DNA of 64,000 bases from Mycoplasmataceae bacterium (lineage in GTDB: Bacteria; Bacillota_I; Bacilli_A; Mycoplasmatales; Mycoplasmoidaceae). This document shows positions 1 through 64,000 of the stretch, in pieces; the first letter of the stretch is position 1; the number at the start of each line of letters is the position of its first letter. Where the stretch lies: contig JAITDP010000007.1 of assembly GCA_031282505.1 (NCBI GenBank), forward strand, positions 1-64,000. The letters are read 5' to 3'. The notes under the pieces were generated by a model, which saw only the letters and a program-made list of their open reading frames with translations, did no database searches and had not been told where the DNA came from. A program made the position numbers and the translations under genes.

Positions 1-135
1 TGTGTAATTTTGTTGTTCATCTTTTGAATAATACGGAAATTTCTTATCATATATTATGACAGCAGATATTGCGCTTGCTGTAATTGCAAGTAAACAAGTT
101 GAACAAAAAATCTTAAATATAGGAATTTTTTTCAT
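1..135 (-). CDS. Partial membrane-anchored protein, N-terminal 45 residues
   Basis: The gene starts at 135 and runs off the left edge of the window. The start is supported by a good ribosome-binding site (AAAGGAG) about 11 bases upstream. The visible part has a short basic start, then a hydrophobic stretch at about residues 7-30 that could be a signal anchor or signal peptide, then a polar segment rich in Tyr, Lys and Gln. Cysteines at about 11 and 14 lie inside the hydrophobic segment and do not form a convincing lipobox. It is divergent from the lipoprotein genes that follow. I do not recognise the family. Confidence 0.6.
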   Translation of the reverse strand, partial: MKKIPIFKIFCSTCLLAITASAISAVIIYDKKFPYYSKDEQQNYT

Positions 136-170
136 TACTTAAAAACTCCTTTCGCAAGAAAATTTAAGCA

Positions 171-188
171 ATATATATATATATATAT
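171..188. repeat. (AT)9 dinucleotide repeat between divergent genes
   Basis: Nine uninterrupted AT units lie between the start of the leftward membrane-protein gene and the promoter of the first lipoprotein. Such tracts can change length by slippage and could alter promoter spacing, but nothing here proves that. Confidence 0.8.
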
Positions 189-284
189 GGTTTATTTTGT
201 AAATTACTTATGATATTTGCTGTCATTTCAACTATGTATTATAGTGACTGCATTAGATGGAGAAATCTCTGACACTAAAATTAA

Positions 285-290
285 TATAAT
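285..290 (+). promoter_or_regulatory. -10 box TATAAT of first lipoprotein gene
   Basis: Perfect TATAAT followed by 7 bases and then the ATG at 298. The start point would fall on or next to the start codon, giving a leaderless mRNA. Confidence 0.7.
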
Positions 291-297
291 ACGAACA

Positions 298-942
298 ATG
301 AAAATAAAAACTAAATTATTGACATTATTATCAACCCCTGTCATAGTTGGGGGGGGATTTGCTCCGTTATTTTTAAATCAATGTGGTAATGATACTGAGC
401 AATTTCAACATGTCTTTTTAGATAATGCGGATGATATGAATGCATATTTACAAGATCATGTGAAATCAATCAATACTACTGGTGTTCCTTGAGTAAAAGC
501 AACTGATCCTGATTTTCTTAAAAAAATAGAAGCAAACCTAAGTGTTCAAAATTTCGTTAATGGAGCTATATACGGTTATGTAATACTTACAGATTCTACC
601 GCAATCACAATATTATATTTAAGTATTAAAATTATTTTTTTATCTAATTTTTTAAGTTATGAAGTACATATGACATATACTAATTCTAGTGTAACAATAG
701 AACTTATATCAACTTGTGAATGCAAATATTACAATAATATTCTTAAGGAAATTTATAATGTCACTTCTGTTAATGGAACTATAACATCTGATTATGGTGT
801 AAATTTAAATTTACATGATTATTTAAAACCAATAGGCGTTCTTAATTATAATTTGGAATATACAGGAACGTTTACCGGTGAACATTCATCTGCAAAAATG
901 TCTTTATCTACTGGCGATTTAGATAATATTTCTCTCACTTAA
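298..942 (+). CDS. Small lipoprotein, copy 1 of a tandem pair
   Basis: This 214-residue protein has a lipoprotein signal peptide with a basic start, a hydrophobic core and a lipobox ending LFLNQC (Cys29), so it should be anchored on the outer face of the membrane. One TGA at 490 is read as Trp. It is paralogous to the next gene (1193-1822): they share the signal peptide, an N-terminal INTT...W..TDPDF region, a NFVNG motif, a KYYN block, an NLNL motif, YTGTF, and an ending of GDL(D/N)NISLT. An 8-base G tract encodes Gly18-Gly20 in the signal peptide and is in frame as read here. The ATG at 298 was preferred over upstream starts because TATAAT lies 7 bases before it and the signal peptide begins there. 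Function unknown. Confidence 0.8.
349..356 (+). repeat. Homopolymer G8 in lipoprotein signal peptide
   Basis: Eight G in a row inside the signal-peptide codons of the first lipoprotein. Runs this long are otherwise absent from this AT-rich window except in two other lipoprotein signal peptides. A change of one or two bases would shift the frame. Confidence 0.9.
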
Positions 943-977
943 TACAAATGTATTCGCACAGATAAAAACTAATCTGT

Positions 978-1016
978 TATTATAATTTTTCTATGCTTCC
1001 GTAGCTCAATGGATAG
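978..1016 (+). repeat. 39-base direct repeat, copy 1 (promoter plus 5' part of tRNA-Arg)
   Basis: This stretch is identical to 1857-1895. It contains the TATAAT promoter element at 981-986 and the first 22 bases of tRNA-Arg(CCU). The two copies flank the second lipoprotein gene. The sequences before them (from about 931 and 1811) are also clearly related. Confidence 0.92.
995..1016 (+). pseudogene. 5' fragment of tRNA-Arg(CCU)
   Basis: The first 22 bases of the tRNA-Arg(CCU) found at 1874-1949, covering the 5' acceptor strand and most of the D arm. After base 1016 the sequence leaves the tRNA and continues into the leader region of the second lipoprotein gene. It cannot fold into a tRNA. It still has its promoter (TATAAT at 981-986, 8 bases before the tRNA start), so transcription beginning here would run toward the second lipoprotein. 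Confidence 0.85.
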
Positions 1017-1179
1017 TGCATTCACAATTATTTTTGATGCAAATGAATAAGCACAAAAAAAATAGTGATGCCACTTATGAATCTTTGATGGAGACACCAC
1101 TGATTCCGATGAATATTACATCGAAATCAATGAATGAACAATTAAATCACGTAACCATAAATTATAGTGAAGATAGTTT

Positions 1180-1185
1180 TATAAT
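1180..1185 (+). promoter_or_regulatory. -10 box TATAAT of second lipoprotein gene
   Basis: Perfect TATAAT with 7 bases to the ATG at 1193, the same spacing as its paralogue. Confidence 0.7.
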
Positions 1186-1192
1186 ACCAATT

Positions 1193-1822
1193 ATGAAAAC
1201 AAAAATTAAACTATTAACTCTATTATCTACTCCTGTATTACTTGGGGGGGTCTTAAGTCCACTTTTGTTTTTAAACCAATGTAGCGAAGATAAAGAGGAA
1301 CTTCAAAATTTATCTTTTAATGACTGAGTCGGTATGCATACATATTTGCTTGCAAATACAAAGTATATAAATACCACTGACACTCAGTGAAATAAAACTG
1401 ATCCTGATTTTTTCCAAAATTTAGAAACGAATATTAGTATGGAAAATTTTGTTAATGGAATTGTAAATTACGGTAGCTTGACGTCCCTCAGTGCTTACTC
1501 TTTCGATCTTAAATTAGAATATTCTTCTAGTTTTTTAAGTTGTGAAATGCAAGTGATACCACAACAGGGTTATCAACAGTATACGATGTTTTATAAAATA
1601 AAATATTACAATAAAAAAATTAAGATGTTTAATTCATATTTAGAAGGAATAGGAGATGTAACATATGGGGAAAATTTAAATTTAAATGATTTGGTTCATA
1701 TCACTTGACTTGGTCCTCTCTATTATGCATTGGTGTATACAGGCACATTCTCCATTCCTACTATTACTTCTGCTAATCTTTATTTATATGATGGTGATTT
1801 AAATAATATTTCTCTCACATAA
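1193..1822 (+). CDS. Small lipoprotein, copy 2 of a tandem pair
   Basis: This 209-residue paralogue of the gene at 298-942 has the same type of signal peptide and lipobox (FLNQC, Cys30). Three TGA codons (1325, 1388 and 1706) are read as Trp. A 7-base G tract at 1244-1250 encodes Gly18-Gly19 and is in frame as read. The two proteins are well diverged in the middle and most alike at both ends, so the duplication is old or under diversifying pressure. The frame stays open upstream back to 1016, but the TATAAT spacing and signal peptide point to the ATG at 1193. It sits between a tRNA-Arg fragment and the intact tRNA-Arg. Function unknown. Confidence 0.8.
1244..1250 (+). repeat. Homopolymer G7 in lipoprotein signal peptide
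   Basis: Seven G in a row at the same place in the signal peptide as the G8 tract of the paralogue. The gene is in frame with seven here. Confidence 0.9.
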
Positions 1823-1856
1823 TACATATGTATTCATAAAGTTAAAAATTATTTAG

Positions 1857-1895
1857 TATTATAATTTTTCTATGCTTCCGTAGCTCAATGGATAG
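1857..1895 (+). repeat. 39-base direct repeat, copy 2 (promoter plus 5' part of tRNA-Arg)
   Basis: Identical to 978-1016. It includes TATAAT at 1860-1865 and the first 22 bases of the intact tRNA-Arg(CCU). Confidence 0.92.
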
Positions 1896-1949
1896 AGTAG
1901 AAGTTTCCTAAACTTTTGGTTGGACGTTCGATTCGTCTCGGGAGCACCA
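1874..1949 (+). tRNA. tRNA-Arg(CCU)
   Basis: A 76-base tRNA. The 7-bp acceptor stem pairs GCTTCCG with CGGGAGC (one T-G pair), followed by an A discriminator and an encoded CCA. The anticodon loop TTCCTAA gives CCU, decoding AGG. TATAAT lies 8 bases upstream. The prmC start codon follows the CCA after only 5 bases, so the tRNA and prmC are probably on one transcript and tRNA 3' processing would release the mRNA. Confidence 0.95.
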
Positions 1950-1954
1950 AAAAT

Positions 1955-2779
1955 ATGACATATATTAATCTGATTAATTTTGCAAAAAATAAGTACAAAA
2001 ACTATAGTAATGTAGTTAATTTTGAACTATTATTTTTTTGCTCTGAAACTGTTAAAAACAAGACTTTATTCGTTATTAACCGTAATAAAGAAATCGATTT
2101 TTCAAAAAAAAATTTTTTATTATTATTAAAAAGATATTATGTTGACAAAGAACCATTAGGTACTATTCTAGGTTTTATAAATTTTTTAAATGTAAAAATT
2201 AAAATTAATAAAAATGTTTTAGTCCCTAGAACGGAGACAGAACTAATCACTGAAAAATCAATCAAATTAATAAAGAAATATAAAATATCTAGTGTTTATG
2301 ACTTATGTTGTGGAAGTGGTAATATTGGTATTTGCATTAAAAAAAATATTAACAATACTAATGTTACGTGTGTTGATATTAATAAAGATGCAATCGCTTG
2401 CACTAAAATAAATAGTAAAATTAATAATGTACAGGTAAAAACAATTTGTGGTGATTTTTATAAATCTATTAAGAAAAAAATTCCATGTATAGTTTGTAAC
2501 CCACCGTATGTTGATATCAATTATATTGATAAAAATATGACTAAGTATGAAACAAAAATTAGTTTTAATAATTCAAAGGATAATTTGTTTTTTTATAAAA
2601 AAATTATTGAAAACATTAATAAAATAATGACAAAAAAGTTTTTGATAATTTTTGAAATTGGCTATGATCAAAAAACAAAACTGAAAAAAATACTTGAAAA
2701 AAATAATTTATCTAATTTTAGCAAATTTTATAAAGACTACTCACACAACGACAGAATGCTTGTTATTAATAGACAATAA
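1955..2779 (+). CDS. prmC: Peptide chain release factor N5-glutamine methyltransferase
   Basis: PrmC (HemK) methylates the glutamine of the GGQ motif in release factor RF1, using S-adenosylmethionine. The protein is 274 residues, normal for the family. It has a PRTETELI motif before the methyltransferase fold, a glycine-rich SAM loop (LCCGSGNIGI) and the signature NPPY at residues 182-185 that binds the target glutamine. The gene starts 5 bases after the CCA of tRNA-Arg(CCU), with no separate promoter or ribosome-binding site. Its substrate gene prfA lies about 25 kb away (27553-28632), whereas the two are adjacent in many bacteria. The frame is open upstream through the tRNA, but that extension is an artefact. 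Confidence 0.92.
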   Translation: MTYINLINFAKNKYKNYSNVVNFELLFFCSETVKNKTLFVINRNKEIDFSKKNFLLLLKRYYVDKEPLGTILGFINFLNVKIKINKNVLVPRTETELITEKSIKLIKKYKISSVYDLCCGSGNIGICIKKNINNTNVTCVDINKDAIACTKINSKINNVQVKTICGDFYKSIKKKIPCIVCNPPYVDINYIDKNMTKYETKISFNNSKDNLFFYKKIIENINKIMTKKFLIIFEIGYDQKTKLKKILEKNNLSNFSKFYKDYSHNDRMLVINRQ

Positions 2780-2833
2780 TTTTTTTATATATATGATATA
2801 TAATTTTATGTTATTTTTTATTTTTTTTATTGT

Positions 2834-2839
2834 TATAAT
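2834..2839 (+). promoter_or_regulatory. -10 box TATAAT
   Basis: Perfect TATAAT, 6 bases before the ATG at 2846. This predicts a leaderless mRNA. Confidence 0.7.
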
Positions 2840-2845
2840 ATATAC

Positions 2846-3187
2846 ATGACAAGTTTTGATGCACTATCAGCAACCTATACAACAACTTTAACTGACCAAT
2901 CTTGGTTTGTTAATTGATTATCTGCATATTTTGGATCAGACGCAGCTACTGCAATTCAACTTGCAATTACTATTATTGCGAACATGATTATGGCATATGT
3001 AATCGTAATGCAATTCTTTAGAATTCTTAAAGGTGTAGAGGCTAAGAACTCTGCTGATGCTGGTGAACGTGCAAACGCTATGTCCACTATTAAGAATGGA
3101 ATTTTAGTTATCGTTCTAATTGGTGTAGTTGGTGTTGGTGGATTAAATGCTTTATTGTGACTTGGTGGAAACTTCATTAAATCGTAA
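2846..3187 (+). CDS. Small membrane protein with two predicted helices
   Basis: A 113-residue protein with a polar N-terminus of about 35 residues, a hydrophobic helix at about 38-60, a charged connecting loop (about 62-85, with KGVEAKNSADAGERA), a second very hydrophobic Gly/Val/Ile-rich helix at about 88-108, and a short basic tail. Two TGA codons are read as Trp. This layout resembles the small VirB2/TrbC-like pilin subunits and the pilin-like proteins annotated in some mycoplasmas, but no other secretion gene is nearby and the similarity is only architectural. The gene has its own strong -10 box and is followed by an AT-rich hairpin, so it is probably a single-gene transcript. Confidence 0.65.
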
Positions 3188-3214
3188 TTATTTATTTATA
3201 TAAATATTACTTTT

Positions 3215-3235
3215 AAATAATATTTAATATTATTT
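3215..3235. terminator. AT-only hairpin between convergent genes
   Basis: An 8-bp inverted repeat (AAATAATA and TATTATTT, 5-base loop) lies in the 50-base gap between two convergent genes. It contains only A-T pairs, so its strength as a terminator is doubtful. Confidence 0.35.
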
Positions 3236-3237
3236 AA

Positions 3238-5463
3238 TTATCTTTTGATTTGTTCGATATATTTAAATTCTATCTTTCTACTTGATTTATCAGCATTAAT
3301 ACACTCAACTTTAACTTTCATGCCAAATCTAAATCTTTGTCCTGTATTAGATCCTATTAATTCATTACTAGTCTCATCATATTTGTAAAAATCATTGCCT
3401 AAAGAATTAATAGATACAAAACCTTCTATTGTATTTTCTAATTGTACATAAAAACCAAAGTTAGCTAAGTTTGTAATTACACCATTAAATTGTTCTCCTA
3501 TATGTTTAGACATATATTCAGCAAATTTCATTGAGTCAACTTCACGCTCACATTTGATTGCACGTAATTCACAACGACTAGCCTTTTCACAAAGCTCTTG
3601 TAATTTCTTCTCAAACTCTTTACGTGTTTCATCACTAGTATCGTTTTTTAAGAACTCTCACATTCAGAAAATACGATGAACGATATCATCAGGGTATCTT
3701 CTGATTGGACTTGTAAAGTGTGTGTATGTTTTACTTGCTAACCCAAAGTGTCCTACGTTTTTAGTGTCGTATTTAGCTTTTGCCATTGAACGTAATAAAA
3801 ACATATTGATTAATTCAATATTAGGATTATCTTTATTGTCAGCTAACCATTTTGATATTGTATCTGATTCAACATTATCAAGACTTGTATTGATTTTAAA
3901 ATTCATTTTCTTAGCTTCAATAGCAAAAATTTTAATCTTTTGTTCGTCTGGTTTATCGTGAACACGATAAATAAATGGATAGTTTTTTTCGTTTGCGTAA
4001 ATTGTAACAGCCTCATTAGCAGCGACTGCAAAATCCTCAATCATTTTTTGAGCACGACCATGTATTTCTTTTGTAATTTCAATTGGTTCACCGTTTTCAT
4101 TAACTTTAATAACAGCTTTTGGAACGTTGAAATTAATATATCCTCTTTGGTTTTTCATTCTTGAAAGAATATCACTAAGTTCTAAACCGATGTCTATTGA
4201 TTTTTTAACTTCAGGTTCTTCTTTTGAAAAATCAGTTTCTTTAGAAATATATTTATTAACTTCATCATAAGAGAAACGACGGTGTGATTTAATAATACAA
4301 GGAAATACTTTAATATTAGAAAAGGAACCATTCTGATCAATAATCATATCACACGATAATGCTAATCGTTCAACTTGAGGATTTAACGAACATATATCAT
4401 CAGAAAGGTTGTGTGGTACCATTGGTATTACACGATCAACTAAATATATTGAACATCCACGTTCTATTGCATTCTTATCTAATTCACTTTGATATTTTAC
4501 ATAATGGGTAACATCTGCAATTTGAACAGAAAGTAAATATTTTCCATCTTCCAATTTTTCGCAATAAAATGCGTCGTCAAAATCTTTACTTGTAGCTGGA
4601 TCAATTGTAACGATTGGCTTGTTTGATAAATCAACACGGATTTTTCTTTCGTGTTCATTAATATCAATAGTAATTTTCTTCGCTTCGTTTAGAACAGCAT
4701 CACTAAAGTCTGGTTCTACACCATTATCATACACAATAGATAATATATCAGTTCCAACATCGCCTTTATGACCTATGATCCGCAAAACAGATGCATATGC
4801 ATTGTTTCCTTCATATCTTTCTATACGAATTAATACTTTACTTCCATTAACTAGTCCAGCATAGTCATCAAGAATAATATTTAGTGTAGATTTTTTATCA
4901 TCAAGAATAATTTTTTTTTCACCACCTGTAAAAACTGCTTCACCAACATATGTATCTTTTGCATGAGAAATTACAGATTTAACAACAGCGTTTTCCAAAG
5001 TCATTCTCTCATTTTTATGAAGAAATACACTAAATTCAACGTTATCACCGTTTTGTGCATTATTAATATTTTCTTTTCTAACAAATCATTGTGCTTTATC
5101 GTTTTCGTTTAATGAAACAAATCCATTACCACTTGCGTTAATATGTATTCATCCTTTTTTAACTTCTGTGCTAAGCTCAGTATTAGAGTCAGAATAGCTG
5201 CTATGTCTTGAAAACTTTTTATCATTTTTATCACTACTATATTTTTGTTTTAAAACTATACTATTTCCTCGTGTTAATGAAATTTGTTTTTCAGCTTCAA
5301 GTTTTCTAATAGAAGCTCGTAGGTCATCTAATTTTATATATCCTAATTCGTCACGATGAGCATTAGCTAATTTGTGCATTAATATTCCTTCAGGAATCGG
5401 TCTACCGTTTTCTTTTTTAACAATATTTAAGATGTAATCTTTTAGTAAATTGCTTTTATCCAT
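3238..5463 (-). CDS. rnr: Ribonuclease R (3'-5' exoribonuclease)
   Basis: RNase R degrades structured RNA from the 3' end, and in Mollicutes it is a principal exoribonuclease. The 741-residue frame includes several TGA-Trp codons. Domains in order are an N-terminal winged-helix segment (about 1-70), cold-shock RNA-binding domains, the RNB catalytic domain with the acidic cluster TIDPATSKDFDDAF, which supplies the metal-binding aspartates, and a C-terminal S1 domain (about 645-741). A conserved FTSPIRRYPD block lies near the end of the RNB domain. The start at 5463 follows the secG stop codon without a gap. The secG-rnr order is conserved in Firmicutes and the two are surely cotranscribed. Confidence 0.93.
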
Positions 5464-5697
5464 TTACCTTGAAATAATATAGTAGGTAATTAAAACAGAC
5501 AATGCAGCAATTAATAAAATATAGAACAATGCTTGAATAATTTTAACAAGTCCTTTATCCTTAGTTTTTTTGAACAATTCAAGGTCTTGTCCATTCATAG
5601 AAGTTAGTCCACCTGTTGCACCGTTTGAAGACAACAAAAGTCCTAATACAATAGCGATGCTCATAAGTATTAGAATTACACGAGTTGCTCAAATCAT
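5464..5697 (-). CDS. secG: Preprotein translocase subunit SecG
   Basis: A 77-residue membrane protein with one helix at each end (about 6-24 and 54-74) and a central NGATGGLTS... segment typical of the SecG loop. It forms part of the SecYEG channel. The ATG at 5697 was chosen over a shorter start at 5664 because the first helix needs the residues in between, including a TGA-Trp at position 3, and because TATAAT lies 8 bases before 5697. The stop codon abuts the rnr start. Confidence 0.85.
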
Positions 5698-5705
5698 TTA
5701 TAAGT

Positions 5706-5721
5706 ATTATAACATTATAAT
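5706..5721. promoter_or_regulatory. Overlapping divergent -10 boxes for secG-rnr and grpE
   Basis: The 37-base gap between the two start codons holds leftward TATAAT at 5706-5711 (8 bases before the secG ATG) and again at 5714-5719. Rightward TATAAT at 5716-5721 lies 13 bases before the grpE ATG. The two polymerase sites overlap, so they should compete. No CIRCE element is present. Confidence 0.6.
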
Positions 5722-5734
5722 AATCTTATAAAAT

Positions 5735-6343
5735 ATGTCTGAGCAAAAAGAAAAAGTTGAGAGTAATGAAGAAAGCAATACTTTAAACGAAAAAGAAAAA
5801 GAATTATCTGAACAAATTAATAGCCTAAAAACTGAGTTTGATGCTATTTATAAAAAGAATGAAGAATTACAAAACAAAATTGCTGAAATCAACGCTAATT
5901 ACGCTATAAAAATTAAAGAAAAAGGTGAACAAGCAAATAAAATTGTTCAAGAAAAAATTAGTGAACTTGAATCTAAATATAAAGAAAAAGCTGAGGAAAT
6001 TAAAAAATATGGTTTTGAGAAATCAGCAGTTGAATTGGTAGAAATAATTGACCAATTCAAAAAAGCAATAAACTTTACAAGTGATGATCAAAAAGTTAAT
6101 AACTTTCTTTTTGGATTTAAAATGTTTAGTACTATGTTTGATAATTTGTTAGGTAATTTGAATATTACAATTAAAACAATAAACGTTGGTGATGAGTTTG
6201 ATCCTACTTACATGGATGCTTTTGATACGACTAGTGAAAAAAATATTAAAAACAATTGTGTTAGTTATGTTGCATCTAATGCTTATTTATTGCATTCTCG
6301 TGTTATTAAACTTGCAAGTGTTAAGGTAAATAAAAATGAGTAA
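5735..6343 (+). CDS. grpE: Nucleotide exchange factor GrpE
   Basis: GrpE releases ADP from DnaK during chaperone cycles. The protein has 202 residues: a charged Glu/Lys-rich N-terminal half forming a long coiled coil (about 10-90), then the conserved dimer and beta-wing part with FKKAIN, NFLFGFKMF and NVGDEFDPTYMDAF. It is not next to dnaK, dnaJ or hrcA here. Its last 8 bases overlap the start of the sufU-like gene, so the two are probably translated from one mRNA. Confidence 0.92.
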   Translation: MSEQKEKVESNEESNTLNEKEKELSEQINSLKTEFDAIYKKNEELQNKIAEINANYAIKIKEKGEQANKIVQEKISELESKYKEKAEEIKKYGFEKSAVELVEIIDQFKKAINFTSDDQKVNNFLFGFKMFSTMFDNLLGNLNITIKTINVGDEFDPTYMDAFDTTSEKNIKNNCVSYVASNAYLLHSRVIKLASVKVNKNE

Positions 6344-6779
6344 TAACTTAGATGACACTGATATTCGCAGACAAATAATAATTGACCACTACGAAAATCC
6401 TCAAAACAGAATTAAAAATAAAACACAAATAAAAGACTACAAAAAGTCAAATAGTAGTTCTCCTAGTTGTATAGATAACATTAATGCTTATGTAAAAGTT
6501 GATAAAAACATAGTAATAGACATTAAATTTGATGGACTTGGTTGTGCGATTGCAACAAGTTCAACAGACATAATGTCTCAACTTATTAAAAATAAAACTA
6601 TAGACGAAGCTAATAAAATTATTGCAGAATATCTTTCAATGATTGATGGAAAAAAAATTAATAAGAAAAAACTATCTGAGCTTGTTGTATTTGAGAATGT
6701 TAATAAGCAAATGAACAGAATTCGATGTGCTAAGGTCGGAATAGAAGCAATACAAGCTGCAATAAATAAAGATAAATAG
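6336..6779 (+). CDS. sufU: SufU/NifU-like iron-sulfur cluster assembly protein
   Basis: A 147-residue protein that starts inside the end of grpE. It has the SufU layout: an N-terminal helix with DHYENPQNR, then three cysteines in the usual contexts, PSCIDN, GLGCAIATSS and RIRCAKVG. In Firmicutes SufU binds zinc and transfers sulfur from the cysteine desulfurase SufS; in other lineages the same fold is a cluster scaffold. The first motif reads SPSCID where many homologues have NPxCGD. No desulfurase gene is in the window. Confidence 0.85.
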   Translation: MSNNLDDTDIRRQIIIDHYENPQNRIKNKTQIKDYKKSNSSSPSCIDNINAYVKVDKNIVIDIKFDGLGCAIATSSTDIMSQLIKNKTIDEANKIIAEYLSMIDGKKINKKKLSELVVFENVNKQMNRIRCAKVGIEAIQAAINKDK

Positions 6780-6789
6780 TTAAATATTT

Positions 6790-6795
6790 TATAAT
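6790..6795 (+). promoter_or_regulatory. -10 box TATAAT of ffh
   Basis: Perfect TATAAT, 7 bases before the ATG at 6803. Confidence 0.7.
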
Positions 6796-6802
6796 ATTTA
6801 AT

Positions 6803-8137
6803 ATGTTAAAGACAATGTTAAGTTCTATTGTCGCTAGACATTTTAAAAAAAAAATTGATAGCTGAACAATTAAAGAAGAAGATGTAGAAGAATTGTTGCG
6901 TGAGATTCGTATCGCTCTTCTAGATGCCGATGTTAGTCTTATTGTTGTAAAAAAATTCATAAAAGACATTAGAACAATTGTTGTAGGCAAGGTTTTATCA
7001 CAAAACGAAGATCCACAAAAATATATTATTGGGGTTATTAAGGATGAATTAGTTAAAATACTAAACAATGAGAAAAAAATCGATACTAACAAAAATAATT
7101 TAAAAATTATGTTGGTTGGTTTACAAGGTTCAGGTAAAACAACAACTTGTGCAAAATTAGCCTATTTACTTCAAAAAAAATTTAATAAGAAACCATTATT
7201 GGTTGGGCTTGACATTTATCGTCCAGCTGCTATTGAACAATTAAAAACACTTGCAGATTCTTATAACATTGATTTTTATGCTAATGGTAAGCAAAATCCT
7301 GTAAAAACTAGTGATGAGGCTCTTACATATGCAAAAACAAATAATGATAATGTTATTATTTTTGATACTGCAGGAAGATTACAAACTAATGATGAATTAA
7401 TGGAAGAACTAGTAAACGTAAGAAATAAAATTTCTCCTGACTATATTATTTTTATTGCCGATGCAATGGCAGGTCAAGAAATTATAAATGTAGCTGGAAC
7501 ATTTAATAATTACTTGCATCTTGATGGAATAATAATTACCAAACTTGATGGTGATGCGAGAGCAGGTGCTGCTTTAAGTATTACAAGTATTATTAATGTT
7601 CCAATATTTTATACAGGTACTGGAGAAAAGATTGATGCACTGCAACAATTCTTTCCAGATCGTATGGCTGACCGAATCCTTGGGTTTGGTGATATCATAT
7701 CATTCACCGAAACTGCCCAAGGTGTTATAGATGAGCAAAAGACAAAGAAATCATTTGCTAAAATGCTTAGTGGAAAAATGGATCTTGAAGATATGATGGT
7801 ACAAATGCAAGAAATGAATAAATTAGGCAGTTTGTCCGCTATTAGCAAAATGCTTCCTAATGCAAATACAAAAATTGACGAACAAACTATTAGTGAAAGT
7901 GAAAAGAAAATATGAGTGTGACAAACACTTCTAAATTCTATGACCAAAAAAGAGAGAAGGAATCCAATTCTTTTTAAAAAAGAACCATTACGAAAAACTC
8001 GTGTAATTAAAGGTAGTGGTAGAAAACCAGAAGAATTCAACAGATTAATTAAGGAATGAGAAAGTGCTCGTGAAAGAATGAGTGAATTAGGCAAAAAAAT
8101 AATGAAGGGTCAAAATCCTTTAAGTTTCTTAAACTAA
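6803..8137 (+). CDS. ffh: Signal recognition particle protein Ffh
   Basis: Ffh binds signal peptides and the 4.5S RNA, and carries ribosomes to the membrane receptor FtsY. The protein is 444 residues. It has the N domain, then the G domain with GLQGSGKTTTCAKLA (P loop from about residue 109), DTAGRLQ and TKLDGDARAG, then the methionine-rich M domain. TGA codons at 6859, 7913, 7919 and 8057 are read as Trp. The start at 6803 follows TATAAT and gives the full N domain. The tail after the M-domain core is rich in Arg and Lys. No SRP RNA gene was found nearby. Confidence 0.94.
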
Positions 8138-8153
8138 TAAATATACTAATTGT

Positions 8154-8978
8154 ATGCCAGAGCTTCCCGAGGTTATTACTGTCATTAAAGTTTTAAAGGA
8201 TGAAGACTTAATTGGGAAACATTTTGTTTCTGTTAATGTCTATAATTCAAAATTACTAAAGAATTCAACTCCTAAGTCATTGAATAATTTTTTAAAAAAT
8301 GAAACAGTCAAGGATATACAACATAAAGGGAAATACATAGTATTCACTTTGTCTAAAAACAAAATTTTAGTTATTCATTTGAGAATGGAAGGCAAGCTTT
8401 TTGTTGAACATAGCAATATAGAAGAAAAAAAGTATCTGTGTGTCAAATTTATACTGAATAATAACACCACATTAAGATTTTATGATAGTAGAATGTTTGG
8501 CACTATTCATATTTTTGATAATCTTGAAAAATACAATGATTCGTCTATCATTAAAAAAATCGCTATCGACCCGCTTGACAAAAATTTTACTACTATGTAT
8601 TTAATTAATGCCCTTAAAAATACTAACACATATATTAAAACCGCATTGATAGATCAAAGCAATGTAAGTGGCATTGGCAACATTTATGTTGATGAAATAC
8701 TTTTTGCTTCATTTGTAAGTCCTTTAAGGAGAGTTAAAAATGTAAAACCAAATGAATATATACTTATTACAAAAAATGCAAAAAAAATATTAAAAGACGC
8801 GATTGCATGTGGTGGAACCACAATTTCAACATTTGAAAGTTCTAATAATCATATTGGCTCTTATCAAAATAAATTGAAAATTCATGGAAAAAAAATATGC
8901 CCAATTTGCAAAAGAAAAACTGCGTTTACAAAAGTGAACGGACGTGGCACTACATATTGCAAATACTGCCAAAAATAA
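8154..8978 (+). CDS. mutM: Formamidopyrimidine-DNA glycosylase
   Basis: MutM (Fpg) removes oxidised purines such as 8-oxoguanine and nicks the abasic site. The 274-residue protein begins MPELPEV, where Pro2 (catalytic amine) and Glu3 become the active N-terminus after Met removal. The helix-two-turn-helix segment contains DQSNVSGIGNIYVDE. A C-terminal zinc finger has four cysteines in CPICK...CKYCQK. The gene starts 16 bases after ffh, with a TATACT box 6 bases upstream, so it may have its own promoter. Confidence 0.94.
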   Translation: MPELPEVITVIKVLKDEDLIGKHFVSVNVYNSKLLKNSTPKSLNNFLKNETVKDIQHKGKYIVFTLSKNKILVIHLRMEGKLFVEHSNIEEKKYLCVKFILNNNTTLRFYDSRMFGTIHIFDNLEKYNDSSIIKKIAIDPLDKNFTTMYLINALKNTNTYIKTALIDQSNVSGIGNIYVDEILFASFVSPLRRVKNVKPNEYILITKNAKKILKDAIACGGTTISTFESSNNHIGSYQNKLKIHGKKICPICKRKTAFTKVNGRGTTYCKYCQK

Positions 8979-9006
8979 AATATATAATTTTATATAGATA
9001 TATTCC

Positions 9007-10359
9007 ATGATTCGTGAACAGTTGTTTTTTTTAAAAAATATGATCGAAGAGTTACAAAAAAACAACTCATCACTTGCAAAGAAAGAAATATTAGCTAAAT
9101 ATTATTCTTCAAATCCACAATTGTTTACAAAATTAATGGACTATGTTTTGTCATACGAAAAAAGATATTGGATAAAAAGCACTAATGTATTAAAGTTGTG
9201 AGATAATTTCAATAAAAAATATAGTTTTAGGGATTCGGATGATCTATTTAATGTTTTAGATAAAATCGTTAATCGAGAAATTACTGGACATGACGCCATC
9301 AACTATGTAATAGATTTAATCAAGTTTCTTGACAAGGACTATACTTCAGCTATTTTTGCAATTATTGATAAAGATATGCATGCGAATGTAAGCGTTGCAC
9401 TTGTTAATTCAATTACAAATGGAGCAGTGAAAGAATTTAAAGTAGCTTTAGCAGAAAGAAATGAAAATGCCCCAGAAATACATAAAGTTGATTTTGCAGA
9501 CGGCAGTTGAATGATAAGTAGAAAACTAGATGGTGTTCGTGTTATTACAACATATGATAATGGAACAATTTTATTTAATAGTAGAACTGGTTTGCAATTT
9601 CAAACATTAGATAACTTATCAGACGATGCAAAGAAACTAATTGAAATATTAAGACAGAAAACAAATGAAGAATATGTTTTGGATGGTGAATGCTGTTTAT
9701 TTATCAATGATAATCAAGATGATTTTTCTGGAATTATGAAAGAAATAACAAAAAAGAATCATACAATTAAAAATCCTCGTTATGTAATTTTTGATGCAAT
9801 CAAACGAAAAGAATTTGATGCAGCTGTAGGTACTACACCTTTTAAATTGCGTATGAAATTATTAGAAGAGATTTTTTCTGAAAATAGTTTTACAAATATA
9901 GCGTTGATACCACATGCAGATTCTATAGATAAAGAAACTTATTTAGAATGATTGGAACAATCAAAAAAAGAAAATTGAGAAGGATTAATGCTTAGAGATG
10001 AAAACTCAGTTTATACAGGTAAACGTAGTTTTGACTTACAAAAAATTAAATCATTTTTTGATAATGAATATGTAGTTATTGGTATAGAAGAAGGAAAGAA
10101 AAAAATGTTAGTTAACGGAGTTATGCAAGAAACACAATGCGTTAAATCATTAGTTATTGAACACAAAGGAACACACATGAATGTTGGTTCTGGTTTAAGT
10201 GATGAAGAAAGAATTTTATGACTAAAAAACCCTGAACTAATTTTGAATAAAGTTATAACAGTTCAATATTTTGAAGAGTCAATAGATTCAAAAACAGGTT
10301 TGTTAAGTTTACGTTTTCCAACTCTTAAATTTGTTCACGGAAATAACCGCAATACATAG
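9007..10359 (+). CDS. ATP-dependent DNA ligase
   Basis: This 450-residue protein has the nucleotidyltransferase motifs of ATP-dependent DNA ligases: motif I KLDGVR with the lysine (residue 173) that takes the AMP, motif III in YVLDGE, motif IIIa in RYVIFDAI, motif IV in EGLMLRDEN and motif V in DLQKIK, then an OB-fold region. The first 160 residues look like the helical DNA-binding domain found in phage-type ligases. TGA codons at 9199, 9508, 9949, 9976 and 10219 are Trp. It is a different enzyme from the NAD-dependent LigA that bacteria use for replication, so it may serve repair or come from a phage. It is near mutM, which may hint at repair. Confidence 0.88.
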
Positions 10360-10376
10360 TATTGTAAATAACAAAA

Positions 10377-12725
10377 CTATTGCTTTATTTTTATATTATT
10401 AGCAGCAAAAATGCTAATTATTTCTTCAAGATTTTTATCAATAATATTTTTGGTTAAATTTTCTTGGTTTTTCATGAAGAATCTTAAAGTGTATGTAACT
10501 GTTCCATTGTTTTCAAAACGATCAATAAATTCTATGTTGTTTATAAAAGCAAGTTTTCTAACTTCTGAACATGGTTGTGCAAATGATATATTATCATAGA
10601 TAAAAGTTACATCTTTGATTATTGGCATCAAATTAGATATAGGCTGAAAAACATTAACTGATTCAGAGAAATTTTCATATAGGTCATTTCAATTTAAAGT
10701 AGCACAATATACTTTATCATTAATGTTGTATTCGCTTAATAATGTTTTTTTTAAGCATCCAATGTAACCAATAATTGCATTATTGTATTCAATAGATACA
10801 CATTCATTATTGTAAAAATTTTCATTTTCAGATAATTTATAATTAACTTTTGCATTTAATAAATTAACTATTTGTTCAATTATTCCTTTAAGACCATTAA
10901 TATTGTAAACAATTTGAGAGTGGTTGACGTTGTCAAGGTTATATTTTTCTGGAGATAATATAGTTAAGTTTTTAATGCCATCCTTGCCGTTTTGATAAAT
11001 CTTTTGTGTTTCAAAAATTGGATGAATGCTATTTTTATATTGAAGGTTGTATTTATAAACATTCAGCATAGATCCTATTAAATTATTTCTTAACATTTGG
11101 CGATTAATATTGTTAGAAGAAATGATTTCAACATTATCTTGATAATCAAAAACATTAAACTTGTTTAAATTATTTTTATTGGTTGTGTTATATGTTTTGA
11201 CTTCGTAAACAAAATTGTTAGATAAAATATTTCAGAAACGATTTATAAAATAATATTCTGTATATTTAGTTTCGCTGATTCCACTTGTATCAATTGACTC
11301 TGAAGGAATTGAATTAACATCAATTGTTTTAATGATCTCCTCAGCTAAATCTGGGTTAGTAGAAACATCGTTTCTTCAAGGTGGTGGTAATATTTTATCT
11401 CCATTTATTTTAAAACCAAGTGACTGTAAATGTTTTGTAATATCATTTTTTGAAAAATTAGTTCCCAATATTTCGTTGATCTTTTTTTCGTCGAACAATA
11501 TTGGTGAAACTTCATCTTCATGAATTTCTAAACGATAACATAAGTTATTGTTTGCGAATGTGTTTTGCAATAAAGATAATGCTAATAAAATTAGAAAATT
11601 GTTGTTTTTCTTAGAATTACGTTTAGCAGAATCAGTTTGTATATTGTGTTTAGATGCGGTATTACGAATGTTAACGAAATTAAAACCAGCCATTTCAATA
11701 TAAATAGTTTTACTATTAGAATTAATTCCGTGGTTACGATCTCCTAATATCCCTGCCAAACAAATGATTTTATCATTATTTTTAACTACAATATCATTAT
11801 TGTTTAGGATATATTTTTTATCATCAAACCCAGTGAATGTGTCACCATCTTTAGCGGTGTCAACAGAAAAATGAACATCATCTTCACTAAGTTGATATGC
11901 AGCAGTTGGAACATTGGTTAACAAAGTTATATAGTTTAAATCATCCAAAACATTATTCAATGGTTTAAAACCATTATTCATTAGTATTTGTTTGTTTTTT
12001 CAATCACTTTCACAAACAGAAATATTTTCAACTTTTGCAAGACCAAAACCTGTACAAATTTTGTCATTATATTTTATATCAGCGTTTAAATTTAAATTAG
12101 CTTTTGAAAAATCATAATTAGGATATGTAAAGTCTCAATTAAAGTAACCAGCTAGATCTTGACAAAAACTTAATACACCATTTATATCATTACGGTTAGC
12201 AAATGGAACTTCTATATCATAGATTGTGTCATCTAACCCTAAAAAACTTGAAACATTTGTATCACCAATTTCACCATCATCAAACAACATGATTCCTTGC
12301 GAATCTTGTGGAGAAATATATTTAGTGTTAAGTGGTGTTAGTTCGTAGTAGCCGCATAGCATTCCTTGTGAAACAACTCCTCGAACTTCTTTATATTCGA
12401 TTACACGACCATCGTGTAGTTTAGCACCTTCAAGTGCAACAACAACATTTTTGTTAGCTTCAACATTTTTAGCTCCACATACAATAACGTTAACATCGCC
12501 ATTATTATTAATTTGGACTTTACAAATATTAAGGTGGTCAGAATTTGGGTGTTTTTCAAAAGAAAGAATTCGACCGATTACTAAATTATTAACTTCAGGG
12601 TGTTTATAAATTGAATTAAGTGGTAATTCATTGCCAGTACTTCCGATGGCTTTCGATAATTCATTATCATTAATTTCGGAAAGTTTAGGTAAGAAACGTT
12701 CTAATAATTTACGAGAATATAACAT
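10377..12725 (-). CDS. pheT: Phenylalanine-tRNA ligase beta subunit
   Basis: The beta chain of the alpha2-beta2 enzyme that charges tRNA-Phe. The 782-residue frame includes several TGA-Trp codons. An N-terminal tRNA-binding OB domain is visible (about 40-150), followed by the B3/B4 editing and B5 regions, a catalytic-like domain and a C-terminal anticodon-binding FDX-ACB domain (about 695-782). The alpha subunit gene pheS is about 32 kb away, although the pair is usually one operon. TATAAT lies 7 bases before the start. It converges on the DNA ligase gene with a 17-base gap. Confidence 0.93.
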
Positions 12726-12732
12726 TTAGCAT

Positions 12733-12767
12733 ATTATAACTCATATGAGTTTATGCAAAATTATAAT
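12733..12767. promoter_or_regulatory. Divergent -10 boxes for pheT and the chorismate mutase gene
   Basis: Leftward TATAAT at 12733-12738 is 7 bases from the pheT ATG. Rightward TATAAT at 12762-12767 is 6 bases from an ATG at 12774. The second box decides the start of the chorismate mutase gene, because the upstream in-frame ATG at 12753 lies before it. Confidence 0.65.
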
Positions 12768-12773
12768 AAAAAC

Positions 12774-13040
12774 ATGTCAGATAAAACTCTTGAAAAATTA
12801 CGAAAAAAAATTGATAAATGTGACAAAAACATTTGTAAACAACTAGTTGATCGTTTTAGCGTTGTACAAAAAATTAAAGTATATAAAAAATTACATAATA
12901 TTGCAATATTAGATCCAAAAAGAGAGTCAGTTGTAAAATCAAAGGCTCGTAATTTGGTTGGCAAAAAAATGCCTACAAATTCTGTTGAAAATATTTTTAA
13001 TACAATTATGGATGAGACGAAAAAAGCTCAAAAAAAATAA
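12774..13040 (+). CDS. AroQ-type chorismate mutase (monofunctional)
   Basis: An 88-residue all-helical protein that aligns end to end with the chorismate mutase domain of E. coli PheA. Every active-site position is present with the right spacing: Arg10, Arg27, Lys38, Asp47, Arg50, Glu51, Thr82 (Ser in E. coli) and Gln86, matching E. coli Arg11, Arg28, Lys39, Asp48, Arg51, Glu52, Ser84 and Gln88. It would convert chorismate to prephenate. No other shikimate or aromatic amino-acid gene is in the window, and Mollicutes generally lack the pathway. The ATG at 12774 was preferred over 12753 because TATAAT lies 6 bases before it. Confidence 0.85.
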   Translation: MSDKTLEKLRKKIDKCDKNICKQLVDRFSVVQKIKVYKKLHNIAILDPKRESVVKSKARNLVGKKMPTNSVENIFNTIMDETKKAQKK

Positions 13041-13073
13041 AAAAAATGTTATGTGTTTTTTATTTGCATGATG

Positions 13074-13079
13074 TATAAT
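13074..13079 (+). promoter_or_regulatory. -10 box TATAAT
   Basis: Perfect TATAAT, 8 bases before the ATG at 13088. Confidence 0.7.
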
Positions 13080-13087
13080 ATCAATAT

Positions 13088-13324
13088 ATGGCAATTAAAA
13101 ATAATAAGACTTTTAAATACGTTGAAATTGACACACAAGAATTAGAACGTATTAAATTAGAACCTACTGAAAATATTAAGTTGGACGAAGTTGAACAAGG
13201 TTTTAGCAATGACAACTTTGATAAGCTTTCTACTAACGAATTACAATACCGTTTAAAATTTGTTAAGAACTTAACTAAAGCTCAAAAAAAAGAAATTAAG
13301 TCTATTTTAAAAGCAAGAAAATAA
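13088..13324 (+). CDS. Small charged protein of unknown function
   Basis: A 78-residue soluble protein without Cys or Trp. It has an N-terminal half rich in Glu, Asp and Thr, and a C-terminal helix-prone half rich in Lys and Gln (about 50-78) with the sequence TNELQYRLKFVKNLTKAQKK. It has its own -10 box and lies 15 bases upstream of atpE, where atpB would normally be. It has no membrane segment, so it is not subunit a or AtpI. I do not recognise it. Confidence 0.65.
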   Translation: MAIKNNKTFKYVEIDTQELERIKLEPTENIKLDEVEQGFSNDNFDKLSTNELQYRLKFVKNLTKAQKKEIKSILKARK

Positions 13325-13327
13325 ACT

Positions 13328-13333
13328 TATAAT
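13328..13333 (+). promoter_or_regulatory. -10 box TATAAT of the ATP synthase operon
   Basis: Perfect TATAAT, 6 bases before the atpE ATG. It begins just after the stop codon of the small upstream gene. Confidence 0.7.
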
Positions 13334-13339
13334 AAAAAA

Positions 13340-13621
13340 ATGATTAACACAGTAACACAAGCAATCCAAGAAGTATTAAATGCATCTAGTGACTCTGGTA
13401 CTAACATTGGTGTTGGAATTGGTGCTGGTATTTGTATGGTAGGTGCAATGGGTTGTGGTATTGGAGAAGGTATTGCAGCGTCTAAAGCTTGTGAAGCCGT
13501 TGCTAGAAATCCTGAAGCTGAAAACAAAATCCGAACTATGATGGTTATTGGTTGTGCTATTAGTGAAACATCTGGTATTTATGGCCTAATAATTGCATTA
13601 TTATTGATCTTTGTTGCATAG
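13340..13621 (+). CDS. atpE: ATP synthase subunit c
   Basis: The proteolipid that forms the rotating membrane ring of F1Fo ATP synthase. The 93-residue protein has two helices (about 22-50 and 66-92) joined by a polar loop with ARNPEAENK. The ion-binding glutamate is Glu76 in the second helix (AISETSGIYG). It has an N-terminal extension of about 18 residues. It is the first gene of the operon c-b-delta-alpha-gamma-beta-epsilon, and subunit a is not encoded beside it. Confidence 0.93.
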   Translation: MINTVTQAIQEVLNASSDSGTNIGVGIGAGICMVGAMGCGIGEGIAASKACEAVARNPEAENKIRTMMVIGCAISETSGIYGLIIALLLIFVA

Positions 13622-13647
13622 TAGCATTTTTTGTACTATTCTACTAT
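13618..13647 (+). promoter_or_regulatory. Stem-loop between atpE and atpF
   Basis: A 7-bp perfect stem (ATAGTAG with CTACTAT) with a 16-base loop starts at the atpE stop codon. A stem at this place could stabilise the atpE end of the mRNA, since subunit c is needed in many copies. That role is inference. Confidence 0.4.
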
Positions 13648-13677
13648 TTATAATTTTATCACATAATATTAATTAGT

Positions 13678-14286
13678 ATGCATTCACTTAAAATTCGTAA
13701 AGTTTTATCTTGGATTTGTCTTTTATCATGAATGGTTTATTTTTCTTTAATTTTATCTAGTTGTGTAGAAGAACAAGAAATTTACGATGCAATATTACCT
13801 AACTTCATAATCATATGCATTCATACTTTAGCAACAATAATTTTAATTATTCTTTCAATATGATTAGTATGAAATCCAACAAAAAAAATTATTTCAAAAA
13901 GAAGAGAATATATTGAAAAAAATCTTAATGATTCAGAGTCTAATAAAAAAGAATCAATTGCAAGATTGCTTGAAGCTGAAAACAAAAGAATGCAAGCTTA
14001 TGAGGAAGCACAATTAATAATTGATCGTGCTAAAAACGAAGCAAACTATGAAGGAGAATCAATTTTACAATTAGCTAATGATGATGCAAAAATGATTTAT
14101 AAAAATGCTAAACGTGATGCTAAATTATTAAAGCAAGAAATTATCAAAGATAATGATAAACGTATTAACGAAATTGCTTTAAGTGTTTGTAAAACAATAA
14201 TTAAAAAGCAAATTACAAAAAAAAATAACGATAGACTTATCAAAGATATTCTCAACAATTCTAAAAAAGATGGAGGGGTAGAATAA
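13678..14286 (+). CDS. atpF: ATP synthase subunit b, lipoprotein type
   Basis: Subunit b forms the outer stalk that ties Fo to F1. The 202-residue protein begins with a signal peptide ending LILSSC (Cys29), so it may be processed as a lipoprotein, as described for mycoplasma b subunits. A membrane helix follows at about 42-62, ending WNPTKK, then a long charged coiled coil to the end. TGA codons at 13729, 13861 and 13870 are Trp. Its stop codon overlaps the atpH ATG. Confidence 0.9.
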
Positions 14287-14813
14287 TGGATTTTGTTTCA
14301 AACTACGTTGAACTATTAATACAAAATACTAAATCATCAAGCACTTCTATTATTTCTAAAAAACTTAAAAGTTTTATTTCTGATATGTCATCAATTAATT
14401 TTGTTGATTTTTTAATGAACAAGTCAGTTAACAAAGAAGAAAAACATAAATTTATCAAATATGTTTGTGAAAAATATAAGATTGATGATTTTGTATATGT
14501 AATATATGCCATCATAGATTATGATCGAGCTGAATATTTATTTGAAATTTTTCAAAATTACTTATTAGCTGTTTCAAAAATTCAAGAACATGTATCTATT
14601 GCTATTTTCTCAGCATTTGAAATTTCAAAACCATGCATTGATGATATTGTGGAACTTGTTTCTAAACAAATAAATAAGAAAGTAAAATATAATTTTTATA
14701 TTGATAAAAGTTTAATCGGCGGTTTCGTTGTCAAGGGAGATAATTTTATTATTGACAAAAGTATCAGAAACTGTTTAGATGACGCTATTAATAAAGTAAA
14801 GGAGGACATGTAA
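14286..14813 (+). CDS. atpH: ATP synthase subunit delta
   Basis: The delta subunit sits on top of F1 and links it to the b stalk. The 175-residue protein has an N-terminal helical bundle and a C-terminal part with the family motif [19 protein letters not shown]. It overlaps atpF and atpA by one base each (TAATG), which indicates coupled translation. A GGAGGGG ribosome-binding site lies 8 bases before the start. Confidence 0.92.
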
Positions 14814-16323
14814 TGGTTAAGGATGATAAATTTATTAGTTTAATAAAAGCAAAAATTAAAAGTTATGAGTCTAAAATAAACTTCATAGAAGAAGGCAGAG
14901 TTATTTCTGTAAACGATGGAATTGTTATAGCAAGTGGATTAACTAATGTTATGTCAAACGAAATCGTTAAATTTGAAAATGGAACACTTGGTATTGCATT
15001 CAATCTTGAAGCAACACATGTTGGTATTGTGCTTTTAGGTAAATACGATGATATTCAAGAAGATTCACCTGTATATCGTACTAAAACAGTTGCCTCTATA
15101 TGTGTAGGCGATCATTTACTTGGAAGAGTAATTGACCCACTAGGCAAACCTTTGGATGACAAAGGAAAGATTACATCACATACATTTAAGCCAATTGAGC
15201 AATTAGCCCCTGGTGTTATGATGCGTAGCTCTGTTGATGTTCCACTAGAAACAGGTACTGTTATGATTGATACAATGTTTCCAATAGGACGAGGTCAACG
15301 TGAATTAATTATTGGTGATCGTCAAACTGGAAAAACATCTATTGCTATAGATGCTATTATCAATCAAAAGGGAAAAAACGTAAAATGTATATATGTTTCA
15401 ATTGGACAAAAAAACTCAACATTAGCCAGAATAATTAATACTTTAGAAAATGCAAAAGCATTAGAGTATACAACAATTGTCGTTGCTTCTGCAAGTGATT
15501 TAAGTGGTATTATCTACATTGCACCATATAGTGGTATTACAATTGCTGAAGAATGGGCAAAAAATGGTGAAGATGTATTAATTGTATTTGATGACTTAAC
15601 TAAGCATGCCTTTTCTTATCGTACAATGTCATTACTATTACATAGACCTAGTGGTCGTGAGGCATATCCCGGTGATATATTTTATCTGCATTCTCGTTTG
15701 CTTGAACGTGCATGTAAACTTAATAAGAAGAATGGGGGTGGTTCTATTACAGCGTTGCCAATTGTGGAAACTCAAAACAGTGATATTTCAACATATATAC
15801 CTACAAACATTATTTCAATAACTGATGGTCAACTTTTCTTACAAACAAGTTTGTTTAACATCGGACAAAAGCCAGCAATAGATGTAGGTTTAAGTGTTAG
15901 TCGTATTGGTTCTGCTGCGCAAAATCAAGTAATTAAAACATTATCCAAATCAATTAAAATTTATTTAAGTGAATATTATGATGTTTCATCATTTGCCCAA
16001 TTTGGAACCGATCTTGATGAAAACACTGTAGCAATCATTGAAAATGGTAAAAGCATTGTTGAGTTATTAAAGCAAAAAAATCTTGCTCCGGTTTCTTGAA
16101 TTAACCAAGCTATGATTTTGTTTTTAATCAACTCAAAATTAATAAGCAAAATTGAAATTAATTCTATTAAAGAATTTGAACACTTCTATTTAGAAAAAAT
16201 GAAATTAACAAAAGTTTATAAAACAATTCTTCAAAAAGTAAAAATTGATGATGCTATATATGCAGAGTTAAAAGAAATAACTGAAGACTTAATTGAAAAA
16301 TTCAAAAAGGGTGGTAAAGCATA

Positions 16324-16324
<1 letters not shown>
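14813..16324 (+). CDS. atpA: ATP synthase subunit alpha
   Basis: The regulatory nucleotide-binding subunit of F1. The 503-residue protein has the P loop GDRQTGKT in the usual [20 protein letters not shown] setting, and the alpha signature [17 protein letters not shown]. One TGA at 16097 is Trp. A strong AAAGGAGG ribosome-binding site precedes the ATG, and start and stop overlap atpH and atpG by one base. Confidence 0.95.
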
Positions 16325-18883
<2,559 letters not shown>

Positions 18884-18887
<4 letters not shown>

Positions 18888-19774
18888 TTTTTCTTACTTT
18901 TAACAAGCAATACTAGTGCAGTATAATTAGGACCAGTGTGAGCAATAATTACGGATGGCAATGATGCGTGCTCTACTTTTACATTTTTATTAATTTTTGA
19001 AATAATTTTATTTTCAATAAGATCTACATATAGGTTAGTATCAAAGTTTTTATCTTTTACTGAACTAGTCAAGATACCAACTTTTTCAACTTTTGAATAA
19101 TCAAAGTTAGGAATGATTAGATCAAAGTAATCATTAATTAATGATGGCAATTTATTATTAGACAAGGCTTTGCTTCTAAAACTCACACCATCACGATCAA
19201 ATGATGCCAACGCTTTTATTTTAAGCAATGAAGCGACAATACCTTTGGTTTTACCAATTCTTCCGCCTTTAATTAAAAATGATAAATCAGGAACAATAAG
19301 TGCTGCACCAACATTATCTCGATATTTATTAACTACATTGGTGATGGTTTTTAATGTAAGTTTTTTTTGCTTTTTTAATTCTATTAATTCACTGCATTCT
19401 CATTTTGCCATTAATGTAACCATGTAATGAGGAACAATTATTACATTATCAAATTCTTTAGAAATTAATGTAACAGTATTGTTTTGTCCAGGACTTAAAG
19501 TCATGGGAATTAGAAACACATAAATTGTTTCATATTTTTTAGATAACTTTGTTAAAATTTTTAACACATCGTCAGGTTGGGAAGAAGATGTTTTAAATTG
19601 GTGACCCTTTATTAAAGCACGTTCAATTTTGCTTGTTGTAATATTGACTCCATCAAAATATTGTTTTGAACTTGTGCAATCCTGTACCATTAATGGCAAA
19701 ACATAAGTATCTGGAAATTCACCTTCTTTGATACTAGATGATGAATCATACAAAAAACAAACCGGTTTCTTCAT
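18884..19774 (-). CDS. DegV family fatty-acid-binding protein
   Basis: DegV (FakB-like) proteins bind a fatty acid and in Firmicutes present it to the kinase FakA for use in phospholipids. The 296-residue protein has the N-terminal FLYDSSSS motif, the KTSSSQPDDV segment and PMTLSPGQNNT that line the head-group site, and a LSFLIKGGRIGK motif. One TGA is Trp. It converges on atpC with a 4-base overlap and is divergent from the permease genes. Confidence 0.88.
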
Positions 19775-19838
19775 AAAAATTGTGATTAGTTTTATTATAT
19801 GGTCAACATTATAATATATTCTATATTAATTTAATAGT

Positions 19839-21350
19839 ATGGGAAACAAAATTGTTAAAAAAAATGTTACCTTTCTTTCAGTGATGCTTTTGACCATCGG
19901 TTCAACTGTTGGTGCTGGTATTTTTTTCAAGAATAGCGAGATTGCAAGTAACACTGGAAGCTTTGCATTCTCTATACTTGCATGAGTTATATCCGCATTT
20001 GCAATATTGTGCATAGCACTAACACTAGGTGATTTAATTAAAAACGCTAAACACAATCATTTAGGTTATATAGGATGAATAAAAACTTTTTGTGGAACAA
20101 GACTGTATAAAGGATTTAGAAATTTTATGTGTTATGTATTTTTGCCTACAAACGCATTTTTAATTTCATTTTATGCCTTAATGTCTTTACAAGATGCTCT
20201 TAGTATTTTCTTTGAAAACAAAATAGTTTTGCCTTGATATATCGTTATCATTATTGCATTTGTATTTTTTACATATTTTCAAATCTCAGCGGTTGCAAAC
20301 AAACGAATTGGTATTATTAATAATAACACATTAACTTTTATTAAATTTATTCCTATTCTTTTTGTAATCATTGGTGGAATAACTATTTATGGAATCACTG
20401 GACATATTGCAATTGATCAAAAAACCGATGTTGCAATTCAAGCTGCATCTAATTCACCAGTAAAGTTATTAAATAAACTTCCATATTTTGGAGTGATTGC
20501 GTCTGTCCCTGCAATCTTCTTTGCTTTTGATGGTTTTTATTCAACAGCTGGTTTATTTGAAGATATGAATGACCCTAAAAAGTTTTCTAAAGCTCTTTCC
20601 ATAGGAATAGTGATCATTGCTTTTGTCTATGTTTTAATTTCTTTGGGTGTTATGGTTAGTTCAGATGATGGAACGGTTATTGGCTTTGTTAGTAACTTTG
20701 ACAAAACAATGCCTGGAAAAATTGTTGGGTTCATTATAATGTTTGCAATTTTTTTATCTGTTTTATCTATTTTGAATGGGTATGCAATTTATTCAGGAGA
20801 GTTTTTATTTTCTTTAATCAAAAATAATGAGTTTATTTTTTCAAAATATATTCAAAAGAAAATTAACTTATTTGATAGCAAAAAACTTTCATTATTTATA
20901 TATGGTATATTCTTTGTAATATTTGTTTTGTGTTGTACTATTGGTGTATTTTATTTTAAAGATGTTTATCAAGGTGCATATTATGATGATCAAACTTGTG
21001 GAATTTATCAATTGTGTGATTTACTTAGTAATTGAACAGCATTAATTAGTTTCTTTGGAATTGGATTAAGTTTGCTTGGCTTCATGATTAAAAAATATAA
21101 GTCTTCAATTGCTTTTAAAATATATGCAACTATTGCAATAGTTATGATTGGAATCAGTACAATTTACGAATTGACTAACACGTTTTATTATTTGTCATCT
21201 TGCATTACTTTTCAAGAAAATAATCGTTCTGTTAGTTTGGATGTATATTTAATTCCTATTATTTTAAAATGTGTAACTCTGTTAGCTTTCGTATTGATTA
21301 TTATTGGACCATTTTTAACAATTAATAAAAAATGAAAAACAAAAAAATAA
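19839..21350 (+). CDS. Amino-acid permease, APC superfamily, tandem copy 1
   Basis: A 503-residue integral membrane protein with about 12 hydrophobic segments. The first helix carries the family signature TIGSTVGAGIFFKN, and a later SVPAIFFAFDGFYS segment matches the sixth-helix region of APC transporters. Several TGA codons are Trp. The substrate cannot be told from sequence. It is a close paralogue of the next gene, which starts 19 bases before this stop codon in another frame, so the two are translated from one mRNA. Confidence 0.88.
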
Positions 21351-22822
21351 CATTTTTTTCCATAATGTTACTTACAGTAGGTTCAACTGTTGGTGCTGGT
21401 ATATTTTTTAAAAATGGTACCATTCTTGGTAATACAGGTTCTATTACTTTATCATTAATTTCTTGAGTAATTGCTGCATTTGCAATTTTTTGCATTGGTA
21501 TGACACTTAGTGAAATAATTAAAAAAAGTGGTGATGCTAATAGCATGGGTACTATTGGATGAATAAAGACTTTTTGTAACACATCTATATATAGAGGTTT
21601 TAGAAACTTTATGTCATGTCTGTATTTACCTACAACAAGTTGGTTCATGGCATTTTATGCAACAATGAGCTTACAAGACTCAATTAGTGTGTATACGAAT
21701 TTTCAGATACCGTGGTGGGTAATAATTACTATTGCTTTTTTCATTATGGTATATTTTTATTACTTATCAATTGCAAACAAAAGAGTTGGTGTTATACAAA
21801 ATAACATAATGGTATTTATAAAATTCATTCCAATTTTATTTTCTATTTTTGGTGGTTTAATTATTTATGCATATTTAGGCGAGCCACAAAATCCTGTTTT
21901 AAAAGTTTGCAACGCTATTTCGTCAAGTGATAAACCTATGACATTAACCAAATTAACACCGTTTCTAGGCGTAATTGCTTCTATCCCCGCTATCTTCTTT
22001 GCGTTTGATGGTTTTTACGCTTCTAGTGGCCTTTATAGCGATTTAAAGGATAAAAAATATTTTTCTACTGGAATTTCGCTTGGCATAATAATCACAGCAA
22101 TTGTTTATTTACTTATTTCGTTAGGTTTGTTATTGGGTGCAAAGGATGGCAATATTACAAGTGTGTTGTCCTCAATGCCAACTAATGTCGGAAAGGCAAT
22201 TTCATTTATTGTTGAGTTCTGTATTTTTTGAGCTGTATTAGGAATAATTAATGGGTTTGCAATTTATTCTGGTGATTTTTATAAGTCATTGTTTAAAGAT
22301 AAAGATACTAACAAACTTTTAGTTTATATCAAAAAAAAATTTAATATAGAAGACAGAAGAATGTTAGCGTTGGTTATTACAGTATTCTTTGCAATAACAT
22401 TTGTTCTTTTAACAATCTGCGGTTCTTTCTATTTTCACAACTTATATGATTCAACTGAATACTATGATAGAATATCAAAATCAATTTACCAATTTTGTGA
22501 CATCGTTTCAAATTGAACTAGTTTGATAGTCTTCGTTGGAATTGGAATCACATTATTTTGTGCAATCTTTAAAAAAGTGTTTAATAACAAAGTATTATGA
22601 CTAGCTGTGATTGCAATTTTAATCATAACAATTAGTTCTGTTTATGAAATAACTAGTTCATTTTTTAATTTTGGTACCGCAATTGACTTCCAAATAAAAA
22701 ATCCAAATACATCATTGATAGAATATTTAATTCCTTCAATTTTACAAATTGTATTCTTATTTCTTTTATCTGGTGTATGTTTTGCACCTTATATTAAAAG
22801 TAAAGTTCTAAGAAAAATCTAA
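21332..22822 (+). CDS. Amino-acid permease, APC superfamily, tandem copy 2
   Basis: A 496-residue paralogue of the preceding permease with the same signatures (TVGSTVGAGIFFKNG; SIPAIFFAFDGFYAS) and the same large loop between the last helices. Similarity runs over the whole length, which shows tandem duplication followed by divergence, probably in substrate range. Its 3' end overlaps the convergent polC gene by 15 bases. Confidence 0.88.
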
Positions 22823-25800
22823 TAAAGACATTTGAGACGAATCAGAAAGTTTATCTAAAACACCCATTGATACCATTTGGGCAAAATGGTTCTTATTAAT
22901 TTTTGTTCGTTGCATTAAATCTTCCTTACTATCAAATTTTTTGATATTACGTTCAGTAATTATTGATTCAGCAACTGCATCACCAAGTCCTGCAATGCTT
23001 TTGAATGGTGCTATTATTGTATTAGTTTCACGATTGATAATAAATTTGCTTTGATGAGATTTTTCAAGATCAATGATTCCTATTTTGATTCCACGTGACA
23101 TAGCTTCAAGAGTTACTTTGTAAACATCTAACAAATCTTCTTCTTTTTTTGTTACAGATGCTTTTAATTCTTTAGAAGCTAAACGTTTTTCAATATCATT
23201 AATTTTATCAATGATTGAGTTTTTATCTTTTGTTATAGTTTCTAAATCAAATTCTGTTGGCTTTGCTGAAAACCATGCAGCATAGAAATCAATAGGGTGG
23301 TATATTTTGTATCATCCACATATATAAGCATGCATCATATATGATGTTGCATGTGCTTTGGGAAAAAGATATTTAATCTTTGCACAAGATTGAATATATC
23401 ATTCTGGAATATTGTTTTTTCTTATGGTATCACATAGTTGGTTAAATTCTTCAGCTTTATTTTTTTGATTACCTTTTCTAACCAACTCAGCAAATTTAAA
23501 AGCGTCATCGGGATTGACATTATTTTTTCCTAAAAATTCTAACATATCTTCTCTAAAAGATACTACATCTTTAAGTTCTTTATTTTCTTGCATAATTAGT
23601 TGTCTTGCATTTCCTAATCAAACATCAGTACCATGGCTTAGACCACTTATTCTAATAAGATCACCAAATGACTTTGGTTTAGATTCTTTTATCATTCCAA
23701 TAGTAAAATTTGTTGCACATTCAGGCAAAGCATATGTTCCAATGGTTTCACCATTAATATCTTCTGGTTTTATTTTCAACGGTTCTAAACCACTAAAAAG
23801 TTCTAAGACTTTTGGGTCTTGAAAGTTCACCTTGCTTACATCAATGCCACTACTGTCACGCAGTAATTTAAAAATTGTTGGTATATCATGTCCTAATATA
23901 TCAAACTTCAATAAATTATCATGAATTGCATGGAAATCAAAGTGAGTAGTGTATTCATTGCTTTCAGCATCACTTTCCTCAGAATTTGGTTGAAGTGAAT
24001 ATGGACAAAAATCATGAATATCATAATTTGACGGCACAACAATTGTTCCACCGGCGTGTAGTCCATTTGTTCTTTTGCCATCAATAATATCTTTTTGTAA
24101 ATAATAGATTTCTGCATTATTATTCACTTTTTCAATATCTACTTCTTCGAAGTATTTTTTAACTAGACCAAATGCAGTTTTTTCAGCAAGTGTCATAACC
24201 GTACCCGCTCTGAATGCATTAACAGAACCAAACATATTATTAATAAAACGTCTTGCTTCATCTTGATATTCACCACTAAAATTCAGATCAATATCTGGAA
24301 CTTTAGGTGCACCAACAGTTCCTAAAAAAGATTCAAACGGAATATTATGCCCATCACTTTTCATTATTTCACCACATATAGGACATTTTTTAATTGGCAA
24401 GTCAAAACCATCAACACTTATATCATCATAAAACTCATGATGTTTACATTTTTCACAAATATAATGTGGTGGCAACGCATTAACGTCACTGATTTTTGCT
24501 AAAAAAGCAATAAAAGATGAACCTACCGAACCACGCGAACCAACAACATATCCATTCTCATTAGATTTCTTTACAAGAAGATGTGAAATCCAATAAATTA
24601 CTGCATATCCTTTCCCAATAATAATGCTTAATTCTTTTTCAATCCGTTCTCGGATGATTGGATTAATTTCTTCACCATAACAATTTTTAAGTGTTGTTTC
24701 TACAAGGTTTGATAATTTATCATCTACACCTTCAATTTTTGGAGTAAACAAACCTTTAATTAAAATTTTGTTTAACTCAAATTTATTTTTAAAATCATAA
24801 GTATTTTCTACAACAATTGTATCAATAAGTTTCTCGTCATTTAAATAACTGAACTCTTGTTTCATTTCATCTGTAGTCATGAAATAGAATAATGGTGGCG
24901 TTACATTAAGTTTGTCTCGTACTAAAAAACGGTGCAGCTTTCCACCAAGTAATTTATTATGAATTAAAACTGCATGTGAATTTTGCATCTCTTTATATAA
25001 ATAATAAACGTTTGCTGTAGCAATAATTTTTTTATCTAATTTAGTAGAAAAATTAACAATTCTTTTAATAAGAGATTCTATATCATCATTTGTTAATGTT
25101 CCTTTATCAACCTCATGCTTTAAACAATGTTTGGGAGAAATAAAAATGTAATCATAGAATTGTATTTCATTCATTAATTCTCCATCAGTTCCATTACATG
25201 CAATATCTCAAACTGAACCTTCATATGGATTACTACATATTAGTAAATTTTCTCGGTCATCTTTTAGATCTTCATAAAATAATGTAGGTTTTTCAGAATA
25301 AAATTGTTTAGTAAGAGATAGACTAACTAATTGATACAATTTTTTTAAACCGATTTTATTTTTTGCATAAATGTTCATATATGAAGGAAATAATTGTTTA
25401 TAAACATTTGGATTAAATAATTTGTCATTGATATCAGACAATTTTAAAATTTCTTTGTTTTTCATAACATTTAAAAATATTTTCCATAAATGATATAAAA
25501 CTTCTGCATCAAAATCTGCACGGTGGGCAACAGATTCATCATATGTGATTTTGTTTTGTCGACAAATATATCCTAAACGATGCTTTGCATAGTTGGGATT
25601 TATTGAACGACTTATTTGCATAGTATCAATTAATGGATTATTCAAAGGTTTGATCCCTAATTTAATTAATTTTTTATTAATAAATCTAATATCAAAATTA
25701 ATACCATTGTGTGCAACTAACACACTATTGCCAATTCAGTTGACAATGTTTTGTGCTTCTTGTTCAAATGTGTTCTTGTTAGAAAGCATTTGATTTGTGA

Positions 25801-27184
25801 TGTGTGTTAAATCAGTAATATGTTGTGGCAATGGTTTATTTGGCTTTAATAATAGATCGATTTTATCGATAATAATTCCGTTTTTAGCTTTGATTGCTCC
25901 AAACTCAATTATTTCATCAATCTCATTTATCAATCCAGTTGTCTCGATATCAAAAACTACATATTCTTGATCATCAATAAGTCCATTGTTGTTTTCACAA
26001 TTAATACAAAAATTTATTTTTTTATTAATAACAGATACTTCGTATCCATACATTGGAAATTGTTTTTTAGCGGTTGCAGAATCAATGTTAGGAAAACCTT
26101 GAACGTTGTTCCTGTCACAAAAACCAATTCCTTCCATTTTACTATTGACAGAAAAATCTACAAAGTCCTTTGCTGTATTCAAACCATCAAAAGCTGAAAA
26201 TTTTGTATGACACAAAACTTCGATACGTGGTTTAACAGCTGTGTCATATTTTTTCTTAGAACCATTGTTTTTTTCAACTTTTAGTGAATAAGCAGAATAA
26301 AATGGTATCGTAGTTCCACGTTTATAGTCATATTTTCCTTTAACTTTGACTATGTCACCAATTTTGATCGCATTTAAAAATTCCTCTGGGCGATTGTTTG
26401 GGATGGTTCATCCAGTTTGTGTTTTTTCACCTTCTTTTGAAGGTCATATTTTACAGCTGATACATCCTGTATCGTCTTTAATATAAAAATCTCATGCTCC
26501 AAACTTCTCAGGTTTAACAATGTGAAACACTTCACCTTGTAGTGTTATCATTTTCTTTTCTTCGAAATCAGTTATTTTTTCAAGACTTTTAATTGATGAA
26601 ATTTTTGTATCCACATTATTAAGTTTGTTGTATTTTTCAATGACATCTTCTGACTTGTTCGGAATAGATACATTTTTTTTAACTTCATCATTATGAATTT
26701 GTTTAATTTTTTCTTTAACATTTGCATCATGTTTATATATTAATTTAGAACCAACGAAATCAATTCCAAATTTTAGAAAATAATTTAAAAGCGTATTTAC
26801 ATAACTAGCAACTGTGGGTTTTTGTGATTCAAAAAAGTAATATAGAACTAGTTCGTTATTTATTATTTCATAAGAAATGTCTTGACTTTTGATGTTGTTT
26901 TCAATAGCAAAAGCATCAATAAATTTTTTAACATTTTCATTGTTAGCAATATCTCTAACTTGATATTTAATTTTTATTTGATCTTTTGCTATATCATTAT
27001 TTTTATTTTTTTCTAAAATTAATAATGGTTCAGGATTGGGGATGGCGGCAAAGCCAATTGATATATCTATTTTTTTAGTAGCATTGTTTTTTTGAATACT
27101 AATATTTGCTTCCTTAGATAATAATTCAAATTGGTCTTCATTAAGGAGATTACAGCGAACAAAAAAATCCTTATAATTAACCAT
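22808..27184 (-). CDS. polC: DNA polymerase III alpha subunit, Gram-positive type
   Basis: PolC is the replicative polymerase with built-in proofreading in Firmicutes and Mollicutes. The 1458-residue frame includes many TGA-Trp codons. Visible parts are an N-terminal domain (about 1-230), an OB-type region, the 3'-5' exonuclease inserted in the PHP domain with YVVFDIETTGL, a zinc-binding segment (CEKCKHHEF...KKCPICG), the polymerase aspartates in PKVPDIDLNFSG, and C-terminal helix-hairpin-helix DNA-binding motifs. The gene has its own TATAAT 7 bases before the ATG. Confidence 0.96.
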
Positions 27185-27191
27185 TTGTAAT

Positions 27192-27197
27192 ATTATA
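27192..27197 (-). promoter_or_regulatory. -10 box TATAAT of polC
   Basis: Leftward TATAAT, 7 bases before the polC ATG. Confidence 0.7.
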
Positions 27198-27252
27198 AAA
27201 TAATATTTTTACTATTTAATTCCCATTATTTAAGATATGTTTTATTGCCAAA

Positions 27253-27269
27253 AACGAAGCATCCTCGTT
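27253..27269. other. Short inverted repeat between polC and rpmE
   Basis: AACGA and TCGTT with a 7-base loop, in the middle of a 144-base gap. It lies upstream of both flanking promoters and is more GC-rich than its surroundings. Its role is unknown; it could be a protein-binding site. Confidence 0.35.
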
Positions 27270-27328
27270 ATGGGTATTTTAATTAAACATAATTAAATAT
27301 ATAATATTACTATATTAATACTATAACC

Positions 27329-27535
27329 ATGAAAAAAGACCTACATCCTAAGACAAAAAACGTTAAATTTATTTGTTCTACCTGTGGTAGTACTTTTGAA
27401 ATCGAGTCAACTAATAGAAATGATGAAGTTTATTTAGATGTTTGTTCTCATTGTCACCCAGTATACATTGGTGGTAACGTTGAACAAAAAGTTAAAGGTA
27501 AGGCTGAGCGTTTAGCTAAAAAATTTAAGAAATAG
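27329..27535 (+). CDS. rpmE: Ribosomal protein L31, zinc-binding form
   Basis: A 68-residue protein of the large subunit. Four cysteines in ICSTCG and VCSHCH show the zinc-containing (C+) form. TATAAT at 27300-27305 lies 23 bases before the ATG, so unlike most neighbours the mRNA may have a short leader. prfA follows after 17 bases and is probably cotranscribed. Confidence 0.93.
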   Translation: MKKDLHPKTKNVKFICSTCGSTFEIESTNRNDEVYLDVCSHCHPVYIGGNVEQKVKGKAERLAKKFKK

Positions 27536-27552
27536 ATACTTAAATATTTCTT

Positions 27553-28632
27553 ATGGAATACGACTTACGTTTATATAACTCACTAATAAAAATCATAGAG
27601 AAATATAACTCTTTAACTGCGCAACTCGAGGATCCTAACATTTCAATATCTAAACTTACAGATGCTAATAAGCAATTGAAACGTATTGGTGCAATTAAAT
27701 CTAAATTTGATTATTTTCAAAAACTAATCCAAAATGCTGAAAGTGATGAAAAAATTATTAAAACCGAAACAGATGCAGAATTTATTGATATTGCAAAAAC
27801 AGAGCTTGCGGATATTAAAAGCAAAATACCAGAACTTGAAAACGAATTAAAAATAATGTTGTTACCTGTTGATCCATACGATGAAAAAAATATCATCGTA
27901 GAAATGCGACCAGCAGCTGGCGGAGATGAGAGTAGTATATTTACAGCTGATTTATTTGAAACATATCGTATTTATTGTGAGAGAATGGGGTGAAATGTTA
28001 AGGTTATTGATGTATCTACATCTACATTTGGTTATGACTATATTTTTTTTAGTGTAAGGGGCGAAGATGTATATAGTAAGATGAAATTTGAATCAGGTGT
28101 TCATCGTGTACAACGTATACCTGCAACCGAATCAAAGGGCCGTGTTCACACTTCTACCATTACAGTTGCTGTTATGCCAGAACTTGATGAAGTTGATGTT
28201 AAAATAAGACCAGAGGATTTACGTATAGATACTTATCGTGCTGGTGGAAAGGGTGGACAACACGTTAACAGAACTGAAAGTGCTATCAGGTTAACTCATT
28301 TGCCTACTAATATTGTTGTGGCTTGCGATAGCGAACGTAGTCAAATTGAAAACCGTGCATTGGCTATGAAATTATTACTTTCTAAGGTTTGAGAAAAAAT
28401 GGAAAACGATAGGAGAAATACAATAGATACAATGAGAAGAGAACAAGTAGGAACTGGTGAAAGAAGTGAAAAAATAAGAACCTACAATTATCCTCAAAAC
28501 CGTGTTACTGATCATCGTGTTGGCTTTACATTAAATAAACTTGATTACATAATGCAAGGATATTTAGATGAAATAATTGCTGTTTTAATCACAGATGAAC
28601 AAACAAGATTATTGAACGAATTAAAAATTTAA
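27553..28632 (+). CDS. prfA: Peptide chain release factor 1
   Basis: RF1 ends translation at UAA and UAG. With UGA read as Trp it should be the only release factor the cell needs. The 359-residue protein has the stop-codon recognition region with [13 protein letters not shown], and the catalytic loop [16 protein letters not shown], whose GGQ glutamine is the PrmC target. TGA codons at 27991 and 28390 are Trp. Its end overlaps the convergent dnaX gene by 4 bases. Confidence 0.95.
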
Positions 28633-30299
28633 TTTATCAATTCATCAAATATATCGTATGCATTTTCTGTTTGAGAAGATTTAACATCTATCTCTGGATA
28701 TTTTTGATTTTTTTGTCCTAAAAATGATGTGATTTTGTTTTTAAAATCATCTTGTGTAAGACCTATGAAAACCATTTGTTTGCCAATTGAATTATTTAGA
28801 ATTTTTCTTAATTCTATATTGTTTATTTTTTTATTTAACAGGTCAGCATCAATTTTGTCATCAAACAAAAGTATTGCTGAGTTTTTAGAAGAAAGTAAAA
28901 CTTTGTTGGCACTACATATTGCTACTAAATCTATGTTTCCTTCTTTTTTAATTTTTTCTAAATTATTTGATGTCTCCTTTAAAAGAGCACTGTTACAATT
29001 AGAAGCTGTTGCATTAATAATATCATCAATTGTAAGTTTGTCATTTGATATTTTTGAAACAACAGGAGTAACAGTTTTTTTGTCATTTGTTATTTCTTTT
29101 GTAACAAAAAATTCTGAAGGATCTGGCAATTCATCATTGTTATTTTCTGTTTGTTTTGATTTAATTGGTTCAGTAGTTGTTTCTTTTTTTTCAATATGTT
29201 GGACTTCTTGTACTATATTGTGATCAGCAAAAATATTGCAAGCTTTAATTATTAATTGTGCACAACAAAATCTAACATTGTCATCTTTTCTAATTTTGTA
29301 AAGATTGTCATTAATAATATTGATTAACTCATTTAAATGAGATATATCTATATTTATAAGACTTATATTTTGTTTATTGAGACTTTTAAGCAGAGTGTGG
29401 TTATCAGTTTGCTTGTAAACTAAAACATCAAGTAATATGGATAAAACATTTGTAAAAAAAATTTCTACATTAATTCCACTTTCGTAGTATTTATTAAATT
29501 CTTCTAAAGCTTCATTAAGATTATGTTTAATAATTACATTAATAAAGTGGATCATTGCTTCAAAAGTTACAAGTCCAAAAACTTTATTCACATCAACAGC
29601 AGTGATATCTTTGTTGGTTAACATAGAAACTTGTTCTAGCATGCTCAAAGCATCACGTGCATGTCCATTTGCTAAACTAATTAATATTTTTTTTGCTTCT
29701 TCATCGATTTTAACATTTTCATTATTAGTAATATTTTCTATTGTTTGTTTAATTTGCTTTTCATTTAATTTATTAAAAATAAAATATTGACACCTGCTAA
29801 CAATAGTTGAAGGTATTTTGTGCATTTCTGTTGTTGAAAAAATAAACACAGAATGTTCTGGAGATTCTTCTAACGTTTTAAGCATTGCATTCCACGCTTG
29901 TGTTGTTAACATATGAGCCTCATCTATGATATAAACTTTCTTTTTTAATGAAGAAGGCATATATTTAACGTTATTAACAATCCTTCTTATCTCGTCAATC
30001 CCATTGTTACTTGCGGCATCAAGTTCTAAAACATCTGTTGTTGTTTGATTAATAATTTCCAAACAGTTTTGACATTGATTGCAACAATCTCCATTTTCAC
30101 AGTTGGTACAATTGATTGCTTTCGCAAATATTTTAGCAACAGTAGTCTTGCCGGTACCTTTAGGACCTGCAAATATATATGCGTTGCCTACCATATTATT
30201 TTTTACACTATTTTTAAGTGTAATAATTATGTGTTCTTGTCCAATTACTTCACTAAATTTTGTTGGTCTATATTTACGATAAAAAGCTAAATGTTGCAT
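28629..30299 (-). CDS. dnaX: DNA polymerase III subunits gamma/tau (clamp loader)
   Basis: The clamp-loader ATPase that puts the beta clamp on DNA. The 556-residue protein has the P loop [13 protein letters not shown], four zinc-binding cysteines ([16 protein letters not shown]), the DEAH-type box (IDEAHML), the SRC sensor motif (IVSRCQ) and a C-terminal tau region that contacts the polymerase. TATAAT lies 10 bases before the start. It converges on prfA. Confidence 0.94.
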
Positions 30300-30329
30300 T
30301 GGAATTGCTATTATAATGAATTATATTCA

Positions 30330-31490
30330 TTAAGAAATTGCAGGAGGGAATGGTTCTGGATTATCTACAATTTTAATTGTTATTGCTACAATAATTGATG
30401 CTGGTTTTGTAGCTAGATCAAACAAGTTATACAAATAGCTTAAATTTATAGTGCTAACTCCTTGAGTTATTTGAAGATTATCGGTATAGGTGCCAGCAGT
30501 TGTATATGGATCACGGTTAAAAGTAACTGTATTAACAACATTACCTTTATCAGAGTGTGTTTTATTACATGTATAGTGATCGCTTAAACCACTAATATTA
30601 ATACCACTGTTATACATAATTGGTTGTATAACATTGATTCCATTTCTTGTAAGCGAAAATGCTGTTGTGTTTTGAGGATCATTTTCTGCAGTTTCACCAG
30701 TATAGTAATCACTGTTAGGAAATTTACATGTTGCTTTTAAAGTATTATTAACTCCATTAACAATAATATCTAATGCATGGAAGCTAATTACATTAAGTTC
30801 TGTAGTTAATGCTAAAATTAATATTGTACATTGGCCAGTTTTTTCTCCAGTGATAACTTGCATATGATTTTTATCTGAATCGCCAGGAACTTGAATAAGT
30901 TGTGCTATTTGTGGGTTTGAAGAGAATCATAATCAAGTATAATTTGCATCTTCTACAATTGGATCGAAGTGCGTGCCAAGATAAACTTGAAGATTGCCAG
31001 GGTTTTCTTTTGAACCATATGTTAAGGTATTAGAATAATCAATTTCAACAGGATCATGTGTAGCAGTAGTGGCATAGTCATTAAAATAAATACCGTCGTC
31101 AGTATGAGTTTGTCCTTCACCCGGGCTATTGAATGTAATTTTAACTCCAGAGCCAGTAAAGTGTTTAGATTTTTTATTACATGATAAAGTTGCAGTATCA
31201 GCGCCATGTGAAAAATCTAGACTTAATTCACTTGAATCTCCATATAAATACAATTCATTTTTTGCAAAAACATAGTCACGTAGCGCTCTTTGTCCATCTT
31301 GTTCATTGGCGTATTGAGATTTATTGAAAAAACCAACTTCTGTTTGAGTACAAACACTTTGTAGTGATACTTGTTTAATATTGGAACGTCGTGCGCATTG
31401 AGAAATAGAAATTATAGAACCAGCTGACACACCAAAGAAAGCAGTTGCTAATAAGAAAAATTTTATTAGTTTTTTATTTTTAAATAACAT
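30330..31490 (-). CDS. Lipoprotein with a Big2-like domain
   Basis: A 386-residue lipoprotein with a basic start, hydrophobic core and lipobox SISQC (Cys32). Residues about 185-240 (SSNPQIAQLIQV...VITGEKTGQCTILILA) resemble a bacterial Ig-like group 2 repeat, which is common in surface adhesins. The rest is rich in Thr, Asn, Ser and Tyr with predicted beta structure. TGA at 30933 and 30927 are Trp. It has its own promoter buried in the end of rplB. It has no G tract. The exact function is unknown. Confidence 0.75.
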
Positions 31491-31498
31491 ATAAAATA

Positions 31499-33918
<2,420 letters not shown>

Positions 33919-33938
<20 letters not shown>

Positions 33939-34503
33939 AAACTATATTTTTATTTTTTCTGGTCCTAGTGGTGTTGGCAAAGATACTGTTGCAAATGAAT
34001 TAAGAAAAAATAAATCTTTAAAACTTGAATTAGTTATTTCTGCAACAACTCGAAAACCTAGACCAAAAGAAATCGATGGAGTTAATTATTATTTTAAAAC
34101 AGTTGATGAATTCAAAGAAATGATAAAAAATAATGAATTCATAGAATATGTAGATTACAATGGGAAATTTTATGGTACACCGAAATCTGAATTCAAAAGA
34201 ATTATTGATTTGAAAAAAAATGTTCTTTTAATTATTGATGTAGTTGGAAAGGAAAAGATAGTTAGAGAATATGACAATGAGTATAACATTGTTAGTTTTT
34301 TCTTAATGCCACCAAGTTTGGACGAATTAAAGAAACGTTTATTAAACCGTTCTACTAATACCAATGATGATATATTAAATAGAATTAAAATTGGAAAAGA
34401 AGAAATTAAAAAAAGCCATAAATACGATCATATCATAACATTACATAGTTTAGAAAAAGAAGTACAAGAAATTTCTTCTTACATTAAGAAAATCATTAAT
34501 TAA
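33919..34503 (+). CDS. gmk: Guanylate kinase
   Basis: Phosphorylates GMP to GDP. The 194-residue protein has the P loop SGPSGVGKDT, the GMP-binding SATTRKPRPKEIDGVNYYF segment and EYVDYNGKFYGT. The ATG at 33919 was chosen over a GTG at 33907 because it gives the usual N-terminus. It overlaps metG by 20 bases and the convergent ComEC-like gene by 8 bases. Confidence 0.93.
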
Positions 34504-35572
34504 TTTTTATTTTCTTATTATTGTAAGAATTTATTAAATTAAATATCCAGAATGTCGAAAAATAAAATATTGCTTCTGTTGATTTAAGCATTTTATTTAT
34601 TTTAATTTCTATATTATGTTCATATATTGTGTTAATTACTAAAAATAATGAGTTAGCTAATAAGTCATGTAATGGAGCTAAAAAAACTAAATAAAATGTA
34701 AAAATATATCATATGAATAAAACAATAAATATGTAATTGAATCCAATTGAAAAAACTATGCTGTTAAAACTTATGACTCCTTCCATTTTCGCCAGAAATG
34801 GTATCGATATAAAAATACAACCAAGGTTTATAAAAATCATTTCCAACAGTGGATTAATTTTGTTTTCATAAATTCAAATAACATAAAATGTGCATAGATA
34901 ACTTAAACAAAATCCATAATTAAATACACAACTTGGTTCTATGAATATAGTAAATAACCCACTCAGTGCCAAGCGATTGTTTTTATTTTTAATTCATCTT
35001 GACATTGTGGATGAAATAATTAAACATAATAATACCCGCAATATCCCACTGCGGAATGATAAAACATAGCTATAAAACCCTATAACAATAAAATTTACAA
35101 TAATAGAAGCTTTTTTGTTTCTAACAACTTTATTTATTAATAGTTTAAGAAATGAAATTTGCAATCCACCAATGCTTGTTAGATAAACAATTGATAAATG
35201 TTTTGTTTCATTATAAATAATTCACGATTCGTGATTTGATTTCATTCCAAAACAAATAAGTAAAATTATCGCACTAGTGTTATCCTTATAGTTGTCATTA
35301 ACAAAATTAACAAGTTTATTAACTATAAAATCATTAGGTATATGTTCAAAAATACAATAATCTTTTATGATAAGATATACAAATATTGGAATAATTGAAA
35401 ATAAACCATAAAATAGTAAAATTAAAATTTTTATTTTTTTGTTTATTGCTAATACTATTGGAATAGTTAGACACAAAACAAAAATTCAATTATAAAAAAT
35501 ACTATACAAAAGCACCACACAAGTGATTAGTATTAAAACATAATCTATATAGGTTTTTTGCTTAGCAAACAT
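34496..35572 (-). CDS. Reduced ComEC/Rec2-like membrane channel protein
   Basis: A 358-residue membrane protein read through many TGA-Trp codons, with about 9 hydrophobic segments. The core matches the competence domain of ComEC: HLSIVYLTSIGGLQISFL corresponds to the family's HLLAVSGLHIG motif, LSFRSGILRVLLCLI to the R(x)4R(A) helix and FNYGFCLSYLCTF to the GFQLSF motif. ComEC moves single-stranded DNA across the membrane. The N-terminal OB domain and C-terminal metallo-beta-lactamase domain of full-length ComEC (about 750 residues) are missing. No other competence gene is in the window, so DNA uptake is only inferred. Confidence 0.7.
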
Positions 35573-35611
35573 CCATATATAATTAACTTTCTTTTAGAAA
35601 AAAATGTAAGA

Positions 35612-35629
35612 AACACTCGGAAAAGTGTT
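35612..35629 (-). terminator. Terminator hairpin after ybaB
   Basis: A 6-bp stem (AACACT with AGTGTT) and 6-base loop, followed on the minus strand by a T-rich tail (TCTTACATTTTTTT). It lies just after the ybaB stop codon, at the end of the rplK-rplA-ybaB run. Confidence 0.55.
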
Positions 35630-35632
35630 ACG

Positions 35633-35914
35633 TTATTTTATACTATTTTGAATCGCTTTTTGATCTTCTTCAACACCTTTGATTGCTGCATTAACCGCTT
35701 CACTTACCATTTCTTCTAGTGTCTTTTTATCGTCAGGATCAATTAAGACTTTGTCAATATTAATACTTTGGATAGTGAAGTCACCACCAATAATTACTAC
35801 AACAGCACCATTTTTATAACTGTATTCAAAAGCTTTTGCTTTGAACTCATCCATTTTTCTTTGTAGCTCTTTTTGCATGCGTTGAGCTTCAGCCATCATG
35901 CTTTGCATATTCAT
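35633..35914 (-). CDS. YbaB/EbfC family nucleoid-associated protein
   Basis: A 93-residue protein with the YbaB pattern: an N-terminal methionine-rich coiled helix (MQSMMAEAQRMQKELQRK), a small beta sheet with GGDFTIQSINID, and a C-terminal helix with VSEAVNAAIKGVEE. Family members bind DNA as dimers. In many bacteria the gene sits next to dnaX-recR; here it follows rplA by 2 bases instead. Confidence 0.88.
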   Translation of the reverse strand: MNMQSMMAEAQRMQKELQRKMDEFKAKAFEYSYKNGAVVVIIGGDFTIQSINIDKVLIDPDDKKTLEEMVSEAVNAAIKGVEEDQKAIQNSIK

Positions 35915-35916
35915 AA

Positions 35917-36603
35917 TTAATTAGGTAATTGAATTTTTATACTAGGTCCCATTGTTGAAGAAACATAAATTTTTTGGAAATAGTCACCTTTAACTGTTGA
36001 AGGACGTTTAGATTTGATGAAATCAATAAAGAATTTAATGTTTTCAATAATTTGGTCAACATTAGAATCACCTTTAGCGATAGCCATGTGGATATTACCA
36101 TATGTATCAGTACGGTAATTGTATTTACCTTTTTTAAATTCTTTTGCAATTACTAATGGATTAGGAGTTACTGTTCCGAGTTTAGGGTTTGGCATTAATC
36201 CTTTAGGACCCAATATCTTTCCTAATTTAGATAATTCTGGCATGAATTTTGGGGTGGCAATAATTAAATCGAAGTCAATTCAACCTTCTTTAATTTTTGT
36301 TATTTGTTCGTTTCCTCCAAAGAAATCAATTCCTTCTTCTTTAGCAGCAGCAGCTGATAAATTATCATCAAGAATTAATATTCTAGTTTTTTTTCCAAAA
36401 TAATGTGGAAGTGTAATGTTTCCTCTTAATTGTTGTTCGGCTTTTGTAGTATCTAAGTTTAATTTAATTACTAAGTTAACTGATGGGTTAAATTTTGTAT
36501 TAGATGTTTCTTTAACAAGAGAACAAGCTTCTTCAACGGTATAAACTTTATTAGCGTCAACTAATTGTTTGTTCTTAATATATCTTTTACTTCTTTTAAT
36601 CAT
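35917..36603 (-). CDS. rplA: Ribosomal protein L1
   Basis: L1 forms the stalk that escorts deacylated tRNA from the ribosome, and in many bacteria represses its own operon. The 228-residue protein has the conserved GPKGLMPNPKLGTVT motif and a C-terminal SSTMGPSIKI segment. One TGA is Trp. The start codon overlaps the rplK stop by one base. Confidence 0.95.
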
Positions 36604-37061
36604 TATTTATTAGCTCCTTTGTTTTTTTTAGGTGTTAAATCTAAATCTTTAATAGTAACTCCCATTTGTTTAGCTGTTCCACCAATCATTCTTAAAGCCA
36701 TTTCTTCATCATAGGCATTCATGTCTGGCATTTTCTTTTTTGCAATTTCTAAAGCTTGTTCTCTTGTGATAGTTGCAACATGATCAGTTAATTGGTTTTT
36801 ACCAGCTGTTTGAATCTTAGCGACTTTTTTAATCATTACAGAAGCTGGTTCTGTCTCTTTAATAGTAAATGTAAAAGATTTATCGCTATAAGCCCATATT
36901 GTTGTTCTAACGACTTCACCAGCTCTTTGTTTAGTTTGATCATTAAATTGTTTAGTGAACTCTGCCATATTAATACCAATAGAGGCTAAAGCAGGACCTG
37001 GTCTTGCTTGTGCACCAATCAATTGTATTTTTGCTATTCTTTTTAATTCTTTAACTGCCAT
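36603..37061 (-). CDS. rplK: Ribosomal protein L11
   Basis: L11 forms the factor-binding stalk base together with 23S rRNA. The 152-residue protein has the N-terminal GPALASIGINMAEFTKQFN motif and the C-terminal RNA-binding GGTAKQMGVTI end. It is the first gene of rplK-rplA-ybaB, and its mRNA has a leader of about 60 bases that can fold. Confidence 0.95.
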   Translation of the reverse strand: MAVKELKRIAKIQLIGAQARPGPALASIGINMAEFTKQFNDQTKQRAGEVVRTTIWAYSDKSFTFTIKETEPASVMIKKVAKIQTAGKNQLTDHVATITREQALEIAKKKMPDMNAYDEEMALRMIGGTAKQMGVTIKDLDLTPKKNKGANK

Positions 37062-37079
37062 AAGTTATTCCACTCAAGC

Positions 37080-37133
37080 GTAGTGATAACGAATACAAAT
37101 ATGTATTCTCCTACTTGCTATACTTTTATTATA
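37080..37133 (-). promoter_or_regulatory. Promoter and structured leader of rplK-rplA (possible L1-binding site)
   Basis: Leftward TATAAT at 37128-37133 puts the transcript start near 37121, about 60 bases before the rplK ATG. The leader can fold into a 7-bp hairpin (37091-37108, GAATACA with TGTATTC). This is flanked by a 4-bp outer stem (GTAG with CTAC), separated by an asymmetric internal loop of 2 and 7 bases. Two stems around an internal loop is the general shape of L1 mRNA operators. The match is structural only. Confidence 0.5.
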
Positions 37134-37146
37134 TAAAAATATGTTA

Positions 37147-38004
37147 TTAAGGATTAAAACGGAATATTTTATTTAAAAATGTTTCAAATTTAACATCTAA
37201 TTGTTTTGCTGAGATTAATCAGAAACATAATCCAGTAATTGTATAAGTCATGATAACATCAGCAAGATTATGTTGATGTAATCCTAATGTTGCATATGTG
37301 ATTAACACGCCTAATGTAATTAAAACAATACGGAAATATCATTTAATTCCTTTAGCTATTCCAAAGAATACAAATAATGATGCTCAATAGTTGTGATAGC
37401 TAGGACTTGCCCCTCAAATATTTAATGGAGAATTAGATAAAGTGTACATTTCTTTATAAAATAAATCTCCAGGTTTAAGCAAATTGTAATGTCCATTATT
37501 TGCTTTCAAGATTCCACCTCATAAAATTCCAGTAGCTGGGTCGCTATATGCACCAGTAGAATAATCGTGTCCAAGTCCATCAACTGTATTACATTTCATA
37601 AATTCGGCAGGTGAACAAGTTGTAGGCATTATTACATAAATAAATGTTCCAATTACATATGCAAACAAGGAATTAACACAATATCTATAATAATGGATTT
37701 TCCCACACATTAAATAAACACATGTTGGAATTACAAAAAACCATGCATATGGTCATAACATGTAATAAGGCAATATTCAAGTTTGCCACACCATAATTCT
37801 ATCAAATGGTAATTGTAAATTAAGTGTATAACTTTTATCAATACTATCAAATAATTGTCCAGCTCAAATTGCAGCATAAAAATATGAAAATGTTTCAATT
37901 CCATATATCAATGTTGCAACAGCAAACATTGAGAGTAGTAATTTATAATTAAATTTTTTATTAACTTTCCATTGAAATCTATTTTGATTAATTTTGGTTT
38001 TCAT
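37147..38004 (-). CDS. PAP2-like membrane phosphatase
   Basis: A 285-residue membrane protein with about 6 hydrophobic segments and several TGA-Trp codons. Near the C-terminus it has PSYHNYW and, about 35 residues on, HQHNLADV. These fit the second and third motifs of PAP2 phosphatases (PSGH and SRx5Hx3D, giving H-x3-D). The first motif (Kx6RP) is not evident. Members remove phosphate from lipid phosphates or transfer lipid head groups. It shares its strand with the 38016-38732 gene, 11 bases upstream. Confidence 0.6.
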
Positions 38005-38015
38005 TAATTTTTTAA

Positions 38016-38732
38016 TTATATAGAAGAAGTTTTTTTATTTTCGCTTTGTACTTTCTTTTGATCATCATCAAGTTTTTTAAATGTTCCAATAATTGATGCT
38101 GGATTAATAGATAGATTACTTGGTTTAATTTTGCCATTAGATTTTACGTACCTAAAATTTGCATGGTACAAATAAAAATTTCTAATTTGTTCTGTGCTAA
38201 TTTCAGGCATTCTAAAGGCTAATCTATCAAATGCTTCCCAAACCAAAACTCAAGCAGCAATAACTATTATCTCTCATATTGAGTCAGGAATTTGTGGTAT
38301 GACGAACTCGATTACAGCGAGCACACCTATCAATAGTGCACCAAAAAGTAAACACATTAAAGCAATTAAAGTATTTTGTCTTCTTTCTTTTTCGTTAAGA
38401 ATGCTTGTTAATAAATATTTATGTTTAAATGCTAAAGCAAATTTTGATTTTTCAATTGATAGATCAGATGTTTTTTTATCATTTTCAACATTAATTACAA
38501 ATTCAAAACGACTTTTAATTGGCAAGCTGAAAACTATGTTTTCTACATTGCTACAAAATTCTTGACTCGCGACAGGGTTGCCTTCTAAAGAATAATCTGT
38601 ATACATAGATTGCAAAGACGGAGTAGAAATATGAACAACATATTCACCATTTTTATTTTTTGTGAATTTGTCACTATAAATTTTTTGCGATCTTTTTTTT
38701 ACCCTTGCTAATACCTTTAGAAAATTAAACAT
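38016..38732 (-). CDS. Membrane protein of unknown function
   Basis: A 238-residue protein with a charged N-terminal domain of about 125 residues, two adjacent membrane helices (about 123-145 and 153-170, containing TGA-Trp codons) and a basic cytoplasmic-looking tail rich in Lys, Asp and Ser. It lies 2 bases after udk and 11 bases before the PAP2-like gene, so the three are probably one transcript. I do not recognise the family. Confidence 0.65.
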
Positions 38733-38734
38733 TG

Positions 38735-39376
38735 TTATTTATTTTTGCGCTTTTTAAGATAAAGGGAATATTCTAAAGCACCAGAAATTGCTTTTATAGG
38801 AACTAAGTTAGTTGTATCATTTCCTCAAGGAATAATTATGTCCGAACTATATTTTGTTGGTTCAACATATTTTTGATGCATCTTAATAACATTAGTACGT
38901 CAATTTTTAATTGTTTCATTAATATTAGTACCACGATGCGCTTGATCTCTAAGTATTCGACGTATTAATCTTTCATCATCAGGAACATCGATATATATTT
39001 TAATATCAGCTAAATTTTTTATGTCTTCGTTATATAAAGATAAGATTCCTTCTAAAATAATAACATCAGCTTTTTTTACTTTTTTAGTTTTATTAGCAGT
39101 TTTTGTTTTAAAATCATAGATTGGCATATCATAGTCTGTATGATTTTCTACAAGAAATTTAATAGCTTCACGTGCAGAAAATCAATCAATTGCTTCTGGA
39201 CTATCATAGTTTGTAGTTTTAATTACATCTTTAGGCAAATAAAAATTATCAAAAGAAATTACAGCACTACTATATCCCTTTGGGATGTTTTGTTTAATCA
39301 ATTCTGCAACAGTTGTTTTCCCACTTCCACTTCCACCTGAGATGATTACAAATATTGGTCTAGTTTTTTTTGTCAT
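38735..39376 (-). CDS. udk: Uridine kinase
   Basis: Phosphorylates uridine and cytidine for nucleotide salvage, which Mollicutes depend on. The 213-residue protein has the P loop SGGSGSGKTT, the FDNFYLPKD motif after strand 2, and IILEGILSLYNEDI and IYIDVPDDERLIRRILRD typical of the family. The start at 39376 gives the normal N-terminus. A longer open frame upstream adds unrelated residues. Two or more TGA codons are Trp. Confidence 0.9.
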
Positions 39377-39422
39377 GGAAATGGAAATGTATATCGCCAA
39401 TATTATATAAGGTACATAAGCA

Positions 39423-39428
39423 TATAAT
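39423..39428 (+). promoter_or_regulatory. -10 box TATAAT of the DEAD-box helicase
   Basis: Perfect TATAAT, 9 bases before a GTG start codon at 39438. Confidence 0.65.
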
Positions 39429-39437
39429 AACTTATAC

Positions 39438-40961
39438 GTGTTATTTAATGAATTAAAACTAAATGAGCAATTGCTCGCAGGAATCAAAAGTGTTGGATAT
39501 GATAATTTAACTCCAATTCAAGAATCTATTATTGAAAAGATTTTAAATCATGAGGATGTTTTTGCACAAGCACCCACTGGTACTGGAAAGACCGCTGCTT
39601 TTGCAATTCCATTATTAAATAATGTTATCACTACTAATACACATGCTTTTGTTTTATGTCCAACGCGTGAGTTAGTTAACCAAATTGCAAATGAATTTGT
39701 TAAGCTTGGAAAATATATAAAAGACTTACGAGTAGTTGAAATCCTTGGTTCAGTGCCATATGGAAAGCAAATTAGTGAACTTAAACGTAATCCTCAAATT
39801 ATTGTAGCTACCCCTGGAAGATTTTTAGATCATATCAAAAAAAATAATGTTAATCTTTCTCATATTAATACTGTTGTATTAGATGAAGTTGATGAGATGT
39901 TTAATATGGGTTTTAAACGTGATGTATCTACAATTATTTCAAGTGTTAAGCATCCTCACCAAACTGTTTTATTATCCGCAACAATTTCAAATGATGCTCA
40001 ACAAGCTTCTAAAAACTTTCAACACAATCCTTTCTTTTTTAAAAATGCTGGTGATGAAAAGAAAACAAATATTTCTATTGAACAGTTCTATGTATTGGTA
40101 AACCAAACAAAAAAGATTGATGCAATTGAGCAAATAATAAAGAAAAATCACTATAAACTAACAATTATTTTTACCAACACTAAACACACAGCTAAATGAT
40201 TAAAAACTAAATTAAATGAACGTGATATTAAAACTGATGCTATCCATAGTTTGTTAAAACAAAATGCTAGAAAACGTGTAATGGATAATTTTAGAAATGG
40301 TGATTATGAAGTTTTGATTGGAACAGATATTATTGCTCGTGGTATTGATGTTAAAAATATTGATGCTGTTATAAATTATGAAATTCCTCAAAGTTCTGAA
40401 TCTTACGTACACCGTATCGGAAGAACCGGACGTTGAGGAACTAATGGAAAATCATATTTACTTATTACTAAAAACGAAACAAGAAAAATTGCTGAATTAT
40501 CAAAACTTACTCAAAGTAAAATTAATGAATTAAAATTAGATGGAATTGATTATGATGAATCAATCAAAAACACTGATACTAAACAAGGTTTTTCTCCACG
40601 ACAAATCGATGAGAATAATGTTAGACTTTTTATGAACATTGGTACAATGGATGGTTTTGACCGTGAATCTCTTACTAAATACATTAATGATCATTCAGAC
40701 TTAACTAGTAGTGATATTATTGATATTTATCTAAAAGATACATTTGGTTTTATTACTATTAAAAAAGATAAGGAATCTTCTTTAAGAACAATAACTAATA
40801 TCAATGGCAGAGATGCAAAATTTGACGCTTCAAATAATGAACGTCCAAGAAAACCTAGTGGTTTTAGAGGCAATAATAGATTCAACCGTAATTCTTCAGG
40901 GCGTAATCGTTTTAGTAATAATAGAAATAAATTTGGTTCGTCTCGATCATTTAAAAAATAA
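39438..40961 (+). CDS. DEAD-box RNA helicase
   Basis: A 507-residue ATP-dependent RNA helicase likely to act in ribosome assembly or RNA turnover. It has the Q motif (LTPIQESII), motif I (APTGTGKT), PTREL, TPGRFLDH, motif II written DEVD instead of DEAD, SAT, and motif VI (HRIGRTGR). TGA at 40197 and 40434 are Trp. The C-terminal tail after the helicase core has a basic Arg/Asn/Gly/Ser-rich end (about 470-507) like the RNA-binding tails of CshA or DeaD. It starts with GTG and overlaps the next gene by one base. Confidence 0.9.
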
Positions 40962-41812
40962 TGAAATCTTTTTTTGCTCCAACAATTAAACTTGTTAACA
41001 ATGTAGAGATTCCATCAGTTGGGTATGGCACATATAAAGAAGATGCTAACCAAGAAACCGTTAATGCCATTGCTAATTCAATTAAATCAGGTTATAGACA
41101 CATAGATACAGCTAGCAGATATGGAAATGAATGATGTGTTGCTCAAGCTATTAAAAAAAGTAAAGTTAAACGTGAAGATCTTTTTATTACAACAAAACTA
41201 TGGAACGATAACCAAGGTTATAAATCAACTATTAATGCATTTAACAAATCATTAAAAGAACTTGAATTAAAATATTTAGATCTATATTTGATTCATTGAC
41301 CTGTTACAAAGAACAAAGAAAAACAATGGAAACAAATGAATATTCAAACTTGAAAAGCTTTTGAATATTTATATAAAAATAAAAAAATAAAAGCAATTGG
41401 TGTTTCTAATTTTGAAATTCGCCATTTGAAAAATTTAATTAAGAATTGTGAAATTAAACCTATGGTTAACCAAATTGAAATGCATCCTGGTCTTGCAAAC
41501 AAAAGATTATTACGTTTTTGCAAAAAACATAATATTGCAGTTGAAGCATATTCTCCTCTTGCTAGAGGAATGATTCAAAATGATAAAATACTTTTATCAA
41601 TTGCAAACTCACACAACAAGACTCCTGCACAAATATCAGTAAGATGATGTTTACAAAAAGGATTGATTCCATTACCTAAATCGACTCACCTTGATAGAAT
41701 CAAGAATAACATTGATGTTTTTAATTTCAGTCTTTCTTCTAATGAAATTAAAACGATTGATAAAAAAGTAAAAATTAAAAGAATTCTTCCTTCACCAAAT
41801 AAAGGAAAATAG
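40961..41812 (+). CDS. Aldo/keto reductase
   Basis: A 283-residue NADPH-dependent oxidoreductase. It has the family residues Asp and Tyr in DTASRYGNE, Lys in TTKLWND and His in LIHWPV, plus [14 protein letters not shown] and a C-terminal LPKST cofactor-binding segment. Several TGA codons are Trp. It starts on the last base of the helicase stop codon. The substrate is unknown; methylglyoxal or other small aldehydes are typical. Confidence 0.9.
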
Positions 41813-41816
41813 TTAA

Positions 41817-42524
41817 CTACTTAGTAGTACCAGGAACTTTCCAATCAATTTTAAGTTCTGGAAAACGTTTGTGAACTATGAATAACATACGTCTAACTGT
41901 ATCAACACGTTTAATCATTGAGTTGTTAATAACTTTAGAATTTGGATTTGGACGCAAAGGAGCAAGTTTACGATTAATATCCATTGAATCACGTTTTTTA
42001 ATTTGTTTATAGATGTTATCTAAAGTTGCATCATGAATACCATAACGTTTAACATATTGACGTAGACGTCTATTTGCACGAGCAAAGATTGTTGATTTTA
42101 GAAAAAAATCTACATCAGGATTTGGAACAATTTCTGTTAATCCACGTCCTTCTAAAACTATAGATTTGTTTTTAACATAAGGAAGGATAATGTTTGTATT
42201 AATTCAATCACGATATCAAGATTTTTGTGCAAGACTTGCTGCTTTAAGAGCAAGCTCTTCATATCCTAAATCTTTCGCGATATCTTTATCTTTGTAAAAA
42301 ATTGATTTTCCATAGTATTCAAATTTGTATCGTTGCATAATTTCGATACATTTATTTTTTACATATTTTTGTATACCTTCTTTTTGTAGTGCTCAAGCAT
42401 AAGATCGGTAAACATTTCCAGTTGAAAGGAAAGAAAAACCTAATGATTTAGCTACTTCTAAAGCAGCAGAACTTTTACCAGAACTACCGGGACCGTTAAC
42501 TACAATCACATAGTTTTTTTTCAT
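41817..42524 (-). CDS. cmk: Cytidylate kinase
   Basis: Phosphorylates CMP and dCMP. The 235-residue protein has the P loop NGPGSSGKSS, STGNVYRS in place of the usual DTGAMYR, and VLEGRGLTEIVPNPDVDFFL, corresponding to the family's AEGRD...VFPDADxKxFL. A C-terminal INRKLAPLRP matches D(x)nR(x)APL. TGA at three places is Trp. In many Mollicutes cmk is followed by der; here der is 16 kb away. Confidence 0.85.
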
Positions 42525-42530
42525 AAAATT

Positions 42531-42536
42531 ATTATA
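42531..42536 (-). promoter_or_regulatory. -10 box TATAAT of cmk
   Basis: Leftward TATAAT, 6 bases before the cmk ATG. Confidence 0.7.
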
Positions 42537-42550
42537 TGTTTTATTTTTTT

Positions 42551-42600
42551 CAGGAGCCGGGAAGTTTATGTTCCTCAGGTGCCGGGAAGTTTATGGACTC
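42551..42600. repeat. 25-bp tandem duplication at the end of the BspA-like gene
   Basis: Two units, each with GCCGGGAAGTTTATG, starting at 42551 and 42576. The gene stop codon lies in the unit nearer cmk. The 25-base period shifts the frame, so the duplication has added a few residues to the protein end. Confidence 0.8.
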
Positions 42601-44429
42601 TTTTAAAAAGTTCTAACATACTAGCCGCAGATAAGGTTCCTTGCACTTTAATCTTTCCGCTTGCAGCGACATTTTGAAATATATAACTATATCCATCTGA
42701 CGTAGTAGGTCAATTCGGATAACTTTGAAATGAACTCATTGTTATAGAATTTAAGGATGAGCAATTTTGAAATGCATAAGTGCCTACATTGTTGCCAACA
42801 TTCGAACATAATGTGATGCTTGATAACTTGCTACAACTATAAAATGCATGCTCTCCAATCTTTTGTAATCATAATAGTTTTTCTCATTCTAACGTTCCCA
42901 AGCTTGAGCAATTTGCAAAGCAATAGCTACCAATTTCTTTCAAATTAGTAATACTAGTATTAAAAATTATTGATGTAATTTTACTGCATGCATAAAATGA
43001 TGATTCTCCAATATACACAACAGATGTAGGAATCGATAAAGTCCCTTGAAACGAGTTGGTATCATAGTAAAAAGCTTGGTCAGCAATTATTTTTGTTCCA
43101 GGTTGTATAGTAACATTGTTTGACAAATCCGTACCAGTTGATAGTATATTTCTATATGATCCCAAACAATAGTATGAATTTGTATTTGTATTTCTAATAT
43201 AGTAGCAAAAATACGAGTCTTTAGAAATTTTTTTATCAATTCCTCATGAAGTTGCAAGTAACCCAACACAATTAAAAAAAAGCATTTTGTTTAATGCTTG
43301 TAAGTCCTGTGCCTATAGTCAAGTTGCCATCAAAACCACATGAATAAAATGCATTGTATTCAATTGATGTAACATTATCAGGAATATTTAAATCACCAAC
43401 AATGCTTGTGCAATTTGCAAAAAGATTTTGACTAATTTTTGTAATTCCTGTACCAATTGTAAGTCCTGTTAATCTCCCACAATTTTTAAATGCACGGTCT
43501 CCAAGTTGCGTAACACTATTTGGGATATTTAGTTCACCTGTTATAAGATTACAATTTTCAAAAGCAGAGGTTCCGATTGATGTTACAGTGTTTGGAATAT
43601 TTAAGACATCAGCTATGCTATTACAGCTTTCAAAAGCACAAGAACCAATTGACGTAACGTTGTTACCAATTGATGATAGTCCGGTTAAATTACGGCAACT
43701 TTGAAATGCATAACTTTCAATTGTTGTAATTGTATTAGGAATATTTAATGAGCCAGTTAACCCAATGCAATTCTTAAAAGCATTTGATGATATTTTTGTT
43801 AGTGGAACTCATATACCAGCACCTGATGATCATATGCTTGAAGGAATTGATAAATTACTTGCTACATAAGATTGACTTGATGTGATATAGCAACTTGTTG
43901 GGTTGGTTGAATTATTAAACTCTACTGTAACCGATCCAGATATCATACCATACCAATTAGAACCATTAGCAGTTCCATGTAGTGCAGCATCACTTGATGC
44001 ATAAATATATCCAACATTGCTTGCAAGATATACATCATTATTATGAACATCAACAATAGTTGCATCAACTTTAAAAGAGAAAGATGAACCAAAAGATGGT
44101 AATGAAGACATGTTGTAATAACCAGGATCAAATTTTATGCTTGTGTTGTTGGTTATATTAATGCTTGAATGCATTAACCCTTCACTATATTCTGAGATTG
44201 TACAACTAATGTTGTAATCAGAAGGAGTGATTGGTTCATTGTTTAATAAAACATCAATATTGTTTGTAATAAGAGAAGCAGAATTTTGAATTATGATATC
44301 ACAATTTCCTAAAGAAAATTCTTTTTGTTTGCCTTGATTATTTCCTCCATCACATTGATTTAATAATAAAAAAGGCATAAGACAAATAGGCAATGACAAC
44401 ATTACCAAAAGGCTCGACTTGCACCTCAT
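42566..44429 (-). pseudogene. BspA-like leucine-rich-repeat lipoprotein, out of frame at a T8 tract
   Basis: A surface lipoprotein gene of about 620 codons. The signal peptide ends FLLLNQC (Cys26). Residues 27-190 form a unique N-terminal domain, followed by about 15 LRR_5 repeats of the type IPNSVTxIGxxAFxxCxxLTG. Reading from the ATG hits TAA at 43272-43274, right after eight T (eight A on the plus strand, 43274-43281). Removing one T restores an open frame to the stop at 42566, including KKIS...YYCLGSYRN and more repeats. So it is either phase-off or newly broken. It is closely related to the intact gene at 48159-50582. TATAAT lies 9 bases before the start. Confidence 0.8.
43274..43281 (-). 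repeat. Homopolymer T8 (A8 on plus strand) at the frameshift of the BspA-like gene
   Basis: Eight identical bases at the point where the LRR reading frame is lost. Seven would keep the family-like reading AFFNC. Confidence 0.9.
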
Positions 44430-44438
44430 ATATGCATA

Positions 44439-44499
44439 ATTATATCTGTATAAATTATTAAGATTTCTAAAACAAAAAGTTTAGTCTAATAAATATAAT
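44439..44499. promoter_or_regulatory. Divergent -10 boxes for the BspA-like gene and pheS
   Basis: Leftward TATAAT at 44439-44444 lies 9 bases before the BspA-like ATG. Rightward TATAAT at 44494-44499 lies 6 bases before the pheS ATG. Confidence 0.65.
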
Positions 44500-44505
44500 A
44501 TCCAA

Positions 44506-45525
44506 ATGATTAATAAGGAAAAATTAATTGAAACATTAATTGCTGATTTAGATAAAACTAATAATGAGACTCAAATAATTGAGGTAAGAAATAGTTTTTT
44601 AAACAAGCAAATCTCTCCTTTATACAAATCTCTTGTTTCATTATCAAACGAAGAAAAATCAAAAGCTGGTCAAATCATTAACGAACTTAAAAATGATGTT
44701 ATTGAAATAACTAACTCATATCTTAAAAAAATGAAAGATGAAGCAGATTCAAAACAACATGTTGTTAATTACGATATTTTAATTGATACAAGTGATTTAT
44801 CACGTGGCGCTTTAAATCCAATTACTTTAATTTTTAAAGATATATTGTCGTATTTTCAAAGTCTAAATTTTACTATCCAAAGTGGTGAAGAAATTATGGA
44901 TACAAAGTATAACTTTGATAATTTAAACATTCCAAAAACTCACCCTACTCGTGAAACTAGTGAAACTTTTTATACAAAAGATAAAAGTCTTCGTACTCAA
45001 AATACTGCTAGTTCTGCAAAATTTATTGATAACAATAGTGATGAAGAAATAAGAATTGCAAATTTTGGATATGTTTATCGTAATGATGAAGATGATCAAA
45101 CTCATAGTCACCAATTTAATCAAATTGATTTCATTTGAGTTAAAAAAGGTTTGAATGTTAAAAATTTAAAATGGGTAATTGATGGTTTTATTAAAAAGAT
45201 TTTTGGTAATAATACTAAATCCCGATATCGTTTAAGTAATTTCCCTTTTACTGAACCATCTTTTGAAGTTGATGCTTCTTGTCCTTTTTGTAATGGACAT
45301 GGTTGCAATAAATGCAAGCAATCTGGGTGAATTGAATTGTTAGGTGCTGGAATTATGCGTGAAGAAGTTTTGAATGCAGCAAATATTAAAGGAAAGAATG
45401 CTATAGCATGCGGCCTTGGTGTTGAAAGAATTGCAATGATTAAATATGGAATCAATGATGTTAGGGATTTCTATACTAATGATTTTAGATTTTTAAAACA
45501 ATTTGTTAATGAAAATATCAAATAG
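44506..45525 (+). CDS. pheS: Phenylalanine-tRNA ligase alpha subunit
   Basis: The catalytic chain of the enzyme that charges tRNA-Phe. The 339-residue class II synthetase has motif 2 around HPTRETSETFYT and HSHQFNQIDF, FPFTEPSFEVD (Phe-binding), and motif 3 in GLGVERIAMIKYGI. A cysteine cluster CPFCNGHGCNKCKQSGW occurs where homologues have a shorter CxxC...C segment. TGA at 45136 and 45328 are Trp. It is separated from pheT by 32 kb. It overlaps the next membrane-protein gene by 17 bases. Confidence 0.94.
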
Positions 45526-45937
45526 TTCATATACAAAATTAATGTATATTGCTAATGCAATTATTAATGCAACAATGATTGTTGGAGCAATAATTTCTTT
45601 TGTATTTATAAACTCAACAAATGTTATTATTAATATTTTTGCACTGTTAGCGACTTATTTTTTTTGCAACATAAATATATATTTACAAAATAAACTTTCA
45701 ACTGTTATTTTAAGTTTTAAAAATAGTTCGATAATTACAAAAGTTACGACTTCATCATTTTTTGGTGTTTCAAAATATACAATCACTTTAATCCCTTTTA
45801 TTGTTTTGATTGTTTTATATGCAAATAAAATTCCTTATGTTGATATTACATCAATTATTTTTAATGTATTTGATTTAATTTTGTTTAATCTAAGCGTAGT
45901 TTTTGTTGCCTTGTTATGTAAAAAAAATAAAAATTAA
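45509..45937 (+). CDS. Membrane protein of unknown function
   Basis: A 142-residue hydrophobic protein with four predicted helices (about 13-33, 37-55, 84-103 and 114-134) and a short basic tail. The ATG at 45509 was preferred over the TTG at 45503. It begins inside the end of pheS, so translation is coupled, and it ends one base before the convergent tRNA-Arg gene. No family recognised. Confidence 0.6.
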   Translation: MKISNSSYTKLMYIANAIINATMIVGAIISFVFINSTNVIINIFALLATYFFCNINIYLQNKLSTVILSFKNSSIITKVTTSSFFGVSKYTITLIPFIVLIVLYANKIPYVDITSIIFNVFDLILFNLSVVFVALLCKKNKN

Positions 45938-46013
45938 TGGCGCGCTAGGTAGGAGTCGAACCCACAACCTCTTGGTTCGTAGCCAAGTGCTCTATCCATT
46001 GAGCTACTAGCGC
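45938..46013 (-). tRNA. tRNA-Arg(ACG)
   Basis: A 76-base tRNA with acceptor stem GCGCTAG/CTAGCGC, G discriminator and encoded CCA. The anticodon loop CTACGAA gives ACG (A34 usually becomes inosine) and decodes CGN. The D arm is nearly identical to that of tRNA-Arg(CCU) at 1874. Confidence 0.96.
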
Positions 46014-46014
46014 A

Positions 46015-46089
46015 TGGAGGTACTGACTGGATTTGAACCAGCGAATACGAAGGTTGCAGCTTCGGACCTTACCACTTGGCTACAGTACC
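46015..46089 (-). tRNA. tRNA-Cys(GCA)
   Basis: A 75-base tRNA with acceptor stem GGTACTG/CAGTACC, T discriminator and encoded CCA. The anticodon loop CTGCAAC gives GCA. One base separates it from tRNA-Arg(ACG). It begins 20 bases after the nrdD stop codon, so the tRNAs may be read from the nrdD transcript. Confidence 0.96.
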
Positions 46090-46109
46090 ACTATGATTAA
46101 TTATATTAT

Positions 46110-48104
46110 TTACTTAGATAATAATTTCTTACTATTTTTAATAGTATTTTGTGTCATTCTTTTAGCGCAATCCAAGCAATAACGAATGTGGAAATTGAAT
46201 CCTAAATATGAAATATTTGTTTTTTCATAAGCGTTACGAACAATACGTTCAATAATTTCAGCACTTGGGTAATCATCAAACTCAATATATGAAATATGAC
46301 CAGCATTACATAGTTTATGATAAGGAGCTTCGATTTCTATTTTTTTAGCGTATGAAATTGGGAAATCAACAGGAACATGGAATGAGTTAGTATAAAACTT
46401 CTTTGAAGTTACTCAATCAATATCACCTAAATATTTTTCATCAAGTTTTGTAAATTTATCACTTAGTCCTTCAGCTGGCGTTGCATAGCAAGAGAAGTTT
46501 AGTTTATATTTGTTTTTAAAATCATCAAGGCGACTTCTCAAATGAGAAACAATTTTAATTCCTAATTTTTGTGAAGTAGCACTTTCACCATGATGTTTTC
46601 CTGTCAAAACTTTTAATGTTTCAGCAAGCCCAATAAAACCAATACCAAATGAACCTTGTTTTAAAATTGGCTCAATTGAATCATTAAGATCTAATTTTTC
46701 AGATCCTTTCATAATTTTTTGTCCCGCAACAAAAGGTAAGTCTTTGACTTTTAGTTGTTTAACAACACTATAACGGTGCATTAGTTGTTCACGACATTCT
46801 TCTATTTTTTCATCAAATAATTTAAAGAATGTTTTTATGTTTCCTTTTGAATTGATTGCAATTCTGACTAAATTTAATGTAACAGGAAATATATTTCCTC
46901 TACCATCTGTACCAGGTTTACCATTGACGTTTGACAAAATATAAGTACGGCAACCCATAGTTGCGGGATAAACTCCTTTGTCAAAATATTCTTTATTAAA
47001 GTCAGCGTCCATGTTCATGAATGTAGGGTTCATTCTTTGACTAGCTACATATGTAGCAATTTTAAATAGGTAATAATATTTATCTTTTGGATCACGGTTG
47101 TGTCCTTTTTTAATACGGAAGATAATGTTTGGGAATATTGGTTGTTCTCCATTTCCCATACCTTTCATATATTCTTCTAATAATGCTTGACACACCATCG
47201 CAGCTTCTGGTGTATCGCAAATACCTACATTAATAGAAGAAAAAGGAACTTGTGCACCAGCACGACTGTGCATAGTGTTTAAGTTATAAATAACTTTTTG
47301 CATTGATTGTTTAACTCTTTTAATTAATATTCTTTCAGCAATTTCATTGATCTCATTTTTAGGAACATTATGGTTTTCAAGATCTTTTTTAATTTCAATT
47401 CTTGTTAAACGAACAAATGGTGCCATGTCATTATCAAAATTAGGATGTGCTTGCCCTCCGAACATATCATTTTGTGATGATTGCATTAAAATGCAACTCA
47501 AGTCAGCAGCAGTTTCAATTCTTTTAGCAGGATTAATCATACCATACCCTGTATTGAATCCTTCAGATAATAATTTATAAGTTGGAAGATGCAAACAATT
47601 AACAGTTAAATTGTATGAATCAAGATCATGAATATAGTAGTCACCGTTTTCATGAGCCTTAGCCATTTTTTGTGGCAATAATTTTCCCAGAACAAATCAT
47701 TTATTTGCTTCTGACGCTATACGTAGTAACTTAGCAGAGAAATTGTTACCAACATTTGCATTATCTCTGTCAGTCTCGATGCCAATTTTTTCAATTGTTT
47801 TAACAACAGTTAATTTTGTTTCTCTTACACGAGTTCTTTCTTTTCTATATTCATCATATTGTTTTGCAAGCAAAGCAAATTTATGTTTTTTTAATGTATT
47901 AACTACACAATCTTGAATAGTTTCAACATCCACAATTCCATCAACATAGTTGGATTCTAAATATTTAACAACATCATTGGTTACTTTTTTTATTTCGTTA
48001 TAAGTAATTTTAGCTCCATGATGTTCAGCAGCTGACAAAATTGCATCAACTATTTTTAAAGGTTCAAATTTTTTACTTCGACCATCTCTCTTAATAACTT
48101 TCAT
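46110..48104 (-). CDS. nrdD: Class III (anaerobic) ribonucleoside-triphosphate reductase, lacking C-terminal radical segment
   Basis: NrdD makes deoxynucleotides without oxygen, using a glycyl radical. The 664-residue protein has an N-terminal ATP cone (VIKRDGRSKKFEPLKI), YIHDLDSYNLTVNCLHL, QSSQNDMFGGQAHPNFD, MNPTFMNMDADFNKEYF and TMGCRTY with the likely thiyl cysteine. Homologues close with two zinc CxxC pairs and then a glycyl-radical motif like RVTGYL. Here only the first pair is present (Cys643, Cys646), and the protein stops 18 residues later. The stop is followed by tRNA-Cys after 20 bases, so no room exists for the missing part. No nrdG activase gene is in the window. Confidence 0.88.
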
Positions 48105-48113
48105 GTTATTAAT

Positions 48114-48151
48114 ATTATAATCTTAAACTTTTTTTCTCAAAAATCTATAAT
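48114..48151. promoter_or_regulatory. Divergent -10 boxes for nrdD and the BspA-like lipoprotein
   Basis: Leftward TATAAT at 48114-48119 lies 9 bases before the nrdD ATG. Rightward TATAAT at 48146-48151 lies 7 bases before the GTG start at 48159 and supports that start. Confidence 0.65.
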
Positions 48152-48158
48152 AAATAAC

Positions 48159-50582
48159 GTGAAATGTAAAACTAAACTTTTGGCATTATTGTCATCTCCT
48201 ATCTTACTTGGGGGGGGCTTAAGTCCTCTTTTATTTTTAAATCAATGTGGTAATTCACCAGATGATGACAATAGCCCATCTAATTATGTTGGGGACGATA
48301 CAGGCAGTGATTGAAAGGGACATACTGACGACACTGTTCTTACAATTTCAATAGATAATGACCATGCATCTATAACTAGCGCCTCCTCATATGTAGCTGA
48401 AAACCTGATAATTCCTGATTGAATTAAATCCAATGGCAGGGTTTTTCCGTTGACAAATATAATTGAAGGCGCCTTTTACAATTGTCAACATTTAACTGGA
48501 GAACTCATTATTGGTAATAAAGTAACAACTATAGGCCATTCTGCTTTTTGTAACTGCAGTTTAGACGGTGTTATTATGGGCAATAATGTTTTTAACATAT
48601 TATCTTCTGTATTTTATGGTTGTGAAAATCTTATAACTTCTTCACCTTCAAATCAGTATGTTAATAACAAAATATCATGTTCTAATGATGATATATATTA
48701 TCTTAGGAATGATGATAAATATTACTGTTTTGGATCATATGGAAATGTTTGTGATTCAGGTGATGAACCTAGTGGACAATTAACCCTGCTTTCTGGAACC
48801 AAGGTCATTTGTGGATGTTCATTTTATAGTTGTGAAAATTTAACTGGTGTTTTGAATATTCCAAGCAGTGTTATTGGTATTGCAAGTAGGGCTTTTGATA
48901 CTTGTACAACTCTAAGTGGGGCGTTGAATATTCCTAATGGTGTGAAGTATATTGGTATGTATTGTTTTAATTTATGTTCTGGATTTAATGGCAATTTGAC
49001 TATTCCAAGTAGTGTGACGAATATTGATGATGGTGCATTTAATGGGTGTTATGGTTTGACTGGTGATTTGAATATTCCAAGTAGTGTGACAAATATTGGG
49101 AATAGTACATTTGATGGGTGTTGTAGTTTGACTGGTGATTTGACTATTCCTAATAGTGTGACCAATATAGGAGAAGGTGCATTTAGAAATTGTGTTGGAT
49201 TTATTTCTACTGCTTCATATGCTGACAAAAAAATATCATGTAGTACTGATAATGTATATTACATTATGAATGGCAATAAATATTATTGTTTGGGAGATTG
49301 TAAAAATGTTCTTCCCGATGGCCAAGCTATACCAGCAAATACAGAATTAACATTGCGTTCTGGAACTATTCTTATTGGAAAAGCTGCTTTTAGTAGTTGC
49401 AGTGAATTAGTTGGAAATTTAAACATTCCAGATACGATTGTAGACATTCCATATTATGCATTTTATAGTTGCCAAAATTTAACTGGTACTTTAACTATTC
49501 CTAATACTGTGACAAGTATTGGGAATGATGCTTTTTGTGCATGTAAAAAACTAACTGGAAGTTTAACTATCCATAACAGTGTTGTTGAAATAGGAGATAA
49601 TTCGTTCAAACAATGTGGATTCACAGGAAATTTGTCTATTGGGAATAATGTTAAAAGTATTGGGGAGCATGCGTTTGAGGAGTGTTTTAATTTTATTGGT
49701 GATTTGAATATTCCAAGTAGTGTTGTTGAAATAGGAGATAATTCGTTCACACGATGTGGATTCACAGGAAATTTGTCTATTGGGAATAATGTTAAAAGTA
49801 TTGGGTGGCATGCATTTGCGGAGTGTTCTAATTTTATTGGTGATTTGAATATTCCAAGTAGTGTTGTTGAAATAGGAGATAATTCGTTCAAACAATGTGG
49901 ATTCACAGGAAATTTGTCTATTGGGAATAATGTTAAAAGTATTGGGGAGCATGCGTTTGAGGAGTGTTCTAATTTTATTGGTGATTTGAATATTCCAAGT
50001 AGTGTGACGAATATTGATGGTGGTGCATTTTATAATTGTAGTGGATTTATTTCTGCTACTGCATATGCAGACAAAAAAATATCATGTAGTAGTGATAATG
50101 TATATTACATTAAAAATGATGAAAATTATTACTGTTTGGGATCAGTTGAAAATGTTTATGAATCAAGTGACAAACCTAGTGGACAATTAACACTGCTTCC
50201 TGAAACCAAGGTCATTTGTGGGGATTCATTTTATAATTGTAGTGATTTGACTGGTGATTTGACTATTCCAAGTAGTGTGACGAATATTGGAGAAAATGCA
50301 TTTAGTGAGTGTGTTGGCATAGCTACAGTTAATATTAGTGGCAGTCTTGAAGATATTTATCCTTATGCTTTTTATTCTTGTAGTAACCTTTCTCATATAA
50401 CTTTAACAAATTTTTCTGGGCGACCAAGTTGAAACTGTAATGAAGAATGAACGGTTTTTTCAGATGTTAGTGCTTCAGGAACTATAAGCGTTAGCGGTGG
50501 CTGAGATGCTAGTGATGCATTAAATTTTTTTATAAATAATTTAGGTTTGCCAAGTTCAGGTTGAAATGCTAATATTTTATAA
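48159..50582 (+). CDS. BspA-like leucine-rich-repeat surface lipoprotein
   Basis: An 807-residue lipoprotein. GTG starts the signal peptide, which ends LLFLNQC (Cys30) and contains Gly18-Gly20 encoded by an 8-base G tract (48210-48217). After a short acidic linker come about 25 LRR_5 repeats (pattern IPSSVTNIGxxAFxxCxxLTG), broken three times by a non-LRR block with KKISC...YYxxN...YYCxG. BspA-type proteins bind host matrix proteins or other cells. Three 141-bp tandem repeats lie at 49581-50003. TGA codons near both ends are Trp. The end (LNFFINNLGLPSSGW) resembles that of the broken paralogue at 42566. The only in-frame alternative start would lose the signal peptide. Confidence 0.88.
48210..48217 (+). 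repeat. Homopolymer G8 in signal peptide of the BspA-like lipoprotein
   Basis: Eight G at the same codons as the G tracts of the lipoproteins at 298 and 1193. The gene is in frame as read. Confidence 0.9.
49581..50003 (+). repeat. Three 141-bp tandem repeats inside the BspA-like gene
   Basis: Units start at 49581, 49722 and 49863. Each encodes 47 residues (two LRR units) and the copies differ at only a few bases. Units 1 and 3 are closest; unit 2 differs at ACACGATG and GGGTGGCATGC. The period is a multiple of three, so gain or loss of a unit keeps the frame. Confidence 0.93.
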
Positions 50583-50583
50583 T
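50578..50583 (+). promoter_or_regulatory. -10 box TATAAT of thrS overlapping the BspA-like stop codon
   Basis: Perfect TATAAT, 11 bases before the thrS ATG. It contains the TAA stop codon (50580-50582) of the preceding gene. Confidence 0.6.
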
Positions 50584-50594
50584 AATATTACATC

Positions 50595-52346
50595 ATGTTA
50601 ATTAATAATCGAGATTTAAATAAACTATGTGGTATTTTATTAGCTAAAAGTATTATTGATTTGTATCCTAACGTTCTAATTGGTTCTTTGCAAATTGGCG
50701 ATGATATAAACAATGAAATTGGTTATACATATTCTTTTGACCTTGATGAAAGATTGAACAATACAACTTTCCAAAAAATTATTAAAGCAATGAAGAAAAA
50801 CATTGATCGTGCTTACGAAATTAAGTATGAAAAACTTTCTAAATCTGAAGCTTTAAATTTATTTAAGAATAACAAATATAAACTTGAGTTGATTGAAAGT
50901 TGTGAACAAAATGAAATTGAAATTATTAAATTTGGAAACGACTATATAGATTTGTGTGAACAGCTTTCTATTACTAAATTATCAGTAATTAAAATTATTG
51001 ATTTGCTAAATGTTAGTGGTGTTTATTGGAATCACTCTTCAAAAAATAAACAATTGCAGGCAATTACTGGTGTTGCATTTGAAACACAAGAATTATACGA
51101 TCTTTATAAATCAGAAATTAAAGATAAAGAAGAAAGAGATCACAGATACATAAACAAAAACATGGATTTATTTTTTGTTAGTGATGATATGGCAGGACCA
51201 GGACTTCCGTTTTGGTTGCCTAATGGTGCAGCAATAAAATATGTAATTGATGATTTTGTACACAAATTATTAGTTCGTAATGGATACCAATATGTACAAA
51301 CTCCAGTTTTAGGAAAAAAAGAATTATATGAAACAAGTGGACACTGATTTCACTATCGTGAAAATATGTTTGCACCATGTCAAATAGATAATGACATTGA
51401 AGTTTTACGACCAATGACTTGTCCTCACCACTTAGTAGTTTATATGTACAAACCACGTAGTTATAGAGAACTACCATTCCGTGTATTTGAAGATGCTATT
51501 TTACACCGTTACGAAAGTTCTGGTTCATTAATTGGAATTGAAAGAGTTAGACAAATGCGTTTAATTGATACTCACATTGTATGTGCTCTTGATCAAATCA
51601 AGGATGCAGTTGGTCGTGCATACAAAGTTATTAATGAAGCAGCAGCTGCTTTTGGTTTGCCTCCTCAATGAGTTGACTTATCATTGCACGATTCTAACAA
51701 CAAAGAAAAATTTTTCGAAGGTGAAGAAACATGAAATTTAGCTGAAAATTTACTTCGTAATTTATTAAATGAAATGGGGATTAAATATAAGGAAGAGATT
51801 GGTGAGGCTGCTTTTTATGGACCAAAAATTGATATGCAAATAAAAACTGCTCTTGGTCATGTCATAACTGCTTATACCATTCAATTAGACTTTCTATTGC
51901 CTGAAAAATTTAAACTTGAATATATTGACCAAGAAGGTAAGAAACAACGTCCAGTGCTTGTCCACGCATCTGTCATTGGCACTGTTGAACGTTTCATGTC
52001 GATACTTTTAGAAAATAACAAAGGTATCTTTCCATTTTGATTAGCTCCAATTCAAGTAGAGATTATTACAATTAACAATGATGCACATGGTTCTAAAGCT
52101 AATGAAATGAAAGAAATTCTTTTAGAAAATGAAATTAGAGTTCATGTTGATAATCGCGATGAACGTCTAAGTAAAAAAGTACGTGATGCACAATTAGCAC
52201 ATACGCCATTCTTAATTGTAATTGGAGACAAAGAATCACAATCAAACGATGTTAGTTATCGTAGATATGGTCAAGAAGAAACTATTGTTGCTAATGTTAA
52301 CGAATTTATTGCATTATTAAAACAAGAAAACACTCCTAAGAAATAA
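50595..52346 (+). CDS. thrS: Threonine-tRNA ligase, without TGS domain
   Basis: Charges tRNA-Thr. The 583-residue protein lacks the N-terminal TGS domain of typical ThrS (about 640 residues) and starts directly at the second, editing-type domain. Class II motifs are clear: motif 2 region (RPMTCPHHLVVY, FRVFEDAILHRYESSGSLIGIERVR), the zinc-binding Cys in MTCPHH, motif 3 (RPVLVHASVIGTVERFM), then a C-terminal anticodon-binding domain. TGA at several sites is Trp. It ends 1 base before the convergent potD stop. Confidence 0.93.
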
Positions 52347-52347
52347 T

Positions 52348-54171
52348 TTACAAATTATTTTTTACTCTAACATATCCTCAATGAATATTTGATTTATTCA
52401 AATCTGATAATTCTTGTTCCATACAATTAATAGCTTTGGGAGCATCGTGGTATTGATTTCCAATTTCAATACTATATGTTTGTAAAAGCATTTCCACTCA
52501 AGGATAACATAAGTTATCTTCAGTGTCTTGATCAAAGTCAGTGTACTCACTATATAACTCTTCAACTGTTTCTCAAAAATAATCTGCTCCACAATCAATT
52601 GCTTGATAACTATAGTCATCTTCTTCACTAACTTTATCATATTGATAACCTCAAATGTATTGATCTATTTTAGCTCATGGTGAAACATATAGAACTCAAT
52701 CAAAGTTATTCATACTATCGTATATGTAATTTCCATCATCATCTGTTGCCCAAATTTGATTGGGATCATCATATCAATCCAATTGTGTACCATCTTCATC
52801 AATATATTTAGGATCGCTGTCGGCTGATCCATCAGTTGTTGCCACATGTGTTTGTTGACTATAGTCTAAGTGGTCAAGTAATGTTTTATATGTGAAGTTA
52901 TAGATGCTGTGTGTTTTACTATCATCTAAATTTGCTGTTCCATCATCGTTTGTTTTTATTGATTTGTTATTAATAACAACAGTATCAAGAGCGAATAAGT
53001 TATCTTCTGGTGATATTACATGATATGGTGCTAAACTATCATCATAATTAGGATTCTCAGGATTTAAATCATCTATGTCAAAAGTGCATGCAAAATTATA
53101 TCAAGCATCAGACATCATGTTTTCAGATTTTTCTTGTCCGTTCCCTATAGATGCAAGCATTGAGTCACCATTGTATGCATACATACCATTAGATGAGTCT
53201 TTAACGTCAACATATGTTGCTATTAACATTCCACCATCTGAATTAAGTAAAGCTTGGTTTGTTCCATAATATGGTGAGAAATAGTCATCATATATGTCTT
53301 CATATTCTTTTATACTTCCATCTCCACTTGGATTAACTGCAGGATCACCTGACTTACCATTTTTTTCTCATTGTATTAGTAAACTAATATCAAGATTTGT
53401 TCTGAAATCATCAGTAAATAATATTTTGTTATTATTTCTTCCATTAAATCTTGGATCATGGTTTTCACCTTTTCCAGAAATTGATTGAATATAACTTCAA
53501 TCCAAATCTTCATCTTGATCATTTTCTATTTTTTCGCCTTTATAAGAAAAAACATAGTTTTGTCCAAAATATGGGATGATAAAGTCAAGGATTGAATAAT
53601 TAGTTAAGTGTTGATCTAAATAAGACTGTGGAAAAATATCATTTTGAAAACAATATTCATTAAGTTCTTGAACAATATCATATGTATCACACATTACATC
53701 GATGTTAATTTTATCATCTTCGTTGGTATAAACCATATCTGAGTTTGGATTCCCACTTAAAAGAAATTCTGCGTCATGTCCACATTCAATTGGTTGAAGA
53801 ATTTTATTTTCATCAAGATATTGTAATTCGTTTGGTGAATCATCTCCATATGCTTCTTGTTGCATTTGTCCAAAAGCTTTTCAATCTATTTGTGAAAGCC
53901 ATCCTTCTTTAAGATACCTTAAAGCTTCAGCGTTTGAAGGAACAGCAATATCATATGATTGTCTAAATTTTGCACGGATATCACTATCACTTTGGAAATA
54001 CAAAAAATTTACATCATCTTGATATTTTTTAATTAAATCTGTTGAAAAGTAAGATTCATAATTTGCAAAAACAATTTTATTGTTAGCACTACAACTATTT
54101 AAAGAAAATACCGGTATTAGTAAGCAAAGCAACGCAGGAGATACTAATAATAATTTTAAACTTCTTTTAAT
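52348..54171 (-). CDS. potD: Spermidine/putrescine ABC transporter substrate-binding lipoprotein
   Basis: A 607-residue lipoprotein, lipobox FSLNSC (Cys27), that would capture polyamines outside the membrane. The N-terminal part follows the PotD fold (IVFANYESYFSTDLIKKY, YDIAVPSNAEALRYLKEGWLSQID). The C-terminal half is long and very acidic, with many Asp, Asn, Tyr and TGA-encoded Trp, so it is larger than typical PotD (about 350). Start choice: no ATG, GTG or TTG gives a complete signal peptide. An ATT at 54171 lies 8 bases after AAAGGAGG and overlaps the potC stop, so an AUU start is proposed. The only alternative, TTG at 54132, would drop the basic N-terminus. Confidence 0.78.
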
Positions 54172-54997
54172 ATCTAAATCCTCCTTTCTTTTTTTGTTTT
54201 AATTTTATCTGTATTGATTTTTTGATAGAAAGAATTACAGTAGCTACTAGTGTAATTAAAATTACAATTGCTCCAAAAGTTATAACTCAAGCTTTAATTC
54301 CTTTTCTTGTTGAATAGATTGCAGTACCAATTGTTTGAAATGAACCATTAACTAAGTTTGTAATGACAAAGTCATCAAGGCTCATAGAGAAGGCAATTGT
54401 GGCTCCGCCAATTATTGCTGGCATTAAATATGGAATGATAACTTTAAAAAATGTTTTTGTTTTACCATATCCCATATCATAAGCTGCATAAATTATATTT
54501 ATATTCATTTTTGACATTCTAGGATATATTACAACGATTGCGTATGGTATACCGAATGATATGTGTGCAAGAATTACAGTGAAGAATCCTAAATCAACTC
54601 CTAATGGAATTAATGTAATAGAAAACATTACAAGTAAACTAATTCCTGTAATTGCATCAGGTGAAACGATTGTTAGATTACTTGCTAATAAAACACTTTG
54701 TGTCTGCATTTTTTTTGCTCTTCATATTCCAAAACAAGTAACTGTAGCTATTATTACAACAACTGGTGTAACAATTAAACCAAGTAGTAAACTATTAATT
54801 AATGCAGTGACAAATTGATTGTCAGTAAAAAGTGTTAAGTAATTAACAAATGTTGGAACACCAAAATTTGTATCAATGTTTCCACGTGATGATACACCAT
54901 TAAAACTAATCATTATGATTAATACCAAAGGTATGTATGTAATAACTAAGAAAAATAGAATGTATCATTGTTTTACAAAACTTTTAAATTTTTGCAT
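54167..54997 (-). CDS. potC: Spermidine/putrescine ABC transporter permease
   Basis: One of two membrane subunits of the polyamine importer. The 276-residue protein has about six helices and the permease loop that docks on PotA (AAYDMGYGKTKTFFKVIIP). Its ATG overlaps the potB stop and its stop overlaps the proposed potD start. Confidence 0.9.
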
Positions 54998-55869
54998 TAC
55001 AACTCATCTCCTTTCATTTTAATTTTTCTGTAAGTTTTTTTTGTGATAATAACAGCAGCATAACCAAAGGTTAATACAGTGATTAAGATCAATGATAATG
55101 TACTAGCTCTTGCTAATGCTATTTCACTTGTAGTAGCTATACTTCCTTCTTCATAAATTATGTCTCCTATAAGCGAACCATCTGGAGAGTTATTTAAAAA
55201 TGCTGGCACAGCTACTGTAACAAGAGCTGGCAAAAACACTAATGTGATTCCACTAATCATAGCTCCCCATGTATATGGAATAACAACTTTAAAAAATGTT
55301 TGGAAACTATTACGACCCATATCATAACTTGCATTAACAATATTTGCAGGCATATTAATCATTGTTGTATATAGTGGTGTTAACATGTAAGGTATATATA
55401 AATATACAAGTCCAATAATTGTTCACATGTTACCAAATGTAGAATTTTCAAATCCATTAACAGCATCAAAAAATGTTTTCAATCCAACTAATTTTACAAG
55501 AAAACTTGTTCATATTGGTGCAGTTGCAATAAAAATTACAATACTTTTGTATACTTTACTTTTTGTTCTTGAAAGAAAAAAGCAAAATGGATAAGATAAT
55601 ACTAAACATATTAATGTTGCAATTACAGCAACTATCAAAGATAATACTATTTTATTTAAAATAAATGTATCTATGAAGGCAAAATCTCAGTTGTCTTTAA
55701 TTGATGCACCTTGGACTGGAACAAAAGATTTAATAAAAATTAAAATTAAAGGAATAATAACTAATAACAAAGTAATTAGTATAAATGGAATAATTAAAAT
55801 AAGCTTATTCCTATTGCTTATAGAGTTGGAAAAATTTTTAAATTTGTAAATTTTATTTTTGTTTTGCAT
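54997..55869 (-). CDS. potB: Spermidine/putrescine ABC transporter permease
   Basis: The second membrane subunit. The 290-residue protein has about six helices and the EAA-type loop (ASYDMGRNSFQTFFKVVIP). Several TGA codons are Trp. It starts 3 bases after the potA stop. Confidence 0.9.
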
Positions 55870-55872
55870 ATA

Positions 55873-57396
55873 TTACCCCTTTGTGTTAGGGATGAAGTGA
55901 ACATCATTAGGGTTTCATTTAATTCCTACTTTTTCGCCAACACTATGCGTTACTGTAGATTCAATAGAAATATCTTGATTGTTTCATTCAAGGATGATAT
56001 CATTCATAAGTCCTTTATATATAACGTTCTTAATTTTTCCATTAATAAATCCTGCATTTACTTTAGTAATTACAATATCTTCTGGTCTTACTAAAAACAA
56101 TCCATCTTTATTAATTTTTTCAACATTTGGATTATCACATTTCATTTTGTTATTTTCAAAATAATATCCTTTTTTTGTTTTTTTAGCAATAAAGAAATTT
56201 GCATGACCTATAAAAGATGCAGTTCATTTGTTTATAGGATCATCATATATAGCACTTGGTGTTCCAACTTGTTGAATTTTTCCAGCATTCATAACAACTA
56301 TTTTAGTTGACAAACTTAAAGCTTCTTCTTGATCGTGTGTAACTAAAATAAAAGTTAATCCTAATTCTGAGTGAAGACGTTTTAATTCAAGTTGCATTTG
56401 ATGTCTAACTTTTGCATCTAAAGCACTTAGTGGTTCATCTAGAAGAATGATTTCTGGTTCAATAACAAGCGAACGAGCAAGAGCTACACGTTGTTGCATA
56501 CCACCAGATAATTCACTTGGGTATTTTGTTTCTTTACCATGTAAACCTATTTTTTCAATAATATCTTTTGTTCTTTTTTTAATTTCACTTTTTGTAAGCA
56601 AACGCATTGCATATTTTTTTTCTTGATTTTCATATTGCATGTTAGGGAAATTTTGTCAATATGAAATTCAACTATATTTATTTGCTATTTTTCTTTTAAG
56701 TTTGTCAACAACGACATCAATTCTTTGTTTACTTAAAAACCATTTACGTAGGTTAATGAATGTTTTGTCATATTCAGTTGATTTTTTATTTAACTTCATA
56801 TCTAACATTAATTTTCCGTTTTTAAGTTTAGTTTGTTTTAATGATTCTAAGTGTAAAACTTTTGCCTTGTAGTTACCTCAACGCATGTTTTTGATTTCTA
56901 CTCATTCTGGATGTTTGTCATATTTGCTTATTGCTTTAGACAAATCTTTTTGCAAAGCAACTATATCTTTTTGTAATTCCTTAATGTTATGATTTGCTTT
57001 AATTAGGTTTTGTTTTTTATCTTTAAGCATTTTAACTTTAATTTTTTCTAAATTAGTTGATTCATTAGGCACACGGAATAATTTTAAACCAAATTTAATA
57101 TTGCCAGCAACTGTAAGATTTGGAAATAAAGCATAGTCTTGAAATACTGTTGATGTAACTCTTTTGTTTGGTGGAATATCGTTTATGATGTTACCATTAA
57201 TGCAAATTGTTCCTTCAGACACTGTTTCAAAACCTGCTAACATTCTAAGTACAGTTGTTTTTCCACACCCACTAGGGCCTAAGAATGTTACAAAGTCTCC
57301 TTTATTTATTTTTAAGTCAAAACCTTCAACTGCGGTGAAACCGTCATCATAAGTTTTTCCTACATTTTTAAATTCTAGGTATGTTTTTTTTATCAC
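55873..57396 (-). CDS. potA: Spermidine/putrescine ABC transporter ATP-binding protein with large insertion
   Basis: The ATPase of the polyamine importer. The 507-residue protein starts with GTG. It has Walker [10 protein letters not shown] (40-48), the Q loop ([11 protein letters not shown]), signature LSGGMQQR (from 296), Walker [13 protein letters not shown], and a C-terminal TOBE-like domain. Walker A and the signature are about 250 residues apart instead of about 95. The extra 150 residues (about 115-270) form a Lys-rich, coiled-coil-like insertion. A long PotA is known from Mycoplasma genitalium (MG042), so the insertion is a lineage trait. First gene of potABCD. Confidence 0.93.
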
Positions 57397-57457
57397 TTTT
57401 CTACTTTAAGTATATAGCAAAAAAATAAAACGTGTTGTTCATGCAACAAAAAAAGAC

Positions 57458-58264
57458 TTATATGATGTATTTATTTATAGCTACACTGATTGCATTTTTA
57501 AATTTAGGAATGTGATATTTTGAAGCTTGTATTACTTCTTTATTTTTTGTTCTTACAGAGATAGGCAAAGAAACTTTTTTAAACATAGGGATATCATTAG
57601 GACTATCTCCAATAGCAGCAACATCTTTTTTACTTTCATTATTTTTTTTAAGAATATATTCAATAGCTGAAGATTTTGAAGTAGTTATTGCATTGATTTC
57701 AATCAAACGTTTATTAGTATTGACAAAAGAAACTTTGTCTTTAAATTTTTTCTCAAGTATGTTTATAAATGTTTTAATTTTTCTAGTTGAAACCGAAACA
57801 ACAATTATTTTAAATGCTTTAAGATTAGTGTTTTGATAAATTTTAAAGCATTGTATTGCCTTAGACATCTTAAGAATCCATCTAAACCATACTTTACTTG
57901 CAAACACTCCACCACGATCATTGCTTTCCTTAGTGTAGAATAAACATCATACTTTGTGTTTAATACATTCATTGTAAATTTGTCAACTAATAGAATTAAT
58001 GATGTTGTATGTAATAATAGATTTAGAAATGTTATCTATGATATAACCACCATTAGAACAAATTACATAGTTTGGTTCTTTTTGTGTAGCATTGGATATC
58101 TGTTCTTGAAATTTATAAGCAGATACAGAGCTTCTACCTGTACATAAAATGAAATCACCACCAGTTCTAACATACTTAGCAATAGCTATTACATTTTTAC
58201 GTGAAATCTTATGCATACGCTTAGCTAGTGTACCATCGATATCACAAAATATTTTTTTTTTCAT
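57458..58264 (-). CDS. HAD-family hydrolase (Cof-type phosphatase)
   Basis: A 268-residue haloacid-dehalogenase phosphatase. It has motif I DIDGTLA with the nucleophile Asp8 and Asp10, motif II LCTGRS, and motif III-IV with AAIGDSPNDIPMF. The middle cap domain is of the Cof (C2) type, whose members act on sugar phosphates or nucleotides. TGA at three sites is Trp. TATAAT lies 9 bases before the start. Confidence 0.9.
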
Positions 58265-58273
58265 TGTTTTATT

Positions 58274-58279
58274 ATTATA
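58274..58279 (-). promoter_or_regulatory. -10 box TATAAT of the HAD hydrolase
   Basis: Leftward TATAAT, 9 bases before the ATG at 58264. Confidence 0.65.
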
Positions 58280-58327
58280 ATTTCCTTTATTATTAGTTTT
58301 ATTTTTTTAATATTAATTATTATGTAG

Positions 58328-58375
58328 TGTCTATAAATCATAGAATATAAGCTTTCTAATAAGAAGTTATAGACA
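58328..58375. other. Inverted repeat in the HAD-der intergenic region
   Basis: Perfect 9-bp arms (TGTCTATAA and TTATAGACA), 30 bases apart, followed on the plus strand by six T. A third partial copy, TTAGACA, follows directly. It lies upstream of both flanking promoters, so it is not part of either mRNA. It could be an operator, or the end of a small RNA read rightward. Confidence 0.5.
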
Positions 58376-58399
58376 TTTTTTAGACATTTTTGTTACACT

Positions 58400-58405
58400 T
58401 ATAAT
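58400..58405 (+). promoter_or_regulatory. -10 box TATAAT of der
   Basis: Perfect TATAAT, 9 bases before the ATG at 58415. Confidence 0.65.
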
Positions 58406-58414
58406 ATCCCTACT

Positions 58415-59758
58415 ATGTTGAAAGTTGCACTAGTTGGCAAACCAAATGTTGGAAAATCTACTATTTTCAACCGTTTGACTAAAACCAAGAAATCTATTAC
58501 ATTAAAAGAAGCCGGTACAACAAGAGACCGTATTAAAGAGCAAGTACTATGACTTAATAAAGTATTTACTCTTTATGATACTGGTGGACTAACTAGTGAA
58601 TCATTACCATTTCAACAAGCTATTGAAACTCAAGTTAAATATGCAATAGATGAATGTGATGTAATAGTTTTTGTAGTTTCTAACACAGATGGCATTAATG
58701 CACAAGATATTTACATATCTAAATTACTTAAAAAATATAAAACAAAAAAAATAATCATTGTGGCAAACAAGTCAGAAAATGATGATAGACAATATGAGAG
58801 AAATATTTATAGTTTAGGGTGAGGTAAACCAATTTATATTTCTGCAGAACACGGAATAGGTATGGGAGAATTACTTGATGAGCTTATAAAATATAACCCA
58901 GTGAATTATTCTGACAATGAAAAACATATTTCATTTTGTATTATTGGTAGAACAAACGTAGGAAAATCAACATTAATGAATTCTATATTAAATCAAGATC
59001 GTGTTGTTGTTTCTGAAAAAGAACACACTACAAGAGATGCTGTTGATGAAGATTTTTATTATAAAAAAGAATTGTATACAATTATAGATACAGCAGGTAT
59101 TAGAAGAAAAGGACATATAAAAACACAAGCAGAAAAGTTTGCAGTCGAAAGAACAAATCAAGCAATAGGTAGAAGTGATATGATTCTTTTTGTTATTGAT
59201 GGAGATAATGGATTTAATGAACAAGACGAAGTAATTGGAGGTCTTGCATATAAAGCCAATGTTCCAACAATTATTGTTGTAAATAAATGAGACGCTGTTA
59301 AAAAAGAAAGTTTGACTATGCCACATATGGAAAAAGAAATTCATTCAAGATTTGCATATTTATCTTGAGCACCAATAATTTTTATTAGTGCAAAAGAAAA
59401 AAAGAGAATAAATACAATTTTTGAAACATTTAAACTCATGGAAAAAGAATTACAAATTAAAGTTGCAACAAGTTTACTTAATACAGTGATTGCAAAAGCT
59501 CAGATAAATAATCCTGCCCCAAAGCACAAAGGTGGCAGAATAAGTATTTCTTATGCAACACAAGTTAAGTCACAAATACCTACATTTACACTGTTTGTTA
59601 ACAACCCTGAGTTCTTACACTTTACATATGCTAGATATATAGAAAATCAAATACGTAGTGCTTTTGGAATTAAACACGTTCCTATAACAGTTTATTACAA
59701 AGACAAAAACGCTAGAATAAGGAGTGATAAAAAGTCTATTTCAGACTCTTCTTTTTAA
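58415..59758 (+). CDS. der: Ribosome assembly GTPase Der (EngA)
   Basis: A 447-residue protein with two GTPase domains in tandem, needed for 50S subunit assembly. The first P loop is GKPNVGKST (from residue 8) and the second GRTNVGKST. Each is followed by a DT(A/G)G motif, and the NKxD-type motif of the second reads NKWD with a TGA-encoded Trp. A C-terminal KH-like domain ends the protein. It overlaps the convergent membrane-protein gene by 23 bases. Confidence 0.95.
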
Positions 59759-60461
59759 GATCTTTGTAGTGATAAAAAGCAGCACCAACGCATACACCAC
59801 CATATGCAGCTAAAAAACTTATTAAAGCAATACCTAATTGTGTATATGAAGCATCAAGACAAGTTACAGGTGGGAATGGATTGTTTTCTCCTTTATTGAT
59901 AGCCGCTCATAAATTAGTAGAAAAATTTCTATTCATTTCTATGGAAAACATTGATCCAAAAACCGCTGCTTCTTTCATAGCAAAAGCTACAACAAGCAAT
60001 GTAGTTATACCAACTATAACAAATGATGATAATATCAAATATCTTTTAGTTAGATTGTAAGATGGTTTTTTGATACACATAACAGTAATTGCAAAAGCAA
60101 TAATACATAAATCAATAACTGTCATAACTATACCAGTAACATGTAAGTAAGTACCAGATTGTGTATTAGAAACAGTAACAAGTTCTGAAATAAATTTTGG
60201 AATATCAAAAAATTGATCAATATCACCAATTCCAACAGTTACATGTTCTCTTTTTCAAGCAAAAAATCATTGATCATGAAGTCCGATGTCAATACCATAA
60301 GCAAATTCATCTATTCCTTCTTTAGGCAAAATAATTCAATGTGCATCAAGTGGAGGAATATAAACAACTGCGACTGCAGTTAAAGCAAATGAAATAAATA
60401 ACAAAATTAGTGATCAAGCTCGCAAATGTCCCAACAACGTTTGTTTTTTTCGTTTGATCAT
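59736..60461 (-). CDS. Membrane protein of unknown function
   Basis: A 241-residue protein with four predicted helices (about 12-35, 108-130, 140-165 and 203-225). A large extracytoplasmic-looking loop of about 70 residues between the first two contains several aromatic residues and TGA-Trp codons. The C-terminal tail is Lys-rich. It overlaps the end of der and is divergent from cysS. No family recognised. Confidence 0.65.
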
Positions 60462-60495
60462 TCTAATTTTTTATTATACAAAAATAACCTCATAA

Positions 60496-60501
60496 TATAA
60501 T
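60496..60501 (+). promoter_or_regulatory. -10 box TATAAT of cysS
   Basis: Perfect TATAAT, 6 bases before the cysS ATG. Confidence 0.7.
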
Positions 60502-60507
60502 ATTTCA

Positions 60508-61821
60508 ATGAAGTTATATGATTCGAAGAATCAAATAAAAAAAACAATTAATGATGATAAAGTTACCATCTATAATTGTGGTCCGACTGTTTATAATGAT
60601 GTTCACATTGGAAATATAAGGCCATTAATAACTCTTGACATTTTATATCGATATCTTAAAAGTAAAAAAATCAATGTGAAGTATGCTTTAAATATTACAG
60701 ATGTTGATGATAAAATTATTAATCGAGCTCTTGTTGAAAAAACATCTGAAAAATCAATATCAAAAAAATACACAAAACATTATTACGATTTGTTTAAATC
60801 TTTAAATATTTTAAAACAAGATTACAATCCTAAAGTAACAAAAAATATTAAAGGTATTATTAAATACATAGATAAACTTGTTGCAAAAAATAAAGCATAT
60901 GTTGGCAGTGATGGCGATGTATATTTTGATATTAATTCAATAAAAGATACATATGGAGAATTATCTAAGCAAAAAATAAGTGAATTATTGCATAATGTTA
61001 GGAAAGATGTGGAAGAAAACAAAAAAAGAAATCCACTTGATTTCGTATTATGAAAAAAAACATCAAATGGTTTAAATTGAAAGTCACCATGAAACCTACA
61101 CGGTCGTCCAGGTTGACACACTGAATGTGCATATTTTATTAATAAATTATTTGGAGACGATGGAGTTATGATACATGCTGGTGGAATTGATCTTAAATTT
61201 CCGCATCATGAGAATGAAGATGCCCAAAATAAAGCTATGTTTGGCAAATCAATTGCAAAAAATTGAATGCATGTAGGACACATTAATATCAATAATGAAA
61301 AAATGTCAAAATCTTTAAATAATTTTATTTTAGCAAAAGATTTATTAACAAAATTCACTGGAAACGAAATTCGATGGTTCTTTTTGCAAACACAATACGA
61401 GAACCCAATAAATTTTAGTGATGAGCTTTTAGTACAATCCGCAAATGAATTTAAGAAAATTGTCAAAACTATAAACATGACAATCATTAATTTACGTTTG
61501 CACAATAAACATTATTTCTACAAAAAAGCAAAATTAAGTCCTGAGTTTATTAAATTTATGGATGACGACATGAATTTGCCAAATGTTGTGTCACACATAC
61601 ATGAATTAACAAAAACAAATAGTCAGTTACTTAAAAACAATCAATTTGCAGAAGTTAAAAAAACACTTGACACTATTATCACAGAGTTAAAAACATTAGG
61701 ATTTAAGTTGAAGTTTAAATTTTGTTCAGATTTACGCAAATGACACAAGGCATATTGTAAAAGACAATATACTGAGGTAGATTTAATTAGAAAAAGAATG
61801 ACAGAAAAAGGAGTAATTTAA
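60508..61821 (+). CDS. cysS: Cysteine-tRNA ligase
   Basis: Charges tRNA-Cys. The 437-residue class I synthetase has the HIGH-type motif (DVHIGNIRPL), Cys in YNCGPTVYND as zinc ligand, GGIDLKFPHHENEDAQ with further zinc ligands, and KMSKS (EKMSKSLNNF). Several TGA codons are Trp. Its stop overlaps the ATG of the nuclease gene. Confidence 0.94.
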
Positions 61822-62681
61822 TGCCATTAGTTGAAAAAAATATCAATAATTGAAAAATTGTAGATGATACAGTTGTTTTGAATGATGATTATCTCAAAAA
61901 AGGTTTGGATAAATCAAATAAATGAGGCAAATTTAAAAAAATTACTGGGACAAGACTAACATCTATATTTGGTTTAAGTAAATACAACTCACCATTTAAG
62001 ACTTGAATGCAAATGGTTAATTTATTTAAAGATGATATGGATCCAACATTAGCACATGTTGGTCAAATAATTGAACCTTTGATTAAAAAATATGTAGAAA
62101 ATCAAACCAACACAACATATTTAACTCATGATTTAAATGCAATCGGATGAGATGCATTTCAAGAAAATGAAATATTTGGAGGTGTTCCAGATGGAGAACC
62201 ATTAATTGACGGAAAAATTAATTATTCTAATAATTCTCCAATGCTTGAAATAAAAACTACATCAATTGATAAAATATCATACAGATCTGTCAATGGTAAT
62301 TTACAAATGCAAAAAGATAGCAATGGGCTACCTATTGTTGCAAAAAAAGGTGAAAAAAAGAAAGAATGATTTGAAAATGATTTAATTAAAATCCCTGTTG
62401 AATATAAATTTCAATTAGGTTTATACATGTATTTAAGAAATGTCGAAAAAGGAATTTTCGCTATAGGCTTTTTAGAGCCAATTGACTATTTATATCCAGA
62501 AAAGTTTAATATCAACGAACGTGAAATTCACCTAGTTGAATTTTCTATATCAGACAAGGCAAAATTTAAAAAATATATTGATTATGCTGCAAAATGATTT
62601 GATAAATATATTAAAACTGGAATAAGTCCTAAAATGACGGAAGAAGATAAAAAATGATTAAATTCAAATAAAAAAATATAG
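61821..62681 (+). CDS. PD-(D/E)XK nuclease, YqaJ/RecB-like
   Basis: A 286-residue protein with the nuclease pattern: a TGTRLTSIFG-like start, GGVPDGE carrying the metal-binding Asp, about 25 residues later MLEIKTTS giving the E-x-K, and QLGLYMYL as the following helix motif. Similar stand-alone YqaJ-like nucleases occur in mycoplasmas and phages. Many TGA codons are Trp. It starts on the last base of cysS, so it is cotranscribed. A repair or recombination role is inference. Confidence 0.75.
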
Positions 62682-62684
62682 AAA

Positions 62685-63803
62685 TTATTTATTGAATTTT
62701 TTTACTGCAACACGTGGAACTCTGACAACAGATAAATTAGCAATAGTAGCTATAACATTTGCTACATCACTTGCATCATCAATAAAAGTACAAGCGTGTT
62801 TGAAATCTCTGAAAAAATAAACCGTATCACCATTTTTTACAGTATTATCTACTTTAACACTTGTGTTATCCATTGCCATCTTCCCAACTATTGGATAAAG
62901 TTTATTGTTGATATATACTTTTTTTCCAACAAATGAACGGTACAATCCATCGCCTCATCCAATTGGCAAATTTGCTATATATTCAATTTTATCTTTAACT
63001 GTATAAGTTGAATCATATCCAACTGTTTCACCTTTAACAGTTTTATTTATTTGAACTATTTTAGTAACTAATTGGAAAGAGTTAAAACTTTGATCAAGTT
63101 TGCTGTCACTAGATGAGTAACCATATACTGAACAACCTGGACGAGCATTAGTTTCTCAACTACGTTTAGGAATTACACCTCTAATTGCTTTATCAACACT
63201 TCCACTTGCACGAATGTGTCTATATGGAATTTTTTCTCAATTAGGAATTGCATTTAATAATTTTTCAAAAACATCAAATTGTTTTACTGTTTTTTCAATA
63301 TTGTTATTATCATAAATATGTGAATAAACTCCAAAGTTATTTACACCTTTTTTTGTTAATAACTTATAAGTTTCTAATAACTCAACTGGATCTTTAAATC
63401 CAATTCTGTTCATTCCTGTATTTAATTTGTATTGTATTTTTAAATTCTTTAAATCATACTTTAACATTTTTTTTGCTTGATCTAAAGAAGCTACAGGAAT
63501 CGAAACATTATATTTCTTCGCTAAAGCGATATCTTCTTCATCAACAATACCAATTATCATAATTTCATATTTCCCTTTTACATTTTGTCGTAATTGAATA
63601 GCTTCGCTCAACCTTGCTACAGCTAATGTATCAATACCATTTGCTAAACAAATAGGAGCAACTAATGTTGCATCATGTCCATAAGCATTACCTTTGATAG
63701 TTGCTGTCAAGTGTTTAAATTTTAATTTGTCTTTTAATTCTTTTTTTAAAAACAAACAATTTTTTTTAAGTTGTTCTGTATTTACTAATAATCGTGATAA
63801 CAT
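62685..63803 (-). CDS. alr: Alanine racemase
   Basis: A PLP enzyme that interconverts L- and D-alanine. The 372-residue protein has the PLP lysine in ATIKGNAYGH (Lys37), KLNTGMNRIGF, and VGYDSTYTV with the second catalytic base Tyr. The C-terminal part contains GKMAMDNTSV, corresponding to the family's GRVxMD. TGA at several sites is Trp. D-alanine is mainly used for peptidoglycan or teichoic acid, which wall-less bacteria do not make, so its job here is unclear. Confidence 0.9.
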
Positions 63804-63812
63804 ATCATAAGT

Positions 63813-63837
63813 ATTATAAACTTACATAAAATATAAT
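63813..63837. promoter_or_regulatory. Divergent -10 boxes for alr and parC
   Basis: Leftward TATAAT at 63813-63818 lies 9 bases from the alr ATG. Rightward TATAAT at 63832-63837 lies 7 bases from the parC ATG. Confidence 0.65.
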
Positions 63838-63844
63838 AAGACTA

Positions 63845-64000
63845 ATGGCAAAAAAACACCAAGTCGATTCCACCGTAATACATGAACAAAAAATAGAAAA
63901 TATTTTTTCTTCATCTTTTGCCCGATATGCAAAATATATTATTCAAGACCGTGCTCTGCCTGACATTCGCGATGGGTTAAAACCAGTACAAAGAAGAATT
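63845..64000 (+). CDS. parC: DNA topoisomerase IV subunit A, N-terminal part
   Basis: Only the first 52 residues are in the window. The segment [20 protein letters not shown] followed by VQRRI is the conserved start of the breakage-reunion domain. QDRALPD and VQRRI fit ParC better than GyrA, which has SRALPD and VHRRI. parE would normally lie upstream of parC, but here alr does. Confidence 0.85.

What the first reader, a model, noticed from the sequence alone, without database searches (positions are those of the whole stretch)
46090..46260. Class III ribonucleotide reductase ends before its glycyl-radical site
The protein matches NrdD closely up to SYLGFNFHIRYCLDC, then stops 18 residues later. 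The second zinc CxxC and the RVxGYL glycyl-radical motif expected next are absent, and tRNA-Cys begins 20 bases after the stop. The thiyl cysteine (TMGCRTY) and other core motifs are kept. Either the enzyme is dead, or the radical segment is supplied by a separate small protein, as YfiD does for pyruvate formate-lyase. A split class III reductase would be new to my knowledge.
Basis: partly seen in the sequence, partly recalled or inferred. Interest (0 to 1): 0.62.

Follow-up and report, generated by a model that had tools for sequence, protein, structure and literature searches.

The report
Split anaerobic ribonucleotide reductase, two genes
In a group of uncultured gut mycoplasmas, the anaerobic enzyme that makes DNA building blocks is encoded as two separate proteins, with the part that should carry the essential radical on its own tiny gene elsewhere in the genome; I found no earlier report of this anaerobic reductase being split.

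Summary
With TGA read as Trp, the window's NrdD (46110-48104, -, 664 aa) keeps its ATP-cone, barrel, thiyl Cys385 and first zinc CxxC (Cys643/Cys646), then stops 18 residues later. The missing end is elsewhere in the same genome: a 71-aa ORF (G000 contig C4:4167-4382, -) with the second zinc pair and the glycyl-radical motif SRVTGYMSLDERFG (Gly38), E = 9e-33. nrdG is on contig C1. No class I or II reductase was found in any of 36 genomes of the genus. All 41 related genomes found with the shortened NrdD also have the small ORF. The halves share a strand in all 24 one-contig cases, often as nrdD-nrdG-small. Both are under purifying selection. The break falls between the two CxxC pairs, so the zinc site is probably built across two proteins. 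A second Bacilli family has an independent split at another position, and most genomes of the window's genus also have a split pyruvate formate-lyase. Function is inferred from sequence; nothing was tested biochemically.

The parts
46110..48104 (-). nrdD large chain, 664 aa (code 4): ATP-cone plus catalytic barrel plus first half of the zinc site; lacks the glycyl-radical tail
   Evidence: ORF; PF13597 E 2e-164 over profile 1-517/562 and PF03477 E 1.9e-18; AF2 model mean pLDDT 90 and best Foldseek hit P. copri NrdD E 2.4e-51
47832..48104 (-). ATP-cone, residues 1-91
   Evidence: PF03477 residues 1-91
47754..47762 (-). Asn115-Ala-Asn117, the 'NxN flap' that contacts substrate and the glycyl-radical domain in P. 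copri NrdD
   Evidence: N115, A116 and N117 invariant in 45 sequences; role from PMC11226230
46950..46952 (-). Cys385, predicted thiyl-radical cysteine (ATMGCRTY)
   Evidence: Invariant; aligns with P. copri Cys416
46893..46895 (-). Asn404, the residue that replaces the second active-site Cys in the formate-type (NrdD1) subclass
   Evidence: Invariant; aligns with P. copri Asn435
46167..46178 (-). Cys643-x-x-Cys646, first half of the zinc site, kept on the large chain
   Evidence: YCxxC kept in 38 of 38 shortened NrdDs
46110..46112 (-). TAA stop that ends the large chain between the two halves of the zinc site
   Evidence: alignment with intact clostridial NrdD
46015..46089 (-). tRNA-Cys(gca), 20 bases after the nrdD stop; leaves no room for an intein, intron half or lost tail
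   Evidence: ARAGORN
45938..46013 (-). tRNA-Arg(acg), neighbour of the tRNA-Cys
   Evidence: ARAGORN

Best explanation
The window encodes the large subunit of a two-protein class III ribonucleotide reductase. The 664-aa NrdD binds nucleotides and carries the thiyl cysteine and the first two zinc ligands. A separate 71-aa protein (G000 contig C4:4167-4382, -; called NrdD-GRD here) carries the other two zinc ligands (Cys22/Cys25) and the glycyl-radical site (Gly38). The two assemble by sharing one Cys4 zinc site, and the glycine loop of the small protein inserts into the barrel next to Cys385. NrdG (C1:24225-24758, CxxxCxxC) makes the radical on the small protein, free or docked. The radical passes to Cys385 for formate-dependent NTP reduction. 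Shown by sequence: both halves, their co-occurrence, purifying selection, genomic linkage in relatives, and the lack of any other reductase. Inferred: physical assembly, the shared zinc, radical formation and catalysis.
For: (1) Profile A1 of relatives' stand-alone ORFs finds the piece in the window's own genome, E 9.1e-33; it matches PF13597 positions 522-562, exactly the part missing from the window's NrdD. (2) The large chain is found in 33/36 same-genus genomes and the small ORF in 34/36; all 33 with the large chain have the small one, and two further genera show both in 6/6 and 2/2 genomes. (3) When both lie on one contig they are on the same strand in 24/24 and within 1 kb in 19/24, usually nrdD-nrdG-small. 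(4) dN/dS about 0.02-0.22 for both halves; their pairwise distances correlate, r = 0.92 over 136 pairs. (5) No PF02867 and no PF00268 in any of 36 same-genus genomes, while controls and other genera are positive. (6) Catalytic and interface residues known from P. copri NrdD are kept on the expected chains: N115/N117, C385, N404, E545 on the large; G38, Y39, R45 on the small. (7) Split zinc ligands are kept on both sides: YCxxC 38/38, CPxCG invariant in 30 small ORFs. (8) nrdG present with the radical-SAM CxxxCxxC. (9) The G051 pair read through its stop folds as NrdD over its length, top hit 8p2s_B TM 0.85.
Against: No protein-level evidence exists. The genomes are metagenome bins (G000 is 83% complete), so the link between contigs C6, C4 and C1 rests on binning, though many relatives carry the genes on one contig. 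In G000 itself the three genes lie on three different contigs. The read-through fold is partly circular, because intact homologues were in its alignment, and its tail confidence is only moderate (blocks of pLDDT about 50-73). The mirror-tree correlation partly reflects shared species history.
Confidence: 0.9

Rival explanations
1. nrdD is a decaying or dead gene; the cells take up or salvage deoxyribonucleosides and the small ORF is a remnant.
For: Reduced genomes (501 kb) of host-associated mycoplasmas often lose biosynthesis (general knowledge); G002 and G027 lack a detectable nrdD and small ORF.
Against: dN/dS 0.02-0.22 for both halves; catalytic residues invariant; nrdG kept; stop site conserved at one place in three genera; no NrdEF to replace it.
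Confidence: 0.03
2. The small protein is a YfiD/GrcA-like repair part that mends oxygen-cut pyruvate formate-lyase, not a subunit of NrdD.
For: Size and arrangement resemble YfiD; G000 has PFL and PFL is also split in most of the genus.
Against: It matches NrdD (PF13597, TIGR02487), not PF01228, and has the NrdD zinc pair. The G000 PFL is intact with its own RVSGYAVNF. Where PFL is split, a different PFL-type ORF serves it. The ORF clusters with nrdD and nrdG in relatives.
Confidence: 0.02
3. One continuous protein is made after all, by read-through, programmed frameshift, trans-splicing or an intein.
For: In G051 the two parts are in one frame with a single TAA between them.
Against: In G042, same genus, the small ORF starts 11 bases after the stop behind its own ribosome-binding site; in most genomes nrdG or a longer chromosome stretch lies between. 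In the window only 20 bases separate the stop from tRNA-Cys, and the small ORF starts 14 bases after its upstream gene, leaving no room for intron or intein halves.
Confidence: 0.03
4. The large chain works without a glycyl radical, taking its radical from another source, and the small protein has another role.
For: No biochemical test exists.
Against: nrdG is kept and linked to both genes; Gly, Tyr and Arg of the radical loop are kept in the small ORFs; no NrdB/F radical subunit was found.
Confidence: 0.02

Closest known systems
Intact class III ribonucleotide reductase NrdD (NrdD1, formate type; e.g. Prevotella copri, Clostridium, phage T4)
   Same: ATP-cone, barrel, thiyl Cys, Asn in place of the second Cys, Cys4 zinc ligands, glycyl-radical motif, NrdG; about 60% identity to clostridial NrdD
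   Different: The known enzymes are one chain; here the chain breaks inside the zinc site and the glycyl-radical tail is a separate gene
Split class II reductase NrdJa/NrdJb of Pseudomonas aeruginosa (PMC4520616)
   Same: A reductase chain divided into a catalytic large protein and a small C-terminal protein, both needed
   Different: B12-dependent class II; its small part mediates thiol exchange and does not carry the radical; the genes form one operon
YfiD/GrcA and T4 Y06I spare parts for pyruvate formate-lyase (PMC8683613)
   Same: Stand-alone glycyl-radical domain that works with a chain lacking one
   Different: They repair oxygen-cut PFL whose own domain is encoded; PFL-type sequence without the NrdD zinc pair; here no intact partner tail is encoded
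Class I reductase NrdAB/NrdEF
   Same: Catalytic subunit and a separate radical-bearing subunit
   Different: Radical on a ferritin-like metal protein, unrelated to the small glycyl-radical protein

Membership tests
Class III ribonucleotide reductase (NrdD) | NrdD catalytic domain and fold | tested here: met
   PF13597 E 2e-164; Foldseek to P. copri NrdD E 2.4e-51
Class III ribonucleotide reductase (NrdD) | Thiyl cysteine on the finger loop | tested here: met
   Cys385 in ATMGCRT, invariant in 45 sequences
Class III ribonucleotide reductase (NrdD) | Glycyl-radical site at the C-terminus of the same chain | tested here: not met
   Chain stops 18 residues after Cys646; the site is on a separate 71-aa ORF
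Class III ribonucleotide reductase (NrdD) | Four-Cys zinc site before the radical loop | tested here: inconclusive
   Two Cys on each protein, both conserved; zinc binding across chains not testable here
Class III ribonucleotide reductase (NrdD) | Cognate radical-SAM activase NrdG | tested here: met
   TIGR02491 over its cut-off, E 2.2e-39, CxxxCxxC
Class III ribonucleotide reductase (NrdD) | Reduces NTPs with a glycyl radical | not testable with these tools
   Needs purified proteins
NrdD1 formate-type subclass | Asn instead of the second active-site Cys; formate supply | tested here: met
   Asn404 aligned with P. copri Asn435; PFL present in G000; formate use itself not tested
GrcA/YfiD autonomous glycyl radical cofactor | PFL-type glycyl-radical domain (PF01228) | tested here: not met
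   Small ORF matches PF13597 and NrdD models only among glycyl-radical families
Split class II reductase NrdJa/NrdJb | Class II catalytic domain (PF02867) | tested here: not met
   No PF02867 match in G000

The most novel reading that the evidence does not exclude
This lineage runs its glycyl-radical enzymes on exchangeable radical cartridges: NrdD in all that have it, and pyruvate formate-lyase in most. The zinc site shared between NrdD and its small partner acts as the docking clamp, so a glycyl-radical subunit cut by oxygen can be swapped cheaply and the radical can be installed on a free small protein. The same solution arose independently in a second Bacilli family.
Probability: 0.35. Interest if true: 0.85.

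Novelty: new variant of a known kind. Interest (0 to 1): 0.72.

Why it matters
[quoted passage not shown] A class III enzyme with its radical site on a separate, conserved subunit would change both statements. It also makes a live dispute directly testable. P. copri and S. thermophilus structures disagree on whether dATP acts by loosening the glycyl-radical domain (PMC11226230, PMC12662201). With that domain on its own chain, its binding can be titrated against ATP and dATP, and it can be asked whether NrdG needs the barrel at all.

Tried and rejected
PF13597 alone missed the small ORF in G000 and in several relatives; a profile built from relatives' ORFs was needed. A regular-expression search of the window and of the nrdG neighbourhoods of relatives found nothing relevant, because the gene lies elsewhere. 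Frameshift or assembly error was rejected because the stop site is conserved. Intein, intron and trans-splicing were rejected for lack of space. Viral contigs: the window's NrdD found no relative by the pattern search, and six of seven profile hits were intact NrdD tails, one a stand-alone ORF. Phage records hit by tblastn with the small protein were, where annotated, mostly named NrdD; stand-alone ORFs were not checked there. Literature searches on split class III reductase or stand-alone NrdD radical domains found no description; the library lacks most subscription journals and all bioRxiv preprints, so an unseen report is possible.

Full report
The observation. The window comes from a mycoplasma-like genome that reads TGA as Trp. 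With that code NrdD is one ORF at 46110-48104 on the minus strand, 664 aa. It matches Pfam PF13597 over positions 1-517 of 562 and has an ATP-cone. It ends YCLDC plus 18 residues, and tRNA-Cys starts 20 bases later. The second zinc pair and the glycyl-radical loop are absent. The window lies in a genome of 501,284 bases in 10 contigs, 83% complete. The closest named relative found is a Mycoplasmataceae metagenome bin (78% identity).

The missing part. A search of 99 relatives with PF13597 showed that most genomes of the genus have the same shortened NrdD plus a second, short match to positions about 515-562 in an ORF of 62-98 aa. Thirty such ORFs were read and aligned. They share CPxCG, then [ST]R[VI]TGY, then ERF and GK-type residues. 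A profile of them finds the piece in the window's own genome at contig C4:4176-4361, E 9.1e-33. The ORF is 71 aa (C4:4167-4382, minus): MEKISNQIATKVTLLRASDTVCPVCGSRNIQGISRVTGYMSLDERFGSGKVAERKKRIDHNGGHEHNYHTK. It sits between a FakA-like gene and a DHH-family gene. Its Pfam match is PF13597 positions 522-562, the part missing from the window's chain. nrdG is on contig C1:24225-24758 with a radical-SAM CxxxCxxC.

Distribution. In the genus (36 genomes with the window's own) the shortened large chain was found in 33 and the small ORF in 34; all 33 with the large chain have the small ORF. G001 shows only the small ORF and nrdG, plus another intact NrdD; G002 and G027 show neither half. Two other genera of the family also have both, six of six and two of two genomes, giving 41 genomes with both halves. 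Across 320 genomes of the order and samples of 395 of the class and 392 of the phylum, strong stand-alone matches occur only in these three genera. Elsewhere the listed matches lie in long NrdD frames or in frames cut by TGA-coded Trp, apart from the weak cases discussed below. The listing is capped, so this is not a complete census.

Linkage and selection. Where both halves lie on one contig they share the strand in 24 of 24 cases, and lie within 1 kb in 19 of 24, usually as nrdD-nrdG-small. In genus g8 the order is nrdD-small-nrdG: in G042 the small ORF starts 11 bases after the nrdD stop behind AAAGGAG, and in G051 it follows one in-frame TAA. In G014, a near relative of the window's species, the nrdD-nrdG-small order is kept, so the scattered state in G000 is probably derived. 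Pairwise dN/dS is 0.02-0.22 for both halves, and their protein distances correlate at r = 0.92 over 136 pairs, which in part reflects shared ancestry.

Sole reductase. PF02867 (class I/II large chain) and PF00268 (class I small chain) are absent from all 36 genomes of the genus but present in many other mycoplasmas searched in the same calls. These genomes are incomplete, but a miss in all 36 is unlikely. Four split genomes or near kin (G001, G029, G034, G042) also carry a different, intact NrdD.

Anatomy. Alignment with intact clostridial NrdD (about 60% identical) puts the break between the two CxxC pairs. The large chains keep YCxxC in 38 of 38 and end 2-29 variable residues later. The small ones keep CPxCG in all 30 aligned. 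The P. copri structure paper names the contacts between barrel and glycyl-radical domain (PMC11226230). By alignment, the large chain keeps N115/N117 of the flap, E545, C385 and N404, and the small protein keeps G38, Y39 and R45. AlphaFold2 gives the window's chain mean pLDDT 90, and Foldseek finds P. copri NrdD first. The G051 pair, read through its stop, matches P. copri NrdD at TM 0.85 over 665 columns; this is partly circular, since intact homologues were in the alignment.

Mechanism. The best reading is a two-protein class III reductase. Published work says the glycyl-radical domain must flip out of the barrel for NrdG and return (PMC12662201). Here that movable part is a separate protein. 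I propose that it docks by completing a Cys4 zinc site with the large chain and inserts Gly38 next to Cys385. Assembly, zinc sharing, radical formation and turnover are inferred, not shown.

Origins. In a tree of 55 NrdDs, 35 split chains of the window's family group together (82/91) beside intact clostridial and viral NrdD. Three divergent split chains of the same genus (G004, G016, G018) sit on a long branch of unsure place. The split chains of family f20 lie elsewhere, and well-supported branches force at least two changes of the split label. In f20, 60 of 78 matches to the tail lie in stand-alone frames of 80 aa or less and 17 in frames of 700 aa or more. Fourteen loci from thirteen genomes were read: in twelve genomes the small ORF starts 10-35 bases after the nrdD stop, in one its first ATG would overlap it (L192), and L185 repeats the locus of L149. 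Most have a purine-rich ribosome-binding site, all three relative frames occur, and nrdG usually follows. In f20 both CxxC-like pairs stay on the large chain, so the break is at a different place. This is most likely an independent split.

A parallel in PFL. In 22 genomes of the genus and in G061 of another family, pyruvate formate-lyase is also split: PF01228 positions 1 to about 51 are on the PFL chain where that was matched, and the RVSGYA part is on a separate short ORF. G000 and seven relatives keep PFL whole. This argues that the NrdD-type small ORF does not serve PFL, and suggests a broader habit of detaching glycyl-radical domains.

Comparison with the known. The nearest precedents are split class II NrdJa/NrdJb and the PFL spare part YfiD. 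No paper on a split class III enzyme was found, within a library that lacks most subscription journals. I rate it a new variant of a known kind.

Noticed in passing
L149 729-3199, L148 585-3096, L185-L196 (family f20 of the same class): Probably independent split class III reductase: NrdD ends after the zinc domain, a 52-76-aa glycyl-radical ORF follows, and nrdG usually comes next. 60 of 78 matches in 145 genomes lie in stand-alone frames.
   Followed up: partly
L162-L183 (22 loci: 21 of the window's genus, plus L163 from G061 of another family); G033:C16:190810-191257: Pyruvate formate-lyase is also split in most of the genus: the RVSGYA glycyl-radical part is a separate 80-112-aa ORF in most (L162's open frame is longer), near the PFL gene or on another contig. 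G000 keeps PFL whole (L145 610-2883).
   Followed up: partly
L141 2986-3153 (IMG/VR contig 3300001598_000013, also L184): A phage-like contig carries a stand-alone NrdD-type glycyl-radical ORF among tail-like and replication-like genes, with no NrdD seen in the 20 kb read. It may be a phage-borne radical part.
   Followed up: partly
L150 2722-3093 (G653): A 124-aa ORF ends in an NrdD-type radical loop (FERIRRITGYLVGTTDRFNDGK) with a different N-terminus, in a genome whose other NrdD tail lies in a 778-aa frame: possibly a YfiD-like spare part for NrdD.
   Followed up: partly
L072, L077, L082 (G004, G018, G016): Very divergent split NrdD pairs; the two small ORFs aligned (G004, G016) carry a ~15-residue insert after the radical loop. 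Their place in the tree is unsure.
   Followed up: no
window 42566-44429 (-) and 48159-50582 (+): BspA-type leucine-rich-repeat proteins (PF13306) flank the nrdD/pheS region, likely lipoprotein-like surface proteins; the minus-strand one is split over two overlapping frames.
   Followed up: no
G001:C29, G029:C2, G034:C9, G042:C1: A second, intact and divergent NrdD occurs beside the split pair, or beside the small ORF in G001.
   Followed up: no
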